Both the position numbers and the translations under genes were made by a program. This document shows, in pieces, positions 1 through 64,000 of a DNA stretch of 64,000 bases. Source of the stretch: Haloarcula japonica DSM 6131. Lineage in GTDB: Archaea; Halobacteriota; Halobacteria; Halobacteriales; Haloarculaceae. Under the pieces are notes generated by a model. That model ran no database searches, had not been told where the DNA came from, and worked only from the letters and a program-made list of their open reading frames with translations. The stretch covers positions 215,894 through 279,893 of the forward strand of contig NZ_AOLY01000037.1 of NCBI RefSeq assembly GCF_000336635.1, read 5' to 3'. The first letter of the stretch is position 1. Every line of letters begins with the position of its first letter.

Positions 1-19
1 AGATGTGTATAAGAGACAG
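1..19. other. Nextera/Tn5 mosaic-end adapter (sequencing artefact)
   Basis: The first 19 bases are identical to the transposase mosaic-end sequence used in Nextera library adapters. They are not part of the genome; the contig was not trimmed at this end. Genomic sequence starts at base 20, inside a gene. Confidence 0.97.
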
Positions 20-168
20 CTACCGGACTGCTGTTCCTCGACGAGACGCCGACGGTTTACACGGGTGTCGGATTCGCCTGTATTCTCATCGGGTTCGGAC
101 TGTTGAAACGGGACGCCCTGCGAAACGAGGTTGCACGGTTCAACGGGACGCCAAACCGGGGCGATTGA
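20..168 (+). CDS. C-terminal fragment of EamA/DMT-family transporter
   Basis: An open frame runs from the contig edge to a TGA at 166-168 and encodes 49 residues without a start. It reads as one hydrophobic helix (GVGFACILIGFGLL) after the segment LFLDETPTVYTG, followed by a short polar tail. An acidic loop plus a glycine-rich last helix is the usual end of 10-helix drug/metabolite (EamA) transporters in the cytoplasmic membrane. Substrate cannot be inferred. The 5' part is missing because the contig ends here. It is convergent with the next gene. Confidence 0.6.
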
Positions 169-179
169 GTCCCCCGTTG

Positions 180-866
180 CTATTCTGATAGGGTGAACGA
201 CTGCCAGCCGCTGGGCTGGTCTGGCAAACCACGGACCCGGAGTTCGCCGTCGCCCGATCCGTTCTCGGACTCTCTGACCTCGATACGCCCGTCAGCGACC
301 TGACTCAGCGTGTTAACTGCCTTCGTTTCGTGGGTCGTCGGGTCGATAGCGAACACACCGAGGCCGCCGGCGCTATCGATACGGCCTGAGACAGTCTGTG
401 CAAACTGGAACAGCGCCCGCAGATCAACGTACATCGATAGCGACGAGAGGCTGATGAGTCCCGTCCTGACACGACCCTGGTCGACAACGCCGTACAGTCC
501 CTCGTACAGTGCCGAGAACTTCATCCCGATCCCAGTCAGGTCGCTCTGGGTCGAAACGTACTTGACACGTTCGCCGAGCACTGACTGCGCGGCGTCCTGC
601 CCGCTGCAATCGATGACTCCCATTTGGGTGTCGTCGAACGGCGAATGGGTCTGCCGACAGGCGTTCAACAGTTTCTCCGCGGTCATGTTTGTCGAGATAT
701 ACAGCATCCCCTCTCCGTTGTCGCTCCCGTCGGCAACGAGGGTTCGCGCGACGTCCTCCGCGCGGCTGAGGGCCGGCCCAGCGACCATCACGATGTTCCC
801 CGGGTCGATAGGATTGATCGGGATGCCGTCGGCGAACTCGTACCCGCCATCAGTCTCTGTGGTCAT
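180..866 (-). CDS. RecA-fold HTR-like/DUF7504-type protein with degenerate P-loop
   Basis: This 228-residue protein has the layout of haloarchaeal KaiC/RAD55-like signalling proteins: PGNIVMVAGP near residue 22, a second strand GMLYISTNMTA, and the terminal strand LRVRGL. The Walker A position reads AGPALSRAED, with no GKT/GKS, so ATP hydrolysis is doubtful. It overlaps the upstream response regulator gene by four bases (ATGA at 863-866), so the two are co-translated and probably act in one pathway. The family (called HTR-like or DUF7504) is common beside halobacterial sensors; the partner and output are unknown. Confidence 0.6.
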   Translation of the reverse strand: MTTETDGGYEFADGIPINPIDPGNIVMVAGPALSRAEDVARTLVADGSDNGEGMLYISTNMTAEKLLNACRQTHSPFDDTQMGVIDCSGQDAAQSVLGERVKYVSTQSDLTGIGMKFSALYEGLYGVVDQGRVRTGLISLSSLSMYVDLRALFQFAQTVSGRIDSAGGLGVFAIDPTTHETKAVNTLSQVADGRIEVRESENGSGDGELRVRGLPDQPSGWQSFTLSE

Positions 867-1780
867 TGCGCTTCCCCCATGTCTCCGGCGACGCTGTCTA
901 GCCGTGAGTGGAGTTCGATGAGGTCCATCGCGACGTCGGCGAGGTCACGGAGGTACGCCTCGTCTGCCGCCGAGAACTCCCGTGAGTCGTCGTCGTACAC
1001 GCACAGCGGCCCGATGACAAGCCCGTTCGACGTGATGAGGTTTGCACCCAGGTACGCCCGGATACCCATGTCCAGAAGCGTCTCGCTCCGGGTCTCGAAG
1101 CGAGGGTCTTCAGTGACATCCTCGACGGTCATCACGTCGTCGTCTTCGAGGATGGTAAACGTACAGATGGAGTCCTCGCGGTCCATCGACTCCCAATCTT
1201 GGGCGTCGCCATAGCAGGCCAGGAAGTCCTGGCTGTGTTCGTTGATGATGTTTATCGAGGCCCGGTCGACATCGAAGTGGTCAGCCGCGAGGTCAGTAAT
1301 TCGGTCCAGCGATGCCAGCAGGTCCGGGCTGTCGAGGTCATACGACCGGAGCGCCGCCAGTCGCTCGGTCTCGTTCTGTGGCACCGGGTAGGTCGCCTGC
1401 ACCCGTGTTTCGATGGTCGTCCCTAGGAGCTGTGAGAGGCGTTCCGTCCCGAAAATCGAATCCTTGCCGACGTATTCCGTGATCGAACCGCGAAGCGCAG
1501 TTGTATCGATGGTGTCCGGGTCGGTATCGGTGTAGAGAATACACCCGGCGTCCGGACAGGCCGTCTGTGCCGCCCCGATGAGGTCGAACCCGGTGCCGTC
1601 GGGGAGTTCGTACTCAGTGATAACTGCCGCGGTGTCCGTAGTCAGCTCGGCCTCCGCGCTGGCCAGCGACCCAGCCGTCTCGAAGCGGAGGTCCTGGGCC
1701 GCCAACTCAGACCGGAGTTTGTCGACCGTCTCCTCGCGGGCGTCCTCGTCCGGGTCCACACAGAGAATGTGATGTACCAT
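863..1780 (-). CDS. Response regulator receiver-GAF domain protein
   Basis: It encodes 305 residues if started at the ATG at 1778-1780, where the receiver sequence MVHHILCVDPDED begins; an in-frame extension to 1837 exists but adds residues unlike a receiver domain. The N-terminal third is a CheY-like receiver with the acidic pair DPDED. Its phospho-acceptor region (AAVITEYELPDG) has Glu where Asp is expected, so phosphorylation is uncertain. The C-terminal half (from about residue 135) is a GAF domain with the FDVDRASINII and DDVMTVEDVTEDPRF segments typical of haloarchaeal sensor GAFs. No kinase domain is present. It precedes and overlaps the RecA-fold gene at 180-866, suggesting a sensory two-gene operon. 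Confidence 0.75.
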   Translation of the reverse strand: MVHHILCVDPDEDAREETVDKLRSELAAQDLRFETAGSLASAEAELTTDTAAVITEYELPDGTGFDLIGAAQTACPDAGCILYTDTDPDTIDTTALRGSITEYVGKDSIFGTERLSQLLGTTIETRVQATYPVPQNETERLAALRSYDLDSPDLLASLDRITDLAADHFDVDRASINIINEHSQDFLACYGDAQDWESMDREDSICTFTILEDDDVMTVEDVTEDPRFETRSETLLDMGIRAYLGANLITSNGLVIGPLCVYDDDSREFSAADEAYLRDLADVAMDLIELHSRLDSVAGDMGEAQ

Positions 1781-1904
1781 CGGTATCTGGTTTGAGATTC
1801 CGGCCGGCAGGGATGTACGTACTGGCCCAGCTATCAACCGCGAAAACGGGAGCAGAGCCCGACTGTGAGATGGACGAACTGAGCCCCCACCAGGTGCACC
1901 TGTC

Positions 1905-3155
1905 TCAGTCTACGTTCCCGGGAAGGTCTGTGAGAAAGGCAACGATATCGTTCCCGTCAGCATCGAGTCCCCCGCCCTGTGCGACCGTTGGCCGCCCGCC
2001 ACCCCCGCCTCCGAACTCCGTCGTCACTTGGTCCACTACATCGCCGGCATCGACGCCGCCGGTCGTACCGACGCCCAGATACTGGCCATCGGCGTCCACC
2101 AGCGCGGCCACGTCGATATCGTCGTCGACAGCGGACTCCGCTCGGTCAGCGAGAGCGTTCGCGTCGAGGCCGGCCACGGTCCCGACGAGCCATCGCTTCC
2201 CGTCCACTTCGATGGCGTCGTCACGCAGGTCAGCGAGACGGGACTCAACCAGACGCTCCCGGAAGTCCGATACCGTGTTCCGGAGGTCATCACGCTCCGA
2301 CTGGAGTCCGTCGACAGCATCCGGGAGTTCAGCAACGTTCGTATCCAGCGATTGGGCGGCAGCCATCGCCCGCTCGTGTTCGGTCGCCCGCTGGCGGATC
2401 GCCCGCGGGCCGACGGCGAACTCGACGCGAGTCAGGCCCTCGCCGGGGTTGGACCGACCGAGCACTGTCACCGGCCCGATCTCTTGCGTGTTCCCGACGT
2501 GTGTCCCACCACAGGCCGCAACGTCCCAGTCCTCGATGGTGACGACCCTGACTGTCTCGCCCTCGATTCCCTCTTCAGTCTTCGTGTTGAACGCGATATC
2601 GTCGCGGTCCAGTGCTTCGTCACGCGGAATTTCTTCCCAGGTCACGTCGTATGATTCCCAGACCGCGCGGTTGGTCAGCCGCTCAAGTTCGGTGAGTGTC
2701 TCGTCGTCGATTTCGGTCGTCGTTTCGAAATCCACCCGTACCTTCCCAGTGATAGCCGGTCCGAAGTCGTCGCCACCGGCGTCGTCCGGGGCCGTCGCGC
2801 TGATGTCGAACCCGCCGTAGCCGAGATCCGATAGCAGCCGACGACCAGCCCCATAGAGGACGTGACTGGCCGTGTGGGCACGCATGCAGTACGTCCGGAA
2901 CGCCGTGTCAATCTGGCCTTCGACTGTCTCGCCCGGGTCGAAGGACGGTGGCTCGGCCAGTTCGTGGACGATATCGCCGTTTCGGTGCTGGACGTCGACG
3001 ACCTCGACGCCACCGAGTGTGCCTCGATCAGCCGGCTGTCCGCCGCCTTCGGCGTAGAAGTACGTTTCGGCTAGCACGACAGCGGTCGTATCGATACGGT
3101 CGACAGTCGACGTGAACGTCGTCACAGTGGGCTCGGCCGCGGCTGTTCCCGTCAT
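1905..3155 (-). CDS. AlaX-type alanyl-tRNA editing protein with DHHA1 domain
   Basis: This 416-residue protein would hydrolyse tRNA-Ala mischarged with serine or glycine. The editing core carries the zinc motif HTASH (about residue 94) and the second half CGGTH (about 219). A coiled segment (EHERAMAAAQSL onwards) leads to a DHHA1 domain ending in the glycine-rich FGGGGGGRP loop. This is the long AlaX form: AlaRS without its aminoacylation domain. A TATA-like stretch about 20-25 bases upstream of the ATG at 3155 supports a leaderless start. It is transcribed alone. Assignment is confident; which amino acid is edited cannot be read from the sequence. Confidence 0.9.
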   Translation of the reverse strand: MTGTAAAEPTVTTFTSTVDRIDTTAVVLAETYFYAEGGGQPADRGTLGGVEVVDVQHRNGDIVHELAEPPSFDPGETVEGQIDTAFRTYCMRAHTASHVLYGAGRRLLSDLGYGGFDISATAPDDAGGDDFGPAITGKVRVDFETTTEIDDETLTELERLTNRAVWESYDVTWEEIPRDEALDRDDIAFNTKTEEGIEGETVRVVTIEDWDVAACGGTHVGNTQEIGPVTVLGRSNPGEGLTRVEFAVGPRAIRQRATEHERAMAAAQSLDTNVAELPDAVDGLQSERDDLRNTVSDFRERLVESRLADLRDDAIEVDGKRWLVGTVAGLDANALADRAESAVDDDIDVAALVDADGQYLGVGTTGGVDAGDVVDQVTTEFGGGGGGRPTVAQGGGLDADGNDIVAFLTDLPGNVD

Positions 3156-3311
3156 CGGGCGTGGCTACGTCGGCATAAACAAAAACGTCTGGGCGGCCCA
3201 GGGCTACCAACGCCGGTGTCACGGTTATCCGAGGTATAATCCACTCGTGACATTGTGCCCGGCCCCGATACAGTACTACTAACTAAGTACCGATAGTGAC
3301 GCTTACAGCCC

Positions 3312-3440
3312 ATGCTCGGGAGTGGGAGTCAACCGATACTACTCTGGCTGGTGGTGGTTTGGCTGTTCGCAGTTGGACTGTTTCTGGCGCTTCTGTACGC
3401 GTCCGGCAGGCGGGACCGACATGAGCAGGCCCGCGCGTAA
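3312..3440 (+). CDS. 42-residue single-helix membrane miniprotein
   Basis: A short frame from ATG 3312 to TAA 3440 encodes one strongly hydrophobic helix (residues 9-30, PILLWLVVVWLFAVGLFLAL) followed by a positively charged tail (SGRRDRHEQARA), the expected orientation for a tail in the cytoplasm. An A/T-rich promoter-like stretch lies just upstream (about 3280-3295). No family is recognised. The composition is what a real small membrane protein would show, but the frame is short enough that chance cannot be excluded. Confidence 0.45.
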   Translation: MLGSGSQPILLWLVVVWLFAVGLFLALLYASGRRDRHEQARA

Positions 3441-3585
3441 CTGGGGTGACTGTGCGGGCCGAACGGTGTGACAGCGGCGTCTGACGCTTGGCTGACGGAC
3501 CATCCGAATCGGACCCATGTCTTGCGGTTTTCACTTTCACCGCGAATTAGCCGATTATATACGGCATGGCTCCCTGTCTGGAAAT

Positions 3586-3726
3586 ATGATGGAGCGATTA
3601 CGCCGAGTCGTGGGGACTCGACAGCAGTCACATCTGGAGTGTCGACGCTGTGGAACCACCCTCGAAGCGGACGGGACGACCTGTCCGGCCTGTGGCTCCA
3701 GTGATATCGCGCAGTACGATTTCTAG
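3586..3726 (+). CDS. Small zinc-ribbon protein (46 aa)
   Basis: Two consecutive ATG codons (3586 and 3589) start a 45-46 residue protein with two CxxC knuckles, CRRCGTTLE and CPACGSSDI, spaced as in a rubredoxin-like zinc ribbon, and the end IAQYDF. A TATA-like TTATATA at 3555-3561 lies about 27 bases before the start, which fits a leaderless transcript and argues against the longer in-frame start at 3517. Such single-ribbon proteins are abundant in haloarchaea; their partners are generally unknown. Confidence 0.65.
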   Translation: MMERLRRVVGTRQQSHLECRRCGTTLEADGTTCPACGSSDIAQYDF

Positions 3727-3943
3727 TCGTTGTCTCCCGGTTAGTCCGTCGTCGCGCCTGCACACACAGACCCTGACCGGGCCTGCTGGTCCTGTACATC
3801 AAACTGTGCGACGGGAGAGCGGAGGCGCTCTGTACTGTCTGACAGCGAAACAGCAGGGTACTGCCTTCCAATCTACAGCGACTATGAACGTTGCATCGAT
3901 GGAATGCGGATACTGGCGGAAAAGGGAGCAGATATTCTGCTGA

Positions 3944-4363
3944 TTACCGCTCGACGTCCATCCAGATATCAGATGTTATCTTCGCGTCCGAGTTGTCCGG
4001 ATGTGTCATGATGAGCTGGTCCCCGCCCTCGACTGCGACGAGGTCAACAGTGTTGCTCTCCGCGTGATTCCGCGTCGGGTACGTAAACGGCCGTGACCGC
4101 GTCGGAAGAGCGCTGATCGACGGGCACTCCGGCGGCGCGACGACGTCGTCAGCGAACCCATCAGTGTGAATCTTCGACTGTGGTTTGTCTCGACCACGTC
4201 CATCAAGCCACTCAAAACACCTCTCCCCAAACGAAATGGTCTCAATGGCTGAGCGCACGCGGTACCTGACCCGGTCCAGAAGCGAGGGCGACGGCACGTC
4301 GCCGTCGTCCGTCTTGCCCCGGGCACCCCGTGGCTCATCCATGGGTGTGAGACTCATGGACAT
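3944..4363 (-). CDS. Hypothetical haloarchaeal protein
   Basis: This 139-residue frame starts at ATG 4363 (alternatives 4384 and 4357). The sequence TTTTGTAT on the coding strand near 4385-4390 may be its TATA box and favours 4363 or 4357. The N-terminal part has a short helical region (LLDRVRYRVRSAIE). The C-terminal part reads VDLVAVEGGDQLIMTHP then ITSDIWMDVE, loosely like the haloarchaeal DUF7511 pattern, but that resemblance is weak. No function is offered. It lies convergent to a 217-base gap with no gene and upstream-adjacent to an HD hydrolase. Confidence 0.45.
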   Translation of the reverse strand: MSMSLTPMDEPRGARGKTDDGDVPSPSLLDRVRYRVRSAIETISFGERCFEWLDGRGRDKPQSKIHTDGFADDVVAPPECPSISALPTRSRPFTYPTRNHAESNTVDLVAVEGGDQLIMTHPDNSDAKITSDIWMDVER

Positions 4364-4404
4364 AGCTAGGGAAGCCCGATACAAAACCGTTGGGTCGATC
4401 CAGT

Positions 4405-5217
4405 TTAGAGTTCGATTCGTTCGACGATCTGGTTGCCGTCCTCTCGGGTGTTGAGCGCAACGATGCGGACGTGTTCTTCCAGTCCAGAATGCTTGAGTTT
4501 GGCTTTCAGAAGATTATCGACCTGATAGACGCCGGCCGCGTTGTTCATTGCGATTTCGACAAGGACAGAGTACTCGTCGCCCGGGCTCAGCGTCACTGTC
4601 TCGATAGCCTGGCTGGAGACGGTGTCGATACCGCGGCCGCCGCGCTTGTACGGAATGCGCGACCGACCGCGCTCCATGTCCAACGCGTCGGCGACGCGAA
4701 CGACGCCGGCTTCCAGCGTCAGCGGGTTTTCTTCGGTGTGATGGCAGAGAATGGCATGGAGCACCTCGCCCTTTACCTGAACCGCCTGACGGATGCCGTA
4801 GAACTCCGGGAGGATGTCATCGAGGATGTCGGCCGCCAGCGGGATCGAATAGTACGGGTGTGAATCGCGGTGGACGACGTGGCCGATGTCGTGTAGCGTC
4901 GTCGCAAGTGCGATGATGACAGCCTCGTCAGCCTCATCGAGGCCGTGGTCGGCCGCACCGTTGAACTCGACGCCGCCCTGTTTGAGGAGGTCATACAGGC
5001 ACAACGCTCGGTTCCGAACGATACCGATGTGTTTCGCGCCGTGGTCGTTGTACTGTTTGCGCGCGACGGGGTTGATGTTCTGGGCTTCGAGATACGCCTT
5101 GATCTCCTCGTCAGTCGTGATGGTATCGAGAACTGCGTTCAGTCGCCCATCCGGGAACGCGTGGTCCGCCTCGGGGTCGTAAATTCGGCCGCTGGTATCG
5201 TCTCTGTCAACGCTCAT
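4405..5217 (-). CDS. HD-domain metal-dependent phosphohydrolase
   Basis: The 270-residue product starts at ATG 5217; an upstream in-frame ATG at 5307 adds a non-conserved stretch and is not preferred. The HD signature residues are visible in order: His in DHGAKHIGIV, the pair HD in TTLHDIGH, His in LCHHTEENP and Asp in RVADALDM. The protein should bind divalent metal and hydrolyse a phosphate ester or nucleotide. The C-terminal 75 residues (LSPGDEYSVLVEIAMNN onwards) form a small extra domain seen in archaeal HD proteins. Substrate unknown. It is separated by 46 bases from a peroxiredoxin gene on the same strand. Confidence 0.8.
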   Translation of the reverse strand: MSVDRDDTSGRIYDPEADHAFPDGRLNAVLDTITTDEEIKAYLEAQNINPVARKQYNDHGAKHIGIVRNRALCLYDLLKQGGVEFNGAADHGLDEADEAVIIALATTLHDIGHVVHRDSHPYYSIPLAADILDDILPEFYGIRQAVQVKGEVLHAILCHHTEENPLTLEAGVVRVADALDMERGRSRIPYKRGGRGIDTVSSQAIETVTLSPGDEYSVLVEIAMNNAAGVYQVDNLLKAKLKHSGLEEHVRIVALNTREDGNQIVERIEL

Positions 5218-5263
5218 ACCACATGCCAGACGACCCACAGCGAAAAATCCCCCACCGGCGCGA

Positions 5264-5731
5264 TCAGGTAGCGGCGTCGATAACTTCGTCGTAGTCCGGT
5301 TCGACACCAGGGTCGTCGCTGACCCAGGCGTACGTGACTTCCTGGTTCTCGTCGATAACGAAGACGGCCCGTTTGGCTACGTTCGGAACGCCGAGCGCCT
5401 CGAAATCCATCGAAATGTCGTAGGCATCGACGATCTCCCGCCCGGAGTCGCTGACGAGGTCGAATTCGAGTCCCAGTTCGTCCCGGAACGCGTTCTGTGA
5501 GAACGGTGTATCGATGCTGACACCGTATAGCGTCGTTCCTGCCTCGGTGAGTTCGTCGAGTCGGTCTTGGAACGAGTTCATTTCGTGACTGCAAACGCTG
5601 GTGAACGCGCCCGGGAAGAACGCGAGCACGACAGGCCCGTCGTCGAGCGCCTCGGACAGCGTTATCTCGTCAACGTCGCCGTTTGCGATCGGTGCCGTGA
5701 AATCAGGTGCAGCGTCTCCGACTGATACCAT
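5264..5731 (-). CDS. Peroxiredoxin, AhpC/TSA family (BCP/AhpE-like)
   Basis: Starting at ATG 5731 gives 155 residues beginning VSVGDAAPDF, the normal thioredoxin-fold opening; a longer frame to 5827 is not supported. The peroxidatic site is FFPGAFTSVC (Cys about 49, motif PxxxTxxC) and a conserved Arg follows in VAKRAVFVID. There is no second Cys near the C-terminus, so it behaves as a 1-Cys or atypical 2-Cys enzyme using an external thiol reductant. Role: detoxification of hydrogen peroxide and organic peroxides in the cytoplasm. Confidence 0.92.
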   Translation of the reverse strand: MVSVGDAAPDFTAPIANGDVDEITLSEALDDGPVVLAFFPGAFTSVCSHEMNSFQDRLDELTEAGTTLYGVSIDTPFSQNAFRDELGLEFDLVSDSGREIVDAYDISMDFEALGVPNVAKRAVFVIDENQEVTYAWVSDDPGVEPDYDEVIDAAT

Positions 5732-5787
5732 ACTGGCGACCTGGGTCCTGGCAGATAAAACCCTTTCCGACGTGGTCGAGTCCCGAC

Positions 5788-6033
5788 TCAGAACTGCGCA
5801 AACTTCGCCGTGACTTCGTCGATCCACTCCGGCAGTTCGCGGTCCGCAAGTATCCCGTCGGCGTCACGGGTCGTGACGACGTCAGCGATTTCGCCCTCAC
5901 GCGTGATATCGAGTCGCCACACCCCGTCAGCCTCGATATCGACTCGAACGACGTCTTCCCCGACGGGCTTGATCGGTCGGATCGTTACCTCTTCCCCGCT
6001 CCTGACTTCCATCGTGTGACTATCAGCCGGCAT
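5788..6033 (-). CDS. Small conserved-looking haloarchaeal protein (81 aa)
   Basis: This acidic 81-residue protein contains beta-rich segments (EEVTIRPIKPVGEDVVRVDI, VWRLDITREGEIADVVT) and a helical end (LPEWIDEVTAKFAQF). A TATA-like GAGATATAAC on the coding strand (about 6058-6066) is about 28 bases before ATG 6033, supporting that start; an internal ATG at 6012 is the alternative. No domain is recognised. It lies head-to-tail with the peroxiredoxin gene (56 bases apart), so co-transcription is possible. Confidence 0.55.
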   Translation of the reverse strand: MPADSHTMEVRSGEEVTIRPIKPVGEDVVRVDIEADGVWRLDITREGEIADVVTTRDADGILADRELPEWIDEVTAKFAQF

Positions 6034-6554
6034 CTGGTATCTCTGAGCGCCCGACAGTAGTTATATCTCCGGGCGGGTACCTGTCCTGCGCTGTGGCTGG
6101 TGAGCAGTGGCTTAACAAGAATATAATAAATTGATAGGACCGTGTAGCCGGTACTGCGGGTGCGAACCCGCACGCAAGCAGACCATGTATGCCGAACATG
6201 GCCACGGAAACCGTGTCACCTGAACAGCCCAGCTATCAACTCAGTCCCGTGGACATGCTGCGGTCTATCTGTCGGCGTCCCAAGCCAGTGACACCGGGAA
6301 ATCAGAGATCCAGTGCCTCGTGTTGCCGCTTCCGAGCCACACCCATTGCCCACGCCCCCTATGTCAGGCCTCGCCGTCGGTTCCCGGCGAGGCCGTTTCG
6401 ACAGACCAAGCGACCACGGCTCAGTTATGACTACCGTTCGGTCTGCTGCCCATGCCAGACAATACTGGAGAGTTGGTCTCGACGGCAGTGGCTCACCTGC
6501 CAGGCCGTCCTGAGCAAAAAGGTTATAATAGCAACCACGTAACCTTCGGATACA
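6034..6554. other. Gene-free stretch with hairpins; possible structured RNA
   Basis: These 521 bases carry no convincing gene: the frames on both strands encode basic, cysteine-rich peptides unlike haloarchaeal proteins. They contain a cluster of perfect hairpins, described at 6121-6400, and the tatA promoter at the right end (TTATAATA near 6521-6531, about 27 bases before ATG 6555). Confidence 0.6.
6121..6400 (+). ncRNA. Candidate small structured RNA (unassigned)
   Basis: A TATA-like ATATAATA (6121-6128) is followed about 30 bases later by several perfect hairpins: a 6-bp stem with a GCGA tetraloop (6156-6161 with 6166-6171), CCATGT/ACATGG shortly after (about 6183-6201), CACGG/CCGTG around an AAA loop (about 6205-6217), and a terminal 10-bp stem with an 8-base loop (6367-6376 with 6385-6394) followed by GTTTC. 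The arrangement suggests a short transcript of about 250 bases. It lacks the RNase P and SRP RNA motifs I looked for. Strand is inferred only from the TATA-like box. Confidence 0.3.
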
Positions 6555-6827
6555 ATGTTAGGGACATCCGGAGTACTGTTCCCGGGGATGCCCGGGACGA
6601 CGGAGATGATGGTCATCCTCCTCATCGCCGTCCTGCTGTTCGGCGCGAACAAGATTCCAAAACTAGCGCGGTCGACTGGCGAAGCCATGGGCGAGTTCCA
6701 GAAGGGGCGCGAAGAAGTCGAACAGGAACTCGAAGAAATGCGTGATGGCGGCGCTGCAGAAGGGGCCGACGCGTCCACCGTGGACTCGGGCGAGTCAACC
6801 GAGACGGCGACGGAAACCGAGACGTAA
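6555..6827 (+). CDS. tatA: Twin-arginine translocase subunit TatA
   Basis: This 90-residue protein has a short periplasm-facing N-terminus, one hydrophobic helix (MMVILLIAVLLFGANKIP, about residues 18-35), the FGANKIPKLARSTGEAMGEF hinge and amphipathic helix typical of TatA, and an acidic low-complexity tail rich in Thr, Glu and Ser. TatA forms the pore of the Tat pathway, which exports most folded secreted proteins in haloarchaea. No tatC is in the window. The upstream TATA box and absence of a leader indicate its own promoter. An internal ATG at residue 12 is less likely. Confidence 0.95.
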   Translation: MLGTSGVLFPGMPGTTEMMVILLIAVLLFGANKIPKLARSTGEAMGEFQKGREEVEQELEEMRDGGAAEGADASTVDSGESTETATETET

Positions 6828-6904
6828 TCTCGACCACTTCTCCGTTTTCAGCGAGCTATAGTGATAACGAAAGGATTTTTCACCGCTCAATCAACCACCC
6901 GGTA

Positions 6905-6978
6905 GGGCGTGTGGCCTAGTGGACTAGGGTGAGGGGTTCCTAACCCCTAGAACGCGGGTTCGAATCCCGCCACGCCCG
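6905..6978 (+). tRNA. tRNA-Arg (anticodon CCT)
   Basis: A complete cloverleaf folds: a 7-bp acceptor (6905-6911 with 6971-6977), an anticodon arm AGGGG/CCCCT (6932-6936, 6944-6948) around loop TTCCTAA whose middle triplet is CCT, a 5-base variable loop, a T arm GCGGG/CCCGC with loop TTCGAAT, and discriminator G at 6978. CCA is not encoded. CCT reads AGG (Arg). No intron is visible. Confidence 0.96.
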
Positions 6979-7022
6979 CTTCGTGGTTTCTCGCGTCCGC
7001 TCGAAACACACTCACGACCGTG

Positions 7023-7068
7023 GCGTAGCTCGCAAACGCTCCGCGTTTGCTCACTCCCGCCACGCCCG
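7023..7068 (+). repeat. Hairpin followed by partial copy of the tRNA-Arg 3' end
   Basis: Downstream of tRNA-Arg, an inverted repeat GCAAACGC...GCGTTTGC (about 7031-7051) is followed at 7055-7068 by an exact 14-base copy of the tRNA 3' end (6965-6978: the last T-arm bases, the acceptor strand and the discriminator). A tRNA-tail duplication is what an integrase leaves when an element enters and leaves. The hairpin resembles the one near tRNA-Gly at about 19918-19937. Confidence 0.55.
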
Positions 7069-7224
7069 TGCAGCGACCGAGGGGAGCGAACCGGTATGAC
7101 GGGGTTCTAATCAGGGCGGTCGCACGCAGCGGTGCGAACACGGCTGGCCATACTATCGTGCCAATAAGACCCATGACGACTGTGAGGCGGCGTGGTCGCC
7201 GCACACAGCACCTGAGATGCCAAC

Positions 7225-7247
7225 GTATAAGTTTAGGCTTGCCTAAC
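7225..7247 (+). promoter_or_regulatory. TATA box overlapped by a DtxR/SirR-like iron-box palindrome
   Basis: A TATA-like GTATAAG (7225-7231) is followed directly by the perfect palindrome TTAGGC-TT-GCCTAA (7233-7246), 11 bases before the GMC gene start. This matches the general TTAGGnnnnCCTAA shape of DtxR/IdeR/SirR metal-repressor sites. Binding there would block transcription initiation, so the downstream gene is probably repressed when iron (or manganese) is plentiful. Confidence 0.6.
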
Positions 7248-7257
7248 TCCTGCTGAA

Positions 7258-8889
7258 ATGGACCGGGAGCCGTCCGAGCGGGCGGATGTCTGTGTCATTG
7301 GGGCCGGGCCGGCAGGGGCACTCATCGCGAGCCAGCTCGCCAGCGACGGACAGAAAGTGGTCGTGTTAGAGGCTGGGCCGCGGTTCGACAAGTCGAAGCG
7401 AGAGCAACAGATGGAGGCGGCGATTCGGCCTGGCGACCACGGTTCAGTCTGGGAGATGGGCGGCGACCGCGACGCGTTCAGTGCGAACGGCGAGCGGCAC
7501 TACCCACTGAACATCTCACGGGTCAAAGGCGTCGGCGGGTCGACGCTGCACTGGCAGGGCATGGTGATGCGGTTGCATCCCTCGGATTTCGACGGCAGCC
7601 ACGACACCGACGATCCGGCGTGGCCGATCAGCTACGACGACCTGCGGCCGTACTACGCCGACGCCGAGCGGGCGCTTGGGGTCGCCGGTGACGCGGACAA
7701 CCCCTTTACCCCGCCGCGGGACGGCGCGTACCCGTTGCCCGGCTTTCCGCCGTCGTACAGCGACTCGCTGTTCGCCGAGGCCTGTGAGCGCCTGGGAATC
7801 ACGATGCACTCTGTGCCGAACGCTCGGAACTCGGAACCGTACGACGATCGGGGGCCGTGCGTGGGCTACGGGACCTGCCAGCCGGTCTGTCCCTCCGGCG
7901 CAAAGTACGACGCCAGCGTCCACATCGAGGACGCCGAAGCCGAGGGAACCAGACTCATCGACCGCGCGCCGGTCCAGCGCCTCGAAACCGACGACGATGG
8001 ACGCGTCGAAGCGGCCGTCTACGCGACACCAGATGGGACCGAACATCGCCAGACTGCCCGCGAGTTCGTCATCGCAGCGGGTGGCGTCGAGACGCCGCGG
8101 CTCCTCCTGCTGTCGGCGAGCGACGACCACCCGGACGGGCTGGCGAACAGTTCTGGGCTGGTCGGCCACTACTTCATGGACCACCTGTTCGCTGGGGCGG
8201 GCGGTACGCTCGACCGGGAAACGCGCCAGAATCACGTCGGCTTTCTCACGAGCGAGTGCCACCAGTTCTACGACGACCCCGGGCAAGCGGTCGAGCGCGT
8301 CGCGGACGGCGAGACAATCGTCGGGCCCACTGCCGAAGCGCTGTCGCCGCTCAAACTGGAGTTCCTGAACTACGCTGGCCCGTCACCGGTCGAATTGGCG
8401 CTCTCCGGCGAGGAGTGGGGCGATACGCTGCTGTCGAGCCTCCGCGAAAGCTACGGCAACAGCATCGCGATGGGCGGGCTGGTCGGCCAGCCGCCGCGGA
8501 AGGAAAACCGCGTAACGCTGGACACGTCAACGACGGATGACCACGGCAACCCAGTTCCAGATATTCAGTGGTCGTGGGGCGACCGGCTGGAGCGGTCGCT
8601 CTCGCGGGCGAACGAGATACAGCACGCCGTGCTATCGGAGCTGGGGGTCGACATCTCCTGGACGGTCGGTCCGGCGGACACCGGGCCGGCGTACCATCAC
8701 ATGGGAACGACGCGGATGGGGACCGACCCGCAAGCGAGCGTGGTCGACCCGCAGCTACGGACCCACGACGTGGCGAACCTCTCAATCGCGTCCTCGTCGG
8801 TGTTCGTCACTGCCGGGTCGATGAACCCGACGCTGACCATCGCCGCGCTCGCACTGAAATGTGCGGACCACGTTTCCGAGCGTCTTTAA
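7258..8889 (+). CDS. GMC-family FAD-dependent oxidoreductase
   Basis: This 543-residue flavoenzyme has the FAD Rossmann motif GAGPAG (15-20) with the acidic strand end VVVLEAGPRF, the GMC signature region GVGGSTLHWQGM (about 90-100), and the C-terminal substrate half with HHMGTTRMG (about residue 480) and NPTLTIAALALK. A cysteine cluster GPCVGYGTCQPVCPSG (about 200) resembles gluconate/fructose dehydrogenase flavoprotein subunits rather than choline oxidases. No Tat signal is present. The iron-box palindrome overlapping its promoter suggests metal-controlled expression. Its tail overlaps the convergent membrane-protein gene by four bases. Substrate not determinable. Confidence 0.85.
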   Translation: MDREPSERADVCVIGAGPAGALIASQLASDGQKVVVLEAGPRFDKSKREQQMEAAIRPGDHGSVWEMGGDRDAFSANGERHYPLNISRVKGVGGSTLHWQGMVMRLHPSDFDGSHDTDDPAWPISYDDLRPYYADAERALGVAGDADNPFTPPRDGAYPLPGFPPSYSDSLFAEACERLGITMHSVPNARNSEPYDDRGPCVGYGTCQPVCPSGAKYDASVHIEDAEAEGTRLIDRAPVQRLETDDDGRVEAAVYATPDGTEHRQTAREFVIAAGGVETPRLLLLSASDDHPDGLANSSGLVGHYFMDHLFAGAGGTLDRETRQNHVGFLTSECHQFYDDPGQAVERVADGETIVGPTAEALSPLKLEFLNYAGPSPVELALSGEEWGDTLLSSLRESYGNSIAMGGLVGQPPRKENRVTLDTSTTDDHGNPVPDIQWSWGDRLERSLSRANEIQHAVLSELGVDISWTVGPADTGPAYHHMGTTRMGTDPQASVVDPQLRTHDVANLSIASSSVFVTAGSMNPTLTIAALALKCADHVSERL

Positions 8890-9464
8890 TCCGCAGATTC
8901 GGTGAACACTGCCTTGCTCCGGCGAGTGACCGTCCGGAAACCGGGCGCGCCGTGGGCGAGCCACACGGCGACGGCGAGGCCGAACAGCCCGAACTGGAAC
9001 AGGACGTACGGCTCGAAAGAGAGCGAGGCGAACTGCTCGACGAAGGACGTGTCGTTGGCGTACGGCGGCGGAGGCTGGAGCGGCCACACGAGAAAGCGCA
9101 GCCACTGGGTCTGCGTCAGGTCACCGCCGAGCAGCCCCGCTACCGCAGTCGGACTCATATCTGTCAGCGTGTGTACGAATGCACCGAGCGTGAACGCTGT
9201 CGAGAGGTCCGTTCGGCGATATCGGACTGCGAGCCAGTGCAAGACTACGGCAAGCAAGAGGAGCGTGAACAGCGAGTGCGCGAGCGACCGCCCGGACGGT
9301 AAGACGCCGAACGTCCAAGCCAGCGGTTTGTCGATCAGGTCCGGGAACTGCGAGCCCACCGCCAGTGCAGTGAGCGTCGCCGCAGTCTGTCGATGGGTCG
9401 AGTCAAGGCGAGTGTAGACGACGTAGACGAGATAGGCGACGGCGAGGTGTCCCCACGGCCACAT
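8886..9464 (-). CDS. YdjM-like membrane-bound metal-dependent hydrolase (PF04307 type)
   Basis: This 192-residue, largely hydrophobic protein has the conserved polar residues of the YdjM/LexA-binding superfamily in order: GHLAVAYL near the start, SQFPDLIDKP (about 57), GRSLAHSLF (about 78) and FVHTLTDM (about 97), which together look like a membrane-embedded metal site. At least five membrane helices are visible. Bacterial homologues are phospholipase C-like or unknown hydrolases, so the reaction here is open. Convergent with the GMC gene. Confidence 0.75.
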   Translation of the reverse strand: MWPWGHLAVAYLVYVVYTRLDSTHRQTAATLTALAVGSQFPDLIDKPLAWTFGVLPSGRSLAHSLFTLLLLAVVLHWLAVRYRRTDLSTAFTLGAFVHTLTDMSPTAVAGLLGGDLTQTQWLRFLVWPLQPPPPYANDTSFVEQFASLSFEPYVLFQFGLFGLAVAVWLAHGAPGFRTVTRRSKAVFTESAD

Positions 9465-9548
9465 TGGGTACCCATATGCCGGATAGTGATTTGTATCTGC
9501 TGATACAGGTATGCATGCGCAGAAATCGGCAACCGGCGTGTGGACTGT

Positions 9549-10001
9549 TCAGTACAGGCCCAGAATCGCGCCAGCGTCGAGCAGGAGCAGGATGGCGACG
9601 ACGGACGCACCGAGCAGGAACGGGCGTGCGTTCCGGGCCGGTTCGCGGACCTTCTGCTGGTCGAAGCCGTCGCTGAGCTTCGACGCCCCGACCTCGACGA
9701 GGCCAGCCAACATGAACCACAGGACGATCATCGAGATGACGAGGTGGCCGCGACCAGTCCCCGTCAGCGATTCGGCGGTGTAACGGGTCGCTGCCAGATG
9801 TCCACCCGTCAGAAACAGGAGCAGCGCGCTCGTCCGCGACACCGTCTTGAGCTTCCCGGTAATCGTCGACAGCGGTCCCGGCGAGGAGTCGCCGTTCAGC
9901 GCCGTCGGGAGAACGGCGTAGGTCATGAACAACACGGTTCCAGCCCACAGCGCGGCGAATATCAGGTGCACCCCGAAGACAGCCGCGTTTACGACACTCA
10001 T
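9549..10001 (-). CDS. CopD-like four-helix membrane protein
   Basis: This 150-residue protein has four predicted membrane helices (near residues 6-30, 55-75, 82-105 and 126-148). The opening AAVFGVHLIFAALWAGTVLF is typical of CopD-superfamily proteins with a histidine in helix 1, and GGHLAATRY gives a second membrane histidine. Such proteins are implicated in copper or haem handling; here no copper gene is adjacent. It lies 84 bases upstream of the YdjM-like gene on the same strand. Confidence 0.6.
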   Translation of the reverse strand: MSVVNAAVFGVHLIFAALWAGTVLFMTYAVLPTALNGDSSPGPLSTITGKLKTVSRTSALLLFLTGGHLAATRYTAESLTGTGRGHLVISMIVLWFMLAGLVEVGASKLSDGFDQQKVREPARNARPFLLGASVVAILLLLDAGAILGLY

Positions 10002-10049
10002 ATGCGGCGGTTGGACGCAACCCCCTTCAACGTCGTGGGTTCGGTACGG

Positions 10050-10748
10050 TTACTCCGAGGAATCGAAGGCATCAAGCGCGCCTGCGTCACCGGACATATC
10101 GAGTTCTTTGACCGCGTCGGTGTCGGCCGAGATGTGTGTTTCGCGGTCGGTGTCATAGTCCAGTTGGTCGATGAGATGGACGAACGAGCCGGGATCGGGG
10201 ATCAAGAAGATGCGGAGCGAGAACGCGACGTCGCTCTCCTTGATGTCGACGAGCGAGTCGAGCACGATAGTCAGCGAATCCCGGCGGACGTGCGAGAGCG
10301 CTTTGTCGGCGATCTCGGTTGCGTCGTCCTGTACGACTGTCGGCGTCCCCATGTTGATGGTCGCGTCCAGCGTGTTCGCGATGCCGTCGATGAAGCCTGA
10401 GGTGAGGATGTTACACATCTCCTGCAGCGCGGACTCGTGGAGCTGTGTGAACCCGTCGTCGACGCTGGAGCCGGTCATCAGCTCCGCAATCTCCGCAGCT
10501 GTCTCTGTCTCGAAAGTCATCAAGAAAACGCCGTACGGTGGCTCTGTCAGCCGGACGCGAGCGCTATAAATGGTCCCGCCGCCCATCTCAGTAGCAATGT
10601 CCTCCGGCTGGACGAACGAGAGGCTCTTGATCTCGACGGCGGCGTCGACGCCGGCCAGCGTCGCCAGCGAATCGGCGACCTGTTCAGCCCCGTCCTGAAT
10701 GAGTCTGGTGATGAGTGTGAGTTTCCGAATATCGATGAGAAGCGGCAT
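10050..10748 (-). CDS. cheC: Chemotaxis protein CheC (CheY-P phosphatase family)
   Basis: This 232-residue protein matches the CheC/FliY fold: a first half beginning LTLITRLIQDGAEQVADSLATL, the beta-rich middle (GGGTIYSARVRLTEPPYGVFLM) and the active-site helix LQEMCNILTSGFIDGIANTL with the E..N pattern that CheC uses to dephosphorylate CheY. The first helix of the pair lacks a clear E..N motif (ITRLIQDGAEQVADSL), so only one active site is evident. A roughly 40-residue acidic C-terminal tail extends beyond the fold. No other chemotaxis gene is in the window. Confidence 0.85.
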   Translation of the reverse strand: MPLLIDIRKLTLITRLIQDGAEQVADSLATLAGVDAAVEIKSLSFVQPEDIATEMGGGTIYSARVRLTEPPYGVFLMTFETETAAEIAELMTGSSVDDGFTQLHESALQEMCNILTSGFIDGIANTLDATINMGTPTVVQDDATEIADKALSHVRRDSLTIVLDSLVDIKESDVAFSLRIFLIPDPGSFVHLIDQLDYDTDRETHISADTDAVKELDMSGDAGALDAFDSSE

Positions 10749-11003
10749 TGCAGGCTACCAGGACCTATGGTGTGTTACCGTTTTCGGTGGCTACAGCTGT
10801 TGGCGATTGAACAGCGGTTCACCGTAACGCTCATTACCACTGACTGACAGGGCTTCGGTGGGGAGCGTGCTATTCCGTGCCTTACCCGTCATCGACGGGT
10901 TTCTCACGGGAAGCCGCCAGCGGATTTCTACGGGTCTGGCTAGGGAGCCACGGCCACGCCCGATGTGAGCACGCTTAAGCCGCCCCGTCCGTTTTGCACA
11001 GCC

Positions 11004-12086
11004 ATGGAACCACGGGACCTCTCCGCTCACACTGTCTACCGGGCAGGTCGCGGTATCGAGGAAGTCGCTCGGGAACTCGGTCTCAACCCGGATGACATGG
11101 TGAAGCTGGCGTCGAACGAGAACATGTACGGGCCGAGCCCGAAAGCCGTCGAGGCGATTCGCGGGGCGGCCGAGCGGATGCACTCCTATCCGAAGGCCTC
11201 CCACGCCGACCTCGTCGACGAGCTGGCGGCGCTGTGGGACGTAACGCCGGAACAGGTGTGGCTGAGCAACGGCGGCGACGGGGCGCTGGACTGCCTCGCC
11301 CGCGCCATGCTCGACCCCGGCCAGGACGTGCTCGTCCCGTCGCCGGGCTTCGCATATTACGCGATGAGCGCCCGCTATCACCACGGCGAGGTCAACGAGT
11401 ACACGCTCTCGAAGGCGGACGACTTCGCACAGACCGCCGATACCGTCCTGAAAGACTACGACGGCGAGCGAATCGTCTACCTCACCAGTCCGCACAACCC
11501 GACCGGCGCGGAGTTCACGACCGATGCAGTCCGGACAATCGCCGAGGAAACCGACGAACAGACCCTCGTCGTCGTCGACGAGGCCTACGGGGAGTTCTCC
11601 GAACGGCCGGGTAAGCGGTCGTTACTGGACGACCGCGACGACGTCGCGCTCCTGCGTACGTTCTCGAAGGCCTACGGGCTCGCGGGCGTTCGGCTCGGTT
11701 ACGCGGTGGTCCCGGAGGACTGGGCCGACGCCTACGCCCGTATCAACACGCCCTTTTCGGCCAGCGAACTCGCCTGCCGTTCCGGGCTGGCGGCGCTTGA
11801 CGACGACGAACACGTTGAGCGCTCCGTCGAAACCGCCGCGTGGGCGCGGGAGTACATCTCCGCGGAACTTGATGCGCCGACCTGGGACAGTGCGGGGAAC
11901 TTCATCCTCGCAGAGGTCGGCGACGCGTCAGCCGTCGCGGATGCCGCCCAAGAGCGGGGCGTCATCATCCGCGACTGCTCCTCATTCGGGCTGCCCGAGT
12001 GTATCAGAATCACCTGTGGTACCCGTGAGGACACCGAACACGCCGTTTCGGTACTGAACGAGGTCATCGAGGTGGTCGAGGCGTGA
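11004..12086 (+). CDS. hisC: Histidinol-phosphate aminotransferase
   Basis: The 360-residue fold-type I PLP enzyme starts at ATG 11004, which gives the standard opening DLSAHTVYRAGRGIEEVA; an earlier in-frame ATG at 10965 lies inside the promoter (CTTAAG near 10973). Key sites: SNENMYGPSP, SPHNPTGAEF (about 163), VVDEAYGEF (about 191), PLP lysine in FSKAYGLAGVRLGY (about 216) and ITCGT near the end. It transfers the amino group from glutamate to imidazole acetol-phosphate in histidine synthesis. It overlaps the next gene (GTGA). Confidence 0.92.
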   Translation: MEPRDLSAHTVYRAGRGIEEVARELGLNPDDMVKLASNENMYGPSPKAVEAIRGAAERMHSYPKASHADLVDELAALWDVTPEQVWLSNGGDGALDCLARAMLDPGQDVLVPSPGFAYYAMSARYHHGEVNEYTLSKADDFAQTADTVLKDYDGERIVYLTSPHNPTGAEFTTDAVRTIAEETDEQTLVVVDEAYGEFSERPGKRSLLDDRDDVALLRTFSKAYGLAGVRLGYAVVPEDWADAYARINTPFSASELACRSGLAALDDDEHVERSVETAAWAREYISAELDAPTWDSAGNFILAEVGDASAVADAAQERGVIIRDCSSFGLPECIRITCGTREDTEHAVSVLNEVIEVVEA

Positions 12087-12589
12087 GAGTCGCCGTCACC
12101 GGCACGCCGGGCACGGGTAAGACAACCGCGACCGAGCATCTCGACACCGACCTCGACGTGCTCCACCTTAACGACGTTATCAAAGAGGAGGGGTTCTCGA
12201 CGGGAATCGACGAGGACCGGGGGAGCCTCGTCGCCGACCTCGACAGGCTGTCGGAGTGGCTCGACAGCCGCGACGACGTGCTGTTCGAATCCCACCTCGC
12301 GCATCACTTCGACGCTGACCGGGTGATTGTGCTGCGAGCGCACCCCGAAACCATCGTCGAACGGCTCCGCGAGCGCGGCGACGACGACTCGAAGGCCTAC
12401 GAGAACGCGGAGTCGGAAGCGCTCGACGTTATCCTCGGGGAAGCCGTCGAGGAGCACGGCATGGACTCCGTCTACGAGATCGAGACGACGGACCGGGACC
12501 CCGACGAGGTGGCGGGTGAAATCCAAGCGGTCGTGGCCGGCGAGCGCGAGCCGAGCGCAGGGACTGTCTCCTACATCGACTGGCTATGA
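12083..12589 (+). CDS. AK6/Fap7-type adenylate kinase family protein
   Basis: A GTG start at 12083 overlaps the hisC stop, giving 168 residues. The P-loop GTPGTGKTT is at 7-15; LHLNDVIKEEGF and VLFESHLAHHF follow as in archaeal AK6/Fap7 proteins, and VIVLRAHPETIVERL provides the LID region. In archaea and eukaryotes this family couples nucleotide binding to small-subunit ribosome maturation and has weak adenylate kinase activity. It is the second gene of a tightly overlapping run hisC-AK6-CDP-alcohol phosphotransferase, and its stop overlaps the next ATG. Confidence 0.85.
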   Translation: MRVAVTGTPGTGKTTATEHLDTDLDVLHLNDVIKEEGFSTGIDEDRGSLVADLDRLSEWLDSRDDVLFESHLAHHFDADRVIVLRAHPETIVERLRERGDDDSKAYENAESEALDVILGEAVEEHGMDSVYEIETTDRDPDEVAGEIQAVVAGEREPSAGTVSYIDWL

Positions 12590-13194
12590 CGCTCGATAAG
12601 TTCCGCCCGCTGGCCGACCGCGCGCTCGGGCCGTTCGTCAGCGCCGCCAAGGTGGCCGGCCTCTCACCCAACGGCGTCAGCGTCATCGCGTTCCTGCTGG
12701 CCCTCGGTGCGGGCGGGGTGTACGCCGTCGCGGCGCGGGAACCCATGCTGTATCTCGGCGGTGCCGTCCTCGTCTTTCTGAACGGCTGGCTCGACCTCGT
12801 TGACGGCGCGCTCGCACGGGAGTTGAACGTCGCATCATCGGGCGGTGACCTGCTGGACCACGTGCTTGACCGCTACGCCGACATCGGCATCATCGTCGGC
12901 CTCGCCGCCGGTGTGAGCCAGTGGGAGCTTGGCATTGCCGCCGTCACCGGCGTCCTGATGACCTCATACCTCGGGACGCAGGCGCAGGCGGTCGGCCTCG
13001 ACCGCGTGTACGGCGGCCTGCTCGGTCGCGCCGACCGGCTCGCACTCGTCGGTGTCGTCACAGGCGTCGCGGCGTTCGTTCCGACCGCACTCGCCGGGCT
13101 GACGCTGGTCGGCTGGCTACTGGTCGTGTTCGCCGTCGTCGGGCACGTTACCGCCGTCCAGCGGTTCTATCACGCGATGGCCGCGCTGGAGTAG
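12586..13194 (+). CDS. CDP-alcohol phosphatidyltransferase family membrane enzyme
   Basis: This 202-residue integral membrane protein carries the full CDP-alcohol phosphotransferase motif DGALARELNVASSGGDLLDH followed by VLDR (about 67-90), i.e. DG-x2-AR-x8-G-x3-D-x3-D. It should transfer a phospho-alcohol head group to a CDP-activated archaeol lipid at the cytoplasmic membrane. The head group (inositol phosphate, glycerol phosphate or other) cannot be read from the motif. About six helices are visible. It overlaps the AK6 gene by four bases. Confidence 0.85.
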   Translation: MTLDKFRPLADRALGPFVSAAKVAGLSPNGVSVIAFLLALGAGGVYAVAAREPMLYLGGAVLVFLNGWLDLVDGALARELNVASSGGDLLDHVLDRYADIGIIVGLAAGVSQWELGIAAVTGVLMTSYLGTQAQAVGLDRVYGGLLGRADRLALVGVVTGVAAFVPTALAGLTLVGWLLVVFAVVGHVTAVQRFYHAMAALE

Positions 13195-13235
13195 CCAGCG
13201 CACCATTTATACCGCGCCCCGTCCAAGCCGTCCAT

Positions 13236-13766
13236 ATGGTTCAGTGCGAGATGTGCGGAACGGAGGTTTCGTCTCCGAACCGCGTCAAAATCGAGGGAGC
13301 CGAACTCGACGTCTGTGACGAGTGTACCGACTTCGGCACGGAAGTCAAGACGGAGGAGACGTCGTCCACGTCGACGAAGTACTCGACGTCGTCCTCCTCA
13401 TCATCGTCGTCGAGTTCGTCGTCCTCGTCGAGTTCCTCGGGTGGTGGCGGGTCGAGTGGCCGCCGTCGGGATATGTTCGACGAGATGGACGAGATCGCAC
13501 AGGATTACCACGACCGAATCCGCAAGGGTCGGGAATCCCAGGGTCTCAGCCAGGAGGAACTCGCCAAGCAACTCAACGAGAAGGCGAGCCTGATCCGGAA
13601 GCTCGAACAGGGCAACTCACTGCCCAGCGACGACGTCCAGAAGAAACTCGAAAGCGCACTTGGGATTTCCCTGAGCGCCGGCGGTAGCGCCGACGAGACG
13701 GAATGGTCCGGCGGCAGCAGCGACGGAGAGTACACGCTCGGCGACGTCGTGAAGCGAAAGGACTAG
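13236..13766 (+). CDS. Archaeal multiprotein bridging factor aMBF1
   Basis: The 176-residue protein starts at ATG 13236, about 26 bases after the TATA-like TTTATACC (13206-13213), so longer in-frame starts are excluded. It has an N-terminal zinc ribbon (CEMCGTEV ... CDECTDFG), a linker of about 18 nearly uninterrupted serines then GGGG, and a C-terminal Cro/C1-type helix-turn-helix (RESQGLSQEELAKQLNEKAS) ending in the acidic tail GEYTLGDVVKRKD. aMBF1 is a conserved archaeal transcription/translation-associated factor that binds the small ribosomal subunit. The serine run is coded by mixed serine codons, so it is not simple replication slippage. Confidence 0.92.
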   Translation: MVQCEMCGTEVSSPNRVKIEGAELDVCDECTDFGTEVKTEETSSTSTKYSTSSSSSSSSSSSSSSSSSGGGGSSGRRRDMFDEMDEIAQDYHDRIRKGRESQGLSQEELAKQLNEKASLIRKLEQGNSLPSDDVQKKLESALGISLSAGGSADETEWSGGSSDGEYTLGDVVKRKD

Positions 13767-14372
13767 CTACAGCTGGAGGTCTCCTTCCTCGACGTCGAGT
13801 TCGTCGGCGAGTGACTCGACGTTCGACGAGATGGTTTCGATCTCATCTTGAAGCGCCTGGTAGCGTTTGCTGTCCTGCAGTTCCCGGTCGGTCTTCTCGA
13901 CGCGGAGGACGTTACGCTTGAGCTTTTTCGACGTGAGTGTCCGGAGTCTGTCGTTGTATTCCCGGATCTTGTACAGTCGGTCGACGACCTCTTGAAGATC
14001 GTCGCGAGTAACGGGTTTGACGAGATAGTCGTCGACGCGCATCTCGATGATGTCGAAGTCTGGGTCGATAGCGGTAACCATCGCGACGCGGCACCGAAGG
14101 CCTTTCTCCTCGATCTGTGCGAGCACTTCGTTGCCGGAGACGACCGGCATCCGGCGGTCGAGCAGCACCACGTCGATGTCGGGCGACAGCAGTTCCAAGC
14201 CTTCCTCGCCGCTATAGGCCGTCTGCACGTGATACTGCTCGGATAAATAATCGGTGTACAGGTCGGCCAGATGTTGCTCGTCTTCAACTATCAGAACGGT
14301 CGGTGTGTCGTCATCCCCTGCTGTCACGGCTTGTCTCGTTTCTTGTCTCGGCTGAAGCGTAATAATTGTCAT
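13767..14372 (-). CDS. Response regulator with HalX domain
   Basis: Starting at ATG 14372 gives 201 residues; the in-frame extension to 14438 looks non-coding. The receiver domain (about 24-140) has VEDE, phospho-acceptor Asp in VVLLDRRMP and Lys in DYLVKPV. The C-terminal 60 residues ([20 protein letters not shown] then a coiled coil) are the halobacterial HalX domain of unknown output. It ends next to, and converges with, aMBF1. A second HalX regulator lies at 25126-25647. The cognate kinase is not in the window. Confidence 0.88.
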
Positions 14373-14470
14373 CCCCAAGCGGTGGACTGAGATGGAACGA
14401 CGGCACAGTGGTAGGGACGCCAAACGGCGGCTTCGCAACCTATTTCCCCACAGCAGCCGGTGCGTTTCGT

Positions 14471-15118
14471 ATGTTCGTCCTTGTCAATCTGAAGGCGTAC
14501 CCATGTGATCCAGTGGAAGTAGCGACCGCCGCTGCTGACGTGAGCGACGATTCCGGCGTTCGTGTCGCCGTCGCGCCACAGGCCGCACAGATCAGCGCTG
14601 TGGCGGAGACCGGTGTCGAGACGTGGGCCCAGCACGTCAGCGCCGTCGAACACGGCAGCCACACCGGCAGTACCCTCGCCGAAGCCGCGGCGGACGCCGG
14701 TGCCGTCGGCACACTGCTGAACCACTCCGAGAACCGACTCAAGCTCGCAGACATCGACGGAGCGCTCGACGCCGCCGACCGCGCCGACCTCGAAACTATC
14801 GTCTGTGCGAACAACCCCGCACAGATCGGCGCGGCCGCCGCGCTCGACCCCGACGGCGTCGCCGTCGAGCCGCCAGAGCTCATCGGGACCGGCACGCCCG
14901 TCAGCAAGGCCGACCCGGACATCGTGACCGGCGCGGTCGACGCTGCCGCTCGCGTCAACGGCGACGTGGACGTGCTCTGTGGGGCCGGCATCTCGACCGG
15001 GGAAGACCTCGTCTCGGCGAGCGACCTCGGTGCGACCGGCGTCCTGCTGGCGAGCGGCGTTGCGAAGGCTGATGACCCGCGCGCCGCGCTCGAAGACCTC
15101 GTCGAACCGCTGCTATAA
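14471..15118 (+). CDS. tpiA: Triosephosphate isomerase
   Basis: The 215-residue archaeal-type TIM starts at ATG 14471 ([10 protein letters not shown] contains the substrate Lys). Other active-site residues: His in LLNHSENR (electrophile), Glu in [12 protein letters not shown] (catalytic base) and the phosphate loop in [19 protein letters not shown]. It is shorter than bacterial enzymes, as is normal for archaea. It interconverts glyceraldehyde 3-phosphate and dihydroxyacetone phosphate. An in-frame ATG at 14366 would run into the divergent HalX promoter and is rejected. Confidence 0.95.
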
Positions 15119-15145
15119 AATCGCCGGTATCGCGATACTGGCTTT

Positions 15146-17050
15146 TCAGTCGCTGTCCCCGTCCAGAAACGCCGACTCAAGCCGGGACACGACCGACTCG
15201 ACCTCGTCCGCCTCGAGTCGGCGGTCACTCTCTTCTCGGACCAGTGCTGCCAACCGTCCGTCGTACTTCCCGCGGCCGACGTGTTCGACCAGTCCGCGGA
15301 GGCGGAGTTCCCTGTTTCGCGCGTAGGCTGCCGTCCGGTCGCCGGAGCCGCCCGCCGAGAAGTGGGCATTCAATGGCGTCCCAGGACCTTGCTCGCGGTA
15401 GTAGGCGAGCATTCGGCGGGTCTTTCGGTCCAGTTCCTCGATGTCGGCTCGAAGATCGGCGTAGACAGCGGGGCCGTCGACATCGGACGGCGTCTCGTCT
15501 GCAGCGGACCCAGTTGCCTCGTCCGACTGCTCAGCTTCGACGGCCTCGGCGATGGCCGCTTTCAGGTCTTCGTCATCAGCCGGAGCAGTGTCTGTCTCAG
15601 CCTGGCCGTTGACTGACACGGTCGCCGCACCGTTGCCTGCAACGCTCCCGTTCGCCGCTACGTCGGCATTTTCAGCGTGACCGTTCGACGCCGGTTCCGC
15701 ATCCGCGCTGCTGGCATCCGACTCCGATTCAGCGTCCGCACTGCTACCGTTCACGTCTGCACCGCCACTGGCGCTGCCGCCGTTCATCGCGGCCCCGTCC
15801 TCGGCAAAGGCACTGAACGCGTCACCGAACCCGCCGCCGGACGTGGCGTCGGCCGTCTCGTCCGGTTCCGGAGGCTGCTCGTCAGGACCGTCAGTGTCCG
15901 TCTCACTATCGGTGTCTGCGTCGCCGTCCGACGTGGATTGCTCGGCGAACCGTTCGCGCTGGCGGCGCATCTTTTCCTGTTCTGTCCGACCGGGGTTGTA
16001 GTCCTCGGCCTGATCCAGCATCGCTTCGGTGAACTGCTCGGCCATCCGCGAGAGGTCTCGGGCGTCCTGCAGTTCCGCCTCCAGTTCGGCGATGCGGGAG
16101 TTCTTTTTGTCCAGTTCCTCGCGGAGTTCCTTGATGCGGTCCTCCGTCTCCTGCTGTTCGTCGCTGATGGTCTCCAGTTCGGAGACGAGGTCGTCGCTGA
16201 CGGACTTGAGCTCCGGGCGCTCGAAGTCGTCGAGGCCGGGCGTCGCGCCGGCGTCGAACGTCTGCTTGCGGTGGAACTGGACCCGGCTGACCTGCTCAGC
16301 CCAGTCGTTCATCATGAACGCCTCACCGTCGTCCAAGTCCTCGACGGCATCGGCGTACTTGTTGTCGAGAATGCGCCCGACCACCTTCGTGTCGTTGTTC
16401 CAGGTCAGGCGATGCCAGACCAGCCAGTCGCACTGGGTGATGTAGTCTTTCTTGACGTCGGCCGGGCGCTGACTGATACCGACGATGCCGAGACCGTGTT
16501 TCCGGCCGCGCTTCCCGATTTTGATGAGCATCTTCCCGACCTCACCCATCGACCCCTTCTCCGGCATCCACTCGTGGCACTCCTCGACGAGCATCAGGAA
16601 CGGCTGTTTCTGCTTTTTCGCCTTGGCGAACAGCTGCTTGGCGACCTCGGTCAGCAGCGTCTCGGCCTCTTCCTCGTCGAGGAACGAGGAGATGTCCAGA
16701 ATTATGGGGACGTTCTGTTCCAGCGCCAGCGAGGCGATCTTGCCGGCGTGGTCTTCCGTGACCTGAATGTCGCACTCTTCGTCACCGCCGACGTGCAGGA
16801 TCTCGTACTCCTCTTTCAGGCCGTAGTACTCGCCGTCGATGTCGACGATGAGCAGGCCGAAGCCGTTGTCCAGCAGTTTCTCGGCCACGACGCTCGCCGT
16901 GTTCGACTTCCCGGACCCGCTTTTGCCGGTGATGAACCCCCGGCCGGTCAGCAGTTCCACCACCGGGAGATTGACCGTCTCTCCCGGTTCCCCGGTCCCA
17001 CCCGGCCCCGCGCTCGTCGTCGCGACAGTTATCTGTTCGGTCTCTGCCAT
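15146..17050 (-). CDS. HerA-like DUF87 ATPase with coiled-coil acidic tail
   Basis: This 634-residue protein has an N-terminal HerA/FtsK-type ATPase with Walker A GKSGSGKS (42-49), Walker B FLMLVEECHEW (about 150), and the arginine/sensor segment GIVGISQRPADVKKDY. A coiled coil (about 285-345, repeats of E/K/L such as EDRIKELREELDKKNSRIAE) follows, then about 200 acidic Ser/Asp/Glu/Ala-rich residues and a C-terminal helical domain (RKTRRMLAYYREQGPGTP) that looks like a winged helix. It is a DNA-translocase-type motor, but lacks adjacent nurA, mre11 or rad50, so a role other than canonical end resection is likely. Monocistronic. Confidence 0.85.
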   Translation of the reverse strand: MAETEQITVATTSAGPGGTGEPGETVNLPVVELLTGRGFITGKSGSGKSNTASVVAEKLLDNGFGLLIVDIDGEYYGLKEEYEILHVGGDEECDIQVTEDHAGKIASLALEQNVPIILDISSFLDEEEAETLLTEVAKQLFAKAKKQKQPFLMLVEECHEWMPEKGSMGEVGKMLIKIGKRGRKHGLGIVGISQRPADVKKDYITQCDWLVWHRLTWNNDTKVVGRILDNKYADAVEDLDDGEAFMMNDWAEQVSRVQFHRKQTFDAGATPGLDDFERPELKSVSDDLVSELETISDEQQETEDRIKELREELDKKNSRIAELEAELQDARDLSRMAEQFTEAMLDQAEDYNPGRTEQEKMRRQRERFAEQSTSDGDADTDSETDTDGPDEQPPEPDETADATSGGGFGDAFSAFAEDGAAMNGGSASGGADVNGSSADAESESDASSADAEPASNGHAENADVAANGSVAGNGAATVSVNGQAETDTAPADDEDLKAAIAEAVEAEQSDEATGSAADETPSDVDGPAVYADLRADIEELDRKTRRMLAYYREQGPGTPLNAHFSAGGSGDRTAAYARNRELRLRGLVEHVGRGKYDGRLAALVREESDRRLEADEVESVVSRLESAFLDGDSD

Positions 17051-17197
17051 GCGTTTCTGTCAGAACGGAGACGCGCAGGCCCCATAACTCTCCGTCAGAC
17101 GACCGTCAACTGTGGTACAGGTTCACGACGGAACGTAGGGAGGGGTAACGGCTATTGCGATGGGACACCTTGACATAGCCGTTCGGTGGGGCTGTCC

Positions 17198-17545
17198 ATG
17201 GACAGATACGAGACGTTCGTCGAGGACGGGACTGTGTACGTCGGGAGTGACGACGGTCCCTTGGAAGTGGCACCGCTCGACGATATCGTCGCGACCGCCG
17301 GCGGCCCGGCCTGGACGATCACCTACTCCGAGGCCGAGAAGGAGCGCTACGCCGGGATGGACACCAGCGACGAGGGACTGGTGGTCGACGTGGTCGACAT
17401 GTTACACGCAATGACCCACAGCCAGCGGTTCGTCGAGACGCTGGCCGCGCATCCCACCGCGGTCCCGGCCGACGACACCATCTCGCCGCGGGCCGGGCTG
17501 TTCGTCGGGAAACTGTTGGAGAACCTGGAACACGGTGTTGCCTGA
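17198..17545 (+). CDS. Hypothetical haloarchaeal protein (115 aa)
   Basis: ATG 17198 gives an acidic 115-residue protein starting DRYETFVEDGTVYVGSDDG; a further upstream ATG at 17186 is possible. A beta-rich N-terminal third (VEDGTVYV, EVAPLDDIV) is followed by a long helical region (VVDVVDMLHAMTHSQRFVET, AGLFVGKLLENLEHGV). No known domain is recognised. It lies convergent to dinB with a six-base gap, and 147 bases from the divergent HerA-like gene. Confidence 0.6.
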   Translation: MDRYETFVEDGTVYVGSDDGPLEVAPLDDIVATAGGPAWTITYSEAEKERYAGMDTSDEGLVVDVVDMLHAMTHSQRFVETLAAHPTAVPADDTISPRAGLFVGKLLENLEHGVA

Positions 17546-17551
17546 GCGGCC

Positions 17552-18910
17552 CTAAAAATCCGCGAGGGTGGTCTGGCCGGGCGGGAGTGAGACGTGCGGT
17601 TCGCTCGTATCCGACTCTCCGTTCGCCGTATCTCCGGGACCTTCGCTGCCCTCGTCGTTCTCGGCGAACGTCCCGAGGCCGACCTGTCCCTCGTCCCGAT
17701 TCTCGACCATCTCCGCGCCGTTGCTGGCGCGGGAGCCATCGCTCGTCTCCTCGGTTCCAGAATCACCGCCGAACCCGTCCAGATTAGCCTGTTCGCCGGC
17801 CGAGAAATCAAGGTTCGAGACGCGGACCCCGACCTTCCGAACCGGGTCGTCGTCGAACTCGCCGAGCAGGTCCAGCGCGACGCGCCTGACAAGGTCGGGT
17901 TCCTCGACCGGTCCGGGGAGCGACCGGGCGCGCGTGTTCACGTCGAAGGGCGGCGTCACGACCTTGATACCGATGGTCTGGTAGCGCGCGCCCTTCCGCT
18001 GGGCGCGGTCAGCGACAGCGTCGGCGAGGGTGTGGACCTGCCGACATTTGGCCTCCATATCCGCCGTCGCGTCGGTGAACGCGGACTCCCGCGAGAGGCT
18101 CTTGGGGTCGCCTTTCGGTGTCACCGAGCGCTCGTCTTCGCCGCGGGCGTAGCGGCGTATCTCGCGGCCGCGCTCGCCGAAGCGCTCGGCCAGCAGTTCC
18201 GGGTCGGCGGCCGCCAGGTCGCCCGCCGTCTGAATGTCGACCGAGTCGAGTTCCCTGGCGGTGACCGGGCCGACGCCATGGACGTCCTCGACGGGCAAAT
18301 CGGCGAAGAACTCCCGAACGGTCCCGGGTTTGACGATAACCAGCCCGTCCGGCTTGTCGCGGTCGCTAGCCACCTTTGCGGCACTCATCGTCGGTGCGAC
18401 GCCGACACTCGCGACCACCCCGACTGCTGACTCGATGGTGTCTTTCAGATCTCTTGCCCACGACGCAACGTTCTCCCAGGAGATGCGGTCGGTGATATCC
18501 AGATACGCCTCGTCGATGCTCACCTCGCGGACGACGTCCGCCTCCGCGTGGAGGAGTTCCCTGACATCCGCGGCGACGGACTCGTAGAAATCCATGTCCA
18601 CCGGGCGGTAGAACCCAGCGTCCTCGACGTCCAGGGCCGGGTCCTCGACGGCCTCGACCTTGCGGGGGAGCCGTTCTAGTGCTTCGGAGATCGCCATCGC
18701 CGACTCGACACCGTACGCCCGGGCCTCGTAGCTCGCTGTTGCGACGGCCCCGTGGGTCGCGCCGTTCTCGTAGCCCATGCCGACGACGAGCGGTTCGCCC
18801 CTGAGTGCCGGCTCCCGACGCTGTTCGCAGGCGGCGTAGAAACAGTCCATGTCGACGTGCGCGACTATCTGCTCGGGTCCGCTGGTCCCAGGGAGCCGCG
18901 CGGCGTCCAT
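17552..18910 (-). CDS. dinB: DNA polymerase IV (Y-family translesion polymerase)
   Basis: This 452-residue protein has the Y-family palm signatures AHVDMDCFYAACEQ (about 17-30) and VSIDEAYLDIT (about 127), supplying the metal-binding carboxylates, the steric-gate aromatic in CFYA, the HhH segment VHGVGPVTARELDSVDIQTA, and the little-finger domain to about residue 370. The last 80 residues are acidic and disordered and end GQTTLADF, a PCNA-interacting (PIP) box of form Qxx(L)xxF, so it should be recruited by the sliding clamp. It copies past DNA lesions with low fidelity. Monocistronic. Confidence 0.94.
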   Translation of the reverse strand: MDAARLPGTSGPEQIVAHVDMDCFYAACEQRREPALRGEPLVVGMGYENGATHGAVATASYEARAYGVESAMAISEALERLPRKVEAVEDPALDVEDAGFYRPVDMDFYESVAADVRELLHAEADVVREVSIDEAYLDITDRISWENVASWARDLKDTIESAVGVVASVGVAPTMSAAKVASDRDKPDGLVIVKPGTVREFFADLPVEDVHGVGPVTARELDSVDIQTAGDLAAADPELLAERFGERGREIRRYARGEDERSVTPKGDPKSLSRESAFTDATADMEAKCRQVHTLADAVADRAQRKGARYQTIGIKVVTPPFDVNTRARSLPGPVEEPDLVRRVALDLLGEFDDDPVRKVGVRVSNLDFSAGEQANLDGFGGDSGTEETSDGSRASNGAEMVENRDEGQVGLGTFAENDEGSEGPGDTANGESDTSEPHVSLPPGQTTLADF

Positions 18911-19302
18911 ACCCGACGCTACGCGTACTGGCAGAAAACCCCACCGGCCTCGCCGGGGCTGTCACGTCAGTACCCGAACCAGTGTGTCGAAAGTACGGCG
19001 AAAAACGGGAGCAGAGAAAGTGGTGGGGTGGGGGTGAGGTGTCAGCTGCTCCGTCTGCCGTTAGTTTCAAAGCGATACGTGGCCGGTGGAGTGGCCAGCC
19101 TCCACCGGCGATGATCGTCCGCCGATGCCAATCCCGGATGGTACGACGGTCGTTCCCGCCGGGAGCGTAGGAAGCTCCATGTTAACAAAAGTCATGGTAA
19201 CACTTCAATGTTGGCCGAAGTTATGTTTCAGTCACACTTTGGGAGTCACTGACCGAATCCCCCTCGAAACGTTTTCAGTCCTCTCCACACGACTGCGACG
19301 TA
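18911..19302. other. Gene-free stretch with two inverted repeats and a G-rich loop
   Basis: No gene is seen in these 392 bases. Two structured spots are present. GGAGCAG (19008-19014) can pair with CTGCTCC (19046-19052), closing a loop with G-runs at 19021-19039 (GG, GGGG, GGGGG, GG). A perfect 10-bp stem with an 8-base loop follows (19082-19091 with 19100-19109). The stretch probably also holds the dinB promoter and, at its right end, the promoter of the gene at 19303. Confidence 0.5.
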
Positions 19303-19617
19303 ATGACCGAACTGACGGACTCACTGCCGGACAGACCGCTTTCGACGAGCGAGATCTCGGCCCTCGAAGCCCAACACGACGACTACGGGTTCGCGCCGGT
19401 CGGGTTCTTCCCCGACCTCGACGTGGTGGCCGCGTTCGTCGTCATCATCAACGGCGACCGTGGCTACAGCCTCGGTTACGACCGCAACGGCGACGGCTGG
19501 GTCGTCGTCGAGTCCTTCGAGGACAGCGAGGACTTCGCCGGCGTCACCGACCGCCTGCAAGAATGGATGGGCGACGACTGGGAGGAGTTTGAAGCGGCTG
19601 CCGGCGAACCAGAGTGA
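19303..19617 (+). CDS. Hypothetical haloarchaeal protein (104 aa)
   Basis: This very acidic 104-residue protein has an N-terminal segment LTDSLPDRPLSTSEISALEA, a beta-hairpin region VAAFVVIINGDRGYSLGYDR and a C-terminal helix (VTDRLQEWMGDDWEEFEAA). Codon use and composition are typical of the surrounding genome. No family name is certain and no function is suggested. It has its own promoter region and is not in an operon; its 3' side faces the tRNA-Gly repeats. Confidence 0.6.
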   Translation: MTELTDSLPDRPLSTSEISALEAQHDDYGFAPVGFFPDLDVVAAFVVIINGDRGYSLGYDRNGDGWVVVESFEDSEDFAGVTDRLQEWMGDDWEEFEAAAGEPE

Positions 19618-19710
19618 GGGCGTCAGGTGGCTCCGAAGTCGGTTGAGAGACTCCGGCGAAGCTCAAAACGCCTGATAACGCCTCGCTGGTCGCCAGTATC
19701 TGTGGAGAAG

Positions 19711-19732
19711 TGCGGCAACCGGGATTTGAACC
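19711..19732 (-). repeat. Near-exact duplicate of the tRNA-Gly 3' end
   Basis: These 22 bases match the tRNA-Gly 3' half (19817-19838, from the T loop through the discriminator) at 21 of 22 positions, in the same orientation, 106 bases downstream of the tRNA 3' end. The rest of the tRNA is absent. This is the footprint expected of an integrative element whose attachment site is the tRNA 3' end, now reduced to a short intervening segment. Confidence 0.7.
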
Positions 19733-19816
19733 TGATGGCGAGACTCGCTTCACTCGCCTCGCGTGATTCAAATCACTCTGTACAGCATCCGCTCGTCACG
19801 TTCGTTCCTCACAGAA

Positions 19817-19887
19817 TGCGGCGACCGGGATTTGAACCCGGGCCATGAGCTTGGAAGGCTCAGGTCCTACCACTAGACCACCGCCGC
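19817..19887 (-). tRNA. tRNA-Gly (anticodon TCC)
   Basis: A full cloverleaf folds on the minus strand: acceptor GCGGCGG paired with TCGCCGC (one G-T pair), anticodon stem TGAGC/GCTCA around loop CTTCCAA whose triplet is TCC (reads GGA/GGG), a T arm with loop TTCAAAT and discriminator A at 19817. No intron, no encoded CCA. Both flanks carry partial copies of the tRNA ends (19711-19732 and 19940-19950). Confidence 0.96.
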
Positions 19888-19917
19888 ACGCTCACTTCGT
19901 TCGCGCGCGGCGTCGTT

Positions 19918-19950
19918 CGCAAATCCGTGGGATTTGCTCACCACCGCCGC
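19918..19950. repeat. Hairpin plus partial copy of the tRNA-Gly 5' end
   Basis: The inverted repeat GCAAATCC/GGATTTGC (about 19919-19937) is followed at 19940-19950 by an exact 11-base copy of the tRNA-Gly 5' end region (19877-19887). The hairpin-plus-tRNA-end unit resembles the one after tRNA-Arg at about 7031-7068. Confidence 0.5.
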
Positions 19951-20028
19951 TCACTCGCGCAGAGACGCTGTCCCGAAGGGGACTGTTCCGCCCGAGTGCG
20001 AACGTACACATCCATAGATGGAAGGCAA

Positions 20029-20718
20029 TTAAGTGCGTTTCCCTTCTGGCTCGACAACCCCGTAACAGTTGCCGCTTGACAGCTCCAGCGAGACGAGACG
20101 GAGGTCGCTGTCGGCGACATCGCGCTCGAATTCGGCCGGCGTATAGATGTGATAGAACCGCGGGACCGTCTCGCCGCCGGGGAGCGTCCAGTCGACGGTC
20201 GTGTCGAAGCCCACATCCGAATCGGAGTCGGCGTCGAAGCGGTCGTGGACCGTGCTCCACGCGCTGACGAGCGCCCGAGCGCCCGGCGCGAGTACGCGGG
20301 CCAACTCGTCCAGACTGGCGCGGCGGGCAGCCTGCGACGGGAGGTGGTGTAACGTTGCGACGTACACCGCGACGTCGACAGATGCGGCAGTGAGCGGGAG
20401 GCGGGTCGCGTCACCCTGCAGGAGCGTGACGCTGTCACCGACACGGTCGGTCGCCGCCTGTAGGAGCGCGCGGCTGGCGTCGAGGCCGACGACGCTGTCA
20501 GCGACCTCCGCGAGCAGTTCCGCGTGGCGGCCGTTGCCGCAGCCGACATCGAGTGCCGTCTCTACGCCGCCGGCGTCGTCGACGAACGATTCGACCTCCG
20601 GCCAGGCGTACTCGCGAGTCTTCGAGAAGTGGTCGCCGATGTCCTCGTACGTCCGGCGGACGGCGGCCCGGGAGCGCGCCGGTTCGTTACTGTCGGCGCT
20701 CTGGTCGGGGGACGGCAT
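20029..20718 (-). CDS. Class I SAM methyltransferase, Trm9/ABH8-like
   Basis: This 229-residue Rossmann methyltransferase has motif I LDVGCGNGRH (about 57), the acidic strand end VVGLDASRALL, motif with DATRLPL and LHHLPS, and ALVSAW. The C-terminal segment VPRFYHIYTPAEFERDV recalls the RYYH stretch of Trm9, which methylates the wobble uridine side chain of tRNA. Archaeal function is unproven. It begins just 12 bases after the end of tyrS on the same strand, so it is probably co-transcribed with a tRNA synthetase, consistent with a tRNA-related role. Confidence 0.75.
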   Translation of the reverse strand: MPSPDQSADSNEPARSRAAVRRTYEDIGDHFSKTREYAWPEVESFVDDAGGVETALDVGCGNGRHAELLAEVADSVVGLDASRALLQAATDRVGDSVTLLQGDATRLPLTAASVDVAVYVATLHHLPSQAARRASLDELARVLAPGARALVSAWSTVHDRFDADSDSDVGFDTTVDWTLPGGETVPRFYHIYTPAEFERDVADSDLRLVSLELSSGNCYGVVEPEGKRT

Positions 20719-20730
20719 CGGTCGACGGCG

Positions 20731-21771
20731 TTACTCCGCGCCGTACTTCTCGGGGTACGCCTCGGCGAGTAGCGCTTCCTCGTCGCTCAGTCGCTCTCGG
20801 ACCGGGTCGATCACGTCCGAGATCGCGCTGGCGGCCGAGGGCTTCAGGTCGGCGGGGTGGAGGTCGCCGCTGACGAAGTCCGATTCGACCTCGTCGTAGC
20901 TCTCGTAGGTCAGGTCGCCGCCGTACTCCTCCGGGCGTTCGACGACGAACGATTCGTCGCGGACCTCCAGAATCGGGAAGACGAGGTGATTGAGGTACTC
21001 CAGTACGCCGTTTTCCTCGACCTCACCGGCTGGGCAGTACGCCTGATTGATCTTTTCGTCGACCTCATCGGGGCTGTCGGTGAGGTTGACCTTCGACGTT
21101 TCGTCGGAGGCGCTCATCTTGCCGCCGGAAAGGCCCGACAGCAGCGGCGCGAACAGGCAGATCGGCGACTCGCCGCCGTGGTCGGGCAGAATCTCGCGCG
21201 AGAGCATGTAGATGCCGCGCTGGTCGACACCGCCGTAGGCGATGTCGGCGTCCAGTGCCTTCACGTCAAGCGTCTGCATCAGCGGGTAGATGAGCCCGCC
21301 GAGGTTCGGGCTCTCGGACTCGCGGACGACCTCACTGGCCGCGCGCTGCGTGCGAGAGATGGTCGTTTCGGCGGCCATCCGGTACATCTCCAGTGTGTAC
21401 TCCTCGTCGAGCTGGAAGTCGGTCCCGCGGACGAAGGTCACGTCTTCGGGGTCCGCCCCGGCCGCTTCAATCATGCCCTCGATGGCCGTCTCGTAGTAGG
21501 CCGAGCGGGCATCGAGCAGGTCGAAGGGTGATTTGTTGTCGTCGAGGTGGGCGTGCAGGTCCGCGATGAGGACCGTCACGTCGACGCCGGCCCGCAGGAA
21601 GTCCGCGAGCTTTCGCATCGTCGTGAAGTGCCCGATGTGCATCTCGCCAGTCGGCGCGTAGCCGATGTACGCCGACGGGTCGCGCTCCTCGAACAGCGTC
21701 CGCAGTTCGTCCTCGGTGACGACCTCTGTGGTGTGTCGCGTCACCAGATCGAGTCGCTCGGCGGTATCCAT
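20731..21771 (-). CDS. tyrS: Tyrosyl-tRNA synthetase
   Basis: This 346-residue class I synthetase of archaeal/eukaryotic type has the HIGH-like PTGEMHIGH (40-48), tyrosine-recognition residues in YIGYAP, and the KMSKS-like loop GGKMSASD (about 218). It charges tRNA-Tyr. Length and absence of an S4 tail are usual for archaea. The downstream Trm9-like gene starts 12 bases after its stop. Confidence 0.95.
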   Translation of the reverse strand: MDTAERLDLVTRHTTEVVTEDELRTLFEERDPSAYIGYAPTGEMHIGHFTTMRKLADFLRAGVDVTVLIADLHAHLDDNKSPFDLLDARSAYYETAIEGMIEAAGADPEDVTFVRGTDFQLDEEYTLEMYRMAAETTISRTQRAASEVVRESESPNLGGLIYPLMQTLDVKALDADIAYGGVDQRGIYMLSREILPDHGGESPICLFAPLLSGLSGGKMSASDETSKVNLTDSPDEVDEKINQAYCPAGEVEENGVLEYLNHLVFPILEVRDESFVVERPEEYGGDLTYESYDEVESDFVSGDLHPADLKPSAASAISDVIDPVRERLSDEEALLAEAYPEKYGAE

Positions 21772-21940
21772 ACCGCAGTGTGGCCGGTCCGGCGATTAAA
21801 ACGTTCCTGTCCGGTGTGACGGGCTGTCGGGGTTGGCCGTGCTTTTTTGTGACTGTAATGGACGGTCAGGCGTAGATACTGCGCCCATTGGGGCAGTATA
21901 GCGTCGATGGGCCCAAATACGCCCAGTCCAATATCCGCAC

Positions 21941-22375
21941 ATGTACACGGGGAAGACGGAGAAGGCCTGCTGTCTGTGTGGGAACCCGGACACTGCGACC
22001 CGTCTCGATCTGCCGCCGCGGGCGGTCCCGCTACTCAAGCACGCAGACCCTATCGCCTGGCAGGACATCGTGGGCGAGGTGTCCATCTACTTCTGTGGCT
22101 CCGACTGGGAGACAGTGCGGGACCTCGTGCTGGAGACCGGGATGAGCCCGCTGTCGAGGTGTAACGCCGCCCGCGCCTCCTTCGACCTCCGTGAAGATTT
22201 CGAGGCGCTGCTGAACGACATCCGGGACGAGCCGGACCACACGGAAATCGAAGCCGAGATGCGCGCCGAGGCCGAAGAGACGCTGGCGAACCGCGACGAC
22301 CCCTACGTCGAAGAGCGGGACCTCGTGGAGGCCCGCGTCATCGAGTGGGTGTTCGAGGATACTGAGGGCGAGTAA
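21941..22375 (+). CDS. Hypothetical cysteine-containing protein (144 aa)
   Basis: This acidic 144-residue protein opens with a possible zinc knuckle (CCLCGNPDTATRL) and a second cysteine in SIYFCGSDWETVRDLV, which together could bind one metal ion. A long charged helix (about 75-120, many Glu and Asp) follows, ending VIEWVFEDTEGE. It resembles haloarchaeal-only small zinc proteins; no function is known. It sits 66 bases before asd and 169 bases from the divergent tyrS start. Confidence 0.6.
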   Translation: MYTGKTEKACCLCGNPDTATRLDLPPRAVPLLKHADPIAWQDIVGEVSIYFCGSDWETVRDLVLETGMSPLSRCNAARASFDLREDFEALLNDIRDEPDHTEIEAEMRAEAEETLANRDDPYVEERDLVEARVIEWVFEDTEGE

Positions 22376-22444
22376 TCCTACGAGGGCAGTGGTACCGCTT
22401 TCGTATCCAAACTGTTTTGACCACCCATAGCCGTGTGTCAAGCG

Positions 22445-23482
22445 ATGACTGTACGCGTAGGTGTGCTCGGTGCGACGGGCGCAGTCGGGCAGCGACTTAT
22501 CCAACTGCTTGACCCCCACCCCGAGTTCGAAATCGCAGCACTGACCGCCAGCGACGCGAGCGCTGGTGAGACATACAAGGACGCCGCCAAGTGGCGCGTC
22601 GACTCCCCGATTCCCGAGGACGTGGCTGGGTCAGAAGTCCGCGCTACCGACCCGGATTCGGTACCCGACGACGTCGATCTCATCTTCTCCTCGCTCCCGT
22701 CGAGCGTCGGCGCGGAGGTCGAACCGGAGTTCTGCGAGGCCGGCTACACAGTTTCCTCGAACTCCTCGAACGGCCGAATGGACGAGGATGTGCCCCTCAT
22801 CATCCCCGAGGTCAACGCTGACCACGTCGACCTCCTCGAAGTCCAGCGCGACGAGCGCGGCTGGGACGGCGCGCTGCTGAAGAACCCCAACTGCTCGACG
22901 ATTACGATGGTCCCGCCGCTGGCCGGCCTTGACCGCGAGTTCGACCTGACAGACGTGCGGGTTTCGACACTGCAGGCCGTCTCGGGCGCGGGCTATTCCG
23001 GCGTTTCGTCGATGGAAATCATCGACAACGCCATCCCGCACATTGGCGGCGAAGAGCAGAAGATGGAGACCGAATCGCGCAAGCTGCTGGGCTCGTTCGA
23101 CGGCGCGGAGGTCCACCTCAACGAGATGGATGTGGCCGCCTCCTGTAATCGCATCCCGACGCTCGATGGCCACCTCGAAAACGTCTGGGCCGACACCGCT
23201 GAAGATATCTCCGCGGCCGATGCCGAAGCCGCGATGGAGGCAGTTACCGGTATCGACCTGCCGTCCTCCCCGGAGAAACTCATCACTGTGTTCGAGGAAC
23301 CGGACCGTCCGCAGCCTCGCCTCGACCGAAACGTCGAAGATGGCATGGGCGTCGCAGTCGGCGGCTTCCGCGAGACGACCGACGGCGTCCAGTTCAACTG
23401 CCTCGCGCACAACACAATGCGCGGTGCCGCCGGTGCGAGCGTGCTGAACGGCGAACTGCTGAACAAGCGCGGCTATCTGTAG
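22445..23482 (+). CDS. asd: Aspartate-semialdehyde dehydrogenase
   Basis: Starting at ATG 22445 gives 345 residues with the NADP Rossmann motif VLGATGAVGQRL at the N-terminus. The catalytic cysteine is in LLKNPNCSTITM (about 149) and the substrate/phosphate residues in AVSGAGYSGVSS. This is the archaeal/fungal-type ASADH subclass. It reduces aspartyl-phosphate to aspartate semialdehyde for lysine, methionine, threonine and isoleucine. A further ATG at 22433 is in frame but less likely. Monocistronic. Confidence 0.95.
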   Translation: MTVRVGVLGATGAVGQRLIQLLDPHPEFEIAALTASDASAGETYKDAAKWRVDSPIPEDVAGSEVRATDPDSVPDDVDLIFSSLPSSVGAEVEPEFCEAGYTVSSNSSNGRMDEDVPLIIPEVNADHVDLLEVQRDERGWDGALLKNPNCSTITMVPPLAGLDREFDLTDVRVSTLQAVSGAGYSGVSSMEIIDNAIPHIGGEEQKMETESRKLLGSFDGAEVHLNEMDVAASCNRIPTLDGHLENVWADTAEDISAADAEAAMEAVTGIDLPSSPEKLITVFEEPDRPQPRLDRNVEDGMGVAVGGFRETTDGVQFNCLAHNTMRGAAGASVLNGELLNKRGYL

Positions 23483-23574
23483 CGGTCGCAGCCGCCGAGG
23501 GTCGTTCTTCCGAACCGAACGTCCACTGGTAGTCAGTCCGATATTTTTTCACGCCCAGGCTCGACCACCAGCGC

Positions 23575-23955
23575 ATGGTTTCCCGCGAAACGAAGCTTCA
23601 AATCGGACTGGTGAGCGTGGCCATCGTTCTCTCGGTGCTCAGCCAATTCGTGTTTCCGCTCGGACCGCTCGGCTCTGTCGCGCTTTTTGCAGGCACGTAT
23701 TTCCTCATCTTCGGTGGTGTACACCTGTACCTCGCTCTTGCGGGTGATAGCGAGACGATTCCGGTCGCTGCCCGCTGGCGGTTCGTCGGACTTGCGGCGA
23801 TGGTTGCTGTGGGTTTCGTCTTGCAGGAAACCGTCGGACAGACAACTGTCGGGGGTGTCACGGTCGTACAGCTACTGGGAGCTGTGTTCGCTGTGGCACT
23901 GGTGTTCTATCTGGTGTACGAGGCACGGGCTGGCTATCTCGCCAGCCAGCAGTAA
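23575..23955 (+). CDS. Four-helix hypothetical membrane protein
   Basis: This 126-residue protein has four membrane helices (about 8-27, 32-53, 67-85 and 95-116) with short polar loops and few charged membrane residues. The opening VSRETKLQIGLVSVAIVLSV is a positively charged cap followed directly by helix 1. No conserved motif is recognised. It is convergent with the dehydrogenase gene, separated by no spacer (stop at 23955, neighbour's stop at 23956). Confidence 0.65.
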   Translation: MVSRETKLQIGLVSVAIVLSVLSQFVFPLGPLGSVALFAGTYFLIFGGVHLYLALAGDSETIPVAARWRFVGLAAMVAVGFVLQETVGQTTVGGVTVVQLLGAVFAVALVFYLVYEARAGYLASQQ

Positions 23956-24909
23956 TTAGAGTTCGATCTGATTCCGGAGGCCGTCCCACTCGCCGGTCTG
24001 CTCGGCTCGCTGGACGTTTTCCGCTACGATGTCGGCCAGTCGCTGGTAGTAGCTCGGTGTGTGGCCGGCGTTGTGGGGCGTGATGAGGACGTTCTCGAAG
24101 CCCCACAGCGGGTGGTCGCCGGGCAGCGGTTCGGGGTCGGTCACGTCCAGGGCCGCACCGTCGATGTGGTTACGCTGGAGCGCACTGACCAGCGCGTCGG
24201 TGTCGACGACCGGGCCACGGGCGACGTTGGTGAGCACCGCGTCGGGGTGCATCGTCTGGAACACCTCATCATCAATGAGGTGATGTGTCTCGTCAGTGAG
24301 CGGGCAGGCGAGTCCGATGTACTCTGTGCCGGCGACCGCCTCGTGAATCTCGTCGAAGCCGTACACCTCGTCGGTCGGGCCGCCCTTCTCCGGGGAGTGG
24401 CGGACGCCGACGGTCTCCACGTCGAATCCCTGCACGCGGTCGACGATGGCCTCGCCGATTTCGCCGAGGCCGACGATGCAGACACGGCTGCCGGCGAAGT
24501 CGTCAGTGTGGAACGACTGCCAGACGTGGTCGCGCTGGTGGCGACGAGCGGTGAAGAAGCCCCGAGCGAAGGCGAGCCACGAGCCGACGACGTTCTCGGC
24601 GACGTTCGGGCCGTGGACGCCGGAGGCCGTCGTAAGCGCGATGTCGCGGTCCGCCAGTTCCGAGAGTGGGAGATGGTCGTATCCAGCGTATGTCCCTGCA
24701 AACAGCTGCAGCGAGTCGGCAGCATCGACCAACTCCGGTGAGAGGTCGTTGCCGGTCAGGACTGTCGCATCCGCGATCAAGTCCCGCTCGGCCTCGGGCG
24801 TCTCTGCGACGGCGATATCCCACTCCGGCAGTCGCTCCCGGAGCGCTGCCGCGTACTGGTCGGCCGGCATTCCGTGAACGGCGTATCGGGTCAGGACGAT
24901 ATCGGCCAT
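23956..24909 (-). CDS. D-2-hydroxyacid dehydrogenase (NAD(P)-dependent)
   Basis: ATG 24909 gives 317 residues; an extension to 24993 is not conserved-looking. The Rossmann motif is VGLGEIG, the catalytic Arg is in NVARGPVVDTDAL, Glu in DVTDPEPLP and His in LITPHNAGHTP, the standard triad of the 2-hydroxyacid dehydrogenase family. It interconverts 2-oxoacids and D-2-hydroxyacids. A very similar enzyme class has been characterised in Haloferax mediterranei. Exact substrate is not evident. The 216 bases upstream are AT-rich and shared with the divergent HalX regulator. Confidence 0.9.
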   Translation of the reverse strand: MADIVLTRYAVHGMPADQYAAALRERLPEWDIAVAETPEAERDLIADATVLTGNDLSPELVDAADSLQLFAGTYAGYDHLPLSELADRDIALTTASGVHGPNVAENVVGSWLAFARGFFTARRHQRDHVWQSFHTDDFAGSRVCIVGLGEIGEAIVDRVQGFDVETVGVRHSPEKGGPTDEVYGFDEIHEAVAGTEYIGLACPLTDETHHLIDDEVFQTMHPDAVLTNVARGPVVDTDALVSALQRNHIDGAALDVTDPEPLPGDHPLWGFENVLITPHNAGHTPSYYQRLADIVAENVQRAEQTGEWDGLRNQIEL

Positions 24910-25125
24910 TGAACCCCTCCTGTTGCGTGCGGAGCCATACCGGCTGTTCCACGCGGGGGCCTCAAAACGGTGCCGGCAGTCCGTCGATCGCATGCCAGGA
25001 ATAGTGTTGTTTTAACAATAGTTAGAGAACAGGAGAAATACCAGCACGAATTAGTAAAATTTGTAGTAATAGTTCGCCGATATCTTAGCATATTTGTAGG
25101 ATGACCAGCGTATAACCTCGAAGGA

Positions 25126-25647
25126 ATGGGGAGACCGACTAGCGTTGCGGTGATCGATGATGATAAGGACTATAGACAGCTCTACAAACTTTGGCTTCCG
25201 GGGGAATACGAGGTTATAGAGGCTGGAGACGGCCGGACGGGGTTACAGCGGATCGATGACTCTGTTGATGCGGTACTGCTGGATCGCCAGATGCCGGAAC
25301 TGAACGGCGAAGCCGTCGCCACAAGACTTCGACAGCGGTCAGTTACCCCTGCGGTCGTAATGATCAGTAGCGTCAAGCCGGACGTGGATATTCTGGATAT
25401 CCCCGTCGATTCGTATCTCAGAAAGCCCGCTGACCGGGATACCCTGTTGTCGGTACTCTCGACAGTTCGTGCCCGATGCGAGTACGAGACGCACCGTCGG
25501 GAACTCTTGGGACTTGCCGACCGCCGAGCAACGGTTGCCGACGCTGTACGGGCCACAGCGCTTGCGGAGAGCGAGGCGTACCAGCGGGCCGTCGAACGGC
25601 TGGAAGAACACGACGTGTCACTCGCCGACGTAGTATCGGAACCGTAG
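25126..25647 (+). CDS. Response regulator with HalX-type C-terminus
   Basis: This 173-residue protein has a receiver domain (IDDDKD at the acidic pocket, phospho-acceptor in VLLDRQMP, Lys in SYLRKPAD) and about 65 C-terminal residues rich in helix (ARCEYETHRRELLGLADRRA, SEAYQRAVERLEEHD), the HalX pattern. It is preceded by an AT-rich promoter region. It stands alone between two metabolic genes; its kinase is not in the window. Confidence 0.85.
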   Translation: MGRPTSVAVIDDDKDYRQLYKLWLPGEYEVIEAGDGRTGLQRIDDSVDAVLLDRQMPELNGEAVATRLRQRSVTPAVVMISSVKPDVDILDIPVDSYLRKPADRDTLLSVLSTVRARCEYETHRRELLGLADRRATVADAVRATALAESEAYQRAVERLEEHDVSLADVVSEP

Positions 25648-25743
25648 CGCGTAGTGCGCTCCAGTGCAGACACATCGGGGCGTCAGACCGCGAATCCGAT
25701 GCAAGACAATAGGTTTTAGCGGGCGCGGGACGCCGTAGCGGGT

Positions 25744-27102
25744 ATGGAACACGTAGACGTCGCCATTGTGGGTGGTGGCCCGGCCGGGTCGTCGGCGGCC
25801 GAGGCTGCAGCCGACCACGGGGCCGACGCCGTCCTCCTCGAAAAGGGGGTCCCCAGAGCCGACCGCGAGGGGACGGGGCCGGACTCGACGGACGCCGCCG
25901 GGCTGTTGGATTACTGGTTCGACATCATGGGTATTCCGCGGTCGGAGTTCCCCGAGGACGTAGTGTTGAGCGAACTCGACGGGGCGAAGTTCTACGGCCC
26001 CTCGACGGAGATGACGCTCACGGAGACCGGTATCAGCTCTAGCGCCGATGGCTTCGGCATCACGTTCCACCGGGCGCGGTTCGACGACTGGCTCCGCGAG
26101 CGGGCGACGGAAGCAGGGGCAGACTACCGCGTCGGCGTCAGCGTCACCGGCGTCGACACCGACCTCCGGAGTTCACCGCGACACACCGTTCGCCTGGCCA
26201 ACGGCGAGGACATCGCCGCCGAGTACGTGATTCTCGCCGACGGCCCACAGCGGACTATCACCGGCGGTACGCTCGACCAGTTCCTCCCGGCCGGACAGAC
26301 AATGGCCGATATCATGCCGTCGAACAAGGTCAACCACATCGCCTATCAGGAGCACCGCCGGATGCCCGAGGAACTGTTCACACCGGAGTTCATCGAGTTC
26401 TGGTGGGGTATCATGCCCGGCCACACAGCGTACCCGTGGATCTTCCCGAACGACGCCCCGGTCGCGCGCATCGGCCTCACGATGCCCATCGGCTTGGACA
26501 TCGACGCCTACGACCGCAGCGACTGGGACCTGCTCAGAGCGAGCGACGACAGCATTCCACAGGGCCGGCAGTACATCGAGCGACTGCTTGAACGGGAGTT
26601 TCAGGCGTACGACCTCGACGATTTCCCACTCGTCGAAGACCGCGGGAAATCGAAGGGGACGGAGACGTATCCCATCTCCTCGACTCGGCCGATAGAGTCC
26701 CCAGTGGGTGCCGGCATCGCTGTGGCCGGTGGTGCAATGGGGACTACGTCGGCGTTCCATGAGGGCGGCGATCACGTCGCCGTTCGAACCGGGCGTATCG
26801 CCGGCCGCCTCGCCGCAAACGACCGCCTCGAACGGTACAACGATGCCTGGCACGACGCCATCGGCGACGAAATCCTCCGGAACGTCACCTTCGCGGACAT
26901 GGTCCGAGACTGGCGACCCAACGACTGGGACCGAGCCTTTACTACCGCCAACGACCTGATGGACGCCCGCGGAATCAAGGCCGATGCGGCGCTCCGTGGC
27001 GGCTTCAACGGTATTAAGATGGTCCTCGGTTACAAGTGGGGGAAGTTCTCCTACCGCAACGGCAAGTACGTCCAGTTGCGCGAGGACGACTACGCTGTCT
27101 GA
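25744..27102 (+). CDS. Geranylgeranyl-reductase-family flavoprotein
   Basis: This 452-residue FAD protein has the Rossmann motif VAIVGGGPAGSSAAEAA (6-22), the RARFDDWL motif (about 117) and the FAD-binding GD-equivalent AGGAMGTTSAFHEGGD (about 328). This family reduces isoprenoid double bonds, as in archaeol lipids or menaquinone side chains, but also includes unrelated oxidoreductases; the substrate is not evident. A TATA-like TAGGTTTTAG lies about 30 bases upstream, so it has its own promoter. Its 3' side borders the hairpin array at 27124-27324. Confidence 0.75.
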   Translation: MEHVDVAIVGGGPAGSSAAEAAADHGADAVLLEKGVPRADREGTGPDSTDAAGLLDYWFDIMGIPRSEFPEDVVLSELDGAKFYGPSTEMTLTETGISSSADGFGITFHRARFDDWLRERATEAGADYRVGVSVTGVDTDLRSSPRHTVRLANGEDIAAEYVILADGPQRTITGGTLDQFLPAGQTMADIMPSNKVNHIAYQEHRRMPEELFTPEFIEFWWGIMPGHTAYPWIFPNDAPVARIGLTMPIGLDIDAYDRSDWDLLRASDDSIPQGRQYIERLLEREFQAYDLDDFPLVEDRGKSKGTETYPISSTRPIESPVGAGIAVAGGAMGTTSAFHEGGDHVAVRTGRIAGRLAANDRLERYNDAWHDAIGDEILRNVTFADMVRDWRPNDWDRAFTTANDLMDARGIKADAALRGGFNGIKMVLGYKWGKFSYRNGKYVQLREDDYAV

Positions 27103-27123
27103 ACGTCACCCTTAGGTGTGCGA

Positions 27124-27324
27124 CCGGCAAACTGCTAGTGCGTGCCTTCAATCCCCGGCTGAGACCCGTCACCGGGACGATGACGACCCGGAGAACCCGG
27201 GCACGCGACATGACCGCGGTTCATACCGCATCCGGTCGTCTTACGACGACCCGCCAGACGGTTGCACCGTCTGGGCGTTCGGTGATTACGCCGTAATCAC
27301 CCGCCCGGCACGAGGGTTTGCCGG
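27124..27324. other. Array of perfect hairpins; candidate structured RNA
   Basis: Within 201 bases I find six or more exact stem-loops: 5-bp stem with loop TCAT (27216-27229), 7-bp stem with loop TTAC (27234-27251), 7-bp stem with loop TTGCA (27255-27273), an 8-bp stem inside a 5-bp stem (27273-27306), and CCGGCA/TGCCGG (27305-27324). Longer pairings enclose them: 27140-27146 with 27200-27206, and CCGGCAAAC (27124-27132) with GTTTGCCGG (27316-27324). The last two pairings compete for the same bases. No protein frame fits. A TATA-like element at 27411-27419 could drive it on the minus strand. Confidence 0.55.
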
Positions 27325-27350
27325 CTGACGTGGCACACCGCCGAGGATGA

Positions 27351-27374
27351 TGCCGGACGTTAGTGTTCCGGGCG
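27351..27374. repeat. Left edge stem-loop of the AT-rich island (14-bp direct repeat copy 1)
   Basis: The bases 27361-27374 (TAGTGTTCCGGGCG) are identical to 30824-30837. Here they form a stem-loop with the preceding GCCGGA (about 27351-27356). Base composition drops sharply right after this copy, and the second copy lies at the other end of the AT-rich segment, 3.46 kb away. Confidence 0.55.
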
Positions 27375-27410
27375 CACATTTCGAGTATGCTATTAGAATA
27401 GTCTAAGAAT

Positions 27411-27420
27411 AATATAAATC
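27411..27420. promoter_or_regulatory. TATA-like element usable on either strand
   Basis: AATATAAATC reads as a TATA box in both directions. On the plus strand it would start RNA near 27445, where a minute frame (ATG 27444) begins; on the minus strand it would start RNA near 27390 running through the hairpin array at 27124-27324. Confidence 0.3.
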
Positions 27421-27813
27421 ACTTCAGTCAGAGACTACCGTTGAATGGGATTCACCCGTAGTAGCCACTCTTTCTTGCCGGGTATCGGAAAATGGCGATG
27501 ATAACGATCCAGGAATGAGGTCTGCCGGGATTACTGACATCAGTCGGCTTTCGATGACCGTGCAAGATACAAGGCGCGAGTCTTATACGATTACCCAGTC
27601 CGTTCGGGGCAGTTCAGCTCGGTCAGTACAGATGAACGATGTATCGCAAAAGCGTAAACTATTCAAAAATATATTCGAAGTCGCCAGTGAGATACAGGGG
27701 ATGAGTGCAGCACTTTGTCGCTGGTTCTTTCAGAGCTAGCGTCTGAGAATCGCGCGTTCCTACCGCTGGTATTCTGTGTTCAAAATAAAGTCGCCAATGC
27801 TGTAGCATTATCG

Positions 27814-27821
27814 ATATAAAC
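27814..27821 (+). promoter_or_regulatory. Probable TATA box of the ATP-grasp operon
   Basis: GATATAAAC (about 27813-27821) lies about 55-60 bases upstream of the ATP-grasp coding region, which predicts a start of transcription near 27845 and a leader of about 30 bases before the GTG/TTG start. The surroundings (27750-27870) are very AT-rich. Confidence 0.4.
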
Positions 27822-27874
27822 ATTTGTTGAAATAATGTAATGAATTCTACCTAATGTTAAGCAACACTTAATTG

Positions 27875-29608
27875 GTGAGCAAACATATACACGATGTGTT
27901 TAAATCGAAGCAAAAAGACTTGAAGCAGCATATACCTGCAGCAATTTTGCTGTTCGTGTTAGCAATCATCGCACTCTTTATGCGGCTCTATGCTACTGAA
28001 GTGATTCCGGTCGCAGAATCAATCCCGTTTGCATTTCAGTTGATGATTGGGGGGACCGCGCTCGCTATCTTTCGGAATGAACTTGGTTACTCGACGTTAG
28101 GTGTCTTTGGTCCGGTGATCCTTGCGTTCGCCTGGCTTGAAGTCGGTCCATTTTGGGGTTTTATTCTGATTGGATACGTCTTCATCGTCACAGCCACCGC
28201 TCGCATAGCTTTGAGCGGGTCAGATTTAGGTACTGCACACCGCGTTGCATCATTACTGGTAATTGCAAGTATCGCTACAATTGTCTTACAAATTGTCGGT
28301 CAAATACAGGGTGTTCCACCGTTAACAACACTACTTTTGTTCCCTATAATTCTCACAACCTGGTACGCCGAACGATTCATACAAGGAACTGCTGAAGACG
28401 GTTGGGCACCCGCATCTCGACGACTAACGTTCACAGTGGTTGGCGTAGCTGTAGCGTTCGTGGTGGCAGGCTATGAACCGCTTGTGAACGCAGTAATTAG
28501 AACGCCTGAATTGTGGGTTGCGCTCGTTGGTGTCAATATCTTACTTGGAGCCAGTACTAATATTCGACTGGCTGAATATACTAGATTCCGCGTTCTAAAG
28601 CGGGCTCTGGAAGCCGACAACAAAACAGACGTACTCACGATGCGTGTCCGAAATCGGGACTACGTCAGCCGATACAATCCACTTCCTCTCATGGGACTTT
28701 ATAATAAAAGCCGGATGAAACAATTCCTCCACGGTCTCAATATACCGACACCAGAGACATTCCTAATCGTTGAGACAGAGTCGGACTTGGAAGAGTTTCG
28801 TGCTCTATTGAAAAAGCGTGATAGATTCGTTGTGAAACCAATCGACGGAATGGGTGGGAGAGACGTTCTCGTTGTTAGGGGACGAGAAGGAGACGACGGG
28901 GAATTCAGAACAAATCGAGGCAACCTGACAGCTGACGAGATAACTTCTCATACACGGAAAATCTGTGTTGGTGGGACAGCGGATTATGGGGCTAAAACCA
29001 GCGCGCTCGTTGAGGCACTCGTCACCCCGGAGAGTCTTCTGGCAGACCGTATCAAGAGTGGTGTGCCTGATCTTCGCGTAATAACACTACATGGGTTCCC
29101 AATAATGGCAATGACACGACTTCCAACCGACGAGTCGAAGGGGACCGCCAATATCCACACTGGCGCAGTAGCTGTCGCTATCGACATCTCGTCGGGCAAG
29201 GCATCCGGTGGGTACCAGCAAACACAGGATCGATACGTTAGTCAGCACCCGGATACAGGTGCCTCACTGTCGTTTACAATTCCAGATTGGCAAGACGTAC
29301 TTACAACTGCGTCAAGAGCGGCAATAGCCTCCGGATTTGGGTATACTGGCGTGGATATCGTCTTCGATGCTGACCAAGGACCGATGGTGTTGGAAGTGAA
29401 CCGGCGTCCTGGTCTCGGCATCCAAAATGCCAATATGGCAGGGTTACTCGGGCGACTGCGATTTGTAGAGGCGCAGGGCGTTTCGAACCAGTTCATCAGC
29501 GCCAACGAGCGGGTTCGACGGGCAATAGAGTGGTCTACGAACAATTGGCAATCCGACGCTGCTGATGCACCACCGGATATCGATACAAAAGTAGAGGTGA
29601 ACGCATGA
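27875..29608 (+). CDS. 7TM_transglut-ATPgrasp_ST fusion: membrane-anchored RimK-like peptide ligase
   Basis: The 577-residue protein has no ATG near its start; GTG 27875 or TTG 27872 must be used. Residues 20-230 form seven or so membrane helices with the 7TM_transglut-type segments LGVFGPVILAFAW and FPIILTTWYAERFIQGTAED. Residues 250-545 are an ATP-grasp of the alpha-L-glutamate-ligase-like ATPgrasp_ST class: RNRDYVSRYNP, KPIDGMGGRDV (ATP loop, about 322), GVPDLRVITLHGFPIMAMTR and GTANIHTGAVAV, and the metal site GVDIVFDADQGPMVLEVN (about 493-510). In bacteria these two domains are normally separate neighbouring proteins; here they are fused, and the extracellular transglutaminase-like domain is missing. 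Predicted reaction: ATP-dependent amide bond formation on an unknown substrate at the inner face of the membrane. AT-rich codon use differs from neighbours, suggesting transfer. It overlaps the next gene by four bases. Confidence 0.85.
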   Translation: MSKHIHDVFKSKQKDLKQHIPAAILLFVLAIIALFMRLYATEVIPVAESIPFAFQLMIGGTALAIFRNELGYSTLGVFGPVILAFAWLEVGPFWGFILIGYVFIVTATARIALSGSDLGTAHRVASLLVIASIATIVLQIVGQIQGVPPLTTLLLFPIILTTWYAERFIQGTAEDGWAPASRRLTFTVVGVAVAFVVAGYEPLVNAVIRTPELWVALVGVNILLGASTNIRLAEYTRFRVLKRALEADNKTDVLTMRVRNRDYVSRYNPLPLMGLYNKSRMKQFLHGLNIPTPETFLIVETESDLEEFRALLKKRDRFVVKPIDGMGGRDVLVVRGREGDDGEFRTNRGNLTADEITSHTRKICVGGTADYGAKTSALVEALVTPESLLADRIKSGVPDLRVITLHGFPIMAMTRLPTDESKGTANIHTGAVAVAIDISSGKASGGYQQTQDRYVSQHPDTGASLSFTIPDWQDVLTTASRAAIASGFGYTGVDIVFDADQGPMVLEVNRRPGLGIQNANMAGLLGRLRFVEAQGVSNQFISANERVRRAIEWSTNNWQSDAADAPPDIDTKVEVNA

Positions 29609-30357
29609 ATATCACCCGTTCGTCCAGACAAGCAGTTGCTGCGGTGATCGCAGGAGTACTGCTCATCGTCCCACTATTGCTTACTGTTTTCCCCCGATAC
29701 GTCGGGAATGGATTCCCTGGCCCATATACCAGAACGGACGCGATCGTTCTCTTCTTCGTCGGTGTGCCGGTCCTCTTCGCGCTTTTTGCAGCCTATCGAG
29801 TAGCGCAGTATCATGATCTGTTTGGCACCGATAGCGAAGACCATAGCGTGTCTGCCGGTCCAGAAATAGACCATGAACATGAACCCGAATACGATGATGG
29901 TTCTCTTGTGTCAGGACCCGACCGAGTCGAAGAGGAAGTTGGCATTGAGACGGGTACTGCCGCAAGCAAGGCCACGTTCGAAGTCTACACCGACAACACT
30001 GGCGACTATCGCTGGCGACTCGTCCACCAGAACAGAAACATTATCGCTGACAGTGGCCAAGGTTACGCTTCGAAACAGAAGGTCAAGCAGGGACTCGAAA
30101 GCGTCAGGAACAACGCACCTGATGCCTATGTAATCGACCAATCAAAGGATGAAGAAGTACCCGAAGGACACGGAAGTAACACGACATTCGAACTATTTGA
30201 GGATGCGGGAGAAAAATGGCGCTGGCGACTCCGCCACGACAACGGGAATATAATCGCCGATAGCGGACAGGGCTACTCTTCGAAAAAGAAGGCCACACAG
30301 GGACTGCAAAGCGTCCAGAAGAACACACCCCGCGCACCAAGTGAAGAAACGAGATAG
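29605..30357 (+). CDS. Membrane-anchored tandem YegP/DUF1508 protein
   Basis: The 250-residue protein starts inside the ATP-grasp stop (ATGA). It has two membrane helices (about 9-29 and 45-66), an acidic linker (about 75-120) and two copies of a 50-residue YegP/DUF1508 domain (about 123-172 and 193-241). Each copy contains the hallmark YRWRLVHQNRNIIADSGQGY-like stretch and the QGLESVRNN-like helix. The two copies are clearly homologous to each other. Free-standing tandem YegP proteins are common in haloarchaea (HVO_2922 type) with unknown function; anchoring to the membrane and translational coupling to an ATP-grasp ligase is unusual. Small basic patches in the domain could bind peptide, nucleic acid or the ligase product; this is inference. 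Confidence 0.8.
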   Translation: MNITRSSRQAVAAVIAGVLLIVPLLLTVFPRYVGNGFPGPYTRTDAIVLFFVGVPVLFALFAAYRVAQYHDLFGTDSEDHSVSAGPEIDHEHEPEYDDGSLVSGPDRVEEEVGIETGTAASKATFEVYTDNTGDYRWRLVHQNRNIIADSGQGYASKQKVKQGLESVRNNAPDAYVIDQSKDEEVPEGHGSNTTFELFEDAGEKWRWRLRHDNGNIIADSGQGYSSKKKATQGLQSVQKNTPRAPSEETR

Positions 30358-30805
30358 ATTATAGAGCGGGACACAAATTTGTAGTGCTACAGTTTAGCTA
30401 CCAACAAAATACTGGAAGGGTAAGTTGTTCATGCTGAGTTCACCATCCCTGTTGAGTGATTATCGAGACCCAGATTCAGAAGTTACCCAGGGCTGACTAT
30501 GCGGCAGTATTCAACAGGACGCCGAAAATATAAATGCAACCGATAGAATTCACAACGATAGGTACGCAGGTTTAGTGAGCAGTTCGTTCAGCGTCGAGGT
30601 GGTGAAAGAAAGCACAGCGCTATGCTGAACTTATCCTCTATATCTTGCAGGCAACTTTCGACAACGTTTCGATAAGAGAACATCTATCGCTTGTAGCGCA
30701 CGTACTCCAGCCGCCCTGCCATCAGAGATGCACATTTCGACAACTCTGTCCAATTAACGGGATGAAAGATATAGAACGGTTGATTCTAGTTACACCGAGC
30801 CTACT
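30358..30805. other. AT-rich gene-free part of the island
   Basis: These roughly 450 bases contain no convincing gene. One short minus-strand frame near 30580-30625 (translation like CAFFHHLDAERTAH, interrupted by stops) may be a decayed remnant of a mobile element, but it is too short to identify. A TATA-like AAAATATAAATG is present at 30524-30535. Confidence 0.45.
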
Positions 30806-31115
30806 AGTAGAAACTCGCCCGGTAGTGTTCCGGGCGATATTCTACTACTGGAGTAAAGACGTAGCTATGTGCTGAGAGCGTCGGAAACGGAAGCTTCGAT
30901 GCGTCCTCACGAATCCGTTCGCGGAACTTCAGCCCGTTCAATCCAGGCATATCGTAGTCGCTGATAATACAGTCATACGTGTCCCGCGGGCGGTCCGTGA
31001 TGACCTCGTCGGCCCATATCGCGGTGTCGACGGTGAACGAATCCATGGTCCGCTCGAGATATGTCGCAGTTAGATCGGCAAAGTCCGGTTCGTCATCGAC
31101 ATGTAAGATGCGCAC
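30804..31115 (-). pseudogene. Truncated response regulator receiver domain
   Basis: The first 77 residues are a normal halobacterial receiver domain: HVDDEPDF at the acidic pocket and phospho-acceptor Asp in CIISDYDMPGLNGL, ending at ASKLPF. A complete relative at 42877-43638 continues after the same point with LLFTGKGSEEIA and the conserved Lys strand. Here that part is missing and is replaced by 26 unrelated residues encoded by the edge inverted repeat, so beta-4, the Thr/Ser and Lys switch residues and any output domain are gone. It is most likely a remnant cut by the island insertion; a functional phosphate sink is unlikely. Confidence 0.75.
30806..30848. repeat. Right edge inverted repeat containing 14-bp direct repeat copy 2
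   Basis: A two-part perfect inverted repeat, TAGTAGAA (30806-30813) with TTCTACTA (30841-30848) and CGCCCGG (30817-30823) with CCGGGCG (30831-30837), surrounds the loop TAGTGTT. Bases 30824-30837 repeat the 14-mer at 27361-27374 exactly. It falls at the point where the response regulator at 30884-31115 loses homology. It looks like a transposition end or recombination site. Confidence 0.6.
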
Positions 31116-31389
31116 TGAACCAACAATATGTTTAGATATTGTGCAAAAACAGTAATACGACGGTTGTCATTTCAAAGTAATATAATCAATGTATTGCCTG
31201 TCATTGGGTGAAAACACGAGTGATTGATAGAGTGCTAGTTCGGAGGGAAAGCACATCTAGGGGAAGAAATCGCCTGTTAGAAGTTCCCATAGAATATAGC
31301 CATCGTTTTCCTCTGCGTGTACAGGCCGAGCAACCAGTCATATGATTTTCAAACGACAGACAGAACAGGCCTGCTGTGACAGGGGCTAG

Positions 31390-32250
31390 TCAGAACCCGC
31401 TGCGACTGATGACACCCGCGGCGGACGAGAGTTCACCACTGAATTTCACGGTGACGTACAGGCCAGTAAACAGCGTGGCATTGTACGCGCCGTGGATGAG
31501 TGACGGAACGACAATGTTGTCCGTGTACTCGTAGGTTGTACCGAGGATGAGCGACGGAATGAGGAGGGCGCACACCCCGACAAGTTTCCCCGTGACCGAC
31601 CCACCGCTGAGGGCAGGGTAGTGAATGCCAGCGAAGATGACGCTCGCGATGGTGACGCCCGAAATCGGGCCGAAGTAGTCTCGGATGCGGCCCTGAACGA
31701 CGCCGCGGAACAGTAGTTCCTCGCCAGGGCCGATGAGGAGGAACGAGGCGGGAATCAGCAGGAGGAGGACATCGGGGTTCTCCATCCCGATCTCCGCGGC
31801 CTGATTGGTTGCCGTTTCGATCCCGAACATCGAGACGAGCGTCGTGATGACAGCGGCCACCACCACGAGCCCGACCATCGCGCTGGCGTAGCCCAGCACA
31901 ACGATGCCGGCTTCACGGAGACTCGGCACAGAAATGCCGATACTGAATGCACCGGTGTCTGGCGCATAAGAGAACATCTCGCGGAGCTTCGCTCTGATCA
32001 CCGGCCTGAGTTTGATGTACGTGTATGCGATGGCCGGGCAGCCGATTCCCTGGACCGTTATCAGCCCCAGCACGAGCGTCTGTACTTGCGTTATCTGTAC
32101 TCCTGTGCCGAGTGATAGGGAAAAAGCGATGGTGAGAAGCAGGATTGAGCCGAACCCGAGTCCTATCACACCCAGCGAGAGCGCCGAAAAAAGCGTAAAC
32201 CCGTACTGGAAGGCCTGCAGAACCGGACGGTCGCGGGTCGCCGTTGCCAT
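31390..32250 (-). CDS. CPBP-family intramembrane glutamic metalloprotease
   Basis: This 286-residue protein has about eight membrane helices and the CPBP (CAAX-protease/Abi) motifs in order: GPGEELLFRGVV (EExxxR, about 184), FAGIHYPAL (FxxxH, about 215) and SLIHGAYNA (about 263). The family includes Rce1-like prenyl-protein proteases, and in prokaryotes also bacteriocin self-immunity and membrane-protein proteases. Target unknown. The 274 bases between it and the truncated regulator are AT-rich and gene-free. Confidence 0.88.
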   Translation of the reverse strand: MATATRDRPVLQAFQYGFTLFSALSLGVIGLGFGSILLLTIAFSLSLGTGVQITQVQTLVLGLITVQGIGCPAIAYTYIKLRPVIRAKLREMFSYAPDTGAFSIGISVPSLREAGIVVLGYASAMVGLVVVAAVITTLVSMFGIETATNQAAEIGMENPDVLLLLIPASFLLIGPGEELLFRGVVQGRIRDYFGPISGVTIASVIFAGIHYPALSGGSVTGKLVGVCALLIPSLILGTTYEYTDNIVVPSLIHGAYNATLFTGLYVTVKFSGELSSAAGVISRSGF

Positions 32251-32311
32251 ACACTGCCTTGGTCGTGGCGATGTGTAAACAATTCGTTTGGTATCGGTAT
32301 CGCGACCGCGT

Positions 32312-32860
32312 TCAGTCGATCCGCTCCCCGGCTGTCACCGCGGTTTCGAGCCAGTTCGACTCCGGCGGTAACGGACAGGAGAACGTATCGCTGTAGGCAC
32401 AGAACGGCGAGTACGCGAGGTTGAAATCCAGCGTAATCTCGTCGCCGGTGCTCAGGTCGCGGTCGGGTTCCAGTTCCATGTACCGGCCACCGTCGTAGCT
32501 CTGCTGGCCAGTGGTCTTGTCCCGGAACGGAACAAAGAGCGTCCGTGACTCGTCGGCGGCCTGCCGGAACGCGTGGAGTTCCCGAGACTCGCCATCGAGG
32601 TCGAACGAGAGCGTTGCGACGTGGAGATAGCGTACCGTTCGGTCGTCGCTCGTCTCCAGATCGACCGACTCCGGCGTCTCGTGGACCGTAACCGTCGCTT
32701 CGACCCGATAGTCGGGGTCCGGGTCGAAGTAGCTGAGGCCGTCGAAGTCGTCGCGCTCCTCCGGCGGAATCGGCGATTGGCGGTGCTCCGCGAAGAAGCG
32801 GTCTTTCTCGTCCCGGTTGGCCTCCAACTGCGCTGCCCAGTCTTCGGTGTCGTCGTCCAT
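32312..32860 (-). CDS. DUF1684 domain protein
   Basis: ATG 32860 gives 182 residues; the extension to 32977 crosses the divergent J-protein promoter and is rejected. The segments WAAQLEANRDEKDRFFAEH, FDGLSYFDPDPDYRVEA, TLFVPFRDKTTGQQSYDGGR and the ending LDFNLAYSPFCAYSDTFSCP (N-P-x-C-A-Y-like) are characteristic of DUF1684, a conserved beta-rich family of unknown function. No signal peptide. The divergent neighbour is the DnaJ-domain gene. Confidence 0.85.
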   Translation of the reverse strand: MDDDTEDWAAQLEANRDEKDRFFAEHRQSPIPPEERDDFDGLSYFDPDPDYRVEATVTVHETPESVDLETSDDRTVRYLHVATLSFDLDGESRELHAFRQAADESRTLFVPFRDKTTGQQSYDGGRYMELEPDRDLSTGDEITLDFNLAYSPFCAYSDTFSCPLPPESNWLETAVTAGERID

Positions 32861-32987
32861 ACAGAACCGGTGGTGACCACGCAGTTTCAGTCCGGCGACT
32901 CGGTGACAGACGAGCGATATCGTGACGTGAGGGAGTGGATACCTTATTATACACCTCGTCCAACTGAACAAATACACAGGGGTGTGT

Positions 32988-33647
32988 ATGGAAGCGACGT
33001 TCTACGGTATTCTGGGGGTGGACCCAGATGCCACCGAAGAGACGATAGTCCGCGCCTACCGGGAGCAGACGAAAACGCATCACCCGGACGTGAGTGACGA
33101 CCCTGCTGCGGGAGAACGGTTCAAGCGCCTCACACAGGCGAAGGACGTGCTCACGGACGAGGCCGAGCGAGAGCGATATGACCGGCTCGGCCACGACGCA
33201 TACGTCAACAGGCACGTCGACAGCGGCGCGGACGGAGGCACAGCCACGGGCGGTGTCAGTGACATCGCACAGCAGTACGTCGACCAGCGGGCCGATACGG
33301 AGAAGACGGGTGAGGCAACGGCGAAATCGACACAGCAGCCCACCCAGACCCGTGGAGGAAGCACAGGCTACGGGACTGCCGCGGAGTACTACAGGCCCGG
33401 CCAGCGAGTCCGGCCAACGCAGTCGTCGGGAGTCGAGACGCTGCTCGATTCACTCCGCCGTGTCGGCCCGTGGCTGTTCGTCCATCTGGCACTGCTGGTC
33501 TGTACAAGCATTGCCGCCGTACTGCTCGCAGTCGGTGGCCTCTCGGGGAACCTCTCGCCCGTCGTCGCCGGTGTCATGGCAGTCTCGATGCTGACGATCT
33601 CGCTGGTCGTCTCGGCGACCCACGTCCTCACACATATTTCGGGCTGA
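32988..33647 (+). CDS. J-domain protein with C-terminal membrane anchor
   Basis: ATG 32988 (the GTG at 32982 is less likely) gives 219 residues. Residues 2-65 form a J domain with the HPD motif in KTHHPDVSDDPAAG and YDRLGHDAYV. A Thr/Gln/Gly-rich linker (about 85-140) follows, then two membrane helices (about 160-180 and 190-212). It would recruit DnaK to the cytoplasmic face of the membrane. TATA-like TTATTATA (32945-32952) lies about 37 bases upstream. It is not next to dnaK or grpE. Confidence 0.88.
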   Translation: MEATFYGILGVDPDATEETIVRAYREQTKTHHPDVSDDPAAGERFKRLTQAKDVLTDEAERERYDRLGHDAYVNRHVDSGADGGTATGGVSDIAQQYVDQRADTEKTGEATAKSTQQPTQTRGGSTGYGTAAEYYRPGQRVRPTQSSGVETLLDSLRRVGPWLFVHLALLVCTSIAAVLLAVGGLSGNLSPVVAGVMAVSMLTISLVVSATHVLTHISG

Positions 33648-33721
33648 CCGACGAGAAGCAGCTCGCATGATGGCAGTTTCGAGCGGCCAGCGGACGAGCA
33701 ACCGGCAGCACAGCCACAGCC

Positions 33722-34576
33722 TCACGCTAGCGGGCGGAACCAGACAGCGGTAACGAGGACGGCCAACAGGAGATACGATCCACGAATCAGCAGCATCGTC
33801 GCAGTCTCGGGGTCACCTCGCTGGGCGATAGCCGCGACTGCACCGAAGACGACCGCAGCCGCTGCAGCACTCGGCGGGACCCCAGGTAATGCCACGGACA
33901 GCCCGACGATTCCGAGAAGACCCGCGCCGAACAGGCCCAGCGCGAGCCGCCGAGCGCGTTGGTGGCCCAGGACGACGGCAACGGTCCGTTTCTGTATCGA
34001 CCGGTCATAGTCGTAGTCCTGTTCGTCGTCGATGATCTTGATGCCGGTCAGCAACAGCAGGAACACGGCCGCGAGACCGACAGCACGCGGTGTCAGCGTC
34101 GTCACCTGGGCGTAGTAACCCCCCAGCAGCGATAGCGCGATACCTGTCGGGTAGCCCATCGTCGCACCAATGGGGTTCATATCCAGTTGTGGCGCGTGGG
34201 TGTAGCCGATAACCCAGGTCGGCAGCGTCAGCAGCGCCGCACCGGGACCGACCAGCAGCCAGATAGCTCCCGTACAGAGCGCGAAGCCGACCCCGGCACC
34301 GATCAGTGCCATGCGACAGCCCGAAGCAGTGAGGGGATGATCGTCGTCCTCGCCGCGGATGTGGAAATCGACGTAGCCGTCCTTGACGTGGGCCGTGTAG
34401 ACAGCGAAGAACATCGCGCCCGCGTGGAGCGCTGCCACCGGTGGCCAGAACCCGCCGGAGAGCAACCCCCCGAACAGCGAGGTCGCAAGCGGTGGCAGCA
34501 TGAACACCGGATGCACCTGCGAGGCGAGGGCACTCACGGTCGCAAACGGACCGGTTTCGTGTCGGGCGACTGCCAT
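33722..34576 (-). CDS. UbiA-family prenyltransferase-like membrane protein
   Basis: Reading from ATG 34576 gives 284 residues with eight to nine membrane helices; the open frame continues upstream to 35011 but that part is antisense to another gene. The second aspartate motif IIDDEQDYDYDRSIQKRT (about 195-212) is clear. The first motif is modified to KDGYVDFHIRGED (about 53) and lacks the leading Asn of NxxxD. This is the pattern of divergent haloarchaeal UbiA proteins. Substrate unknown; the bacterioruberin UbiA enzyme is the separate gene at 59730. Confidence 0.75.
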   Translation of the reverse strand: MAVARHETGPFATVSALASQVHPVFMLPPLATSLFGGLLSGGFWPPVAALHAGAMFFAVYTAHVKDGYVDFHIRGEDDDHPLTASGCRMALIGAGVGFALCTGAIWLLVGPGAALLTLPTWVIGYTHAPQLDMNPIGATMGYPTGIALSLLGGYYAQVTTLTPRAVGLAAVFLLLLTGIKIIDDEQDYDYDRSIQKRTVAVVLGHQRARRLALGLFGAGLLGIVGLSVALPGVPPSAAAAAVVFGAVAAIAQRGDPETATMLLIRGSYLLLAVLVTAVWFRPLA

Positions 34577-34628
34577 ACGAACCCAAGGCACGGCTGTGGG
34601 AAAAATCCTCAGCCGCGTTGTTTCGGTA

Positions 34629-35000
34629 CTACCGCCAGTTCGACCGGTCCAGCACGAACCCTGAGATGTGCGAGGACAGTTCTCTGGCAGCCTGTTCTGT
34701 ATCCGCGTGGAGTTCGCCGGATACCGGGCCGGCCTCGCCGCCGAGGCCCTCCGTCTCCGAGATCGGGTCCGTCGTCGTCGGATATGGTCGGCGGGACCGG
34801 ACACGGTCCCGGAGCGCTTGAACAGTGGCGTCCGAGAGTTCGTAGGATAGATGTTGGAGGTCGTACCGGACGATGAACCCCCGTGTCGCGTCCCTGACAG
34901 CGAGGACTGGCTGTCCCCGGTCCCGACACCGCTCCCAGATCTCGCGCTGGTGGTCCCGCGTGGCATACACCGGCACGTTCGACGGTGCGAGGTGTTCCAT
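34629..35000 (-). CDS. Hypothetical haloarchaeal protein (123 aa)
   Basis: This 123-residue frame starts at ATG 35000 with a TATA-like AGGTAATAC about 22 bases upstream. It opens SNVPVYATRDHQREIWERC and has a beta-strand pair VLAVRDATRGFIVRYDLQHL, then a helical end (ADTEQAARELSSHISGFVL). No family recognised. It overlaps, in another frame, only a spurious extension of the UbiA-family frame. Confidence 0.5.
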   Translation of the reverse strand: MEHLAPSNVPVYATRDHQREIWERCRDRGQPVLAVRDATRGFIVRYDLQHLSYELSDATVQALRDRVRSRRPYPTTTDPISETEGLGGEAGPVSGELHADTEQAARELSSHISGFVLDRSNWR

Positions 35001-35167
35001 TGCCCGTTCATACGGGCTGGAGGTGTATTACCTTTCGGCAGTGGCCGACCAGCCGGTCTACCTGCGGTATCCCGGTGCTACGCTGGTGAGTTACTGCGTT
35101 TCGCACCCCTGGGCAAAAATGCCACGCAGGAACTGTTTAGGGGGAGGGCTGTGTCCACAGGATTGCT

Positions 35168-35563
35168 ATGGCAGATATCGAAGTCGAGAGTACATGCGAA
35201 GAAGGCTACACAGTAGAGAGCGTCATCAACGGCGAGTGGGAGCTCATCGTCGATGCGCTGAGCGAGAACGGACCGTCGCCGAACGAGGTGCTGGCCGCCG
35301 ACTACGCCTCCTGCTACATTCCGGCGCTACGCGTCGCCGCAGACAAGTACGGCCACGAGGACATCGGCAGCGTCAACGTGGACGTCGCCGCGGAACTCGA
35401 CGAGGACGACGACCTGGAGTCCATCGATTTCCACGTCGAGGTCGAGGAGTCACTCGCCGACGAGGAGCAGGATATCATCGAACTCGCCGAGGACATCTGT
35501 CACGTCCACTCGGCGCTGCAGGACGAGCTACACGCCGAAATCACTATCGAGTCCGGCGTCTGA
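35168..35563 (+). CDS. OsmC-family protein
   Basis: This 131-residue protein has the OsmC fold signatures: an N-terminal beta-meander (GYTVESVINGEWELIVDAL), the active helix NEVLAADYASCYIPALRVAA with the first redox Cys (about 57), and the second Cys in AEDICHVHSALQ (about 112). Two-cysteine OsmC/Ohr proteins reduce organic hydroperoxides; some members have other roles. Acidic surface residues are typical of halophiles. It is transcribed alone. Confidence 0.88.
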   Translation: MADIEVESTCEEGYTVESVINGEWELIVDALSENGPSPNEVLAADYASCYIPALRVAADKYGHEDIGSVNVDVAAELDEDDDLESIDFHVEVEESLADEEQDIIELAEDICHVHSALQDELHAEITIESGV

Positions 35564-35619
35564 GCGGGCAGGAACAGAGGGGTGGCGTTTATTCCTTGCT
35601 GGTAACAGGCCTGTAGTCG

Positions 35620-36903
35620 TCACTCCGGGAACAGCAGAATGACTGAGGACGTGTTGTGATAGCCCGTGTAATCCTCGTCGGCCGAACAGACTTCCCCGTA
35701 GGTTTCGAAGCCGGCGAAGGGCGCGTCGATAGCGCTGTGAATCGTGTCGACGGCGTCGTCAAAGTCGTCGCCGAGAATCATCGCACGGCAGGCGCAGTCA
35801 TACACGAACCCGCCCGCGACGTTTCCGCCGCGGAGTTCATTGACCGCATTGTTGGCGGCGTTCCGGACCGCATACACCTGATCGGATTTATTGCTATGTG
35901 TCACCCGTACTTCCGTCCCCTCGGAGACACTGACAGCGAAATCCAACGGCCCCTCGGTGTCGGTTGTATGGCCCGGCCATCGGATGTTGTATCCCGTCGT
36001 CGAGATGAGCTTGCTCTCGATGAAGGTCTTGATTCGGGAGGCGAGTCCGTCGGCATCGGCTTCCGGTTCCGACTCGATACCGAGTTCGTAACGGCCGAGC
36101 AACATGACGAGATCTTCCGATCCCGCTTCCAGTTCGTCGACATCGATATCGTATGTCTCCATCGCGTCCTCCCGAATCGCGTCCCGCCAGGCCTCGAACG
36201 CGGGTCTGCCGTCGAGTTCGTACACGGTGCTTCCCTCTGCTCGGGTCACCGTCATCGCCTCGGAGATCGGTTCGTGGCCGTGGTTGACTGTCACCGGGAG
36301 CGGGTCCTCTGCAGCGATGAGTGCGAGGACGACAGCGTCCGTCTCGACCCGGTCGTTCCGGAAGACGTGGGTCTGCTCCAACTGGAGGTCGTCACCCGCA
36401 GATCCGCCGACGACCGGCGTCTCCTCGTCGTCCAGATACTGCTCTGTGAGCCGAGTGACCTTGTTTCCGATTCCAGCCATACCGTCGTGAAGGTTGATGA
36501 TCGTCCGATGCGGATATCCCTTGACAGCTGGGTCCTCGCTCGCAGGGAGGTCGTGAACGGCTTCGAACAGACAGCGCTCGGGATCAGCGCTGAGTTCGGT
36601 CGAGAGGCTGGAGAAGAACCGCATCGAGTCCGAGGAAACGACGCCGACTGTGACAGTTCCGTTCCCCGAACCGGATTCAGTGAACTCCCCGGAGGACGAA
36701 CAGCCCACGATTTCGGTATCTGATCCGACAACACTTCGAGCCCCCCACAGCACCGCCTCGTAATCGTATGTTGGGGAGCAGAAAATCTGACAAAAGTCAG
36801 GATCGCTGGCCGAGATGTCGGCCATGGCCTCCCGTATGGCGTCCATAGCTGCGGCATCTCCCGAGTCCCCCGTTGCCTGCCCTGTCCCAAACTCAGTAGT
36901 CAT
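35620..36903 (-). CDS. FIST sensory domain protein
   Basis: This 427-residue protein contains FIST_N (about 20-215: FCSPTYDYEAVLWG, EIVGCSSSGEF, INLHDGMAG, VVGGSAGDDL) and FIST_C (about 230-420: HGHEPISEAMTVTRAEG, GGNVAGGFVYDCACRAMIL, FAGFETYGEV). FIST domains are predicted ligand-binding sensors, probably for small amino-acid-like molecules, usually linked to histidine kinases or chemoreceptors; here it is a stand-alone protein, as often in haloarchaea. No kinase is adjacent. Confidence 0.9.
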   Translation of the reverse strand: MTTEFGTGQATGDSGDAAAMDAIREAMADISASDPDFCQIFCSPTYDYEAVLWGARSVVGSDTEIVGCSSSGEFTESGSGNGTVTVGVVSSDSMRFFSSLSTELSADPERCLFEAVHDLPASEDPAVKGYPHRTIINLHDGMAGIGNKVTRLTEQYLDDEETPVVGGSAGDDLQLEQTHVFRNDRVETDAVVLALIAAEDPLPVTVNHGHEPISEAMTVTRAEGSTVYELDGRPAFEAWRDAIREDAMETYDIDVDELEAGSEDLVMLLGRYELGIESEPEADADGLASRIKTFIESKLISTTGYNIRWPGHTTDTEGPLDFAVSVSEGTEVRVTHSNKSDQVYAVRNAANNAVNELRGGNVAGGFVYDCACRAMILGDDFDDAVDTIHSAIDAPFAGFETYGEVCSADEDYTGYHNTSSVILLFPE

Positions 36904-37078
36904 TGAGATGCAAGTATATCGTGGGCTAACTTAACATATTGGAACCGTTTTGAAGACAATAGCACAGAACAGTAGCCTCAATCTGAGACGCGACAGTCAC
37001 CCCAGAAACGGTACGTTTTACCATAAAACACCGGAGGAGCGGGAAACGCTCATACCGCCGGCCCGCAAACAGGTGGGT

Positions 37079-37525
37079 ATGAGTGACTCAGACTGGACCG
37101 ACCGCATCGCCGGCGAGCGGATGGCGGTCGATCAACGGTTCAACGAGCAGGTCAAAGCGTCGTCGTTCTCCAGCCAGCAGTGGGGGCTGGTGATGACTGC
37201 CGTCGAGTTCGAAATCGAGAACCCGGGCGACCCCGATGCGGCGCGGATCGTCGCCGATACGTCGAAACTCTCCAGCGTGATGCCGGAGATGGAACGGGTC
37301 GCGAACCAGAGTCCGATGGGGGGGCCCGGCGGGGACAGCGGCGGCTCGGGCGGCGGGCTACTCTCGGGTGTCAAGGACGCCCTCGGCCTCGGCGGATCCG
37401 GTGGCGGGAACAAACAACAGGAAGAAGAGGCAGCACGCCTCGCGCAGGCCTACGCTGAGCAACTGCAGGAGAAGTTGGAGTCGAACGGGCGCTGGAAGTC
37501 CGTTTGCGAGCAGGCCCAGCGCTAG
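37079..37525 (+). CDS. DUF5799-type haloarchaeal protein
   Basis: ATG 37079 gives 148 residues; the in-frame extension to 36950 looks non-coding. The N-terminal half (WTDRIAGERMAVDQRFNEQV, SSQQWGLVMTAVEFEIENP) matches my recollection of DUF5799; a Gly/Ser-rich hinge follows, then a helix rich in Glu/Gln (EEEAARLAQAYAEQLQEKLE). Function unknown. Its last four bases overlap the convergent small gene at 37522-37671. Confidence 0.65.
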   Translation: MSDSDWTDRIAGERMAVDQRFNEQVKASSFSSQQWGLVMTAVEFEIENPGDPDAARIVADTSKLSSVMPEMERVANQSPMGGPGGDSGGSGGGLLSGVKDALGLGGSGGGNKQQEEEAARLAQAYAEQLQEKLESNGRWKSVCEQAQR

Positions 37526-37671
37526 TATTCTTCGCCGCCGTGGAACAGTGTTAGCTCCTCGGCCTCGTAGATGTTGATGAGTTCCGTTACGACGTCGTTG
37601 TATGACTCGTCTTCGACGCGAAGGTCGTCGAGACGGTCCACCGTCTCCGCGTCCAGTTCCACGGATGGCAT
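37522..37671 (-). CDS. Small DUF7557-like protein (49 aa), possible ribbon-helix-helix
   Basis: ATG 37671 gives 49 residues: a beta-strand SVELDAETVDRLDDL, a helix VEDESYNDVVTELINIYEA and a short tail. This is the layout of minimal haloarchaeal VapB/RHH-like proteins (DUF7557). An earlier in-frame ATG at 37713 is unlikely because it overlaps the promoter. No toxin partner is adjacent: the neighbour on the far side is the convergent DUF5799-type gene, so calling it an antitoxin would be speculation. Confidence 0.6.
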   Translation of the reverse strand: MPSVELDAETVDRLDDLRVEDESYNDVVTELINIYEAEELTLFHGGEEY

Positions 37672-37790
37672 ATGCGAACCTTTCACTGGAACACACTTAA
37701 TTCCCGCCCTCAATCAAAAACGAACGCGAACAGTAGTAACAAATCAGAACCGAAAACGGTTAATGGTCGTTCTCGGTAGAAACACGACAC

Positions 37791-38573
37791 ATGCGACCAC
37801 TGGGTGACTCACCGCTCGTACGGAACGACAAGACGCTGGTGCTAGCACACGACCACGGGCTGGAACACGGTCCCAAGCAGTTCAGCGGCGTCGAGGAGCG
37901 CCTCGACCCCCGTGAAGTGTTCGAGATGGCGACCCACGACGCCGTGACGGCGCTGGCTGTTGGGAAGGGCCTCGCCGAAACGTACTATCCGAGCTACGAG
38001 GACGACGTGAACCTGCTGGCGAAGCTCAACGGCGGCTCGGACCTCTGGATGGGCGACCCGTACTCGCCCCAGAACTGGTCGGTCGACTACGCCGCCGAAC
38101 TCGGTGCCGACGCCATCGGCTACACCATCTACCCGGGCGTCAACCGCGAGACCGACATGTTCGAGGACTTCCGTCCGGTCCAGGAGAACGCCCGCGACCA
38201 CGACCTGCCGATTGCGATGTGGTCGTACCCGCGCGGCCAGGCCATCAAGGAGCATCGGAGTCCCTCGACCATCGCCTACGCGGCCCGCATCGGGCTGGAA
38301 CTCGGGGCCGACTTCACGAAGGTCAAGTACCCCCGTGACAAGGAGGCGATGGCCCACGCCGTCCGCTCGGCGGCGGACAACCGCGTCCTGCTCTCGGGCG
38401 GGTCGAAGACCTCCGACCGTGACTTCCTCGAACTCGTCGAGGACTGCATGGACGTCGGCGTCGCCGGCCTCGCCGTCGGCCGCAACGTCTGGCAGCGCGA
38501 TGACCCCTACGACATCCTGGACAAGCTCGAAGGCGTCATCTTCGAGGACGCGACGACCGACGACGTTCTGTAG
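37791..38573 (+). CDS. Class I (DhnA-type) fructose-bisphosphate aldolase
   Basis: This 260-residue TIM-barrel aldolase of archaeal type has LAHDHGLEHGP (about 20-30), the Schiff-base Lys strand DFTKVKYPRD (about 178), and the phosphate-binding LLSGGSKTSD and AGLAVGRNVWQ. It cleaves fructose 1,6-bisphosphate (possibly fructose 1-phosphate). It is followed after three bases by a PfkB-family kinase and lies opposite pfkB-glpR, which points to fructose breakdown. The related ADH synthase (aroA') is less likely from context. Confidence 0.85.
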   Translation: MRPLGDSPLVRNDKTLVLAHDHGLEHGPKQFSGVEERLDPREVFEMATHDAVTALAVGKGLAETYYPSYEDDVNLLAKLNGGSDLWMGDPYSPQNWSVDYAAELGADAIGYTIYPGVNRETDMFEDFRPVQENARDHDLPIAMWSYPRGQAIKEHRSPSTIAYAARIGLELGADFTKVKYPRDKEAMAHAVRSAADNRVLLSGGSKTSDRDFLELVEDCMDVGVAGLAVGRNVWQRDDPYDILDKLEGVIFEDATTDDVL

Positions 38574-38576
38574 GCC

Positions 38577-39704
38577 ATGGACGAGGAGACGCGCCGAGCC
38601 GTCGCTGCAGCGGACGAGGCGTTGCCCGCCAGCGACGCGCTTCCCGACGCTATCGACACCGGCCCGGTCGTGTTCGGCTTCGACGGCTACCTCGACCGCG
38701 TCCGGGAAGTCGTCGCCGACCGCATCGACCCCGAGAGCCACGAGCGTCTCGCCACGCTGGAGGGCTTTGGGGACCGCATCGAGCGCTCCGTCGCCGCCGA
38801 CAGCTCCCTCTCCTTCGAGTGGCTCCAGCAGGGCAACCGGACCGGCGGTCACACTAGCCACCTCGCACGGGCCTTCGGCGGCTGGTCGTTCAACCCCGTC
38901 ATGGTCGGGATGTACGGCGACCCGGTCCACGACGCCTTCGAGGCGGAGTTCGGCGACTACGACCTCCACTCGCTGGGCGAGCCCGGCGTCACCGACGCCG
39001 TCGAGTTCGACGACGGGAAGCTCATGCTCACCGAGATCGGCGACACGATGTCGCTGGACTGGGCTGAACTCGACGCGGCCTTCGGCCACGACCGACTGGC
39101 CGAGACGCTCGACGGCGCGAGCCTGTTAGGGACCGGCTACTGGTCGGAGACGCCGGACCTGCCGACCATCTTCGACGGCCTCCGCGACCTGTGGGGTGAC
39201 ATCGATGATCCGCCCGAGACCGTGCTCGTCGACCCCGGCGACGTGCGGAAGCTCGACGCCGACCGCCTGCGTGCCGGTCGGGAAGCCATCGCCCGGTTGG
39301 ACGAAGTAACCGACGTCGTAGTCTCGTCGAATCGGGCCGAGACGGGCGTCCTCGCGGACGCCTACGCCGGCGAGGCCGAGCGGTCGTTCACCGAGGACGC
39401 CGAAGCAGTGTTTGAGGCCCTGGAGCCGACCTGGTTCGTCGGCCACGGCGTCGAGCGCTCGGTCGCCGTCTCTCCGGATGGCACCGACAGCGTCGCCGTG
39501 CCAGCCGTTTCGGACCCGGAGCTGACAACCAGTTCGGGCGATCACTTCAATGCCGGCCTAGGGCTGGCCCGCATCGTCGACCTCCCGCCCACCGCTGCCG
39601 TCGTCGTCGGCAACGCCGTCGCCGGCTACTTCGTCCGGACCGCGGACCAACCGTCGCTGACAGACGTGCGCGCGTTCGTCGACGACTACCTCGAAAAGTT
39701 CTGA
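38577..39704 (+). CDS. PfkB/ribokinase-family sugar kinase, probable ketohexokinase
   Basis: This 375-residue protein starts three bases after the aldolase stop. Ribokinase-family features are the N-terminal FGFDGYLDRVREV, NRTGGHTSHLARAFGG (substrate-binding), VVSSNRAETGVL (about 240), and the catalytic TTSSGDHFNAGLGLARI (about 318-334), where GAGD is replaced by SSGDHFN. It is longer and more divergent than PfkB. Haloarcula uses a ketohexokinase plus 1-phosphofructokinase to degrade fructose, and the position in this cluster suggests the ketohexokinase role. This is inference. Confidence 0.7.
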   Translation: MDEETRRAVAAADEALPASDALPDAIDTGPVVFGFDGYLDRVREVVADRIDPESHERLATLEGFGDRIERSVAADSSLSFEWLQQGNRTGGHTSHLARAFGGWSFNPVMVGMYGDPVHDAFEAEFGDYDLHSLGEPGVTDAVEFDDGKLMLTEIGDTMSLDWAELDAAFGHDRLAETLDGASLLGTGYWSETPDLPTIFDGLRDLWGDIDDPPETVLVDPGDVRKLDADRLRAGREAIARLDEVTDVVVSSNRAETGVLADAYAGEAERSFTEDAEAVFEALEPTWFVGHGVERSVAVSPDGTDSVAVPAVSDPELTTSSGDHFNAGLGLARIVDLPPTAAVVVGNAVAGYFVRTADQPSLTDVRAFVDDYLEKF

Positions 39705-39742
39705 GTCGCTGTCTCCGATTTCTCCGACGCTTTTTCTGCCCG

Positions 39743-40651
39743 CTACAGCCGCCGTACCGTCACGCCGTCCCGGACCGAGTCGATGTCGTCGAGGTCGGGA
39801 ACGGCCGTCCCGGCCCGCTGGACGACCTGCGAGGAGACGGCCACGCCGGTCCGGAGCGCCGTCTCGTCGTCTGCACCGGCCTCCCAGGCGCTCAAGACGC
39901 CCGAGAGGAGCGCGTCACCGGCCCCGACGGTGTCGACCACGTCGATATCGAGCGCCTCAGCGTACAGTCGGCCCGCATCGCCGACGAGGACAGCACCGTC
40001 CGCGCCGAGGGAGGCTAGCACCCGGTCGAAGCCGCGTTCTCGGAACGTGTCCGCCGCGTCTGCACACCCTTCCACGGTGGAGACGTCGGCCCCGGTCGCG
40101 TCGCCGAGTTCGGCGCGATTCGGCTTACAGAGGGCGTACTGGGCGTCGAGCTCCCGAAGGACGTCGCCGCCGGTGTCGACGATTGTCTCCCAGTCACCGC
40201 CGGCCGCGATGCGGTCGATGGCGTCGGGGGACAGCCCCGGCGGTAGGCTCCCACCGACGAGCACGCGGTCGGGAGACTGCGCTCGCACCTGTTCGAGCAG
40301 CGCGTCGACGACCGACTCGTCAACGGTCGGCCCGGCCTGGTTCAGCTTGTACTCCTCCGCGGCCGCGATAGCGGTGGTGTTGAGCCGCGTCGTCCCGTCC
40401 ACGTCCACGAAGGCCGTCTCGACGCCGTCATCCTGTAGCGTCTCTCTGATGAACGACCCGGTGAACCCGCCCAGCAGTCCGGTCGCGACGCAGGGCCGGT
40501 CCATGGCGGTGAGCAACTGCGCGGCGTTGATCCCTTTGCCACCGGCGTCGAACTGCGCGCTGTCGGCCCGCATGACGCGGTCGGGGGCCATCTGTTCGTC
40601 GAACTGGATCGTCTGATCGACTGCAGGGTTGTACGTTACGGTGACAATCAT
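39743..40651 (-). CDS. pfkB: 1-phosphofructokinase
   Basis: This 302-residue ribokinase-family enzyme has the 1-PFK hallmarks VTYNPAVDQTIQ, FDAGGKGINAAQLL (about 35-48), GSLPPGL and the catalytic VDTVGAGDALLSGV (about 245-258). It converts fructose 1-phosphate to fructose 1,6-bisphosphate. Its ATG overlaps the glpR stop by four bases, so they form a glpR-pfkB operon as described in Haloferax volcanii. The aldolase-kinase pair faces it tail to tail. Confidence 0.92.
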   Translation of the reverse strand: MIVTVTYNPAVDQTIQFDEQMAPDRVMRADSAQFDAGGKGINAAQLLTAMDRPCVATGLLGGFTGSFIRETLQDDGVETAFVDVDGTTRLNTTAIAAAEEYKLNQAGPTVDESVVDALLEQVRAQSPDRVLVGGSLPPGLSPDAIDRIAAGGDWETIVDTGGDVLRELDAQYALCKPNRAELGDATGADVSTVEGCADAADTFRERGFDRVLASLGADGAVLVGDAGRLYAEALDIDVVDTVGAGDALLSGVLSAWEAGADDETALRTGVAVSSQVVQRAGTAVPDLDDIDSVRDGVTVRRL

Positions 40652-41409
40652 GTGCTGACCTCCTCGACGGTCACGTCGGCGTCCGCGAGTGCCGCGGCGA
40701 GCGCCCCTGACGGGCTGGCGTCAGTGACCAGCAGGTCGACCTGGTCCAGATCGGCAAAGCTGACGAAACTCCGGTCGCCGAACTTCGATTCGTCGGCGAC
40801 CAGTACGACTCGGCGGGCCCGCTCGACCATGATTTCCTTGACGGCTGCCTCGTCTTCATTTGGCGTCGACAGCCCGGCGGCGCTGTCGAGAGCGTTCGTC
40901 CCCAGAAACAGCAGGTCGAAGTTCATTCGTCCGATGGCTCGTTCGGCCATCGGGCCGACGAGCGCCCGGGTCCGCGGTCGGAGACTCCCACCGGTGAGCT
41001 TCGCATCGACGTCTCGCTCGGCCACTTCAGTGGCGAGTTCCGGCATATTCGTTGCCGCGACGTAGTCCGTGTCCGGAATCGCGCGAGCGACTTCCATCGT
41101 CGTCGAGCCCGCATCGAAACAGACCACATGGCCCTCGCGGACTTCCTGTGCGGCCCGCTCACCGATAGCCTGTTTCTCCGCGTAGTGGTCAACCTCGCGC
41201 TGGCCGTACGGTCGTTCGGTCCCGGCGGAGGACGCCGGAACTGCACCGCCGTGGGACCGCTTGATGCGGCCTTGTGACTCCAAGTCTCGGAGGTCGCGGC
41301 GTATCGTCGCCTTCGAGAACTCGAGTTCCGCGGCCAGCTCCGACACTGAACAGCCGTCTCGCTCTGTCACCAACTGGACGATTGTGCGCTTTCGCTCGGC
41401 CGGGAGCAT
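40648..41409 (-). CDS. glpR: DeoR/GlpR-family transcriptional regulator
   Basis: This 253-residue repressor has the DeoR winged helix (CSVSELAAELEFSKATIRRDLRDLESQGRI, about 20-49) and a sugar-phosphate isomerase-like effector domain (CFDAGSTTMEVARAI, LFLGTNALD, VVLVADESKFGDRSFV). In Haloferax volcanii GlpR represses fructose and glycerol utilisation genes; here it is translationally coupled to pfkB. It probably binds a sugar phosphate. Confidence 0.92.
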   Translation of the reverse strand: MLPAERKRTIVQLVTERDGCSVSELAAELEFSKATIRRDLRDLESQGRIKRSHGGAVPASSAGTERPYGQREVDHYAEKQAIGERAAQEVREGHVVCFDAGSTTMEVARAIPDTDYVAATNMPELATEVAERDVDAKLTGGSLRPRTRALVGPMAERAIGRMNFDLLFLGTNALDSAAGLSTPNEDEAAVKEIMVERARRVVLVADESKFGDRSFVSFADLDQVDLLVTDASPSGALAAALADADVTVEEVST

Positions 41410-41447
41410 TCTCTCACCAGTGATTGTTTCGCTTCGGTTTTACCACT

Positions 41448-41483
41448 TTCTATCGGGATGTGCTTGTTTCTGACCAGATAGAA
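41448..41483 (-). promoter_or_regulatory. Possible operator dyad upstream of glpR
   Basis: TTCTATC (41448-41454) and GATAGAA (41477-41483) form a 7-bp inverted repeat with a 22-bp spacer in the 88-bp glpR/leuB intergenic region, just upstream of the likely glpR promoter (TGGTAAAACC on the coding strand, about 41437-41446). It could be an autoregulatory GlpR site. Confidence 0.25.
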
Positions 41484-41497
41484 CGGGAGAAAAACGT

Positions 41498-42481
41498 CTA
41501 CAGTTCGTCGATAACCGCGGCGGTCACGGCCTCAGTCGATGCGTCGCCGCCCAAGTCCGGCGTTCGAGGCCCGGAGTCGAGCACGGACTCGACAGCCGTT
41601 CGAACTGCATCGCCCTGCTCATCGTAGCCGAGATGGTCGAGCAACATCGCGGCGGAGAGAATCATCGCCGAGGGGTTCGCGACGCCGTCGCCGGCGATGT
41701 CCGGGGCAGAGCCGTGTACCGGTTCGAACAGCGCGTTCTCCGTGCCGATGTTGGCCGACGGCAGCAGTCCGAGGCCGCCGACGAGGCCGGCGGCGAGGTC
41801 CGACAGCATGTCGCCGGCGAGGTTCGGACAGATGACGACGCCGTAGTCCTGTGGGTTCATGACCAAGTGCATCGCGAGCGCGTCCATCAGCGCCGTGTCG
41901 TAGGACGCGTCGCGGTCCTCGCCGACTGCCGAGGCGGTGTCGAGGAACAGCCCGTCAGTGGTCCGCATGACGTTCGCCTTGTGGGCGATTGTCACGTCGT
42001 CGTAGCCGTTCTGCTTGGCGTAGCTGAACCCGTATTCGGCGATCTTCTCGGAGGCTTCCTCGGTGATGACCCGCGTACAGGTGGTGACGCCCTCGGCGAT
42101 CTCGCTCTCGATGCCCTTGTAGACCCCCTCGGTGTTCTCCCGTATGAACACGATGTCGGTGTCCGGCTGAACGGCGTCGAGTCCCGGATACGAGCGGGCC
42201 GGGCGAACGTTGGCGAAGGAGCCGACGACTTGTCGGAGCGGCAGGATGACGTCGGCTGCCGTCTCGCCGGCTGCGCCGAACAGCGTCGCGTCGGCGTCGG
42301 CCGCCAAGTCGCGCGTCTCCTCCGGGAGCGCGTCGCCGGTCTCCGCCTTCACTGCATCGCCGGCCTCGCCTTCGACGAAGTCGAAGTCGACGGCGTCGAT
42401 GGCCTCCAGTACCTCGACCGCGGCGGGTGTGACCTCCTGTCCGATTCCGTCGCCGGGAATAACGGCTATCTCGTGTGTCAT
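41498..42481 (-). CDS. leuB: 3-Isopropylmalate dehydrogenase
   Basis: ATG 42481 gives 327 residues; the frame extends upstream but the extension is not conserved-looking. Motifs: [21 protein letters not shown] and [13 protein letters not shown] (about 117), [12 protein letters not shown], and the NAD-site [17 protein letters not shown] (about 265). It oxidatively decarboxylates 3-isopropylmalate in leucine synthesis. It lies next to glpR, as in Haloferax, but is separated from leuCD by two signalling genes. An isocitrate-dehydrogenase-like role is unlikely in this context. Confidence 0.9.
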
Positions 42482-42876
42482 AGCGGGAGGCACGTAGCCG
42501 GCTGGTGAAAGTGGTTCGGTTCCGGTGTATCGGTTCTGAGTGCCGCCGTCGATACCGACCCACCACCTGTGAGTGAGCGGTAGCTCTATCGGAGCGCCAG
42601 CGCAGAAAACAGCGATTGGAGCGAAAGCAGACACGTTCAGGGGAGTGGCACGGGCGACCAGCGGACGATGTGAGCGTGTGGAGGGCCGAAGCGAATCTGG
42701 GGATGATCGCTGGCGACCCGTGCGCAACTGTTCGTAGCGAGGGTAACTATGTAGGTTCTATCTTGATACTAGAGATATAGTTGATACTGTGTATACTATT
42801 GCTACAATAGATACTACTGATACAGTATTGGGGTCTGAAACAGATGCACGGAGTGGTCTAAAATACCGTCTCCGGG
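42482..42876. other. Gene-free gap containing a tandem repeat
   Basis: No gene is supported in these 395 bases. The right half (42740-42840) is AT-rich and contains the 9-base periodic repeat at 42765-42827. The left half should carry the leuB promoter. Confidence 0.5.
42765..42827. repeat. Seven degenerate tandem copies of a 9-base GATACTnnn unit
   Basis: Hexamers starting at 42765, 42774, 42783, 42792, 42801, 42810 and 42819 read GATACT, GATATA, GATACT, TATACT, GCTACA, GATACT and GATACA, exactly nine bases apart with variable triplets between. If read as protein it would be a D-T-x repeat, but no gene frame is supported here. It could be a set of phased binding sites. Confidence 0.6.
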
Positions 42877-43638
42877 TTATCGGTACAGCATCGCCTGAGC
42901 GACCTTCTCGCCGCGGTAGTAGCCGGGTGCAGTGGCAATCGTCGCTGGCTTCACCTCGCCCTCAACGGTCACCACGCGGTACTCCCTTTCCGGAACCGAG
43001 ACGTCCTCGCGCATCAGCCGCTGGAACCGTTCTCTGGCGGTGTCCCGCTCGTCGGGGTGGAGGAAGTCGCTCGCCTTCTTCCCGGCAATCTCTGCGAAGG
43101 AGCCCGCATCAAGGAATGCTATGGCCGCCTCATTGGCATACAGAGCCTTCCAGTCACGGTCAAAGAGGAGAATTGGGATCGGCGCAGTGTCGACGAGGTT
43201 GTGGTACCTGTCCTCAGTGCGCTGGACCGCAGTTTCGGCCCGTGCGCTCCGGACCGCGTTCCTGATTCGGTTTGCCAACACGGTGTACTGCTCCGTTCCG
43301 GCTCCCTTCTGGAGGTAGTCAGTAACGCCGGCCGATATCGCCCGGCTCGCGATTTCCTCCGACCCCTTGCCGGTGAACAGGAGAAACGGGAGATCGGGGA
43401 AGTCGTCTCTGACCAGTTCCAGGAAGTCCAGCCCGTCCTTTCGCGGCATATCGTAGTCGCTGACGATGCAATCGATCCTGCCGTCCTGAAGCATCACCAG
43501 CGCATCGTCAACACTCGTCGCGGTCTCCACGGAAAAGGCGGCATCTTCCCGTTCAAGAAACTCTGAGACGATTTCGGCGAAGCCGGGATCGTCGTCGACG
43601 TGGAGTACCTTGATGTCCTCTATCCAGAAGTGGTTCAT
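42877..43638 (-). CDS. Response regulator receiver-PAS protein
   Basis: This 253-residue protein has a receiver domain (HVDDDPGF, phospho-acceptor Asp in CIVSDYDMPRKDGL, Thr in LLFTGKGSEE, and YLQKGAG with the switch Lys) followed by one PAS domain (YHNLVDTAPIPILLFDRDWK to about residue 250). It stops right after the PAS core at VAQAMLYR, with no kinase or HalX domain, so it is either a short receiver-PAS sensor or has lost its output. AT-rich flanks and its place between leuD and leuB suggest insertion. Confidence 0.85.
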   Translation of the reverse strand: MNHFWIEDIKVLHVDDDPGFAEIVSEFLEREDAAFSVETATSVDDALVMLQDGRIDCIVSDYDMPRKDGLDFLELVRDDFPDLPFLLFTGKGSEEIASRAISAGVTDYLQKGAGTEQYTVLANRIRNAVRSARAETAVQRTEDRYHNLVDTAPIPILLFDRDWKALYANEAAIAFLDAGSFAEIAGKKASDFLHPDERDTARERFQRLMREDVSVPEREYRVVTVEGEVKPATIATAPGYYRGEKVAQAMLYR

Positions 43639-43734
43639 GCGGGGCGTTGCCCAACTGTATGCAACTACAGTGTGAAACTACGAAAACGTTAGGTTCTGTT
43701 TCATACGTGTTACGACAGTCTGAGTGACAGAACT

Positions 43735-44475
43735 TCAGAGCTTGTGCCGGAAGGCGTGAAGGACGTTTTCGCCAGTCTCGGTCAGTTCCACCTGTTTCGT
43801 CCGCCCGACATCATTGACCTCGATGTAGCCGTCTTCGACCAACGGGTCGACGATGTTGGCGTTCAACAGCGCAAACTTCGCCTTCTCGTTTGCCGGGTCC
43901 GCGTCGTCGATGAACGAAAGACCGGCGTCCTCGGCGAACCCGATGAGGTCCGATTTCTTTGCCGTATAACTGTCCGTGTTGGTCCGCTTGAGATAGTCAA
44001 GCACCGCGACCTGGTCCCGAGAGATCGCTTCGATGGGGTACGACGGCAGGACTTCCGCACGCTCCATCCCGCGGGTGAGTGGCTCCGCAGAGACCGACGG
44101 GACGTGCTCCTCGGGATGGACGTAGTATGCTGTCGCTGCCGTCGCCATACACGCGATAGCGCTGCCGATAGCCGCCACCTTCGGCCCGCTGGAGACGTTA
44201 ACGCGTACGATGTCCTCGGGATGGTCGGCTGTCAGCGTCGTGACCTCGGCCAGCACGTCATAGAGGTCGTGTAACTCCGTTCGGCGCAGTTTGACACGAA
44301 CACCGTTAGCGTCCAGTTCCTCAACGAGTGCCTGCTGGTACGGTGTCAACTGTGACGGCTCCGTCGTTGTTGTGAGGAGGTACACGTCATCAGCGTTGTG
44401 CTGGTGAATCGGCTCGGCGATCCGGTCGCGTTCGTGCCCCAGCGGCGCGATGTGTATCTCGCGGATCTCGTCCAT
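43735..44475 (-). CDS. HFX_2341/DUF6293-type regulator: CARF-like domain plus winged helix
   Basis: The 246-residue protein has an N-terminal Rossmann-like domain (EIHIAPLGHERDRIAEPI, VYLLTTTT, VRVNVSSGPKVAAIGSAIAC, about 1-130). Its glycine loop SSGPK and overall pattern place it with the haloarchaeal DUF6293 family, related to CARF/Csa3-type nucleotide-sensing domains. The C-terminal 110 residues form a winged helix (DQVAVLDYLKRT, FALLNANIVDPLVEDGYIEV, LTETGENVLHAF). It probably senses a small nucleotide and regulates transcription. No CRISPR array or cas gene is in the window. It is the first of two genes inserted between leuD and leuB. Confidence 0.75.
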   Translation of the reverse strand: MDEIREIHIAPLGHERDRIAEPIHQHNADDVYLLTTTTEPSQLTPYQQALVEELDANGVRVKLRRTELHDLYDVLAEVTTLTADHPEDIVRVNVSSGPKVAAIGSAIACMATAATAYYVHPEEHVPSVSAEPLTRGMERAEVLPSYPIEAISRDQVAVLDYLKRTNTDSYTAKKSDLIGFAEDAGLSFIDDADPANEKAKFALLNANIVDPLVEDGYIEVNDVGRTKQVELTETGENVLHAFRHKL

Positions 44476-44624
44476 GGGCGAACGCCGCCCCGCACAGCTA
44501 TTGGCCTTACCATCTCCAAGACAGAAGATCCGTTCGCACGAACCGAGGTGGTAAAGCGACCTCGCGTCAATCGTCCGCTTCTGCGAACCGGACGCTTACG
44601 CCACGGCTACAAGAGGCCGTATAG

Positions 44625-45269
44625 CTAATCGTCCGCTTCGAGATCCGACCGCGTCTGATCGAGATACGGCAACTGCGAGGCCGTCTCCTCGATAGCATTC
44701 TGATTGGCCTTCATCAGCGCCGTCGTGTCCCAGTTGCCCTCGACGAGGGCCTCGCGCTGGGCGCGGTCAACGCTGACGTTGACCTCGTTATCACCGTAGG
44801 TGACGGTCTCCGCCCGCACGTCGACCTCTATCTCGCCGTCGGGGTTGTCGTCGACCCACTGTTGGAGTGCGTTGATTGTCTCGTGGTCGGCGGTGACCGT
44901 CGGAATGCCGAGCGCGAGACAGTTCCCGGCGAAGATCTCGGCGAAGGACTCACCGATGATGGCGTCGATCCCCCAGCGCATGAGCGCCTGCGGCGCGTGC
45001 TCACGGGAGGAGCCACAGCCGAAGTTGGCGTTGACGACCATCACGTTCGAGTCCTGGAACCGCTCCTCGTTGAACGGATGGTCCTTCTCGTTGTCCTCGT
45101 CGTCGAACCGGAGGTCGAAGAACGCGAACTCGCCCAGCCCGTCGAAGGTGACGACCTTCATGAACCGCGCGGGGATGATCTGGTCCGTGTCGATGTCGTT
45201 CCCGCGGATCGGGATACCAGACCCCTCCACGTAGTCGACAGACGGGATATCCTCGGTCGGGTCGGTCAT
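44625..45269 (-). CDS. leuD: 3-Isopropylmalate dehydratase small subunit
   Basis: This 214-residue subunit has [16 protein letters not shown] near the N-terminus and the swivelling-domain signature [15 protein letters not shown] (about 84-98). It completes the isomerase active site with LeuC, interconverting 2- and 3-isopropylmalate. Its start overlaps the leuC stop by four bases (45266-45269). The C-terminal 20 residues are acidic and probably halophile-specific. Confidence 0.95.
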
Positions 45270-46687
45270 TGCAGCGCCACCTCCTTCAGGTCGCGCACGT
45301 CAGAGACCTCGCCGGTGATGGCCGCGGCGGCCACCATCCGCGGGTTCATCAGGACGGTCCGGCCGTCCTTGCTGCCCTGTCGGCCGACGAAGTTCCGGTT
45401 GGAAGAGGAGGCACAGGCCTCGTCGCCCTCCAGCTGGTCCTCGTTCATGCCCAGACACATCGAACAGCCGGCGTTGCGCCACTCGAAGCCGGCCTCCTCG
45501 AAGATGTCCTTCAGGCCTTCCTCCTCGGCGGCACGCTGGACGCGCTGGCTGCCGGGGACGACGAACGCCCGCACGTCGTCGGCGACTTCGCGGCCCTTGA
45601 CGATGCGGGCCGCACGGCGCAGGTCTGGCAGGCGAGCGTTGGTACAGGAACCCAGGAAGGCGACGTCGATGTCGTACCCTTCCATCGTCTCGCCGGGCTC
45701 GACGCGCATGTGCTTCTGGGCGCGGCGGGCCGTGTCGACCTTGTCGTCGGCCAGCGACTCGGGTTCCGGAATCGGGTCGTCGATGCCGATACCCTGGCCG
45801 GGCGTGGTCCCCCACGTGACGACGGGGTCCAGTTCGCCGGCGTCGATTTCGACGACGTCGTCGTATTCGGCGTCGTCGTCCGAGCGGATCGACTCCCAGT
45901 ACGGTTTGAGTTCCTCGAATTTCTCGGGATTCTCCTGGAAGTAGTCCGTCTCTTCGAGCCATTCGTAGGTGGTCTCGTCGGGGTTGACGTAGCCCGCACG
46001 AGCGCCGCCCTCGATAGACATGTTACAGATGGACATCCGGCCTTCCATGTCGAGGTTCTCGATGGTCTCGCCGGCGTACTCGTAGACGTAGCCGACGCCG
46101 CCCTCGGTACCGAGCCGGCGGATGATTTCGAGGATGATGTCCTTGGCCTCGACGCCCTCGTCGAGTTCGCCGGTGACCTCGATCTTGCGGACCTTCTGCT
46201 TCTCCATCGCGATGGTCTGGGTGGCCAGCACGTCGCGTATCTGGCTGGTCCCGATACCGAACGCGAGCGCGCCGAACGCGCCGTGGGTGGAGGTGTGGCT
46301 GTCACCGCAGACGATGGTCTTGCCGGGCTGGGTGATGCCCTGCTCCGGGCCGATGACGTGGACGATCCCCTGATCGCCCGTCGTCGGGTCCGAGAACTGG
46401 ATGCCGGCGTCGCGAACGTTCTCTTCGAGTTCGGCCATCATCGTCTCGGCCGCGTCGTCACTGTAGGGCCGGTCCTGGTTCGCGGTCGGCACGATGTGGT
46501 CGACTGTTGCATGGGTCAGGTCCGGGCGCGCGACCTCAAGGCCGCGCTCTTTGAGCATCCCGAACGCCTGCGGGCTGGTGACCTCGTGGATGAGGTGTAG
46601 CCCGACGAACAGCTGGTCCTGGCCGTTCGGCAGGGTCGTGACTTTGTGCTGGTCCCACACCTTGTCGTACAGCGTTCCCGAACTCAT
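45266..46687 (-). CDS. leuC: 3-Isopropylmalate dehydratase large subunit
   Basis: This 473-residue aconitase-family protein has [20 protein letters not shown] (about 125-144) and three [4Fe-4S] ligands: Cys in [10 protein letters not shown] (about 355) and the pair in [10 protein letters not shown] (about 415). It is the bacterial-type LeuC rather than the archaeal HACN type. It overlaps leuD and the small upstream gene by four bases each, so translation is coupled through this operon. Confidence 0.95.
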
Positions 46688-46947
46688 ACTGTCTCGTCCC
46701 GTCCTTCAGTTCCGCGCTCGTACGCACGAGTGACACCTTCGTCGGGTGCCTCGTGGTCGATGTCTTCCATCGTCTCGTCGCTCTCTTCCCCGTCGCGTTC
46801 GCCGCCGTCGGCGGCCACGACCGGACCGCGGCGAAACACCGCGCCGAAGGTCGAACTCGTCTTCGGGTGCGTGTGCTGGATGCTCCCCATCGTTGTGCGT
46901 GAGTCGCTCTGTTCGCCGTCCGTCGAATCTGTGCGTTCGTTAGTCAT
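46684..46947 (-). CDS. Small acidic protein inside the ilv-leu operon (87 aa)
   Basis: An 87-residue frame exactly fills the space between ilvC and leuC, overlapping ilvC by eight bases at its start and leuC by four at its end. That packing means translation passes through it, which supports a real gene. It is highly polar: many Asp, Glu, Thr and Arg, with one short hydrophobic-basic patch [17 protein letters not shown]. No domain is recognised. It may be a disordered adaptor or merely a translation bridge between two enzymes. Confidence 0.65.
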
Positions 46948-47971
46948 CTGCTGGGGCTTCTGTCTTCTCTGCGTCGGCGTCCTCGCCCCACGCGAACAGT
47001 TCGCGCAGGCGGCCGCCGACCTCCTCGATCTGGTGGTTCTGTTCGGCGTCGCGGTACTGCTTGTAGGCCGGCCGGTTGGCCTGGTTCTCGTTGATCCACT
47101 CGCGGGCGAACTCGCCGTTCTGGACCTCTTCGAGTATCTTCTCCATCCCCTCGCGGTCGATGACGTCTTCGCCGCGGGTGAGGCCGCCGTACTCGGCGGT
47201 GTCGGAGACGGAGTTCCACATGCCCATGTGGCCGCCCTCGTACATCAGGTCGACAATGAGCTTGAGTTCGTTCAGGCACTCGAAGTAGGCCATCTCTGGC
47301 GCGTAGCCGGCGTCGACGAGCGTCTCGAAGCCGACCTTGACCATCTCGGTGACGCCGCCACAGAGGACGGCCTGCTCGCCGAAGAGGTCCGTCTCGACCT
47401 CTTCCTGGAAGGTGGTCTCGATGACGCCGGCGCGGGTACAGCCGATGCCCTTCGCGTAGGCCAGGGACTCCTCCTTGGCGTCGCCGGTCGCGTCCTGGTA
47501 GACGGCGATGAGACCCGGTGTGCCCTCACCGCGCTCGTAGGTCCGGCGGACGAGGTGGCCCGGCGACTTGGGCGCGACCATCGTCACGTCCACGTCCTCC
47601 GGCGGCTCGATCTGGCCGTAGTGGATGTTGAAACCGTGGGCGAACTGCAGCGTGTCGCCGGCGTCCAGTCCGTCCTCGATGGCTTCGTACACGTACGGCT
47701 GGACCGTGTCGGGGACCAGCAGCACGACGCGGTCCGCCTCGGCGGCGGCCACGTCGGGGGTCTCGACGCGGAGGCCGGCGTCCTCGGCGTCGGCCCGCGA
47801 AGAGGAATCCTCCCGGAGGCCGACGACCACGTCGACGCCCGATTCGTGGAGGTTCAGCGCGTGGGCGTGGCCCTGTGAGCCGTAGCCCAGCACGGCTACG
47901 GTTTCGTCATCGAGTGTCGATACGTCAGCGTCTTCGTCGTAGTAGACTGTTGTGGTGAATTCGTCAGACAT
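46940..47971 (-). CDS. ilvC: Ketol-acid reductoisomerase
   Basis: This 343-residue class I KARI has the NADPH motif [15 protein letters not shown] (about 29-43), [17 protein letters not shown] with the metal/substrate residues, and the knotted C-terminal domain ([29 protein letters not shown]). It performs the alkyl shift and reduction of acetolactate for valine, leucine and isoleucine. An acidic C-terminal tail ([15 protein letters not shown]) is probably halophile-specific. It overlaps ilvN by eight bases. Confidence 0.96.
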
Positions 47972-48563
47972 CTTTCTCCAGTGTGTTCGGGCCGCGTTCC
48001 AGTGCGGCGGCCCCGGTTCGCACGATCTCCTGCACGTCGAACTGCTTGAACGCCTCGATAGCGGCGTCGACCTTCTGCTTGCTGCCCGTGATTTCGACGG
48101 TGACCGAGTCGGTCGATGCGTCGACGGCCTGGCCGTTGTACATATCGGCGACGGCGTTGATGTCGTCGGGCTTCTCGCCGCTGACTTTCACCAGCGCGAG
48201 CTCCCGACGGACGGCCTCGCCTTCGAGCTCCCTGACGGAGATGACGGGCACGAGCTTCCGCAGTTGCTTTTTCGCCTGGTCGATCCCCGGTTCCGGCTCC
48301 TCGATGAGGATCGTCATCCGGGCTGTGTCCTCGTCGACTGTCGGGCCGACGGTGAGGCTTTCGATGTTGAACTGCCGTCGGCTAAACAGCGCCGACACCT
48401 CTGAGAGGACGCCCGGTCGGTGTTTGACCAGGGCCGACAGCACCGCCTGTCGCGGTTCGTGGGTCACTTCGGCCTCGGGGTCGACGCGGATTCCCTGCGT
48501 GTTGCGTCGGCCCTTCGGGCGCATCCGTTCGTCCGGCGCGGGGCCTGGCATTCCTCCAGTCAT
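47964..48563 (-). CDS. ilvN: Acetolactate synthase regulatory subunit
   Basis: This 199-residue protein has an ACT domain ([22 protein letters not shown], about 45-66) and the IlvN C-terminal domain ([24 protein letters not shown] and [16 protein letters not shown]). It binds branched-chain amino acids (valine in bacterial homologues) and confers feedback inhibition on IlvB. It starts two bases after the ilvB stop and overlaps ilvC at its end. Confidence 0.95.
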
Positions 48564-48565
48564 TG

Positions 48566-50323
48566 TTAGATCATGTCCAGATGGTCTTCGTTGAGCGCGA
48601 ACTGGCCGTTGTCACCGCCGCTGGGGACCATCGGGAAGACGTTCTCCCCGGGGTCGATGTGGGCGTCGATGACGCTCGGGCCGTCGTAGTCGCGTGCTTC
48701 CTGTATCGTCTCCTCGACGTTGTCGTAGGATTCGAGCGTGAACCCGCGAGCGCCGAAGGCCTCGGCGAGCTTGTCGAACTGCGGGATCCACGGGTACTCG
48801 GAGGCCATCCGGCGGCCCTCGTAGAAGCCGTCCTGCCACTGGCGGACCATCCCGACCGCCTCGTTGTTCAGGACGACGTAGGTGATATCCAGTTGCTCGC
48901 GAACCGCGACCGACAGTCCCTGCACGGTCATCAGGAACGAGCCGTCGCCGTCGAAGCAGACGACTTCCTGGTCCGGAGCAGCCAGTTTCGCGCCGATGGC
49001 GGCGGGCACGCCGTAGCCCATCGTTCCGAGGCCGTGGGACGACACCCACGTCCGGGGCTCGGTGTACTCCCAGAACTGGGAGGCCCACATCTGGTGCTGG
49101 CCGACGCCGGTACAGACGATAGTGTCGTCCGGCGTCATCTCCGAGAACTGCTCGACGACGTACTGCGGCTTCAGCGGCTCGTCGTCGGGCGTGTCGTAGT
49201 CCATCGGGTACTCGTCTTTCCAAGTCTGGCACTGGTCGCGCCACTCGTCGGCGTCCGGCGCGCGCGGCATGGCGTCGAACAGCTGCCGGAGCACTTCCCG
49301 GGCGTCCCCGATGAGCGGGTAGTCAGCGTAGATGTTCTTGCTGATTTCGGCCGGGTCGATGTCGACGTGGATGACCTCCGCGTCGGGGGCAAAGGAGTCG
49401 ACACCGCCGGTCAGGCGGTCGTCGAAGCGCGTCCCGATGGCCAGCATGCAGTCGGTGTTGGTAATCGCCATGTTGGCGTACCCGGTCCCGTGCATCCCGG
49501 CCCATTCCAGCGAGAGTTCGTGGTCCTCGGGGAAGCTCCCGATGCCGGGCATCGTCGTGATGACCGGGATCTCGTACTCCTTTGCGAACTCCCGGAGCGC
49601 GTTCGACGCGTTCGCCTTGATGACGCCGCCGCCCGAGAGGATGACTGGGTGCTCGGCTTCGGCCAATGCTTCTGCGGCTTCCTGGACGTTTTCGTCGTCT
49701 GCTTCCTCAGGCACCTCGTAGGTCTCCGGCGTCTCCGGCCTGCCGGGTTCGACCTCGGTTTCGCCCTGTGTCACGTCCTTCGGCAGGTCGACCAGCGTCG
49801 GTCCCTGCCGGCCGGCGTCAGCGAGCGCGAACGCTTCGCTAACATCGTCGCCGACGGTGTCCGAGTCGGCAGCGAAGTAGCTCTCCTTCGTGATCGGCTG
49901 CGTGATGCCGACAGTGTCCGTCTCCTGGAAGGCGTCGTTGCCGACGAACTCCGTCGGGACCTGGCCGGTCAAGGCGATGACCGGGTCCGAGTCCATGTTT
50001 GCGTCGGCGATGCCGGTCACGAGGTTCGTCGCGCCGGGGCCGGACGTGGCGAAACAGACGCCGGGGTCGCCGGTGACGATCCCGTACGCGTCCGCCGCGT
50101 GCGAAGCCCCCTGTTCGTGGGCCATCGTGACGTGGTTGATGTCGGAGTCGTACAGCGCGTCGTAGACGGGCATGATCGCGCCGCCCTGAACGCCGAAGAC
50201 GTAGTCGGTCCCGGCGTTTTCAAGCGCCCGGATGACCGACTGCGCGCCCGTCGTAACGGGCTCCTGTTCCGTTTCTGGCTCTGTCTCGTCCTCTTCCTTG
50301 GGGACGGATGCGCGTTCGCTCAT
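48566..50323 (-). CDS. ilvB: Acetolactate synthase catalytic subunit
   Basis: This 585-residue thiamine-diphosphate enzyme has the activating Glu in MAHEQGASHAADAYG (about 69-83), the FAD/domain segment GTRFDDRLTGGVDSF and the ThDP-Mg motif GDGSFLMTVQ (about 455) with LNNEAVGMV. It makes acetolactate or acetohydroxybutyrate. The first 25 residues are an acidic extension. It is the first gene of ilvB-ilvN-ilvC-small ORF-leuC-leuD. Its ATG overlaps the stop of an upstream ORF, and an attenuator-like hairpin lies about 115 bases upstream. Confidence 0.96.
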   Translation of the reverse strand: MSERASVPKEEDETEPETEQEPVTTGAQSVIRALENAGTDYVFGVQGGAIMPVYDALYDSDINHVTMAHEQGASHAADAYGIVTGDPGVCFATSGPGATNLVTGIADANMDSDPVIALTGQVPTEFVGNDAFQETDTVGITQPITKESYFAADSDTVGDDVSEAFALADAGRQGPTLVDLPKDVTQGETEVEPGRPETPETYEVPEEADDENVQEAAEALAEAEHPVILSGGGVIKANASNALREFAKEYEIPVITTMPGIGSFPEDHELSLEWAGMHGTGYANMAITNTDCMLAIGTRFDDRLTGGVDSFAPDAEVIHVDIDPAEISKNIYADYPLIGDAREVLRQLFDAMPRAPDADEWRDQCQTWKDEYPMDYDTPDDEPLKPQYVVEQFSEMTPDDTIVCTGVGQHQMWASQFWEYTEPRTWVSSHGLGTMGYGVPAAIGAKLAAPDQEVVCFDGDGSFLMTVQGLSVAVREQLDITYVVLNNEAVGMVRQWQDGFYEGRRMASEYPWIPQFDKLAEAFGARGFTLESYDNVEETIQEARDYDGPSVIDAHIDPGENVFPMVPSGGDNGQFALNEDHLDMI

Positions 50324-50388
50324 CGTGTCATCCCTCCGTCTGTTCGTGTTCGGGGTCGATACCGCGGTGATGTGTGTGCTGCGTGCAT
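50320..50388 (-). CDS. Upstream ORF coupled to ilvB (22 aa)
   Basis: An ATG at 50388 opens a 22-codon frame, beginning MHAAHTSPRY and ending GGMTR, whose TGA overlaps the ilvB ATG (ATGA at 50320-50323). It contains no Ile, Leu or Val codons, so it is not a classical attenuation peptide, but translating ribosomes would be delivered directly to ilvB. It may instead be chance. Confidence 0.35.
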   Translation of the reverse strand: MHAAHTSPRYRPRTRTDGGMTR

Positions 50389-50434
50389 GACTGATGACTC
50401 TGTGGTGGTGTGACGAATCAATTCGGCCGGGGGT

Positions 50435-50466
50435 GAAAAGGTAAAGAGAGGGGCTATAGTGCCCCT
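50435..50466 (-). terminator. Attenuator-like hairpin and T-rich tract in the ilvB leader
   Basis: On the ilvB strand a 6-bp GC-rich stem AGGGGC/GCCCCT (50461-50466 and 50449-50454) with a 6-base loop is followed by the pyrimidine/T-rich CTCTTTACCTTTTC. A TATA-like TTTATTA at about 50566-50572 upstream would place it in the transcribed leader, where it could terminate or pause RNA polymerase. Confidence 0.35.
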
Positions 50467-50668
50467 ACAATACGCACGCCGAGAATAGCGGTCGCGGTGC
50501 TGGCGGGTGGTCGAACCTGACGTCCAGCAGCCGCGGTCATCACACCCGAATGCAGTTCGTCCCGAATAATAAACGTTCTGTGATAGTTGTTGGCGGGCAG
50601 CAGCTCGACACCGGGTACTCACCGGTGGCTGCTCACTCGTAGTGACGGCCGGAGGCGAGGTCATCGGC

Positions 50669-51913
50669 CTACGCCCGGACCTCCTCGCTCTCCTCGGTCA
50701 CGCCGATCTCCTCGGCGAACCGTTCAAGCACCGACATGGTGACCTGCTCCTCCGCGCCGTACTCCTTGACGCGGCGGGTCACTTCGCGGACCTCCGCCTC
50801 GCTCGGGTCGTATCCGGCATCGACGAGTCGCTCCCGAACCGAGTGGGCCCCGGTGTGCTTGCCGAGCACGAGTTCGCGCGTGGCGCCGACCATCTCGGGG
50901 GTCATGACACCCGGCTCGAACGTGTCGGAGTTCTCGATGACACCGGCGGCGTGGATGCCGCTCTCGTGGGAGAAGGCGTTGCGCCCGACGACGGGCTTGT
51001 TCGCCGGCACCCCGATGTCGGACTTCTCCTCGACGATCCGCGATAGCTCCGTGATGCGGGTGGTGTCGATTCCGGTGTCGACGTCGTAAAGCGACTCCAG
51101 CGCCATCACGACCTCTTCGTAGGCCGCGTTGCCGGCGCGTTCGCCGATGCCGTTGACCGACACCTGCGCCTGGCTGGCTCCGGCCTCGAAGCCGGAGATG
51201 GCGTTGGCCGACGCCAGGCCGAAGTCGTCGTGCGTGTGCACGTCGATGTAGGCATCGGTGCAGTCGTCGACGATCTCGATGAGGTCGTAGAACCGCCGCG
51301 GCGTGGCGACCCCACACGTGTCCGGAATGTTGATCCAGTCCGCCCCCGCCGCGGACGTGGCCTCGATGACTTCGACGAGGAAGTCCTCGTCGGTCCTCGT
51401 GGCGTCCATCGGCGAGAACATGCATTCGACGCCCGCATCTTTGATCATCTCGACACAGTCGACAGCGGTGTCGAGCGCCTCCTGACGGGTCGCGTGCATG
51501 GAATCCTGCAACTGTACGTCCGACGTCGAGACGAAGGTGTGGACCATGTCCACACCGGAATCCAGAGCCGCCTCGATGTCTTTCTCGACCACACGCGCCA
51601 GTCCGCAGGTCGTCACTCGCGTGGACTCGGCGATGTCGCGCACTGCCTCGAACTCCGCGTCGGAGTTGACGGGGAACCCGGCCTCGATGACGTGGGTACC
51701 CATCTCGTCGAGCAGCGCGGCTATCTCGCGTTTGTCCTCGTAGTTGAACGACGTACGTGGTGACTGCTCACCATCGCGCAGCGTGGTGTCGAAAATCCGT
51801 GCGTCTGTAATCTCAGACGTGGAATCCAGTGTGCCCTGGAAGAACTCGATCCGCCGGAGATTCCGACGTGCCCTCGTTGTTGGACATAAGCACCCGTAAC
51901 TGGATGCTTCCAC
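50669..51913 (-). CDS. leuA: 2-Isopropylmalate synthase, no regulatory domain; 5' end in doubt
   Basis: The protein has the DRE-TIM catalytic motif IFDTTLRDGEQSPRTSF (about 42-58), VDVHTHDDFGLASANA and NGIGERAGNAAYEE. It stops soon after the subdomains (about 390 catalytic residues) and lacks the LeuA dimer/regulatory domain, so leucine feedback may be absent or exerted elsewhere; a citramalate-synthase role is the main alternative. The only in-frame start, GTG 51913, touches a strong TATA box (51914-51921), so it cannot be transcribed from that promoter. The first ATG after the predicted transcription start (51887) is in another frame. See the entry at 51813-51887. Confidence 0.85.
   Translation of the reverse strand: MEASSYGCLCPTTRARRNLRRIEFFQGTLDSTSEITDARIFDTTLRDGEQSPRTSFNYEDKREIAALLDEMGTHVIEAGFPVNSDAEFEAVRDIAESTRVTTCGLARVVEKDIEAALDSGVDMVHTFVSTSDVQLQDSMHATRQEALDTAVDCVEMIKDAGVECMFSPMDATRTDEDFLVEVIEATSAAGADWINIPDTCGVATPRRFYDLIEIVDDCTDAYIDVHTHDDFGLASANAISGFEAGASQAQVSVNGIGERAGNAAYEEVVMALESLYDVDTGIDTTRITELSRIVEEKSDIGVPANKPVVGRNAFSHESGIHAAGVIENSDTFEPGVMTPEMVGATRELVLGKHTGAHSVRERLVDAGYDPSEAEVREVTRRVKEYGAEEQVTMSVLERFAEEIGVTEESEEVRA
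51813..51887 (-). CDS. Likely true leuA N-terminus in a shifted frame, or a leader peptide
   Basis: ATG 51887 lies 3-4 bases after the predicted transcription start of the TATA box at 51914-51921, the usual leaderless position. It opens MSNNEGTSESPADR and stops at 51813, in a frame one base off leuA. Removing one G from CGGCGG near 51849-51854 would join it smoothly to the leuA sequence IEFFQGTLDSTSE. Either the assembly has a one-base error, or leuA is frameshifted, or this is a 24-codon leader ORF. Confidence 0.5.
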   Translation of the reverse strand: MSNNEGTSESPADRVLPGHTGFHV

Positions 51914-51921
51914 TATTTATA
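51914..51921 (-). promoter_or_regulatory. TATA box of leuA
   Basis: TATAAATA on the minus strand, in the context AGG-TATAAATA-GTGG, is a canonical haloarchaeal TATA box and places transcription start near 51890. Confidence 0.6.
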
Positions 51922-52040
51922 CCTGTCCATAAGGCGGTGGCACGTACACATGGCACACGGGAACAACCACAGCCAGTGCGACTGCCGCGCGTCAGACGGC
52001 TTGGGGAGGATTTTTGCTTTATCCGCGCATGTGTGTGGCT

Positions 52041-52343
52041 ATGAGTGATTTCGAGGGCCTGGACCTGCAGGCCGTGGAGGACCAGATGGACGAGGACCGT
52101 GACGGGGCCGGCAGCAACCGTGTCGTGCTGGGCGTCCTCGACGGGTCGGAGTCGCCCGAACAGTGGCTCAACACAATCGAAAGCGGGTCGGTACTGGTTC
52201 TCAACGTCGAAGGGGACCTGAACGAACTCGCCGCCGGGTTCGCCCGGCCGGTCCGGGAGGCCGGCGGCGAACTGATGCACTTCCGCGGGTTCCTGATTGT
52301 GACGCCGCCTGGGGTCAGCATCGACTCTGAACGGCTAGAGTGA
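52041..52343 (+). CDS. DUF5779-type haloarchaeal protein (100 aa)
   Basis: ATG 52041 gives 100 residues beginning SDFEGLDLQAVEDQMDED. The core VVLGVLDGSESPEQWLNTI, VLVLNVEGDLNELAAGFARP and the ending GGELMHFRGFLIVTPPGVSI agree with what I recall of DUF5779, a haloarchaeal-only alpha/beta protein of unknown function. An in-frame ATG at 52014 is less likely. It is divergent from leuA with a 127-base promoter region. Confidence 0.7.
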   Translation: MSDFEGLDLQAVEDQMDEDRDGAGSNRVVLGVLDGSESPEQWLNTIESGSVLVLNVEGDLNELAAGFARPVREAGGELMHFRGFLIVTPPGVSIDSERLE

Positions 52344-52409
52344 AACAGCGGCCGCCCACCCGGTGGCGAACCACACTGCGAAGACTGTAACGTGTGCCAG
52401 CTATGGGAG

Positions 52410-53735
52410 TCAGTCCTCGCCGACGACTGTCCGGTACACGGCGGGATACTGTTTGAGTTTTGCCCGGCCAAGGAGGGCATAGAGGTACGTATCGAGTCGC
52501 TCGCGCCACATCGGCTGTTCGTAGCTGTCTGCAAATCCAACGACAGCGACCTGCAGGTCCTCGATGGCCCGGGCCGCCTGCCGGGTAAGTAAGGGTGGCG
52601 GGTCCGAGCCGATGACCTGCTCGTGGACCCGGCGGGCGCGGCGCTTCTCGGCGAGAGCGTGCCCCGAATCGAATCCCCCGTCGCCCTGCTCCACGACGAG
52701 GTGGTCCACCGCGAACTCGTGGGCCCGAATCCGGGCGACGCCTTTCGAAAGCCCCACAGCAGTGCTCACGAGCAGTCCCTCTTCAACATCGATGGTCCAC
52801 GGCGTCGGGACGCCGGAGGGAAAACACCACCTAGCGAGATCGATGTGTGCAACCTCGTACGGGCCGACCGACTCCGGGTCGTTGACCCCGTATCGGGACT
52901 GAATTTCCTCGGCTGTCGGCGCGCCCTCAAGCCGGGTCCGGAACTGGTTTGCCGCTGTTTGCAGCTGCTCTGTATGGGAAGTGGCGGACTCACTACGCGC
53001 CTCGGCCAAGAGGTCCCGGAACCGCTCGGCGGCCCGAACGTGGACCTGCGCTACCAGGACGTCGGCCACGAGGTCGCCGTAGTCGTGAGACGTGGAGGTC
53101 CCGCCGTTGTTGTTTTCGATACCCTCGGCCGCGGACTGCATACCGTCCCAGGTCGCCAGGTGCTTGCCTATCATAGCCTCCTGTTCGATACGCAGATACC
53201 ACGCCAAATCGGTTCCCGGGTCGTCGACGAGGTAGGGCGTGATGTTGCTCGCCACCTTTCGGCTCCGGTCTCGGAGGGCAATCGCCTGGGTCGCAAGCGC
53301 CTGGAGGTCCGCGTTCCCGAGTTCGGCACGGGCCTCGCCGAGGTCCGCCGCTGCGAACTGGAGTCCATACGTTGCGTCTGAGAGTGCTTCGTTCGTGTCG
53401 CCGTCCCGGAGTGCCTGGCGCGCGTCCTCCAGCCACCCCCCAGCACCGGTGAACGGCCGGTTCGTGTCGAGTTGCGACCAGAGCTGTTTGCCTTCCTCGA
53501 CGGTTTCTGCGAGCAGGTCGATGACCGCCTGTGCGTGAGACTCAGTCACCGTCGGCTGCCAATGCGCGGACACCTCCGGCGGCGTCGGGTAGTGTTTCGT
53601 CGCTTCGTCGGTCAGGACATCCGGCAGTACTGCCGGCTTCGTGAGGCCGACGGCGACTGTACCCGCCGCAGCACAGAGGCTCCCGAGACCGCCGAGTAGT
53701 CGCCGTCGGCTAAGTGCTGGAGGAGCGGGGACCAT
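52410..53735 (-). CDS. Tat-exported helical protein of unknown function
   Basis: This 441-residue protein begins with a twin-arginine signal (SRRRLLGGLGSLCAAAGTVAVG, RR at about 11-12) and a hydrophobic core, so it is exported folded by the Tat pathway. The cysteine in SLCAAAG sits within the hydrophobic stretch and could serve as a lipobox. The rest is almost entirely helical with many Ala, Glu and Arg (NEALSDATYGLQFAAADLGE, AAERFRDLLAEARSESATSH). No catalytic motif is recognised. Monocistronic. Confidence 0.75.
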   Translation of the reverse strand: MVPAPPALSRRRLLGGLGSLCAAAGTVAVGLTKPAVLPDVLTDEATKHYPTPPEVSAHWQPTVTESHAQAVIDLLAETVEEGKQLWSQLDTNRPFTGAGGWLEDARQALRDGDTNEALSDATYGLQFAAADLGEARAELGNADLQALATQAIALRDRSRKVASNITPYLVDDPGTDLAWYLRIEQEAMIGKHLATWDGMQSAAEGIENNNGGTSTSHDYGDLVADVLVAQVHVRAAERFRDLLAEARSESATSHTEQLQTAANQFRTRLEGAPTAEEIQSRYGVNDPESVGPYEVAHIDLARWCFPSGVPTPWTIDVEEGLLVSTAVGLSKGVARIRAHEFAVDHLVVEQGDGGFDSGHALAEKRRARRVHEQVIGSDPPPLLTRQAARAIEDLQVAVVGFADSYEQPMWRERLDTYLYALLGRAKLKQYPAVYRTVVGED

Positions 53736-53867
53736 CTGGACAGTCGGGCTGTAGCCAACTCCAGCCGATAAGAGTGTCGAACAGCCGACCTGTTTGACCG
53801 GTCAACGACGAATGGACAGACTGTTCAGCATAACAGACGCGGTCTGGACGGTCCGCATGTGGTTCGA

Positions 53868-54173
53868 CTACGGTGAGAGGAGTCGATGCCAGAGGCCACG
53901 CCACGCCCGAACACTGCGGTCGACCGCCTGCCAGTACGTGTCCATGACGCGAGTGGGGTGGCCAGTGGTGTGGGTGGGACGGACCGTGAGTTCGGCGTGG
54001 CAGTCCGGACAGCGGTAGTGTGTCCCGCCGTAGCGCTCGACGACAATCCAGTCGCCGTCGTAGCGGCCCTGGTGGCCGCAATCGGGACAGAACAGCGTCG
54101 CTTTCGACGGGACATCCCGCGAAGCCCGGGAATCAGTCGGGGACATCGTCACCTGTATCTCGGTGTTTGACAC
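53868..54173 (-). CDS. Small zinc-ribbon protein with operator-like dyad upstream
   Basis: The 101-residue frame starts at GTG 54173; ATG 54146 (92 aa) is an alternative. A zinc ribbon is formed by CPDCGHQGRYDGDW and HYRCPDCHAELTV. The C-terminal 40 residues are basic and aromatic (MDTYWQAVDRSVRAWRGLWHR), a possible amphipathic or membrane-surface helix. A TATA-like ATATAATG (about 54226-54234 on this strand) and a perfect dyad (54186-54224) precede it. Confidence 0.65.
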   Translation of the reverse strand: MSNTEIQVTMSPTDSRASRDVPSKATLFCPDCGHQGRYDGDWIVVERYGGTHYRCPDCHAELTVRPTHTTGHPTRVMDTYWQAVDRSVRAWRGLWHRLLSP

Positions 54174-54185
54174 GGAAAGAACCTG

Positions 54186-54224
54186 CCTATGATACCACTA
54201 GACGGCTACTAGCGGTATCATAGG
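54186..54224 (-). promoter_or_regulatory. Perfect 11-bp dyad across the transcription start
   Basis: CCTATGATACC (54186-54196) and GGTATCATAGG (54214-54224) are exact inverted copies; four more paired bases (CTAG/CTAG) lie inside. It sits immediately downstream of the TATA-like element and 12 bases before the GTG start of the zinc-ribbon gene, the classic place for a repressor operator. As RNA it would be a strong 5'-leader hairpin. Confidence 0.5.
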
Positions 54225-54307
54225 TCATTATATTCATAACCTCCCGCCCGATGTTCGAGGTACCGATTCCGGCCCAGGACACTGCGGCTAACGGCCCCGC
54301 GAGTTCA

Positions 54308-54994
54308 TCACGCTGACACCAGCGTCAGGTAGTGACCGTCCGGGTCCCGGATTCGCACGCCCTCGTCGACGGAGGTGACCGAGAGTGCGTCGTCAGCGAC
54401 CTCCCTGGCCGTCGATTTCGGAGCTTCAGCGACGACGCCGAAGTCGACGTGGACGCCGCCGCGGGCGTCGGCGATGCCGAGCCGTGGTGACCACAGTTCC
54501 AGGTCGATTTCGCCGGTCGAGAGCCGAACGCGGCCTTCGTCGCGGCCGTCGTCGACCAGTTCGAACCCCAGCGTGGTGTAGAAATCCACTGCCGAGGAAA
54601 GATTCTCGACTTCGAGGACGAGTTCGAACAGGCCCGTGACGCCAGTGCCGTCGACCGCCCGTTCGCCGAGTTCGACGCAGTTTCCCTGTGGATCGTAGAA
54701 GTACAGCGAGCGCGCGTCCCCGAAGGAGTGTTCGACTAGATCGAAGCGCTCGTCCAGTCGGTCGTACCAGTCATCGTACTCCTGCTCGGGAATGGTTAGT
54801 GCGTAGTGCGTGTGGAGCCCGCCGCGTGGGACCGTCCCTGGCGCGCGGAGTCGTATTTCGGTGTCGCCAGCCGCAAGGACGGCCTCGTCCGGAGCCTCTG
54901 AGAGTACGTCGAGTTCCAGAAAGGCCTCGTAGAACGCCGTCGCACGGTCCGGATACTTCACCTCTAGCGTAAGCCAGACGGGCGATGAGAGCAT
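54308..54994 (-). CDS. VOC-superfamily (glyoxalase/dioxygenase-like) two-module protein
   Basis: ATG 54994 gives 228 residues; an in-frame extension to 55222 runs across the neighbour's promoter. Two VOC modules are visible: SPVWLTLEVKYPDRATAFYE to RSLYFYDPQGNCVELG (about 4-110), and LFELVLEVENLSSAVDFY to VRIRDPDGHYLTLV (about 125-226). The metal-binding Glu residues are in NCVELGE and the paired strands. Substrate unknown; glyoxalase I or extradiol dioxygenase roles are possible. Confidence 0.85.
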   Translation of the reverse strand: MLSSPVWLTLEVKYPDRATAFYEAFLELDVLSEAPDEAVLAAGDTEIRLRAPGTVPRGGLHTHYALTIPEQEYDDWYDRLDERFDLVEHSFGDARSLYFYDPQGNCVELGERAVDGTGVTGLFELVLEVENLSSAVDFYTTLGFELVDDGRDEGRVRLSTGEIDLELWSPRLGIADARGGVHVDFGVVAEAPKSTAREVADDALSVTSVDEGVRIRDPDGHYLTLVSA

Positions 54995-55111
54995 ATCGGT
55001 GCTTCGACCGCCACCGACAAAGCCGCTGTGGGCGTCATCGCTGACGAAACACACAGAACGCGTGACTCCCGGTCGCGACCATTTATTCACGTCAGGCTCG
55101 TACAGAGACGT

Positions 55112-55792
55112 ATGCCAACCAACACTCGGGACGAAACGGCGGCGTGGCTGGAGACGAACCGCTGGGAGCGCGGGGTGAGCTACATACCCTATCCCGACGA
55201 GATGATGGTGCGAGCGAGTCACGTTCTCAAGACGGATGCCGGCGTGTTCGTCGTCGACCCGATAGACGTCGATAGTATCGACGACCTGTTCGCGGAGTTC
55301 GGCGAGGTGGCCGGCGTTGTCATCCTGTTAGATCGGCACAAACGCGACAGCGCCGCCGTTGCGAACCGACACGACGTGCCGGTGTATATCCCCGACTGGA
55401 TGTCAGGTGTCGAAGAAGATATCGACGCACCGGTCGAACGCATTCACCGACAGCTATCCGGTACGGACTACGGCGTACACAAGATTATCGACAACGCATT
55501 CTGGCAAGAAGCCGCGCTGTATGGCGACGAAGACGACACGTTAGTCGTTCCCGAGGCGGTCGGGGCGGCGGATTACTTCCTCGCCGGGGACGAGCGCCTC
55601 GGCGTCCACCCGATGTTGCGCCTGTTCCCGCCCAAGAAGCTCACGCGACTCGACCCCGAGCGAGTGCTGGTCGGGCACGGCGAGGGCGTGATGGAAGACG
55701 CCGCCGAGGCCGTCGCCTACGCGCTTCGCGGGTCCCGCGGCCGGACGCCGGGGCTGTACGCGAAGAACCTCAAGTCGCTCGTGCTTGGCTGA
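55112..55792 (+). CDS. Degenerate metallo-beta-lactamase-fold protein
   Basis: ATG 55112, with TATA-like TTTATTCA about 28 bases upstream, gives 226 residues. The outline SHVLKTDAGVFVVDPID, VAGVVILLDRHKRDSAAVAN and RVLVGHGEGVMED is that of haloarchaeal MBL-fold proteins. The HxHxDH metal motif is replaced by LDRHKRDS, leaving few metal ligands, so catalysis may be lost or altered. A convergent or coupled partner is not evident; the next gene starts 32 bases downstream on the same strand. Confidence 0.6.
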   Translation: MPTNTRDETAAWLETNRWERGVSYIPYPDEMMVRASHVLKTDAGVFVVDPIDVDSIDDLFAEFGEVAGVVILLDRHKRDSAAVANRHDVPVYIPDWMSGVEEDIDAPVERIHRQLSGTDYGVHKIIDNAFWQEAALYGDEDDTLVVPEAVGAADYFLAGDERLGVHPMLRLFPPKKLTRLDPERVLVGHGEGVMEDAAEAVAYALRGSRGRTPGLYAKNLKSLVLG

Positions 55793-55839
55793 ATCGGGCC
55801 AAACGACGCCGTTTTATCGGGGCCGTGCGAAAGTGTGAC

Positions 55840-56250
55840 GTGGTCTACGTCACACGCGGACTCGTCGAGACGCTGTTACGGCTCGCCAGCGAGGCCGAAC
55901 CTGACGACGTGACGATTTCGCTGGCCGTCACGCCGGCCGGAGAGTTCCCGGATGCCGACTTGCCGGACGAGACTCCGGTGTTCACTGACTTTTATCTCCC
56001 CTCAGCCGGGGCCTCGGTGAAGGCGGTGTTCGGCGTCGATCTGGGCACGCCGGCCGGCCAAACACAGGGCCGGTTCGTCTCCCACCCCGATGGGTACATG
56101 GGCGTGAGCAAAACCGACGATCTGCACGAAGTGATCTTCGTCGGTATCCCCCCGTGGGATATCGACGCCTTCGGGGCATTCGATAGAGCCGGGCAGGCAC
56201 AGGAGGTCACGGTTCTCGATATCGAACCGCCCGAGAAGTATCCGCAGTAG
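55840..56250 (+). CDS. Hypothetical haloarchaeal protein
   Basis: GTG 55840 gives 136 residues and lies about 25 bases after the TATA-like TTTTATCG (55812-55819); GTG 55825 would add five residues. The protein reads VYVTRGLVETLLRLASEAEPDDVTI, LAVTPAGEFPDADLP, TDFYLPSAGASVKAVFGVDLGTP and HEVIFVGIPPWDIDAF. The pattern looks well structured and conserved, but I cannot place it in a known fold with confidence. It follows the MBL-fold gene on the same strand. Confidence 0.6.
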   Translation: MVYVTRGLVETLLRLASEAEPDDVTISLAVTPAGEFPDADLPDETPVFTDFYLPSAGASVKAVFGVDLGTPAGQTQGRFVSHPDGYMGVSKTDDLHEVIFVGIPPWDIDAFGAFDRAGQAQEVTVLDIEPPEKYPQ

Positions 56251-56258
56251 CGACCCAG

Positions 56259-56468
56259 CTACTCCAGATAGCCCAGGTCCCGCAACTGGTCGGTGATATC
56301 CTGGAACTGCGCTTCGGTCAGTTCCCCTTCCCGCTGGTGTTCGACGACGATGCTCCGGAGCAGGAACCGAACGAGGTCGGACGTACTGGAGAAACTCGTC
56401 CCTTCGATTGTCTCTTCAACGCGCTCCGCGAGGTCCTTCGGAATCGATACTGTGGTGTAATCAGCCAT
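56259..56468 (-). CDS. Ribbon-helix-helix (CopG-type) DNA-binding protein
   Basis: ATG 56468 gives 69 residues: beta-strand DYTTVSIPKDL, helix AERVEETIEG, turn TSFSSTSDLV and helix RFLLRSIVVEH, the exact RHH arrangement, followed by a charged C-terminal helix (LTEAQFQDITDQLRDLGYLE). Such small haloarchaeal RHH proteins act as transcription factors or antitoxins. It lies 44 bases after a 56-residue frame on the same strand. Confidence 0.8.
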   Translation of the reverse strand: MADYTTVSIPKDLAERVEETIEGTSFSSTSDLVRFLLRSIVVEHQREGELTEAQFQDITDQLRDLGYLE

Positions 56469-56512
56469 ATCGTGACGGAGGCGTGCCGTCGGGATATGCG
56501 TTGTGTCCCAGT

Positions 56513-56683
56513 TCAGCGCGGGTCCGTGGCCTCGGTGTCGAACTGGCCCATCGTGGCGTGATTGGTCGGCGAGAACATCTTCGGCGCGCGGCGGGACCGG
56601 GACTGGCCGTCCGCGTCGTCGAAGGGCAGCGTGGTTGTCGGGTACGAGTCGTCGTTTCGGGGGGTCGTGATTCGTGTTGTCAT
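56513..56683 (-). CDS. Possible 56-residue protein upstream of the RHH gene
   Basis: From ATG 56683 to TGA 56513 a short frame with strongly G/C-biased third positions encodes TTRITTPRNDDSYPTTTLPF, then a basic patch (SRSRRAPKMF) and MGQFDTEATDPR. Codon bias supports translation, while the peptide is low in hydrophobic residues and probably disordered. It shares a strand and probably a transcript with the RHH gene; TATA-like TTTATTATGG lies about 110 bases upstream. It could be a partner peptide; no function is claimed. Confidence 0.4.
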   Translation of the reverse strand: MTTRITTPRNDDSYPTTTLPFDDADGQSRSRRAPKMFSPTNHATMGQFDTEATDPR

Positions 56684-56928
56684 CCTGGGGGTCGTGTCGG
56701 CCGGCGTCTGTGGTTTGTTGGCAGTGCAGTGTGGGTGTCGCGTGCGGGGCGTACGTCGGATACAAGCATTGAGTATCACCACCTTTTGCCCCATCCATAA
56801 TAAATGTTCATGATGGAGCTGTGGAAAATACTGGTTCATGGTAACAAGTGTGTTGATGAGAATGAGCACAACCTGAACCGGCAGTCAGAATAAAACTGGT
56901 ACTACGACTTTCGGACCTTTCGGCTGGC
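56684..56928. other. AT-rich promoter region without genes
   Basis: Nothing coding is evident. The stretch around 56790-56890 is AT-rich and holds TATA-like elements that could serve the RHH transcript on the minus strand. Confidence 0.4.
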
Positions 56929-58104
56929 TCAGACGACGAACTGGATCTCGTACTCGGTCAGGTTCTCGTAGCCGTCGGCGGTGACGACAGCGATGTCCTC
57001 GATTCTGACCCCGCCGACAGCAGGGTCGTAGAGGCCGGGCTCGATAGTGACGATATGCCCCGGTTCGAGTTCGCCGCCGCTCGGTGACAGCTGTGGGAGT
57101 TCGTGGACATCCAGCCCGACGCCGTGGCCAGTGCTGTGGATGAACCCCGTCTCAGTTCGTTCGTCGTCACGCAGCGTCGGCTCGCCAGCGTCCTCGTACA
57201 CATCGCACACGGCGTCGTGGACGTCTTCACCAGTCGTGCCGGGTTCCAGCGCATCGAACGCGGCTTCCATCGCACGCTCTGTCAGATCGTACCACTCACG
57301 TATCGTCTCGCTTGGCTCGCCTTTCACGAACGTCCGCGTCATGTCGGCGTGGTACTTCGTCGCCTTGTCCTGCGGGAAGATATCGATGATAACCGGCTCG
57401 TGAGCGACGAGTGGCCCGCTCCCGCGGTCGTGGGGGTCCGCGGCGTCCGCCCCGCAGGCGACGATAGTCTCGTCCAGCGAACAGCCGTGCCGGAGCAGCG
57501 TCACCTCGATTTCCTCTTTCACTCGCTCGCTCGTCAGCGTCTCGCCGTCGACTTCGAGCGTGTCGTCGGCAGCAATCGTCGACGCTTCGAGCAGGGATTC
57601 GGCCGCGTCCATCGCCGCCTCGTTGGCCCGCTGTGCCGTCCGGATGTGGTCGACTTCAGTCTCGGTTTTCGTTGCCCGGATCTCCGTGACGATGCCGTCG
57701 GTGTCGGCCGCCACGTCAACGCCGCGTGCCCGCAGGCCGTCCGCGGTCCGGAGCGGGAACCGCGGCGGTACGGCCACGCTGTCCACGTCATAGGCTGCGA
57801 GGAAGTCCGCGAGGACGTGCGAGACCGCCTCGTCCGGGCCGTACTCTTTGACTTTCCGCTGATGGTCGAAATCGACGTACCGCTCGACGGTATCGGCTCG
57901 CGACTCGCGCTTTGCGCGACCGAACTCTAGACTCCGCGGGAAGAGGAGATGTGTGTCACCGTCGTACAGCGTGATGAACGGGTCCGGCGCGTCGAAACCC
58001 GAGAGATAGTACTGGTCTGACACCTCGGAATCCGCGTCAAGGAGGTAGCCGTCGACGCCGGCGTCATCGAGATATGCGTCCAGTGCTGCGAGATCAGGTT
58101 CCAT
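56929..58104 (-). CDS. M24-family aminopeptidase (Xaa-Pro dipeptidase-like)
   Basis: ATG 58104 gives 391 residues; a TATA-like GTATATG about 26 bases upstream supports it over ATG 58125 or 58167. The N-terminal creatinase-like domain (1-145) leads to the pita-bread fold. The five metal ligands are visible: Asp in VIIDIFPQ, Asp in YHADMTRTF, His in FIHSTGHGVGLDVHE, Glu in VTIEPGLY and Glu in VRIEDIAVV. It removes N-terminal residues before proline or cleaves Xaa-Pro dipeptides. Divergent from the carotenoid operon with 134 bases between. Confidence 0.88.
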   Translation of the reverse strand: MEPDLAALDAYLDDAGVDGYLLDADSEVSDQYYLSGFDAPDPFITLYDGDTHLLFPRSLEFGRAKRESRADTVERYVDFDHQRKVKEYGPDEAVSHVLADFLAAYDVDSVAVPPRFPLRTADGLRARGVDVAADTDGIVTEIRATKTETEVDHIRTAQRANEAAMDAAESLLEASTIAADDTLEVDGETLTSERVKEEIEVTLLRHGCSLDETIVACGADAADPHDRGSGPLVAHEPVIIDIFPQDKATKYHADMTRTFVKGEPSETIREWYDLTERAMEAAFDALEPGTTGEDVHDAVCDVYEDAGEPTLRDDERTETGFIHSTGHGVGLDVHELPQLSPSGGELEPGHIVTIEPGLYDPAVGGVRIEDIAVVTADGYENLTEYEIQFVV

Positions 58105-58238
58105 ACGTGTCAGTCTGTTCCCCATGCCCATATACGTCTCCCACTGAGCCGCTCGGCGGCCCGACATGTGGCCACGAATGCCATACCAATGCAGTTTGGC
58201 CGCTCATTTATTGACGTTCCAGCCCCTCAACACTAATA

Positions 58239-59726
58239 ATGAGTGACTTGTCCGGTGAAGACGTGACCGTTGTCGGTGGCGGCATCGGTGGGCTCTCCGC
58301 TGCGTGTTATCTGGCGGACGCAGGCGCGGACGTCTCGCTACTGGAGAAAAACGAGCAACTCGGGGGTCGCGCCTCCCGGCTGGAGGTGGACGGGTTCCGA
58401 TTCGATATGGGTCCGTCGTGGTACCTGATGCCCGACGTGTTCGAGCGCTTTTTCGCGTACTTCGGCAAGGAGCCCCGCGACTACTACGACCTCCAGCGGC
58501 TGGACCCGCACTACCGCATCTTCTTCAAGGATGGCGACCAGATCGACGTGACCGGCGACAACGACGAGATGGCCCAGAAATTTGAGGAGTACGAACCCGG
58601 TGCGGGCGAGGCGTTCGAAGAATATCTGTCGACCAGCGAACGCCACTACGAGACGGCCATGAACAAGTTCGTCTACCAGGACCGCTCGGAGCTTCGCGAC
58701 TGGGTCGACCTCGACGTCATGACTGCCGCGCCGGTTGGCCTCCAGCTCATTGGCACGATGCAGAGCCACGTTGAAGATTACTTCGAGCACCCGAAGCTCC
58801 AGCAAATCATGCAGTACACGCTGGTGTTTCTCGGTGGCTCGCCCCGGACGACGCCAGCCCTGTACAACATGATGAGCCACGTCGATTTCAATCTCGGCGT
58901 CTACTACCCCGACGGCGGCGTCGGTGCAGTCGTCGACGGCCTCGTCGAACTCGGCGAAGAACTCGGTGTCACCTATGAGACCGACGCCGAAGTCGAAGAG
59001 ATTTCCCGGCGGAAAGAAGGATTCCTCGTCGAGACGGTCCACGGTGACACGACCCATCCGGACGAAGTGGTCGTCAACGCCGATTACGCCCACGCCGAAC
59101 GGGAACTCCTGCCGGACCACGAGCGCCAGTACGACGACGACTACTGGGACGACAAGACGTACGCGCCGTCTGCCTTCCTCATGTACATGGGCGTCGAGGG
59201 CGACGTAGAGCCGCTGGAACACCACACGCTCGTCCTGCCGACGGACTGGGACCCCCACTTCGACGATATCTTCGACGAGCCTGCATGGCCCGACGACCCA
59301 GCGTATTACCTCTGTGTCCCCTCGAAGACCGACGACAGCGTCGCCCCCGACGGCCACTCGAACCTGTTCGTGCTGGTCCCCATCGCGCCGGGCCTGCACG
59401 ACGGAGACGAGATACGCCAGGAGTACCGCGAGAAGGTACTCGCCGACATCGCCGACAACACCGGCGTCGACCTGCGCGACCGCATCGTCTACGAGAAGCA
59501 GTTCGCCGTCTCCGACTTCGGCGAGCGGTACAACGCCACGGAGGGAACCGCCCTCGGGCTGGCCCACACGCTCCGCCAGACGGCCCTGCTGCGGCCCAAC
59601 AACCGCTCGTCGGCCGTCGACGGGCTCTACTTCACGGGGTCGTTCACGACGCCAGGCATCGGCGTGCCGATGTGTCTCATCAGCGGTGAACACACCGCAG
59701 AGGCGCTCATCGAGGACATCGCCTGA
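58239..59726 (+). CDS. crtD: Carotenoid 3,4-desaturase (phytoene-desaturase family)
   Basis: This 495-residue FAD amine-oxidase-like protein has VTVVGGGIGGLSAACYLADAG near the N-terminus (9-29), GGRASRLEVDGFRFDMGPSWY (about 44-64), and the C-terminal GLYFTGSFTTPGIGVPMCLIS (about 465). The crtD-lyeJ-cruF order equals that shown for Haloarcula japonica, where CrtD desaturates C-3,4 of dihydrobisanhydrobacterioruberin intermediates. It starts with a TATA box (CATTTATTG) about 30 bases upstream and is followed by lyeJ after three bases. Phytoene desaturase itself would be elsewhere. Confidence 0.88.
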   Translation: MSDLSGEDVTVVGGGIGGLSAACYLADAGADVSLLEKNEQLGGRASRLEVDGFRFDMGPSWYLMPDVFERFFAYFGKEPRDYYDLQRLDPHYRIFFKDGDQIDVTGDNDEMAQKFEEYEPGAGEAFEEYLSTSERHYETAMNKFVYQDRSELRDWVDLDVMTAAPVGLQLIGTMQSHVEDYFEHPKLQQIMQYTLVFLGGSPRTTPALYNMMSHVDFNLGVYYPDGGVGAVVDGLVELGEELGVTYETDAEVEEISRRKEGFLVETVHGDTTHPDEVVVNADYAHAERELLPDHERQYDDDYWDDKTYAPSAFLMYMGVEGDVEPLEHHTLVLPTDWDPHFDDIFDEPAWPDDPAYYLCVPSKTDDSVAPDGHSNLFVLVPIAPGLHDGDEIRQEYREKVLADIADNTGVDLRDRIVYEKQFAVSDFGERYNATEGTALGLAHTLRQTALLRPNNRSSAVDGLYFTGSFTTPGIGVPMCLISGEHTAEALIEDIA

Positions 59727-59729
59727 GTA

Positions 59730-60614
59730 ATGCCAGAACTCCCGACAGACCGTCTCACCGCCGTCATTCCGCCCGAAGAGACGCTCCTGGGCTACCTGTT
59801 GCGCCTCTCCCGGCCGCGGTTCTGGCTCTACCTCGGTGGTCCGGTCATCGTCGGCGTCAGCTACGCGGCTGACGGCCCAGGAGAGCTGTTCTCCCCGCTG
59901 GCTATCGCCCTGTTTCTGTACTTCACCATCCCTGGGAACGTCTTCCTCTACGGCGTTAACGACATCTTCGACGCCGATATCGACGAGCACAATCCGAAAA
60001 AAGACGACGGCCGGGAGGTCAGCTACCGCGGGGACAGCGCCGTCACAGCCATCGTCGTCGCCAGCGGCGCGCTCGCGTTGCTGTTCGCCCTCGTGTTGCC
60101 GACGCTCGGGATTGTGGCCCTGCTCGCCTGGATGGCGCTCTCTGTCGAGTACTCGGCCCCGCCGCTGCGGTTCAAGACGACACCGTTCCTCGACTCCATT
60201 TCGAACGGCCTGTACATCCTGCCCGGTGTCATCGGCTACGCCGCTATCGAGGGTGTGGCCCCGCCAGCGACGGCGGTGGTCGGCGCGTGGCTCTGGGCGA
60301 TGGGGATGCACACCTTCTCGGCGATTCCAGATATCGAACCGGACCGCGAGGCCGGCATCCAGACGACGGCAACGTTTCTGGGCGAGTCAAACACCTACTA
60401 CTACTGCGTGATGTGCTGGCTTATGGCCGCGTTCGTATTCAATTTCACACACTGGGTGTTCGGCGTGCTACTGCTCGTTTACCCCGGCCTCGTCTTCGGG
60501 ATTCTCGGCGTTGGCGTCGACATCGACGAGGCGTACTGGTGGTACCCCGCCATCAACACCGTCGTCGGCATGGTGTTCACACTCATCGCGCTGTGGGTGA
60601 TGCTGTATGGGTAG
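59730..60614 (+). CDS. lyeJ: Lycopene elongase/1,2-hydratase (UbiA family)
   Basis: This 294-residue membrane prenyltransferase has both aspartate motifs, GVNDIFDADIDEHNPKKDD (NxxxDxxxD, about 76-94) and IPDIEPDREAGIQTTA (about 198), plus eight or nine helices. It adds C5 units to lycopene and hydrates it on the route to bacterioruberin (C50). Its last eight bases overlap cruF. An unusual feature is the very short hydrophilic N-terminus (PELPTDRLTAVIPPEETLLG). The assignment rests on family and operon order. Confidence 0.88.
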   Translation: MPELPTDRLTAVIPPEETLLGYLLRLSRPRFWLYLGGPVIVGVSYAADGPGELFSPLAIALFLYFTIPGNVFLYGVNDIFDADIDEHNPKKDDGREVSYRGDSAVTAIVVASGALALLFALVLPTLGIVALLAWMALSVEYSAPPLRFKTTPFLDSISNGLYILPGVIGYAAIEGVAPPATAVVGAWLWAMGMHTFSAIPDIEPDREAGIQTTATFLGESNTYYYCVMCWLMAAFVFNFTHWVFGVLLLVYPGLVFGILGVGVDIDEAYWWYPAINTVVGMVFTLIALWVMLYG

Positions 60615-61488
60615 CGGCAAAGACCGGACGCTAGCGGGCTGGACACTGCCGGAGACAAAGACCGACGCGACCGCGCAGTTCGACCGGTTCGTCACCGAGA
60701 ACCGGTTTACCATCGCTGTCGTCTTTCCGCTCGTCGGCGCAGTGACCCTGCTCGCGAGTGCCGAGGGACTCTTGCCGGACCCGCTCGCGTTCAACCCCTA
60801 CTTCGTCCTGTTCGGGACGTTCGTGATGCGGTTGCCCCTCGTGGCCGGTATCTTTCCGCTCGTTGACCGCCGGGCCGGGCTGGCGCTGGTCGCGCTGACG
60901 CTGTACTCCTACGGCATCGAGCTCGTCGGCGTCCGGACCGGCTGGCCCTACGGCGAATTTACCTACGGTGTCGACCTCGGCCCGATGCTGCTCGGCGATG
61001 TGCCGTTCGGGCTCCCGGTCTTCTTCTTCCCTCTGGTGCTGAACGCCTATCTGCTCGTCCTGCTGTTGCTCGGCAACAGGGCAGCGTCGACCACGGTTCG
61101 GCTGCTTTCGACGCTGGCGACGGTCATGCTCGTCGACCTTGTACTGGATCCTGGAGCCGTAGCTATCGGCTTCTGGATCTACGAGATGCCGCAGTTCTAC
61201 GGCGTCCCGTGGCAGAACTACGCCGGCTGGCTCCTCTCGGGATCAGTCGCCGTCCTCCTGTTCGATTTCGGGTTCGACCGCGCGGGCCTCCGACGGCGGC
61301 TCCGGGACTGTCCGTTCATGCTCGATGACCTGGTGAGCTTTGTCCTGCTGTGGGGCGGTATCAACCTCTTTTACACGAACTGGGTGCCGTTCGGTCTGGC
61401 CGCGTTGCTGGGGGCCGGCCTCCTCTGGACGGACCGCTTCGACTTCGACCTCTCGGAGACGCGGCTCGGTCGGGCCGTCTGGCGGTGA
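60607..61488 (+). CDS. cruF: Bisanhydrobacterioruberin hydratase (CruF family)
   Basis: This 293-residue membrane protein of the carotenoid-biosynthesis CruF/DUF422 family has about eight helices, the segments YSYGIELVGVRTGWPYGEF (about 100-118) and LDPGAVAIGFWIYEMPQFYGV (about 178-198), and a Trp/Tyr-rich membrane face. It adds water across the C-1,1' double bonds to make bacterioruberin. It overlaps lyeJ by eight bases and ends the operon. Confidence 0.88.
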   Translation: MGSGKDRTLAGWTLPETKTDATAQFDRFVTENRFTIAVVFPLVGAVTLLASAEGLLPDPLAFNPYFVLFGTFVMRLPLVAGIFPLVDRRAGLALVALTLYSYGIELVGVRTGWPYGEFTYGVDLGPMLLGDVPFGLPVFFFPLVLNAYLLVLLLLGNRAASTTVRLLSTLATVMLVDLVLDPGAVAIGFWIYEMPQFYGVPWQNYAGWLLSGSVAVLLFDFGFDRAGLRRRLRDCPFMLDDLVSFVLLWGGINLFYTNWVPFGLAALLGAGLLWTDRFDFDLSETRLGRAVWR

Positions 61489-61568
61489 CGACGGAGTTTG
61501 CTGGTGCCCCCTAATCACACCAGCGAGACAGACCAAGCGTTTAAGCGACGGCGTAGGTAGGTGGACGT

Positions 61569-62405
61569 ATGGAGCGAATCCCGTTTGGAATCAGCCAGCT
61601 CGATTCCATCATCAACGGTGGTGCACCTGCTGGGAGCGTCGTCCTGCTCTCCGGTGAGGCCGGCGCTGGCTCCCGGGAGTTCATGCATACGAGCGCACTC
61701 ATCAACGGGCTCGAAAAGGTTGATTCGGAACTGCACGACCTCTACTACGGCGACCGCTCGGCGGACGCTGTCGCCCCGGACGAAGTCCACTACGTTTCGT
61801 TTACGACAAACGAATCGCAATTGGTCAGCGAGATGCAACTGGCGATGGACGCCGAGGTGGTCGACAAAGGGAGTCAGGCCGTCGAGTTCCACGACCTCTC
61901 TGAGCGGTACTTCCACATCAGTCCGGTGCCGCGGGACTGGTACGCCAGCGAAACCGCGTCGATAACTGATCTCCGGGCACGCCACGAGCGGGAGGACCTG
62001 CTCGGCACGCTCGGTATGGTTCTGAACGAGGTGTCGGCAGATAATCTCGTCGTCATCGACTCGCTGTCGGACCTCGTCAGCGCGACGGACGAGGAAGTCA
62101 GCTGGTCGGACATCAGCTCGCTCGTTCAGGGGATCCAGAAGGCGGCCCACCAGTGGGGTGGCCTCATCCTCTTACACGTCAACCCAGAGACGCTGTCGTC
62201 GGTGCAACACGGACAGCTCGTCGATGCATCCCACGGCACGATGGAGTTCGCGTGGGAATCCGGTGGTTCCACCCGGGCCCGGACCCTCGTCGTCCAGCAG
62301 TTCCGTGGCGTCCTCTCACAGATCGAGGACGAGGACATCGTGCAGTTCGAGACCGAACTGGGCGATGCGGGCTTCGATATTAGCGACGTTCGCAAGATTC
62401 GATAG
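61569..62405 (+). CDS. RAD55/KaiC-like RecA-fold protein with degenerate P-loop
   Basis: This 278-residue protein starts IPFGISQLDSIINGGAPAGS, the typical KaiC/RadA lead-in. The P-loop reads SGEAGAGSREF, with Ser where GKT/GKS is expected, so nucleotide hydrolysis is doubtful. Walker B (NLVVIDSLSDLV, about 160) and the RecA beta-strands (GGLILLHVNPETLSSVQH) are kept. Such halobacterial HTR-like proteins probably bind nucleotide weakly or act as scaffolds. It is downstream of the carotenoid operon with its own promoter region. Confidence 0.8.
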   Translation: MERIPFGISQLDSIINGGAPAGSVVLLSGEAGAGSREFMHTSALINGLEKVDSELHDLYYGDRSADAVAPDEVHYVSFTTNESQLVSEMQLAMDAEVVDKGSQAVEFHDLSERYFHISPVPRDWYASETASITDLRARHEREDLLGTLGMVLNEVSADNLVVIDSLSDLVSATDEEVSWSDISSLVQGIQKAAHQWGGLILLHVNPETLSSVQHGQLVDASHGTMEFAWESGGSTRARTLVVQQFRGVLSQIEDEDIVQFETELGDAGFDISDVRKIR

Positions 62406-62538
62406 CGATAGTCAGCGGTACAACTGGCAGTAGCTGTCGACAGAGAACAACGAGAAGGCTGCTGAGTGGTCGCTTCCACTCTCGGTATCTGAAATCGGCG
62501 GTAAACCCTTATCAGTCTTGTTCGTTAAGAGTGTCGTA

Positions 62539-63411
62539 ATGTCCTCCGAGTCGACTGATGACGGAGGAGTGTACGTCGAGCTATCTGCAGATCTAGACGA
62601 GTGGCTGACCGAGCAGGCCGAGACGCTCGGCGTGCCTCGTGATGCTGTCATGGAACAACTGTTGGCCGCATACATGACAGCGGCTAATTCGGACGCTGAA
62701 ATGGATGACCTCCTCCAGCCGTCGGCAGACGAACTTGATGCCGTCGTCGCCGCGACCGTGGACAAGAAGCTGAACGGTTCAGTCGAAGCGGCAACCGAGA
62801 GCGCTGTCAGTTCCCATCTCCCCGATATCGCCGACACGGTGGAACGCCAGCTTGCCGAGCGGTTCGACGCGCTCGAAGCGGACTTTCAGACGAAGATCGA
62901 AGACGTCCGCGAGCGCGTTGTGCAGGTCAAACAGGAGGCCGACGCGAAAGCGCCAACTGACCATAGCCACGAAGAGTTCGACCGCCTCGATGCACTCACA
63001 CAAGAGATTGAAGAGATAGAGACGGAACTCGCCGCGCTCCGAGGTGACGTGACCGACTCGCTCGAAACGCAGGACGAGCATGTCGCTGATATCGACGACC
63101 GTCTCGACGACGTCGAAGACAAACTCACCCGCGTCGCCTGGGTCGTCAGCGACCTTCGCGACGACCAGGGCGGCCGGGGCCAGAACCAGAAAGCGGTCGA
63201 CCGGCTAAAACGCGCCGCGGCACAGGAGAACATCTCGACGGCACGGTGTTCGAACTGTGACGAGCAGGTCGAGATCGGGCTACTAACCGAGCCCCAGTGT
63301 CCACACTGCAACACGACAGTGTCGGACGTGCGCCCCGAGGGTGGCATTATCCGCTCGAAGGCGCGGCTGGTGGCCGCAGCACAGCTTGAACCGGGCGAGA
63401 CCAATGAGTGA
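62539..63411 (+). CDS. RHH-coiled-coil-zinc-ribbon protein
   Basis: ATG 62539 gives 290 residues; ATG 62518 would add seven. An N-terminal ribbon-helix-helix-like segment (GVYVELSADLDEWLTEQAET and VPRDAVMEQLLAAYM) is followed by a coiled coil (about 95-205, repeats of E/D/L/V such as RFDALEADFQTKIEDVRERV and IEEIETELAALRGDVTDSLE) and a C-terminal zinc ribbon (CSNCDEQV ... CPHCNTTV). The combination suggests a dimeric or oligomeric DNA-binding scaffold. No known family name is certain. It overlaps the next gene by eight bases. Confidence 0.7.
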   Translation: MSSESTDDGGVYVELSADLDEWLTEQAETLGVPRDAVMEQLLAAYMTAANSDAEMDDLLQPSADELDAVVAATVDKKLNGSVEAATESAVSSHLPDIADTVERQLAERFDALEADFQTKIEDVRERVVQVKQEADAKAPTDHSHEEFDRLDALTQEIEEIETELAALRGDVTDSLETQDEHVADIDDRLDDVEDKLTRVAWVVSDLRDDQGGRGQNQKAVDRLKRAAAQENISTARCSNCDEQVEIGLLTEPQCPHCNTTVSDVRPEGGIIRSKARLVAAAQLEPGETNE

Positions 63412-64000
63412 CGACGAGCGAAACCCCTTCGAAGAGCTCGATTCCGGCGACGACCGCGAGGGCGACCCGTTCGAGCGCCTCAGTGAGGGGCCTGACGACG
63501 CGGACGGCTCGGCAGATCCACGCCAGCCACCCGACGATGGCTGGGGGGACGTCGAATCAGGCGATACGCCAGTCGACGATGTGTCCGAGACAGGTCCCGG
63601 TTCGACCGCCGATGATGATGACCTGCTCTCGGCTGTCGATACCGAGGAGTTCCGTTCGGATTCGGCGACTGAATCGGACGGTCCCGTTCCAGAGCCGTCA
63701 CCCGACACGAACGACCCCTTCTCGGGGATGGACGACCGCGGCGAGGACCCCTTCGGAAGCGGCGAGAGCGCGTTCGAGCGGGTCGATGTCGACCACATCG
63801 ACGCGGACAAGGTGTGGGCGGAAATCGCCGAGGACGACGACGGCGACGCCGCGCCCGAGAGCCGTTACGCAGAGGTATCGAAACACCGCTACTGCGAGCA
63901 GTGCGAACACTTCTCCGCACCGCCGAACGCACACTGCACGAACGAGGGGACCGAAATCATGGAGTTCCTCGACATGGAGACGGTCCGACTGCTGGACTGT
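63404..64000 (+). CDS. Acidic DPF-repeat protein with C-terminal cysteine cluster (truncated by window end)
   Basis: ATG 63404 overlaps the previous stop and the frame is open to the window edge (199 codons). Residues 1-145 are extremely acidic and contain at least four (N/D)PF elements: NPFEEL, DPFERL, DPFSGM and DPFGSG. A compact region follows (FERVDVDHIDADKVWAEI) and then a possible zinc finger CEQCEHFSAPPNAHC with a further Cys at the edge. The DPF repeats look like short linear binding motifs. Coupled to the RHH-coiled-coil protein, it is probably its partner; no function is known. Confidence 0.6.
   Translation, partial: MSDDERNPFEELDSGDDREGDPFERLSEGPDDADGSADPRQPPDDGWGDVESGDTPVDDVSETGPGSTADDDDLLSAVDTEEFRSDSATESDGPVPEPSPDTNDPFSGMDDRGEDPFGSGESAFERVDVDHIDADKVWAEIAEDDDGDAAPESRYAEVSKHRYCEQCEHFSAPPNAHCTNEGTEIMEFLDMETVRLLDC

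Follow-up and report, generated by a model that had tools for sequence, protein, structure and literature searches.

The window, the 64-kb stretch of DNA analyzed here, carries a two-gene cassette whose first protein (ORF1) unites in one chain the counterparts of RloB and RloC, two proteins of the Pseudomonas aeruginosa rloABC operon, and whose second (ORF2) begins with a small membrane protein. This fused RloB-RloC cassette represents a hitherto undescribed archaeal form of a system whose importance in Pseudomonas has emerged only recently, and the fusion is not a one-off but defines a haloarchaeal family. On balance, the cassette is probably an archaeal, horizontally moving version of bacterial RloB-RloC, made up of a membrane-anchored, most likely glutamate-adding ligase and a two-helix subunit (Table 1).

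Table 1. Features of the cassette, in window coordinates
Feature	Position	Strand	Remarks
Direct repeat (17 bp), left copy, CGTTAGTGTTCCGGGCG	27358-27374		Immediately precedes the AT-rich segment
ORF1, 8-helix membrane protein fused to a RimK-like ATP-grasp ligase (RloB 7TM + RloC), 578 aa	27872 (TTG) or 27875 (GTG) to 29608	+	
7TM_transglut domain, residues 45-242	28004-28597	+	PF14402, positive-inside pattern, 7TM-only model
ATPgrasp_ST (RimK-like) domain, residues 260-533	28649-29470	+	PF14397, RimK structure alignment, Foldseek
ATGA overlap, ORF1 stop/ORF2 start	29605-29608	+	
ORF2, 250 aa	29605-30357	+	
Two-helix membrane protein, conserved partner, ORF2 residues 1-77	29605-29835	+	Homologues lie directly downstream of ORF1 homologues
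First YegP/DUF1508 domain, ORF2 residues 123-176	29971-30132	+	Lineage-specific addition, related to the solved UPF0339 protein 6q2z
Second YegP/DUF1508 domain, ORF2 residues about 194-244	30184-30336	+	Lineage-specific addition
Direct repeat (17 bp), right copy, CGGTAGTGTTCCGGGCG	30820-30836		Within a terminator-like hairpin on the minus strand

The bacterial RloABC system

In P. aeruginosa, rloB and rloC work in osmotic tolerance together with RloA proteases, which cleave polyglutamate (PMC12239564). The cleavage by RloA was seen in vitro, and rloA mutants are rescued when rloB or rloC is lost (PMC12239564), a result that one would predict if the material trimmed by RloA were made by RloB and RloC. 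RloB-RloC-type pairs in Pseudomonas affect osmotic survival, biofilm, and antibiotic tolerance. An earlier note on this DNA called the substrates of the bacterial counterparts largely unknown; these counterparts do have a described role (PMC12239564), and the published rlo work we found shows no substrate for any RloC protein.

ORF1 joins an RloB-type membrane domain to an RloC-type ligase

Profile searches bore out the fusion of 7TM_transglut and ATPgrasp_ST domains that had been read from the sequence: ORF1 matches PF14402 with 62 bits (cut-off 25) and PF14397 with 204.6 bits (cut-off 31.4), and both domains are present in all 20 aligned homologues. RloB is an inactive transglutaminase-7TM membrane protein (PF14400 and PF14402, NCBIfam NF052267), and the 7TM domain of ORF1 matches positions 315–505 of the 508 in its model; in both systems the 7TM part directly precedes the ATP-grasp part, to which it is joined in ORF1. 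Unlike RloB, ORF1 has one short N-terminal helix in place of the inactive transglutaminase domain, whose absence, correctly noted before, extends to the homologues (no PF14400 match in ORF1 or any of the 20), and it scores far below the cut-off of the RloB model (40 of 900 bits). The ATP-grasp domain resembles RloC (TIGR02291, PF14397) over almost its whole length; the TIGR02291 alpha-L-glutamate ligase-like model gives 231.3 bits, under its curated cut-off of 314.2. RloC is a separate cytosolic protein, whereas the ligase of ORF1 is tethered to the membrane by the fusion.

The reading of a membrane-bound ATP-grasp ligase was supported, and its catalytic residues are intact: K279, K322, G328-G329, E381, D400, R402, R416, N427, H429, D495, E508, and N510 are invariant in the 20 homologues. 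The signatures DxR, NxHxG, GVDI, and ExNxxPG are shared with, and align to, the solved alpha-glutamate ligases of the RimK type (ribosomal protein S6/poly-alpha-L-glutamate ligase; 5zct and 7qys), which, unlike ORF1, are soluble; ORF1 matches PF08443 with only 30 bits. Foldseek returned RimK 5zct, a poly-alpha-glutamate synthetase, as the best match, the top matches being RimK, ArgX, and the peptide ligase PsnB. By sequence and by fold, the nearest solved structures are glutamate ligases, and ORF1 is probably a membrane-embedded, glutamate-adding ligase.

It is fairly unlikely, if not negligibly so, that the enzyme acts not on glutamate but on a precursor of the envelope, be it a glycan, a lipid, or a peptide, and attaches an amino acid or a peptide to a polymer of the cell surface whose precursor is held by the membrane domain. 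The Pfam family name "sugar-transfer associated", the structural match of the ORF1 model to a diverse set of ATP-grasp enzymes that includes Ddl and PsnB, and the envelope traits altered in bacterial rlo and inactive-transglutaminase mutants (cell shape, antibiotic sensitivity, and vesicle release; PMC12239564, PMC12096838) would agree with such a substrate, but the closest solved relatives are those glutamate ligases and, at unrelated loci, the cassettes share no neighboring genes for glycan or lipid synthesis.

Topology of the membrane domain

ORF1 has eight predicted membrane helices; the 7TM domain described before stands, while the count of "about seven" has to be raised by an extra N-terminal helix (about residues 21–39). 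Across the 20 homologues, the number of K+R residues rises and falls from loop to loop exactly as the positive-inside rule predicts, with both termini inside. The AlphaFold model of ORF1 has a pLDDT of 82.6 and a pTM of 0.76, and that of the 7TM domain alone a pLDDT of 87.8. Among solved structures in the PDB, none is significantly like the 7TM domain (best E 0.38). The only match with a notable probability, the Rnf-complex subunit 9eri_A (probability 0.75, TM 0.41/0.49, E 1.4), is a weak lead only. Homology to CapC/PgsC was considered and rejected: the motif order looks alike by eye, but the hhalign probability never exceeded about 3%, and PF14102 has no match in the 20 homologues. The likeness to these poly-gamma-glutamate synthases is one of idea only, that of a membrane protein combined with an ATP-dependent glutamate ligase.

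Five charged residues (R68, R124, R232, E235, and R238) are strictly conserved and fall in predicted cytoplasmic loops and in the linker adjoining the ligase. Together with the hypo-osmotic phenotype of bacterial rlo mutants (PMC12239564), they could point to a sensor rather than a channel: osmotic conditions or the state of the membrane would turn a glutamylating enzyme of the cytoplasm on or off, and its product would stay in the cell. We regard this as unlikely, given that the opposing protease RloA of P. aeruginosa has a signal peptide (PMC12239564), which probably places the product at least partly outside the cytoplasm.

The conserved partner is a two-helix protein

The four-base overlap of the two genes was correctly described, and a similar start/stop overlap or immediate adjacency is seen at most homologous loci. 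ORF2 does contain two membrane helices and two YegP domains, as proposed: PF07411/DUF1508 matches two stretches (127 bits in total), and so does the HVO_2922 family model NF041908 (197.4 bits, over the curated cut-off of 90). Unlike in HVO_2922/YegP proteins (DUF1508, UPF0339), the two domains are added C-terminally to a two-helix membrane protein, and it is this protein of 60–100 residues that lies beside almost every copy of the fusion examined. Sequence searches place it directly downstream of ORF1 at all intact haloarchaeal loci searched other than L029/L060 and L057, which show only a similar hairpin; no alignment of its sequences with the natural fusion L060 was obtained. In the search of 391 genomes, every clear match lay next to an ORF1 homologue or to a decayed remnant. 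Six weak matches in ORFs of 563–589 residues were judged to be chance; the two inspected resemble sodium-symporter-type transporters.

Residues 78–250 of ORF2 are 60 to 64% identical to a common independent Haloarcula gene, one copy of which lies elsewhere in the window's own genome; these homologues have a different N terminus, without the two helices. At the partner position, YegP occurs in the window copy only and in no other haloarchaeal locus examined, so that we rejected it as the conserved partner, contrary to the earlier note. Since they are missing at the other loci and match a widespread gene, the tandem YegP domains, as binders of substrate or product, are not a general part of the system. 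A machine defined by YegP domains that bind substrate or product, as that note envisaged, is accordingly very doubtful, even though YegP is covalently joined to the conserved partner in this genome and is predicted to face the cytoplasm on the ligase side.

The haloarchaeal cassettes also differ from rloABC in having no RloA-type retropepsin-like protease (PF05618): no gene for an RloA-like secreted protease recurs beside them, nor one for an active transglutaminase, and the absence of a RimB/RloA-like neighbor in the window agrees with what had been noted. PF05618 proteins were rejected as dedicated partners; they match in all 23 genomes with the fusion and in Haloferax volcanii, and in the window's genome the single such protein found, encoded on another contig, is a fusion of RimK and RimB.

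Origin, distribution, and mobility of the cassette

The fusion recurs at unrelated loci in 23 of 391 genomes, from 15 genera, an outcome of the check for recurrence that the earlier note had suggested; roughly 25 loci were identified. In the scan of genome contigs, the alignment query gave matches and the single-protein query none. The fused proteins form one side of a branch with support 100/99 in a tree of 36 ATP-grasp domains, which indicates a single origin of the haloarchaeal family. Each of the 20 aligned loci carries the fusion as one open frame; L037 and L039/L051 have a split frame, and L045 a decayed one. In bacteria the counterparts lie side by side, the 7TM gene before the ATP-grasp gene, and overlap or almost overlap (Legionella L047, Aeromonas L048, and L070), and the same order of separate adjacent genes is found in L071, a MAG of an archaeal phylum. 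In the Thermoplasmatota MAG L059, the fusion gene overlaps with a gene of its own for a transglutaminase-like protein in which Cys is replaced by Ser. The extracytoplasmic module of the relatives seen is exchangeable, being an inactive transglutaminase, an apparently intact one, a PKD domain, or none, which argues for the membrane-ligase core as the functional unit.

The cassette moves horizontally and is sometimes decayed. Its distribution is patchy, it occupies a variable chromosomal slot, and a 2384-bp unit is 99.9% identical in two haloarchaeal families. The segment was rightly called GC-poor: among all 3-kb windows, GC content is lowest at 27500–30500 (0.494 versus a mean of 0.625, sd 0.035), with a value of 0.506 for ORF1 and ORF2 together. 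The interval 27375–30823, as delimited in the earlier note, is bounded on either side by a 17-bp direct repeat, which that note did not mention. The two copies are identical at 16 of 17 positions, and the left one coincides with the point at which the similarity to cassette-free relatives stops. Their core 14-mer has only two matches in the 64 kb, both exact; with up to two mismatches allowed, chance alone would give 0.7. A mobile defense or conflict gene pair would share this patchiness, near-identity across families, variable slot, and decay, but is most improbable, as ORF1 and ORF2 match no PADLOC model, the cassette matches no phage record, no recurring defense neighbors were found, and the bacterial counterpart is a stress-tolerance operon.

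Proposed mechanism and significance

As a membrane-anchored ligase with its subunit, the cassette would work as follows. ORF1 would anchor a RimK-type ligase in the membrane, whose cytoplasmic ATP-grasp domain would form amide bonds at the expense of ATP, the product most likely being an added glutamate or a short poly-alpha-glutamate chain. The eight-helix domain would tether the enzyme and may either pass the product across the membrane or let the membrane state control the reaction. The two-helix protein, coupled by overlapping translation, is a candidate subunit of a complex with ORF1, and the tandem YegP domains would have been added late, facing the cytoplasm, perhaps as an adaptor. The system may have a role in osmotic or envelope stress.

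We further propose, tentatively, that the haloarchaeal cassette could be a minimal membrane-embedded (poly)glutamate synthase and exporter, in which the fused protein and its two-helix subunit make a glutamyl polymer inside and deliver it outside, with neither a transglutaminase-like module nor a dedicated trimming protease. If so, archaea would have a new way of making an acidic polymer that is secreted or displayed at the surface. The fused version, devoid of transglutaminase domain and protease, shows that the 7TM domain and the ligase are indispensable, as is the two-helix subunit in archaea. Haloferax species (Haloferax larsenii/elongans), near a genetic model, carry the cassette, which makes the question of the substrate testable in a non-pathogen.

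Results

The cassette occupies the AT-richest region of the window and its two genes, ORF1 and ORF2, share an ATGA overlap, in agreement with the earlier note. The fusion proposed there for ORF1 was recovered with profile scores of 62 bits for PF14402 and 205 bits for PF14397, the extracytoplasmic transglutaminase domain is indeed missing, and profile matches bear out the paired YegP domains of ORF2. The membrane part of ORF1 also stands, with eight predicted helices instead of about seven and both termini inside, as judged on 20 homologues in which the mean Lys plus Arg content of the successive loops is 2.95, 0.3, 1.6, 0, 1.5, 0.3, 3.5, 0.5, and 6.95.

Features of the cassette, its insertion slot, and the compared loci (window positions unless a locus is named)
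Feature	Position	Length	Content
ORF1	27872 or 27875 to 29608	578 aa	7TM_transglut (PF14402) + ATPgrasp_ST (PF14397)
ORF2	29605-30357	250 aa	two YegP/DUF1508 domains
Direct repeat	27358-27374 and 30820-30836	17 bp	
Variable slot	27103-31390		
Receiver-domain gene (minus strand)	30807-31115		
Transglutaminase-like gene	L059:9644-10714		secreted, C-terminally membrane-anchored; separate from 7TM-ATP-grasp fusion gene
RloB-type protein	L070:4305-5939		
ATPgrasp_ST-retropepsin fusion	L064:8625-10085		
PKD-7TM protein	L068:6361-7974		
RimK of the window's genome	L096:349-1752		

Of 391 Halobacteria genomes, 23 (15 genera) have a PF14402 match, which nearly always shares one open frame of about 500–812 aa with the ATP-grasp part; the frame is split at two loci, L037 and L039 (the same gene as L051), and L045 is decayed. 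In a tree of the ATP-grasp domain, 27/27 fused-type rows, one of them from a Thermoplasmatota MAG, lie to the same side of a branch supported at 100/99; the other side consists of nine rows whose ATP-grasp and 7TM genes are separate. Because all fused rows fall together at this branch, a single origin of the fusion is most likely.

The recurring neighbor of the fusion is not the YegP protein put forward in the earlier note but a two-helix protein like residues 1–77 of ORF2, whose homologues are found directly downstream of ORF1 homologues, mostly with an ATGA overlap or a similar join. A profile of this small family was seeded from nine partner loci, for which its E-values are circular. Independently of this seeding, phmmer with ORF2 itself matched the partners at E values of 1.6e-21 to 7e-4, and the clear matches to the small partner in the 391 genomes adjoin ORF1 homologues or, in G013, a decayed ATP-grasp remnant. 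The weakest cases are L057 and, in the ORF1 proteins of Salinigranum type (L029 and L060), a hairpin at the C terminus; these have no significant score to the two-helix family and resemble it in position and hairpin only; the latter two, if real, would be natural partner–ligase fusions. In G013, another Halorubrum-type genome, the decayed cassette (L143) sits beside a TnpB-like gene, with the motifs of the ATP-grasp remnant broken and the small two-helix gene still open.

Residues 78–250 of ORF2 are 60–64% identical to a Haloarcula gene found in most genomes of the genus, and a homologue is also present on another contig of the window's own genome. Since this homologue is so widespread, the YegP part, the main novelty of the earlier note, is on sequence grounds a local addition specific to the window's lineage.

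In Legionella (L047), Aeromonas (L048), and a gammaproteobacterial MAG (L070), the 7TM and ATP-grasp parts are neighboring separate genes, preceded in L047 and L048 by a PF05618 protease gene; this three-gene set is that of P. aeruginosa RloA (protease), RloB (inactive transglutaminase-7TM protein), and RloC (ATPgrasp_ST enzyme). RloA is a secreted retropepsin that cuts runs of glutamate, and P. aeruginosa without RloA proteases is rescued by deletion of rloB or rloC (PMC12239564), which is compatible with RloB and RloC making a putative substrate that RloA trims. A Shewanella transposon screen tied the inactive transglutaminase-7TM gene to vesicle release (PMC12096838).

The transglutaminase domain of the L070 RloB-type protein seems to retain Cys-His-Asp (SCNGKS...SHQW...) and may be active. 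In Candidatus Dojkabacteria (L064), an ATPgrasp_ST enzyme ends in a PF05618 retropepsin-like domain and so forms a natural RloC–RloA-type fusion. A PKD domain replaces the transglutaminase domain N-terminal to the 7TM domain in Candidatus Kerfeldbacteria (L068). The RimK of the window's genome is fused to a RimB/retropepsin-like domain with a DTGAT motif, and PF05618 matches were present in 23/23 genomes searched and in Haloferax volcanii.

In L059, the Thermoplasmatota MAG, a TGATG overlap joins the fusion gene to a transglutaminase-like gene (PF01841, 72.6 bits) whose product has Ser at the expected catalytic Cys position and keeps His and Asp. The arrangement in this one MAG suggests that the inactive transglutaminase first split off and was then lost in haloarchaea.

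The genes flanking the window's cassette are kept in relatives, where the interval between them holds little or quite different genes, and the 17-bp sequence that flanks the cassette is single copy in the short-interval relatives L122–L126. A 2,384-bp stretch comprising only the cassette is present both on a plasmid of Halobacterium sp. DL1 and on the chromosome of an organism from a different family, the two copies being 99.9% identical. In the ATP-grasp tree the window's ORF1 clusters with Halorubrum-type copies rather than with the Haloarcula salina copy. The variable Haloarcula slot (window and L122–L132) has an FAD-dependent, geranylgeranyl-reductase-like gene on one side and a gene for a CAAX protease on the other; in other genomes it is occupied by permeases, a TAXI/TRAP-like transporter, or different cargo, and L129 has the 17-bp repeat there in a second copy. 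Beside the right repeat lies a shortened response-regulator receiver domain; as its similarity to relatives begins only at 30886, insertion of the cassette may have truncated a longer gene.

Discussion

All 13 conserved ATP-grasp positions checked are invariant in the homologue alignment, the key motifs (DIR, NLHxG, GVDI, EVNxxPG) align with RimK, and the first structural matches of the ORF1 AlphaFold model (pLDDT 82.6) are RimK, ArgX, and PsnB; on this basis ORF1 would be expected to be a working, membrane-tethered ligase. Glutamate is its most likely substrate, an assignment with about an even chance of being right, and the membrane domain may, as a guess, export the product. Solved structures include no significant match to this domain, and its similarity to CapC, the membrane protein of poly-gamma-glutamate synthases, is not significant. 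Alternatively, it may act as a sensor, the membrane state switching a cytoplasmic glutamylating enzyme.

These amidoligase families were reportedly treated by Iyer et al. in 2009. The 7TM–ATP-grasp fusion, previously unreported in the open-access literature searched, is a real, conserved archaeal variant of the RloB–RloC system with a new small subunit.
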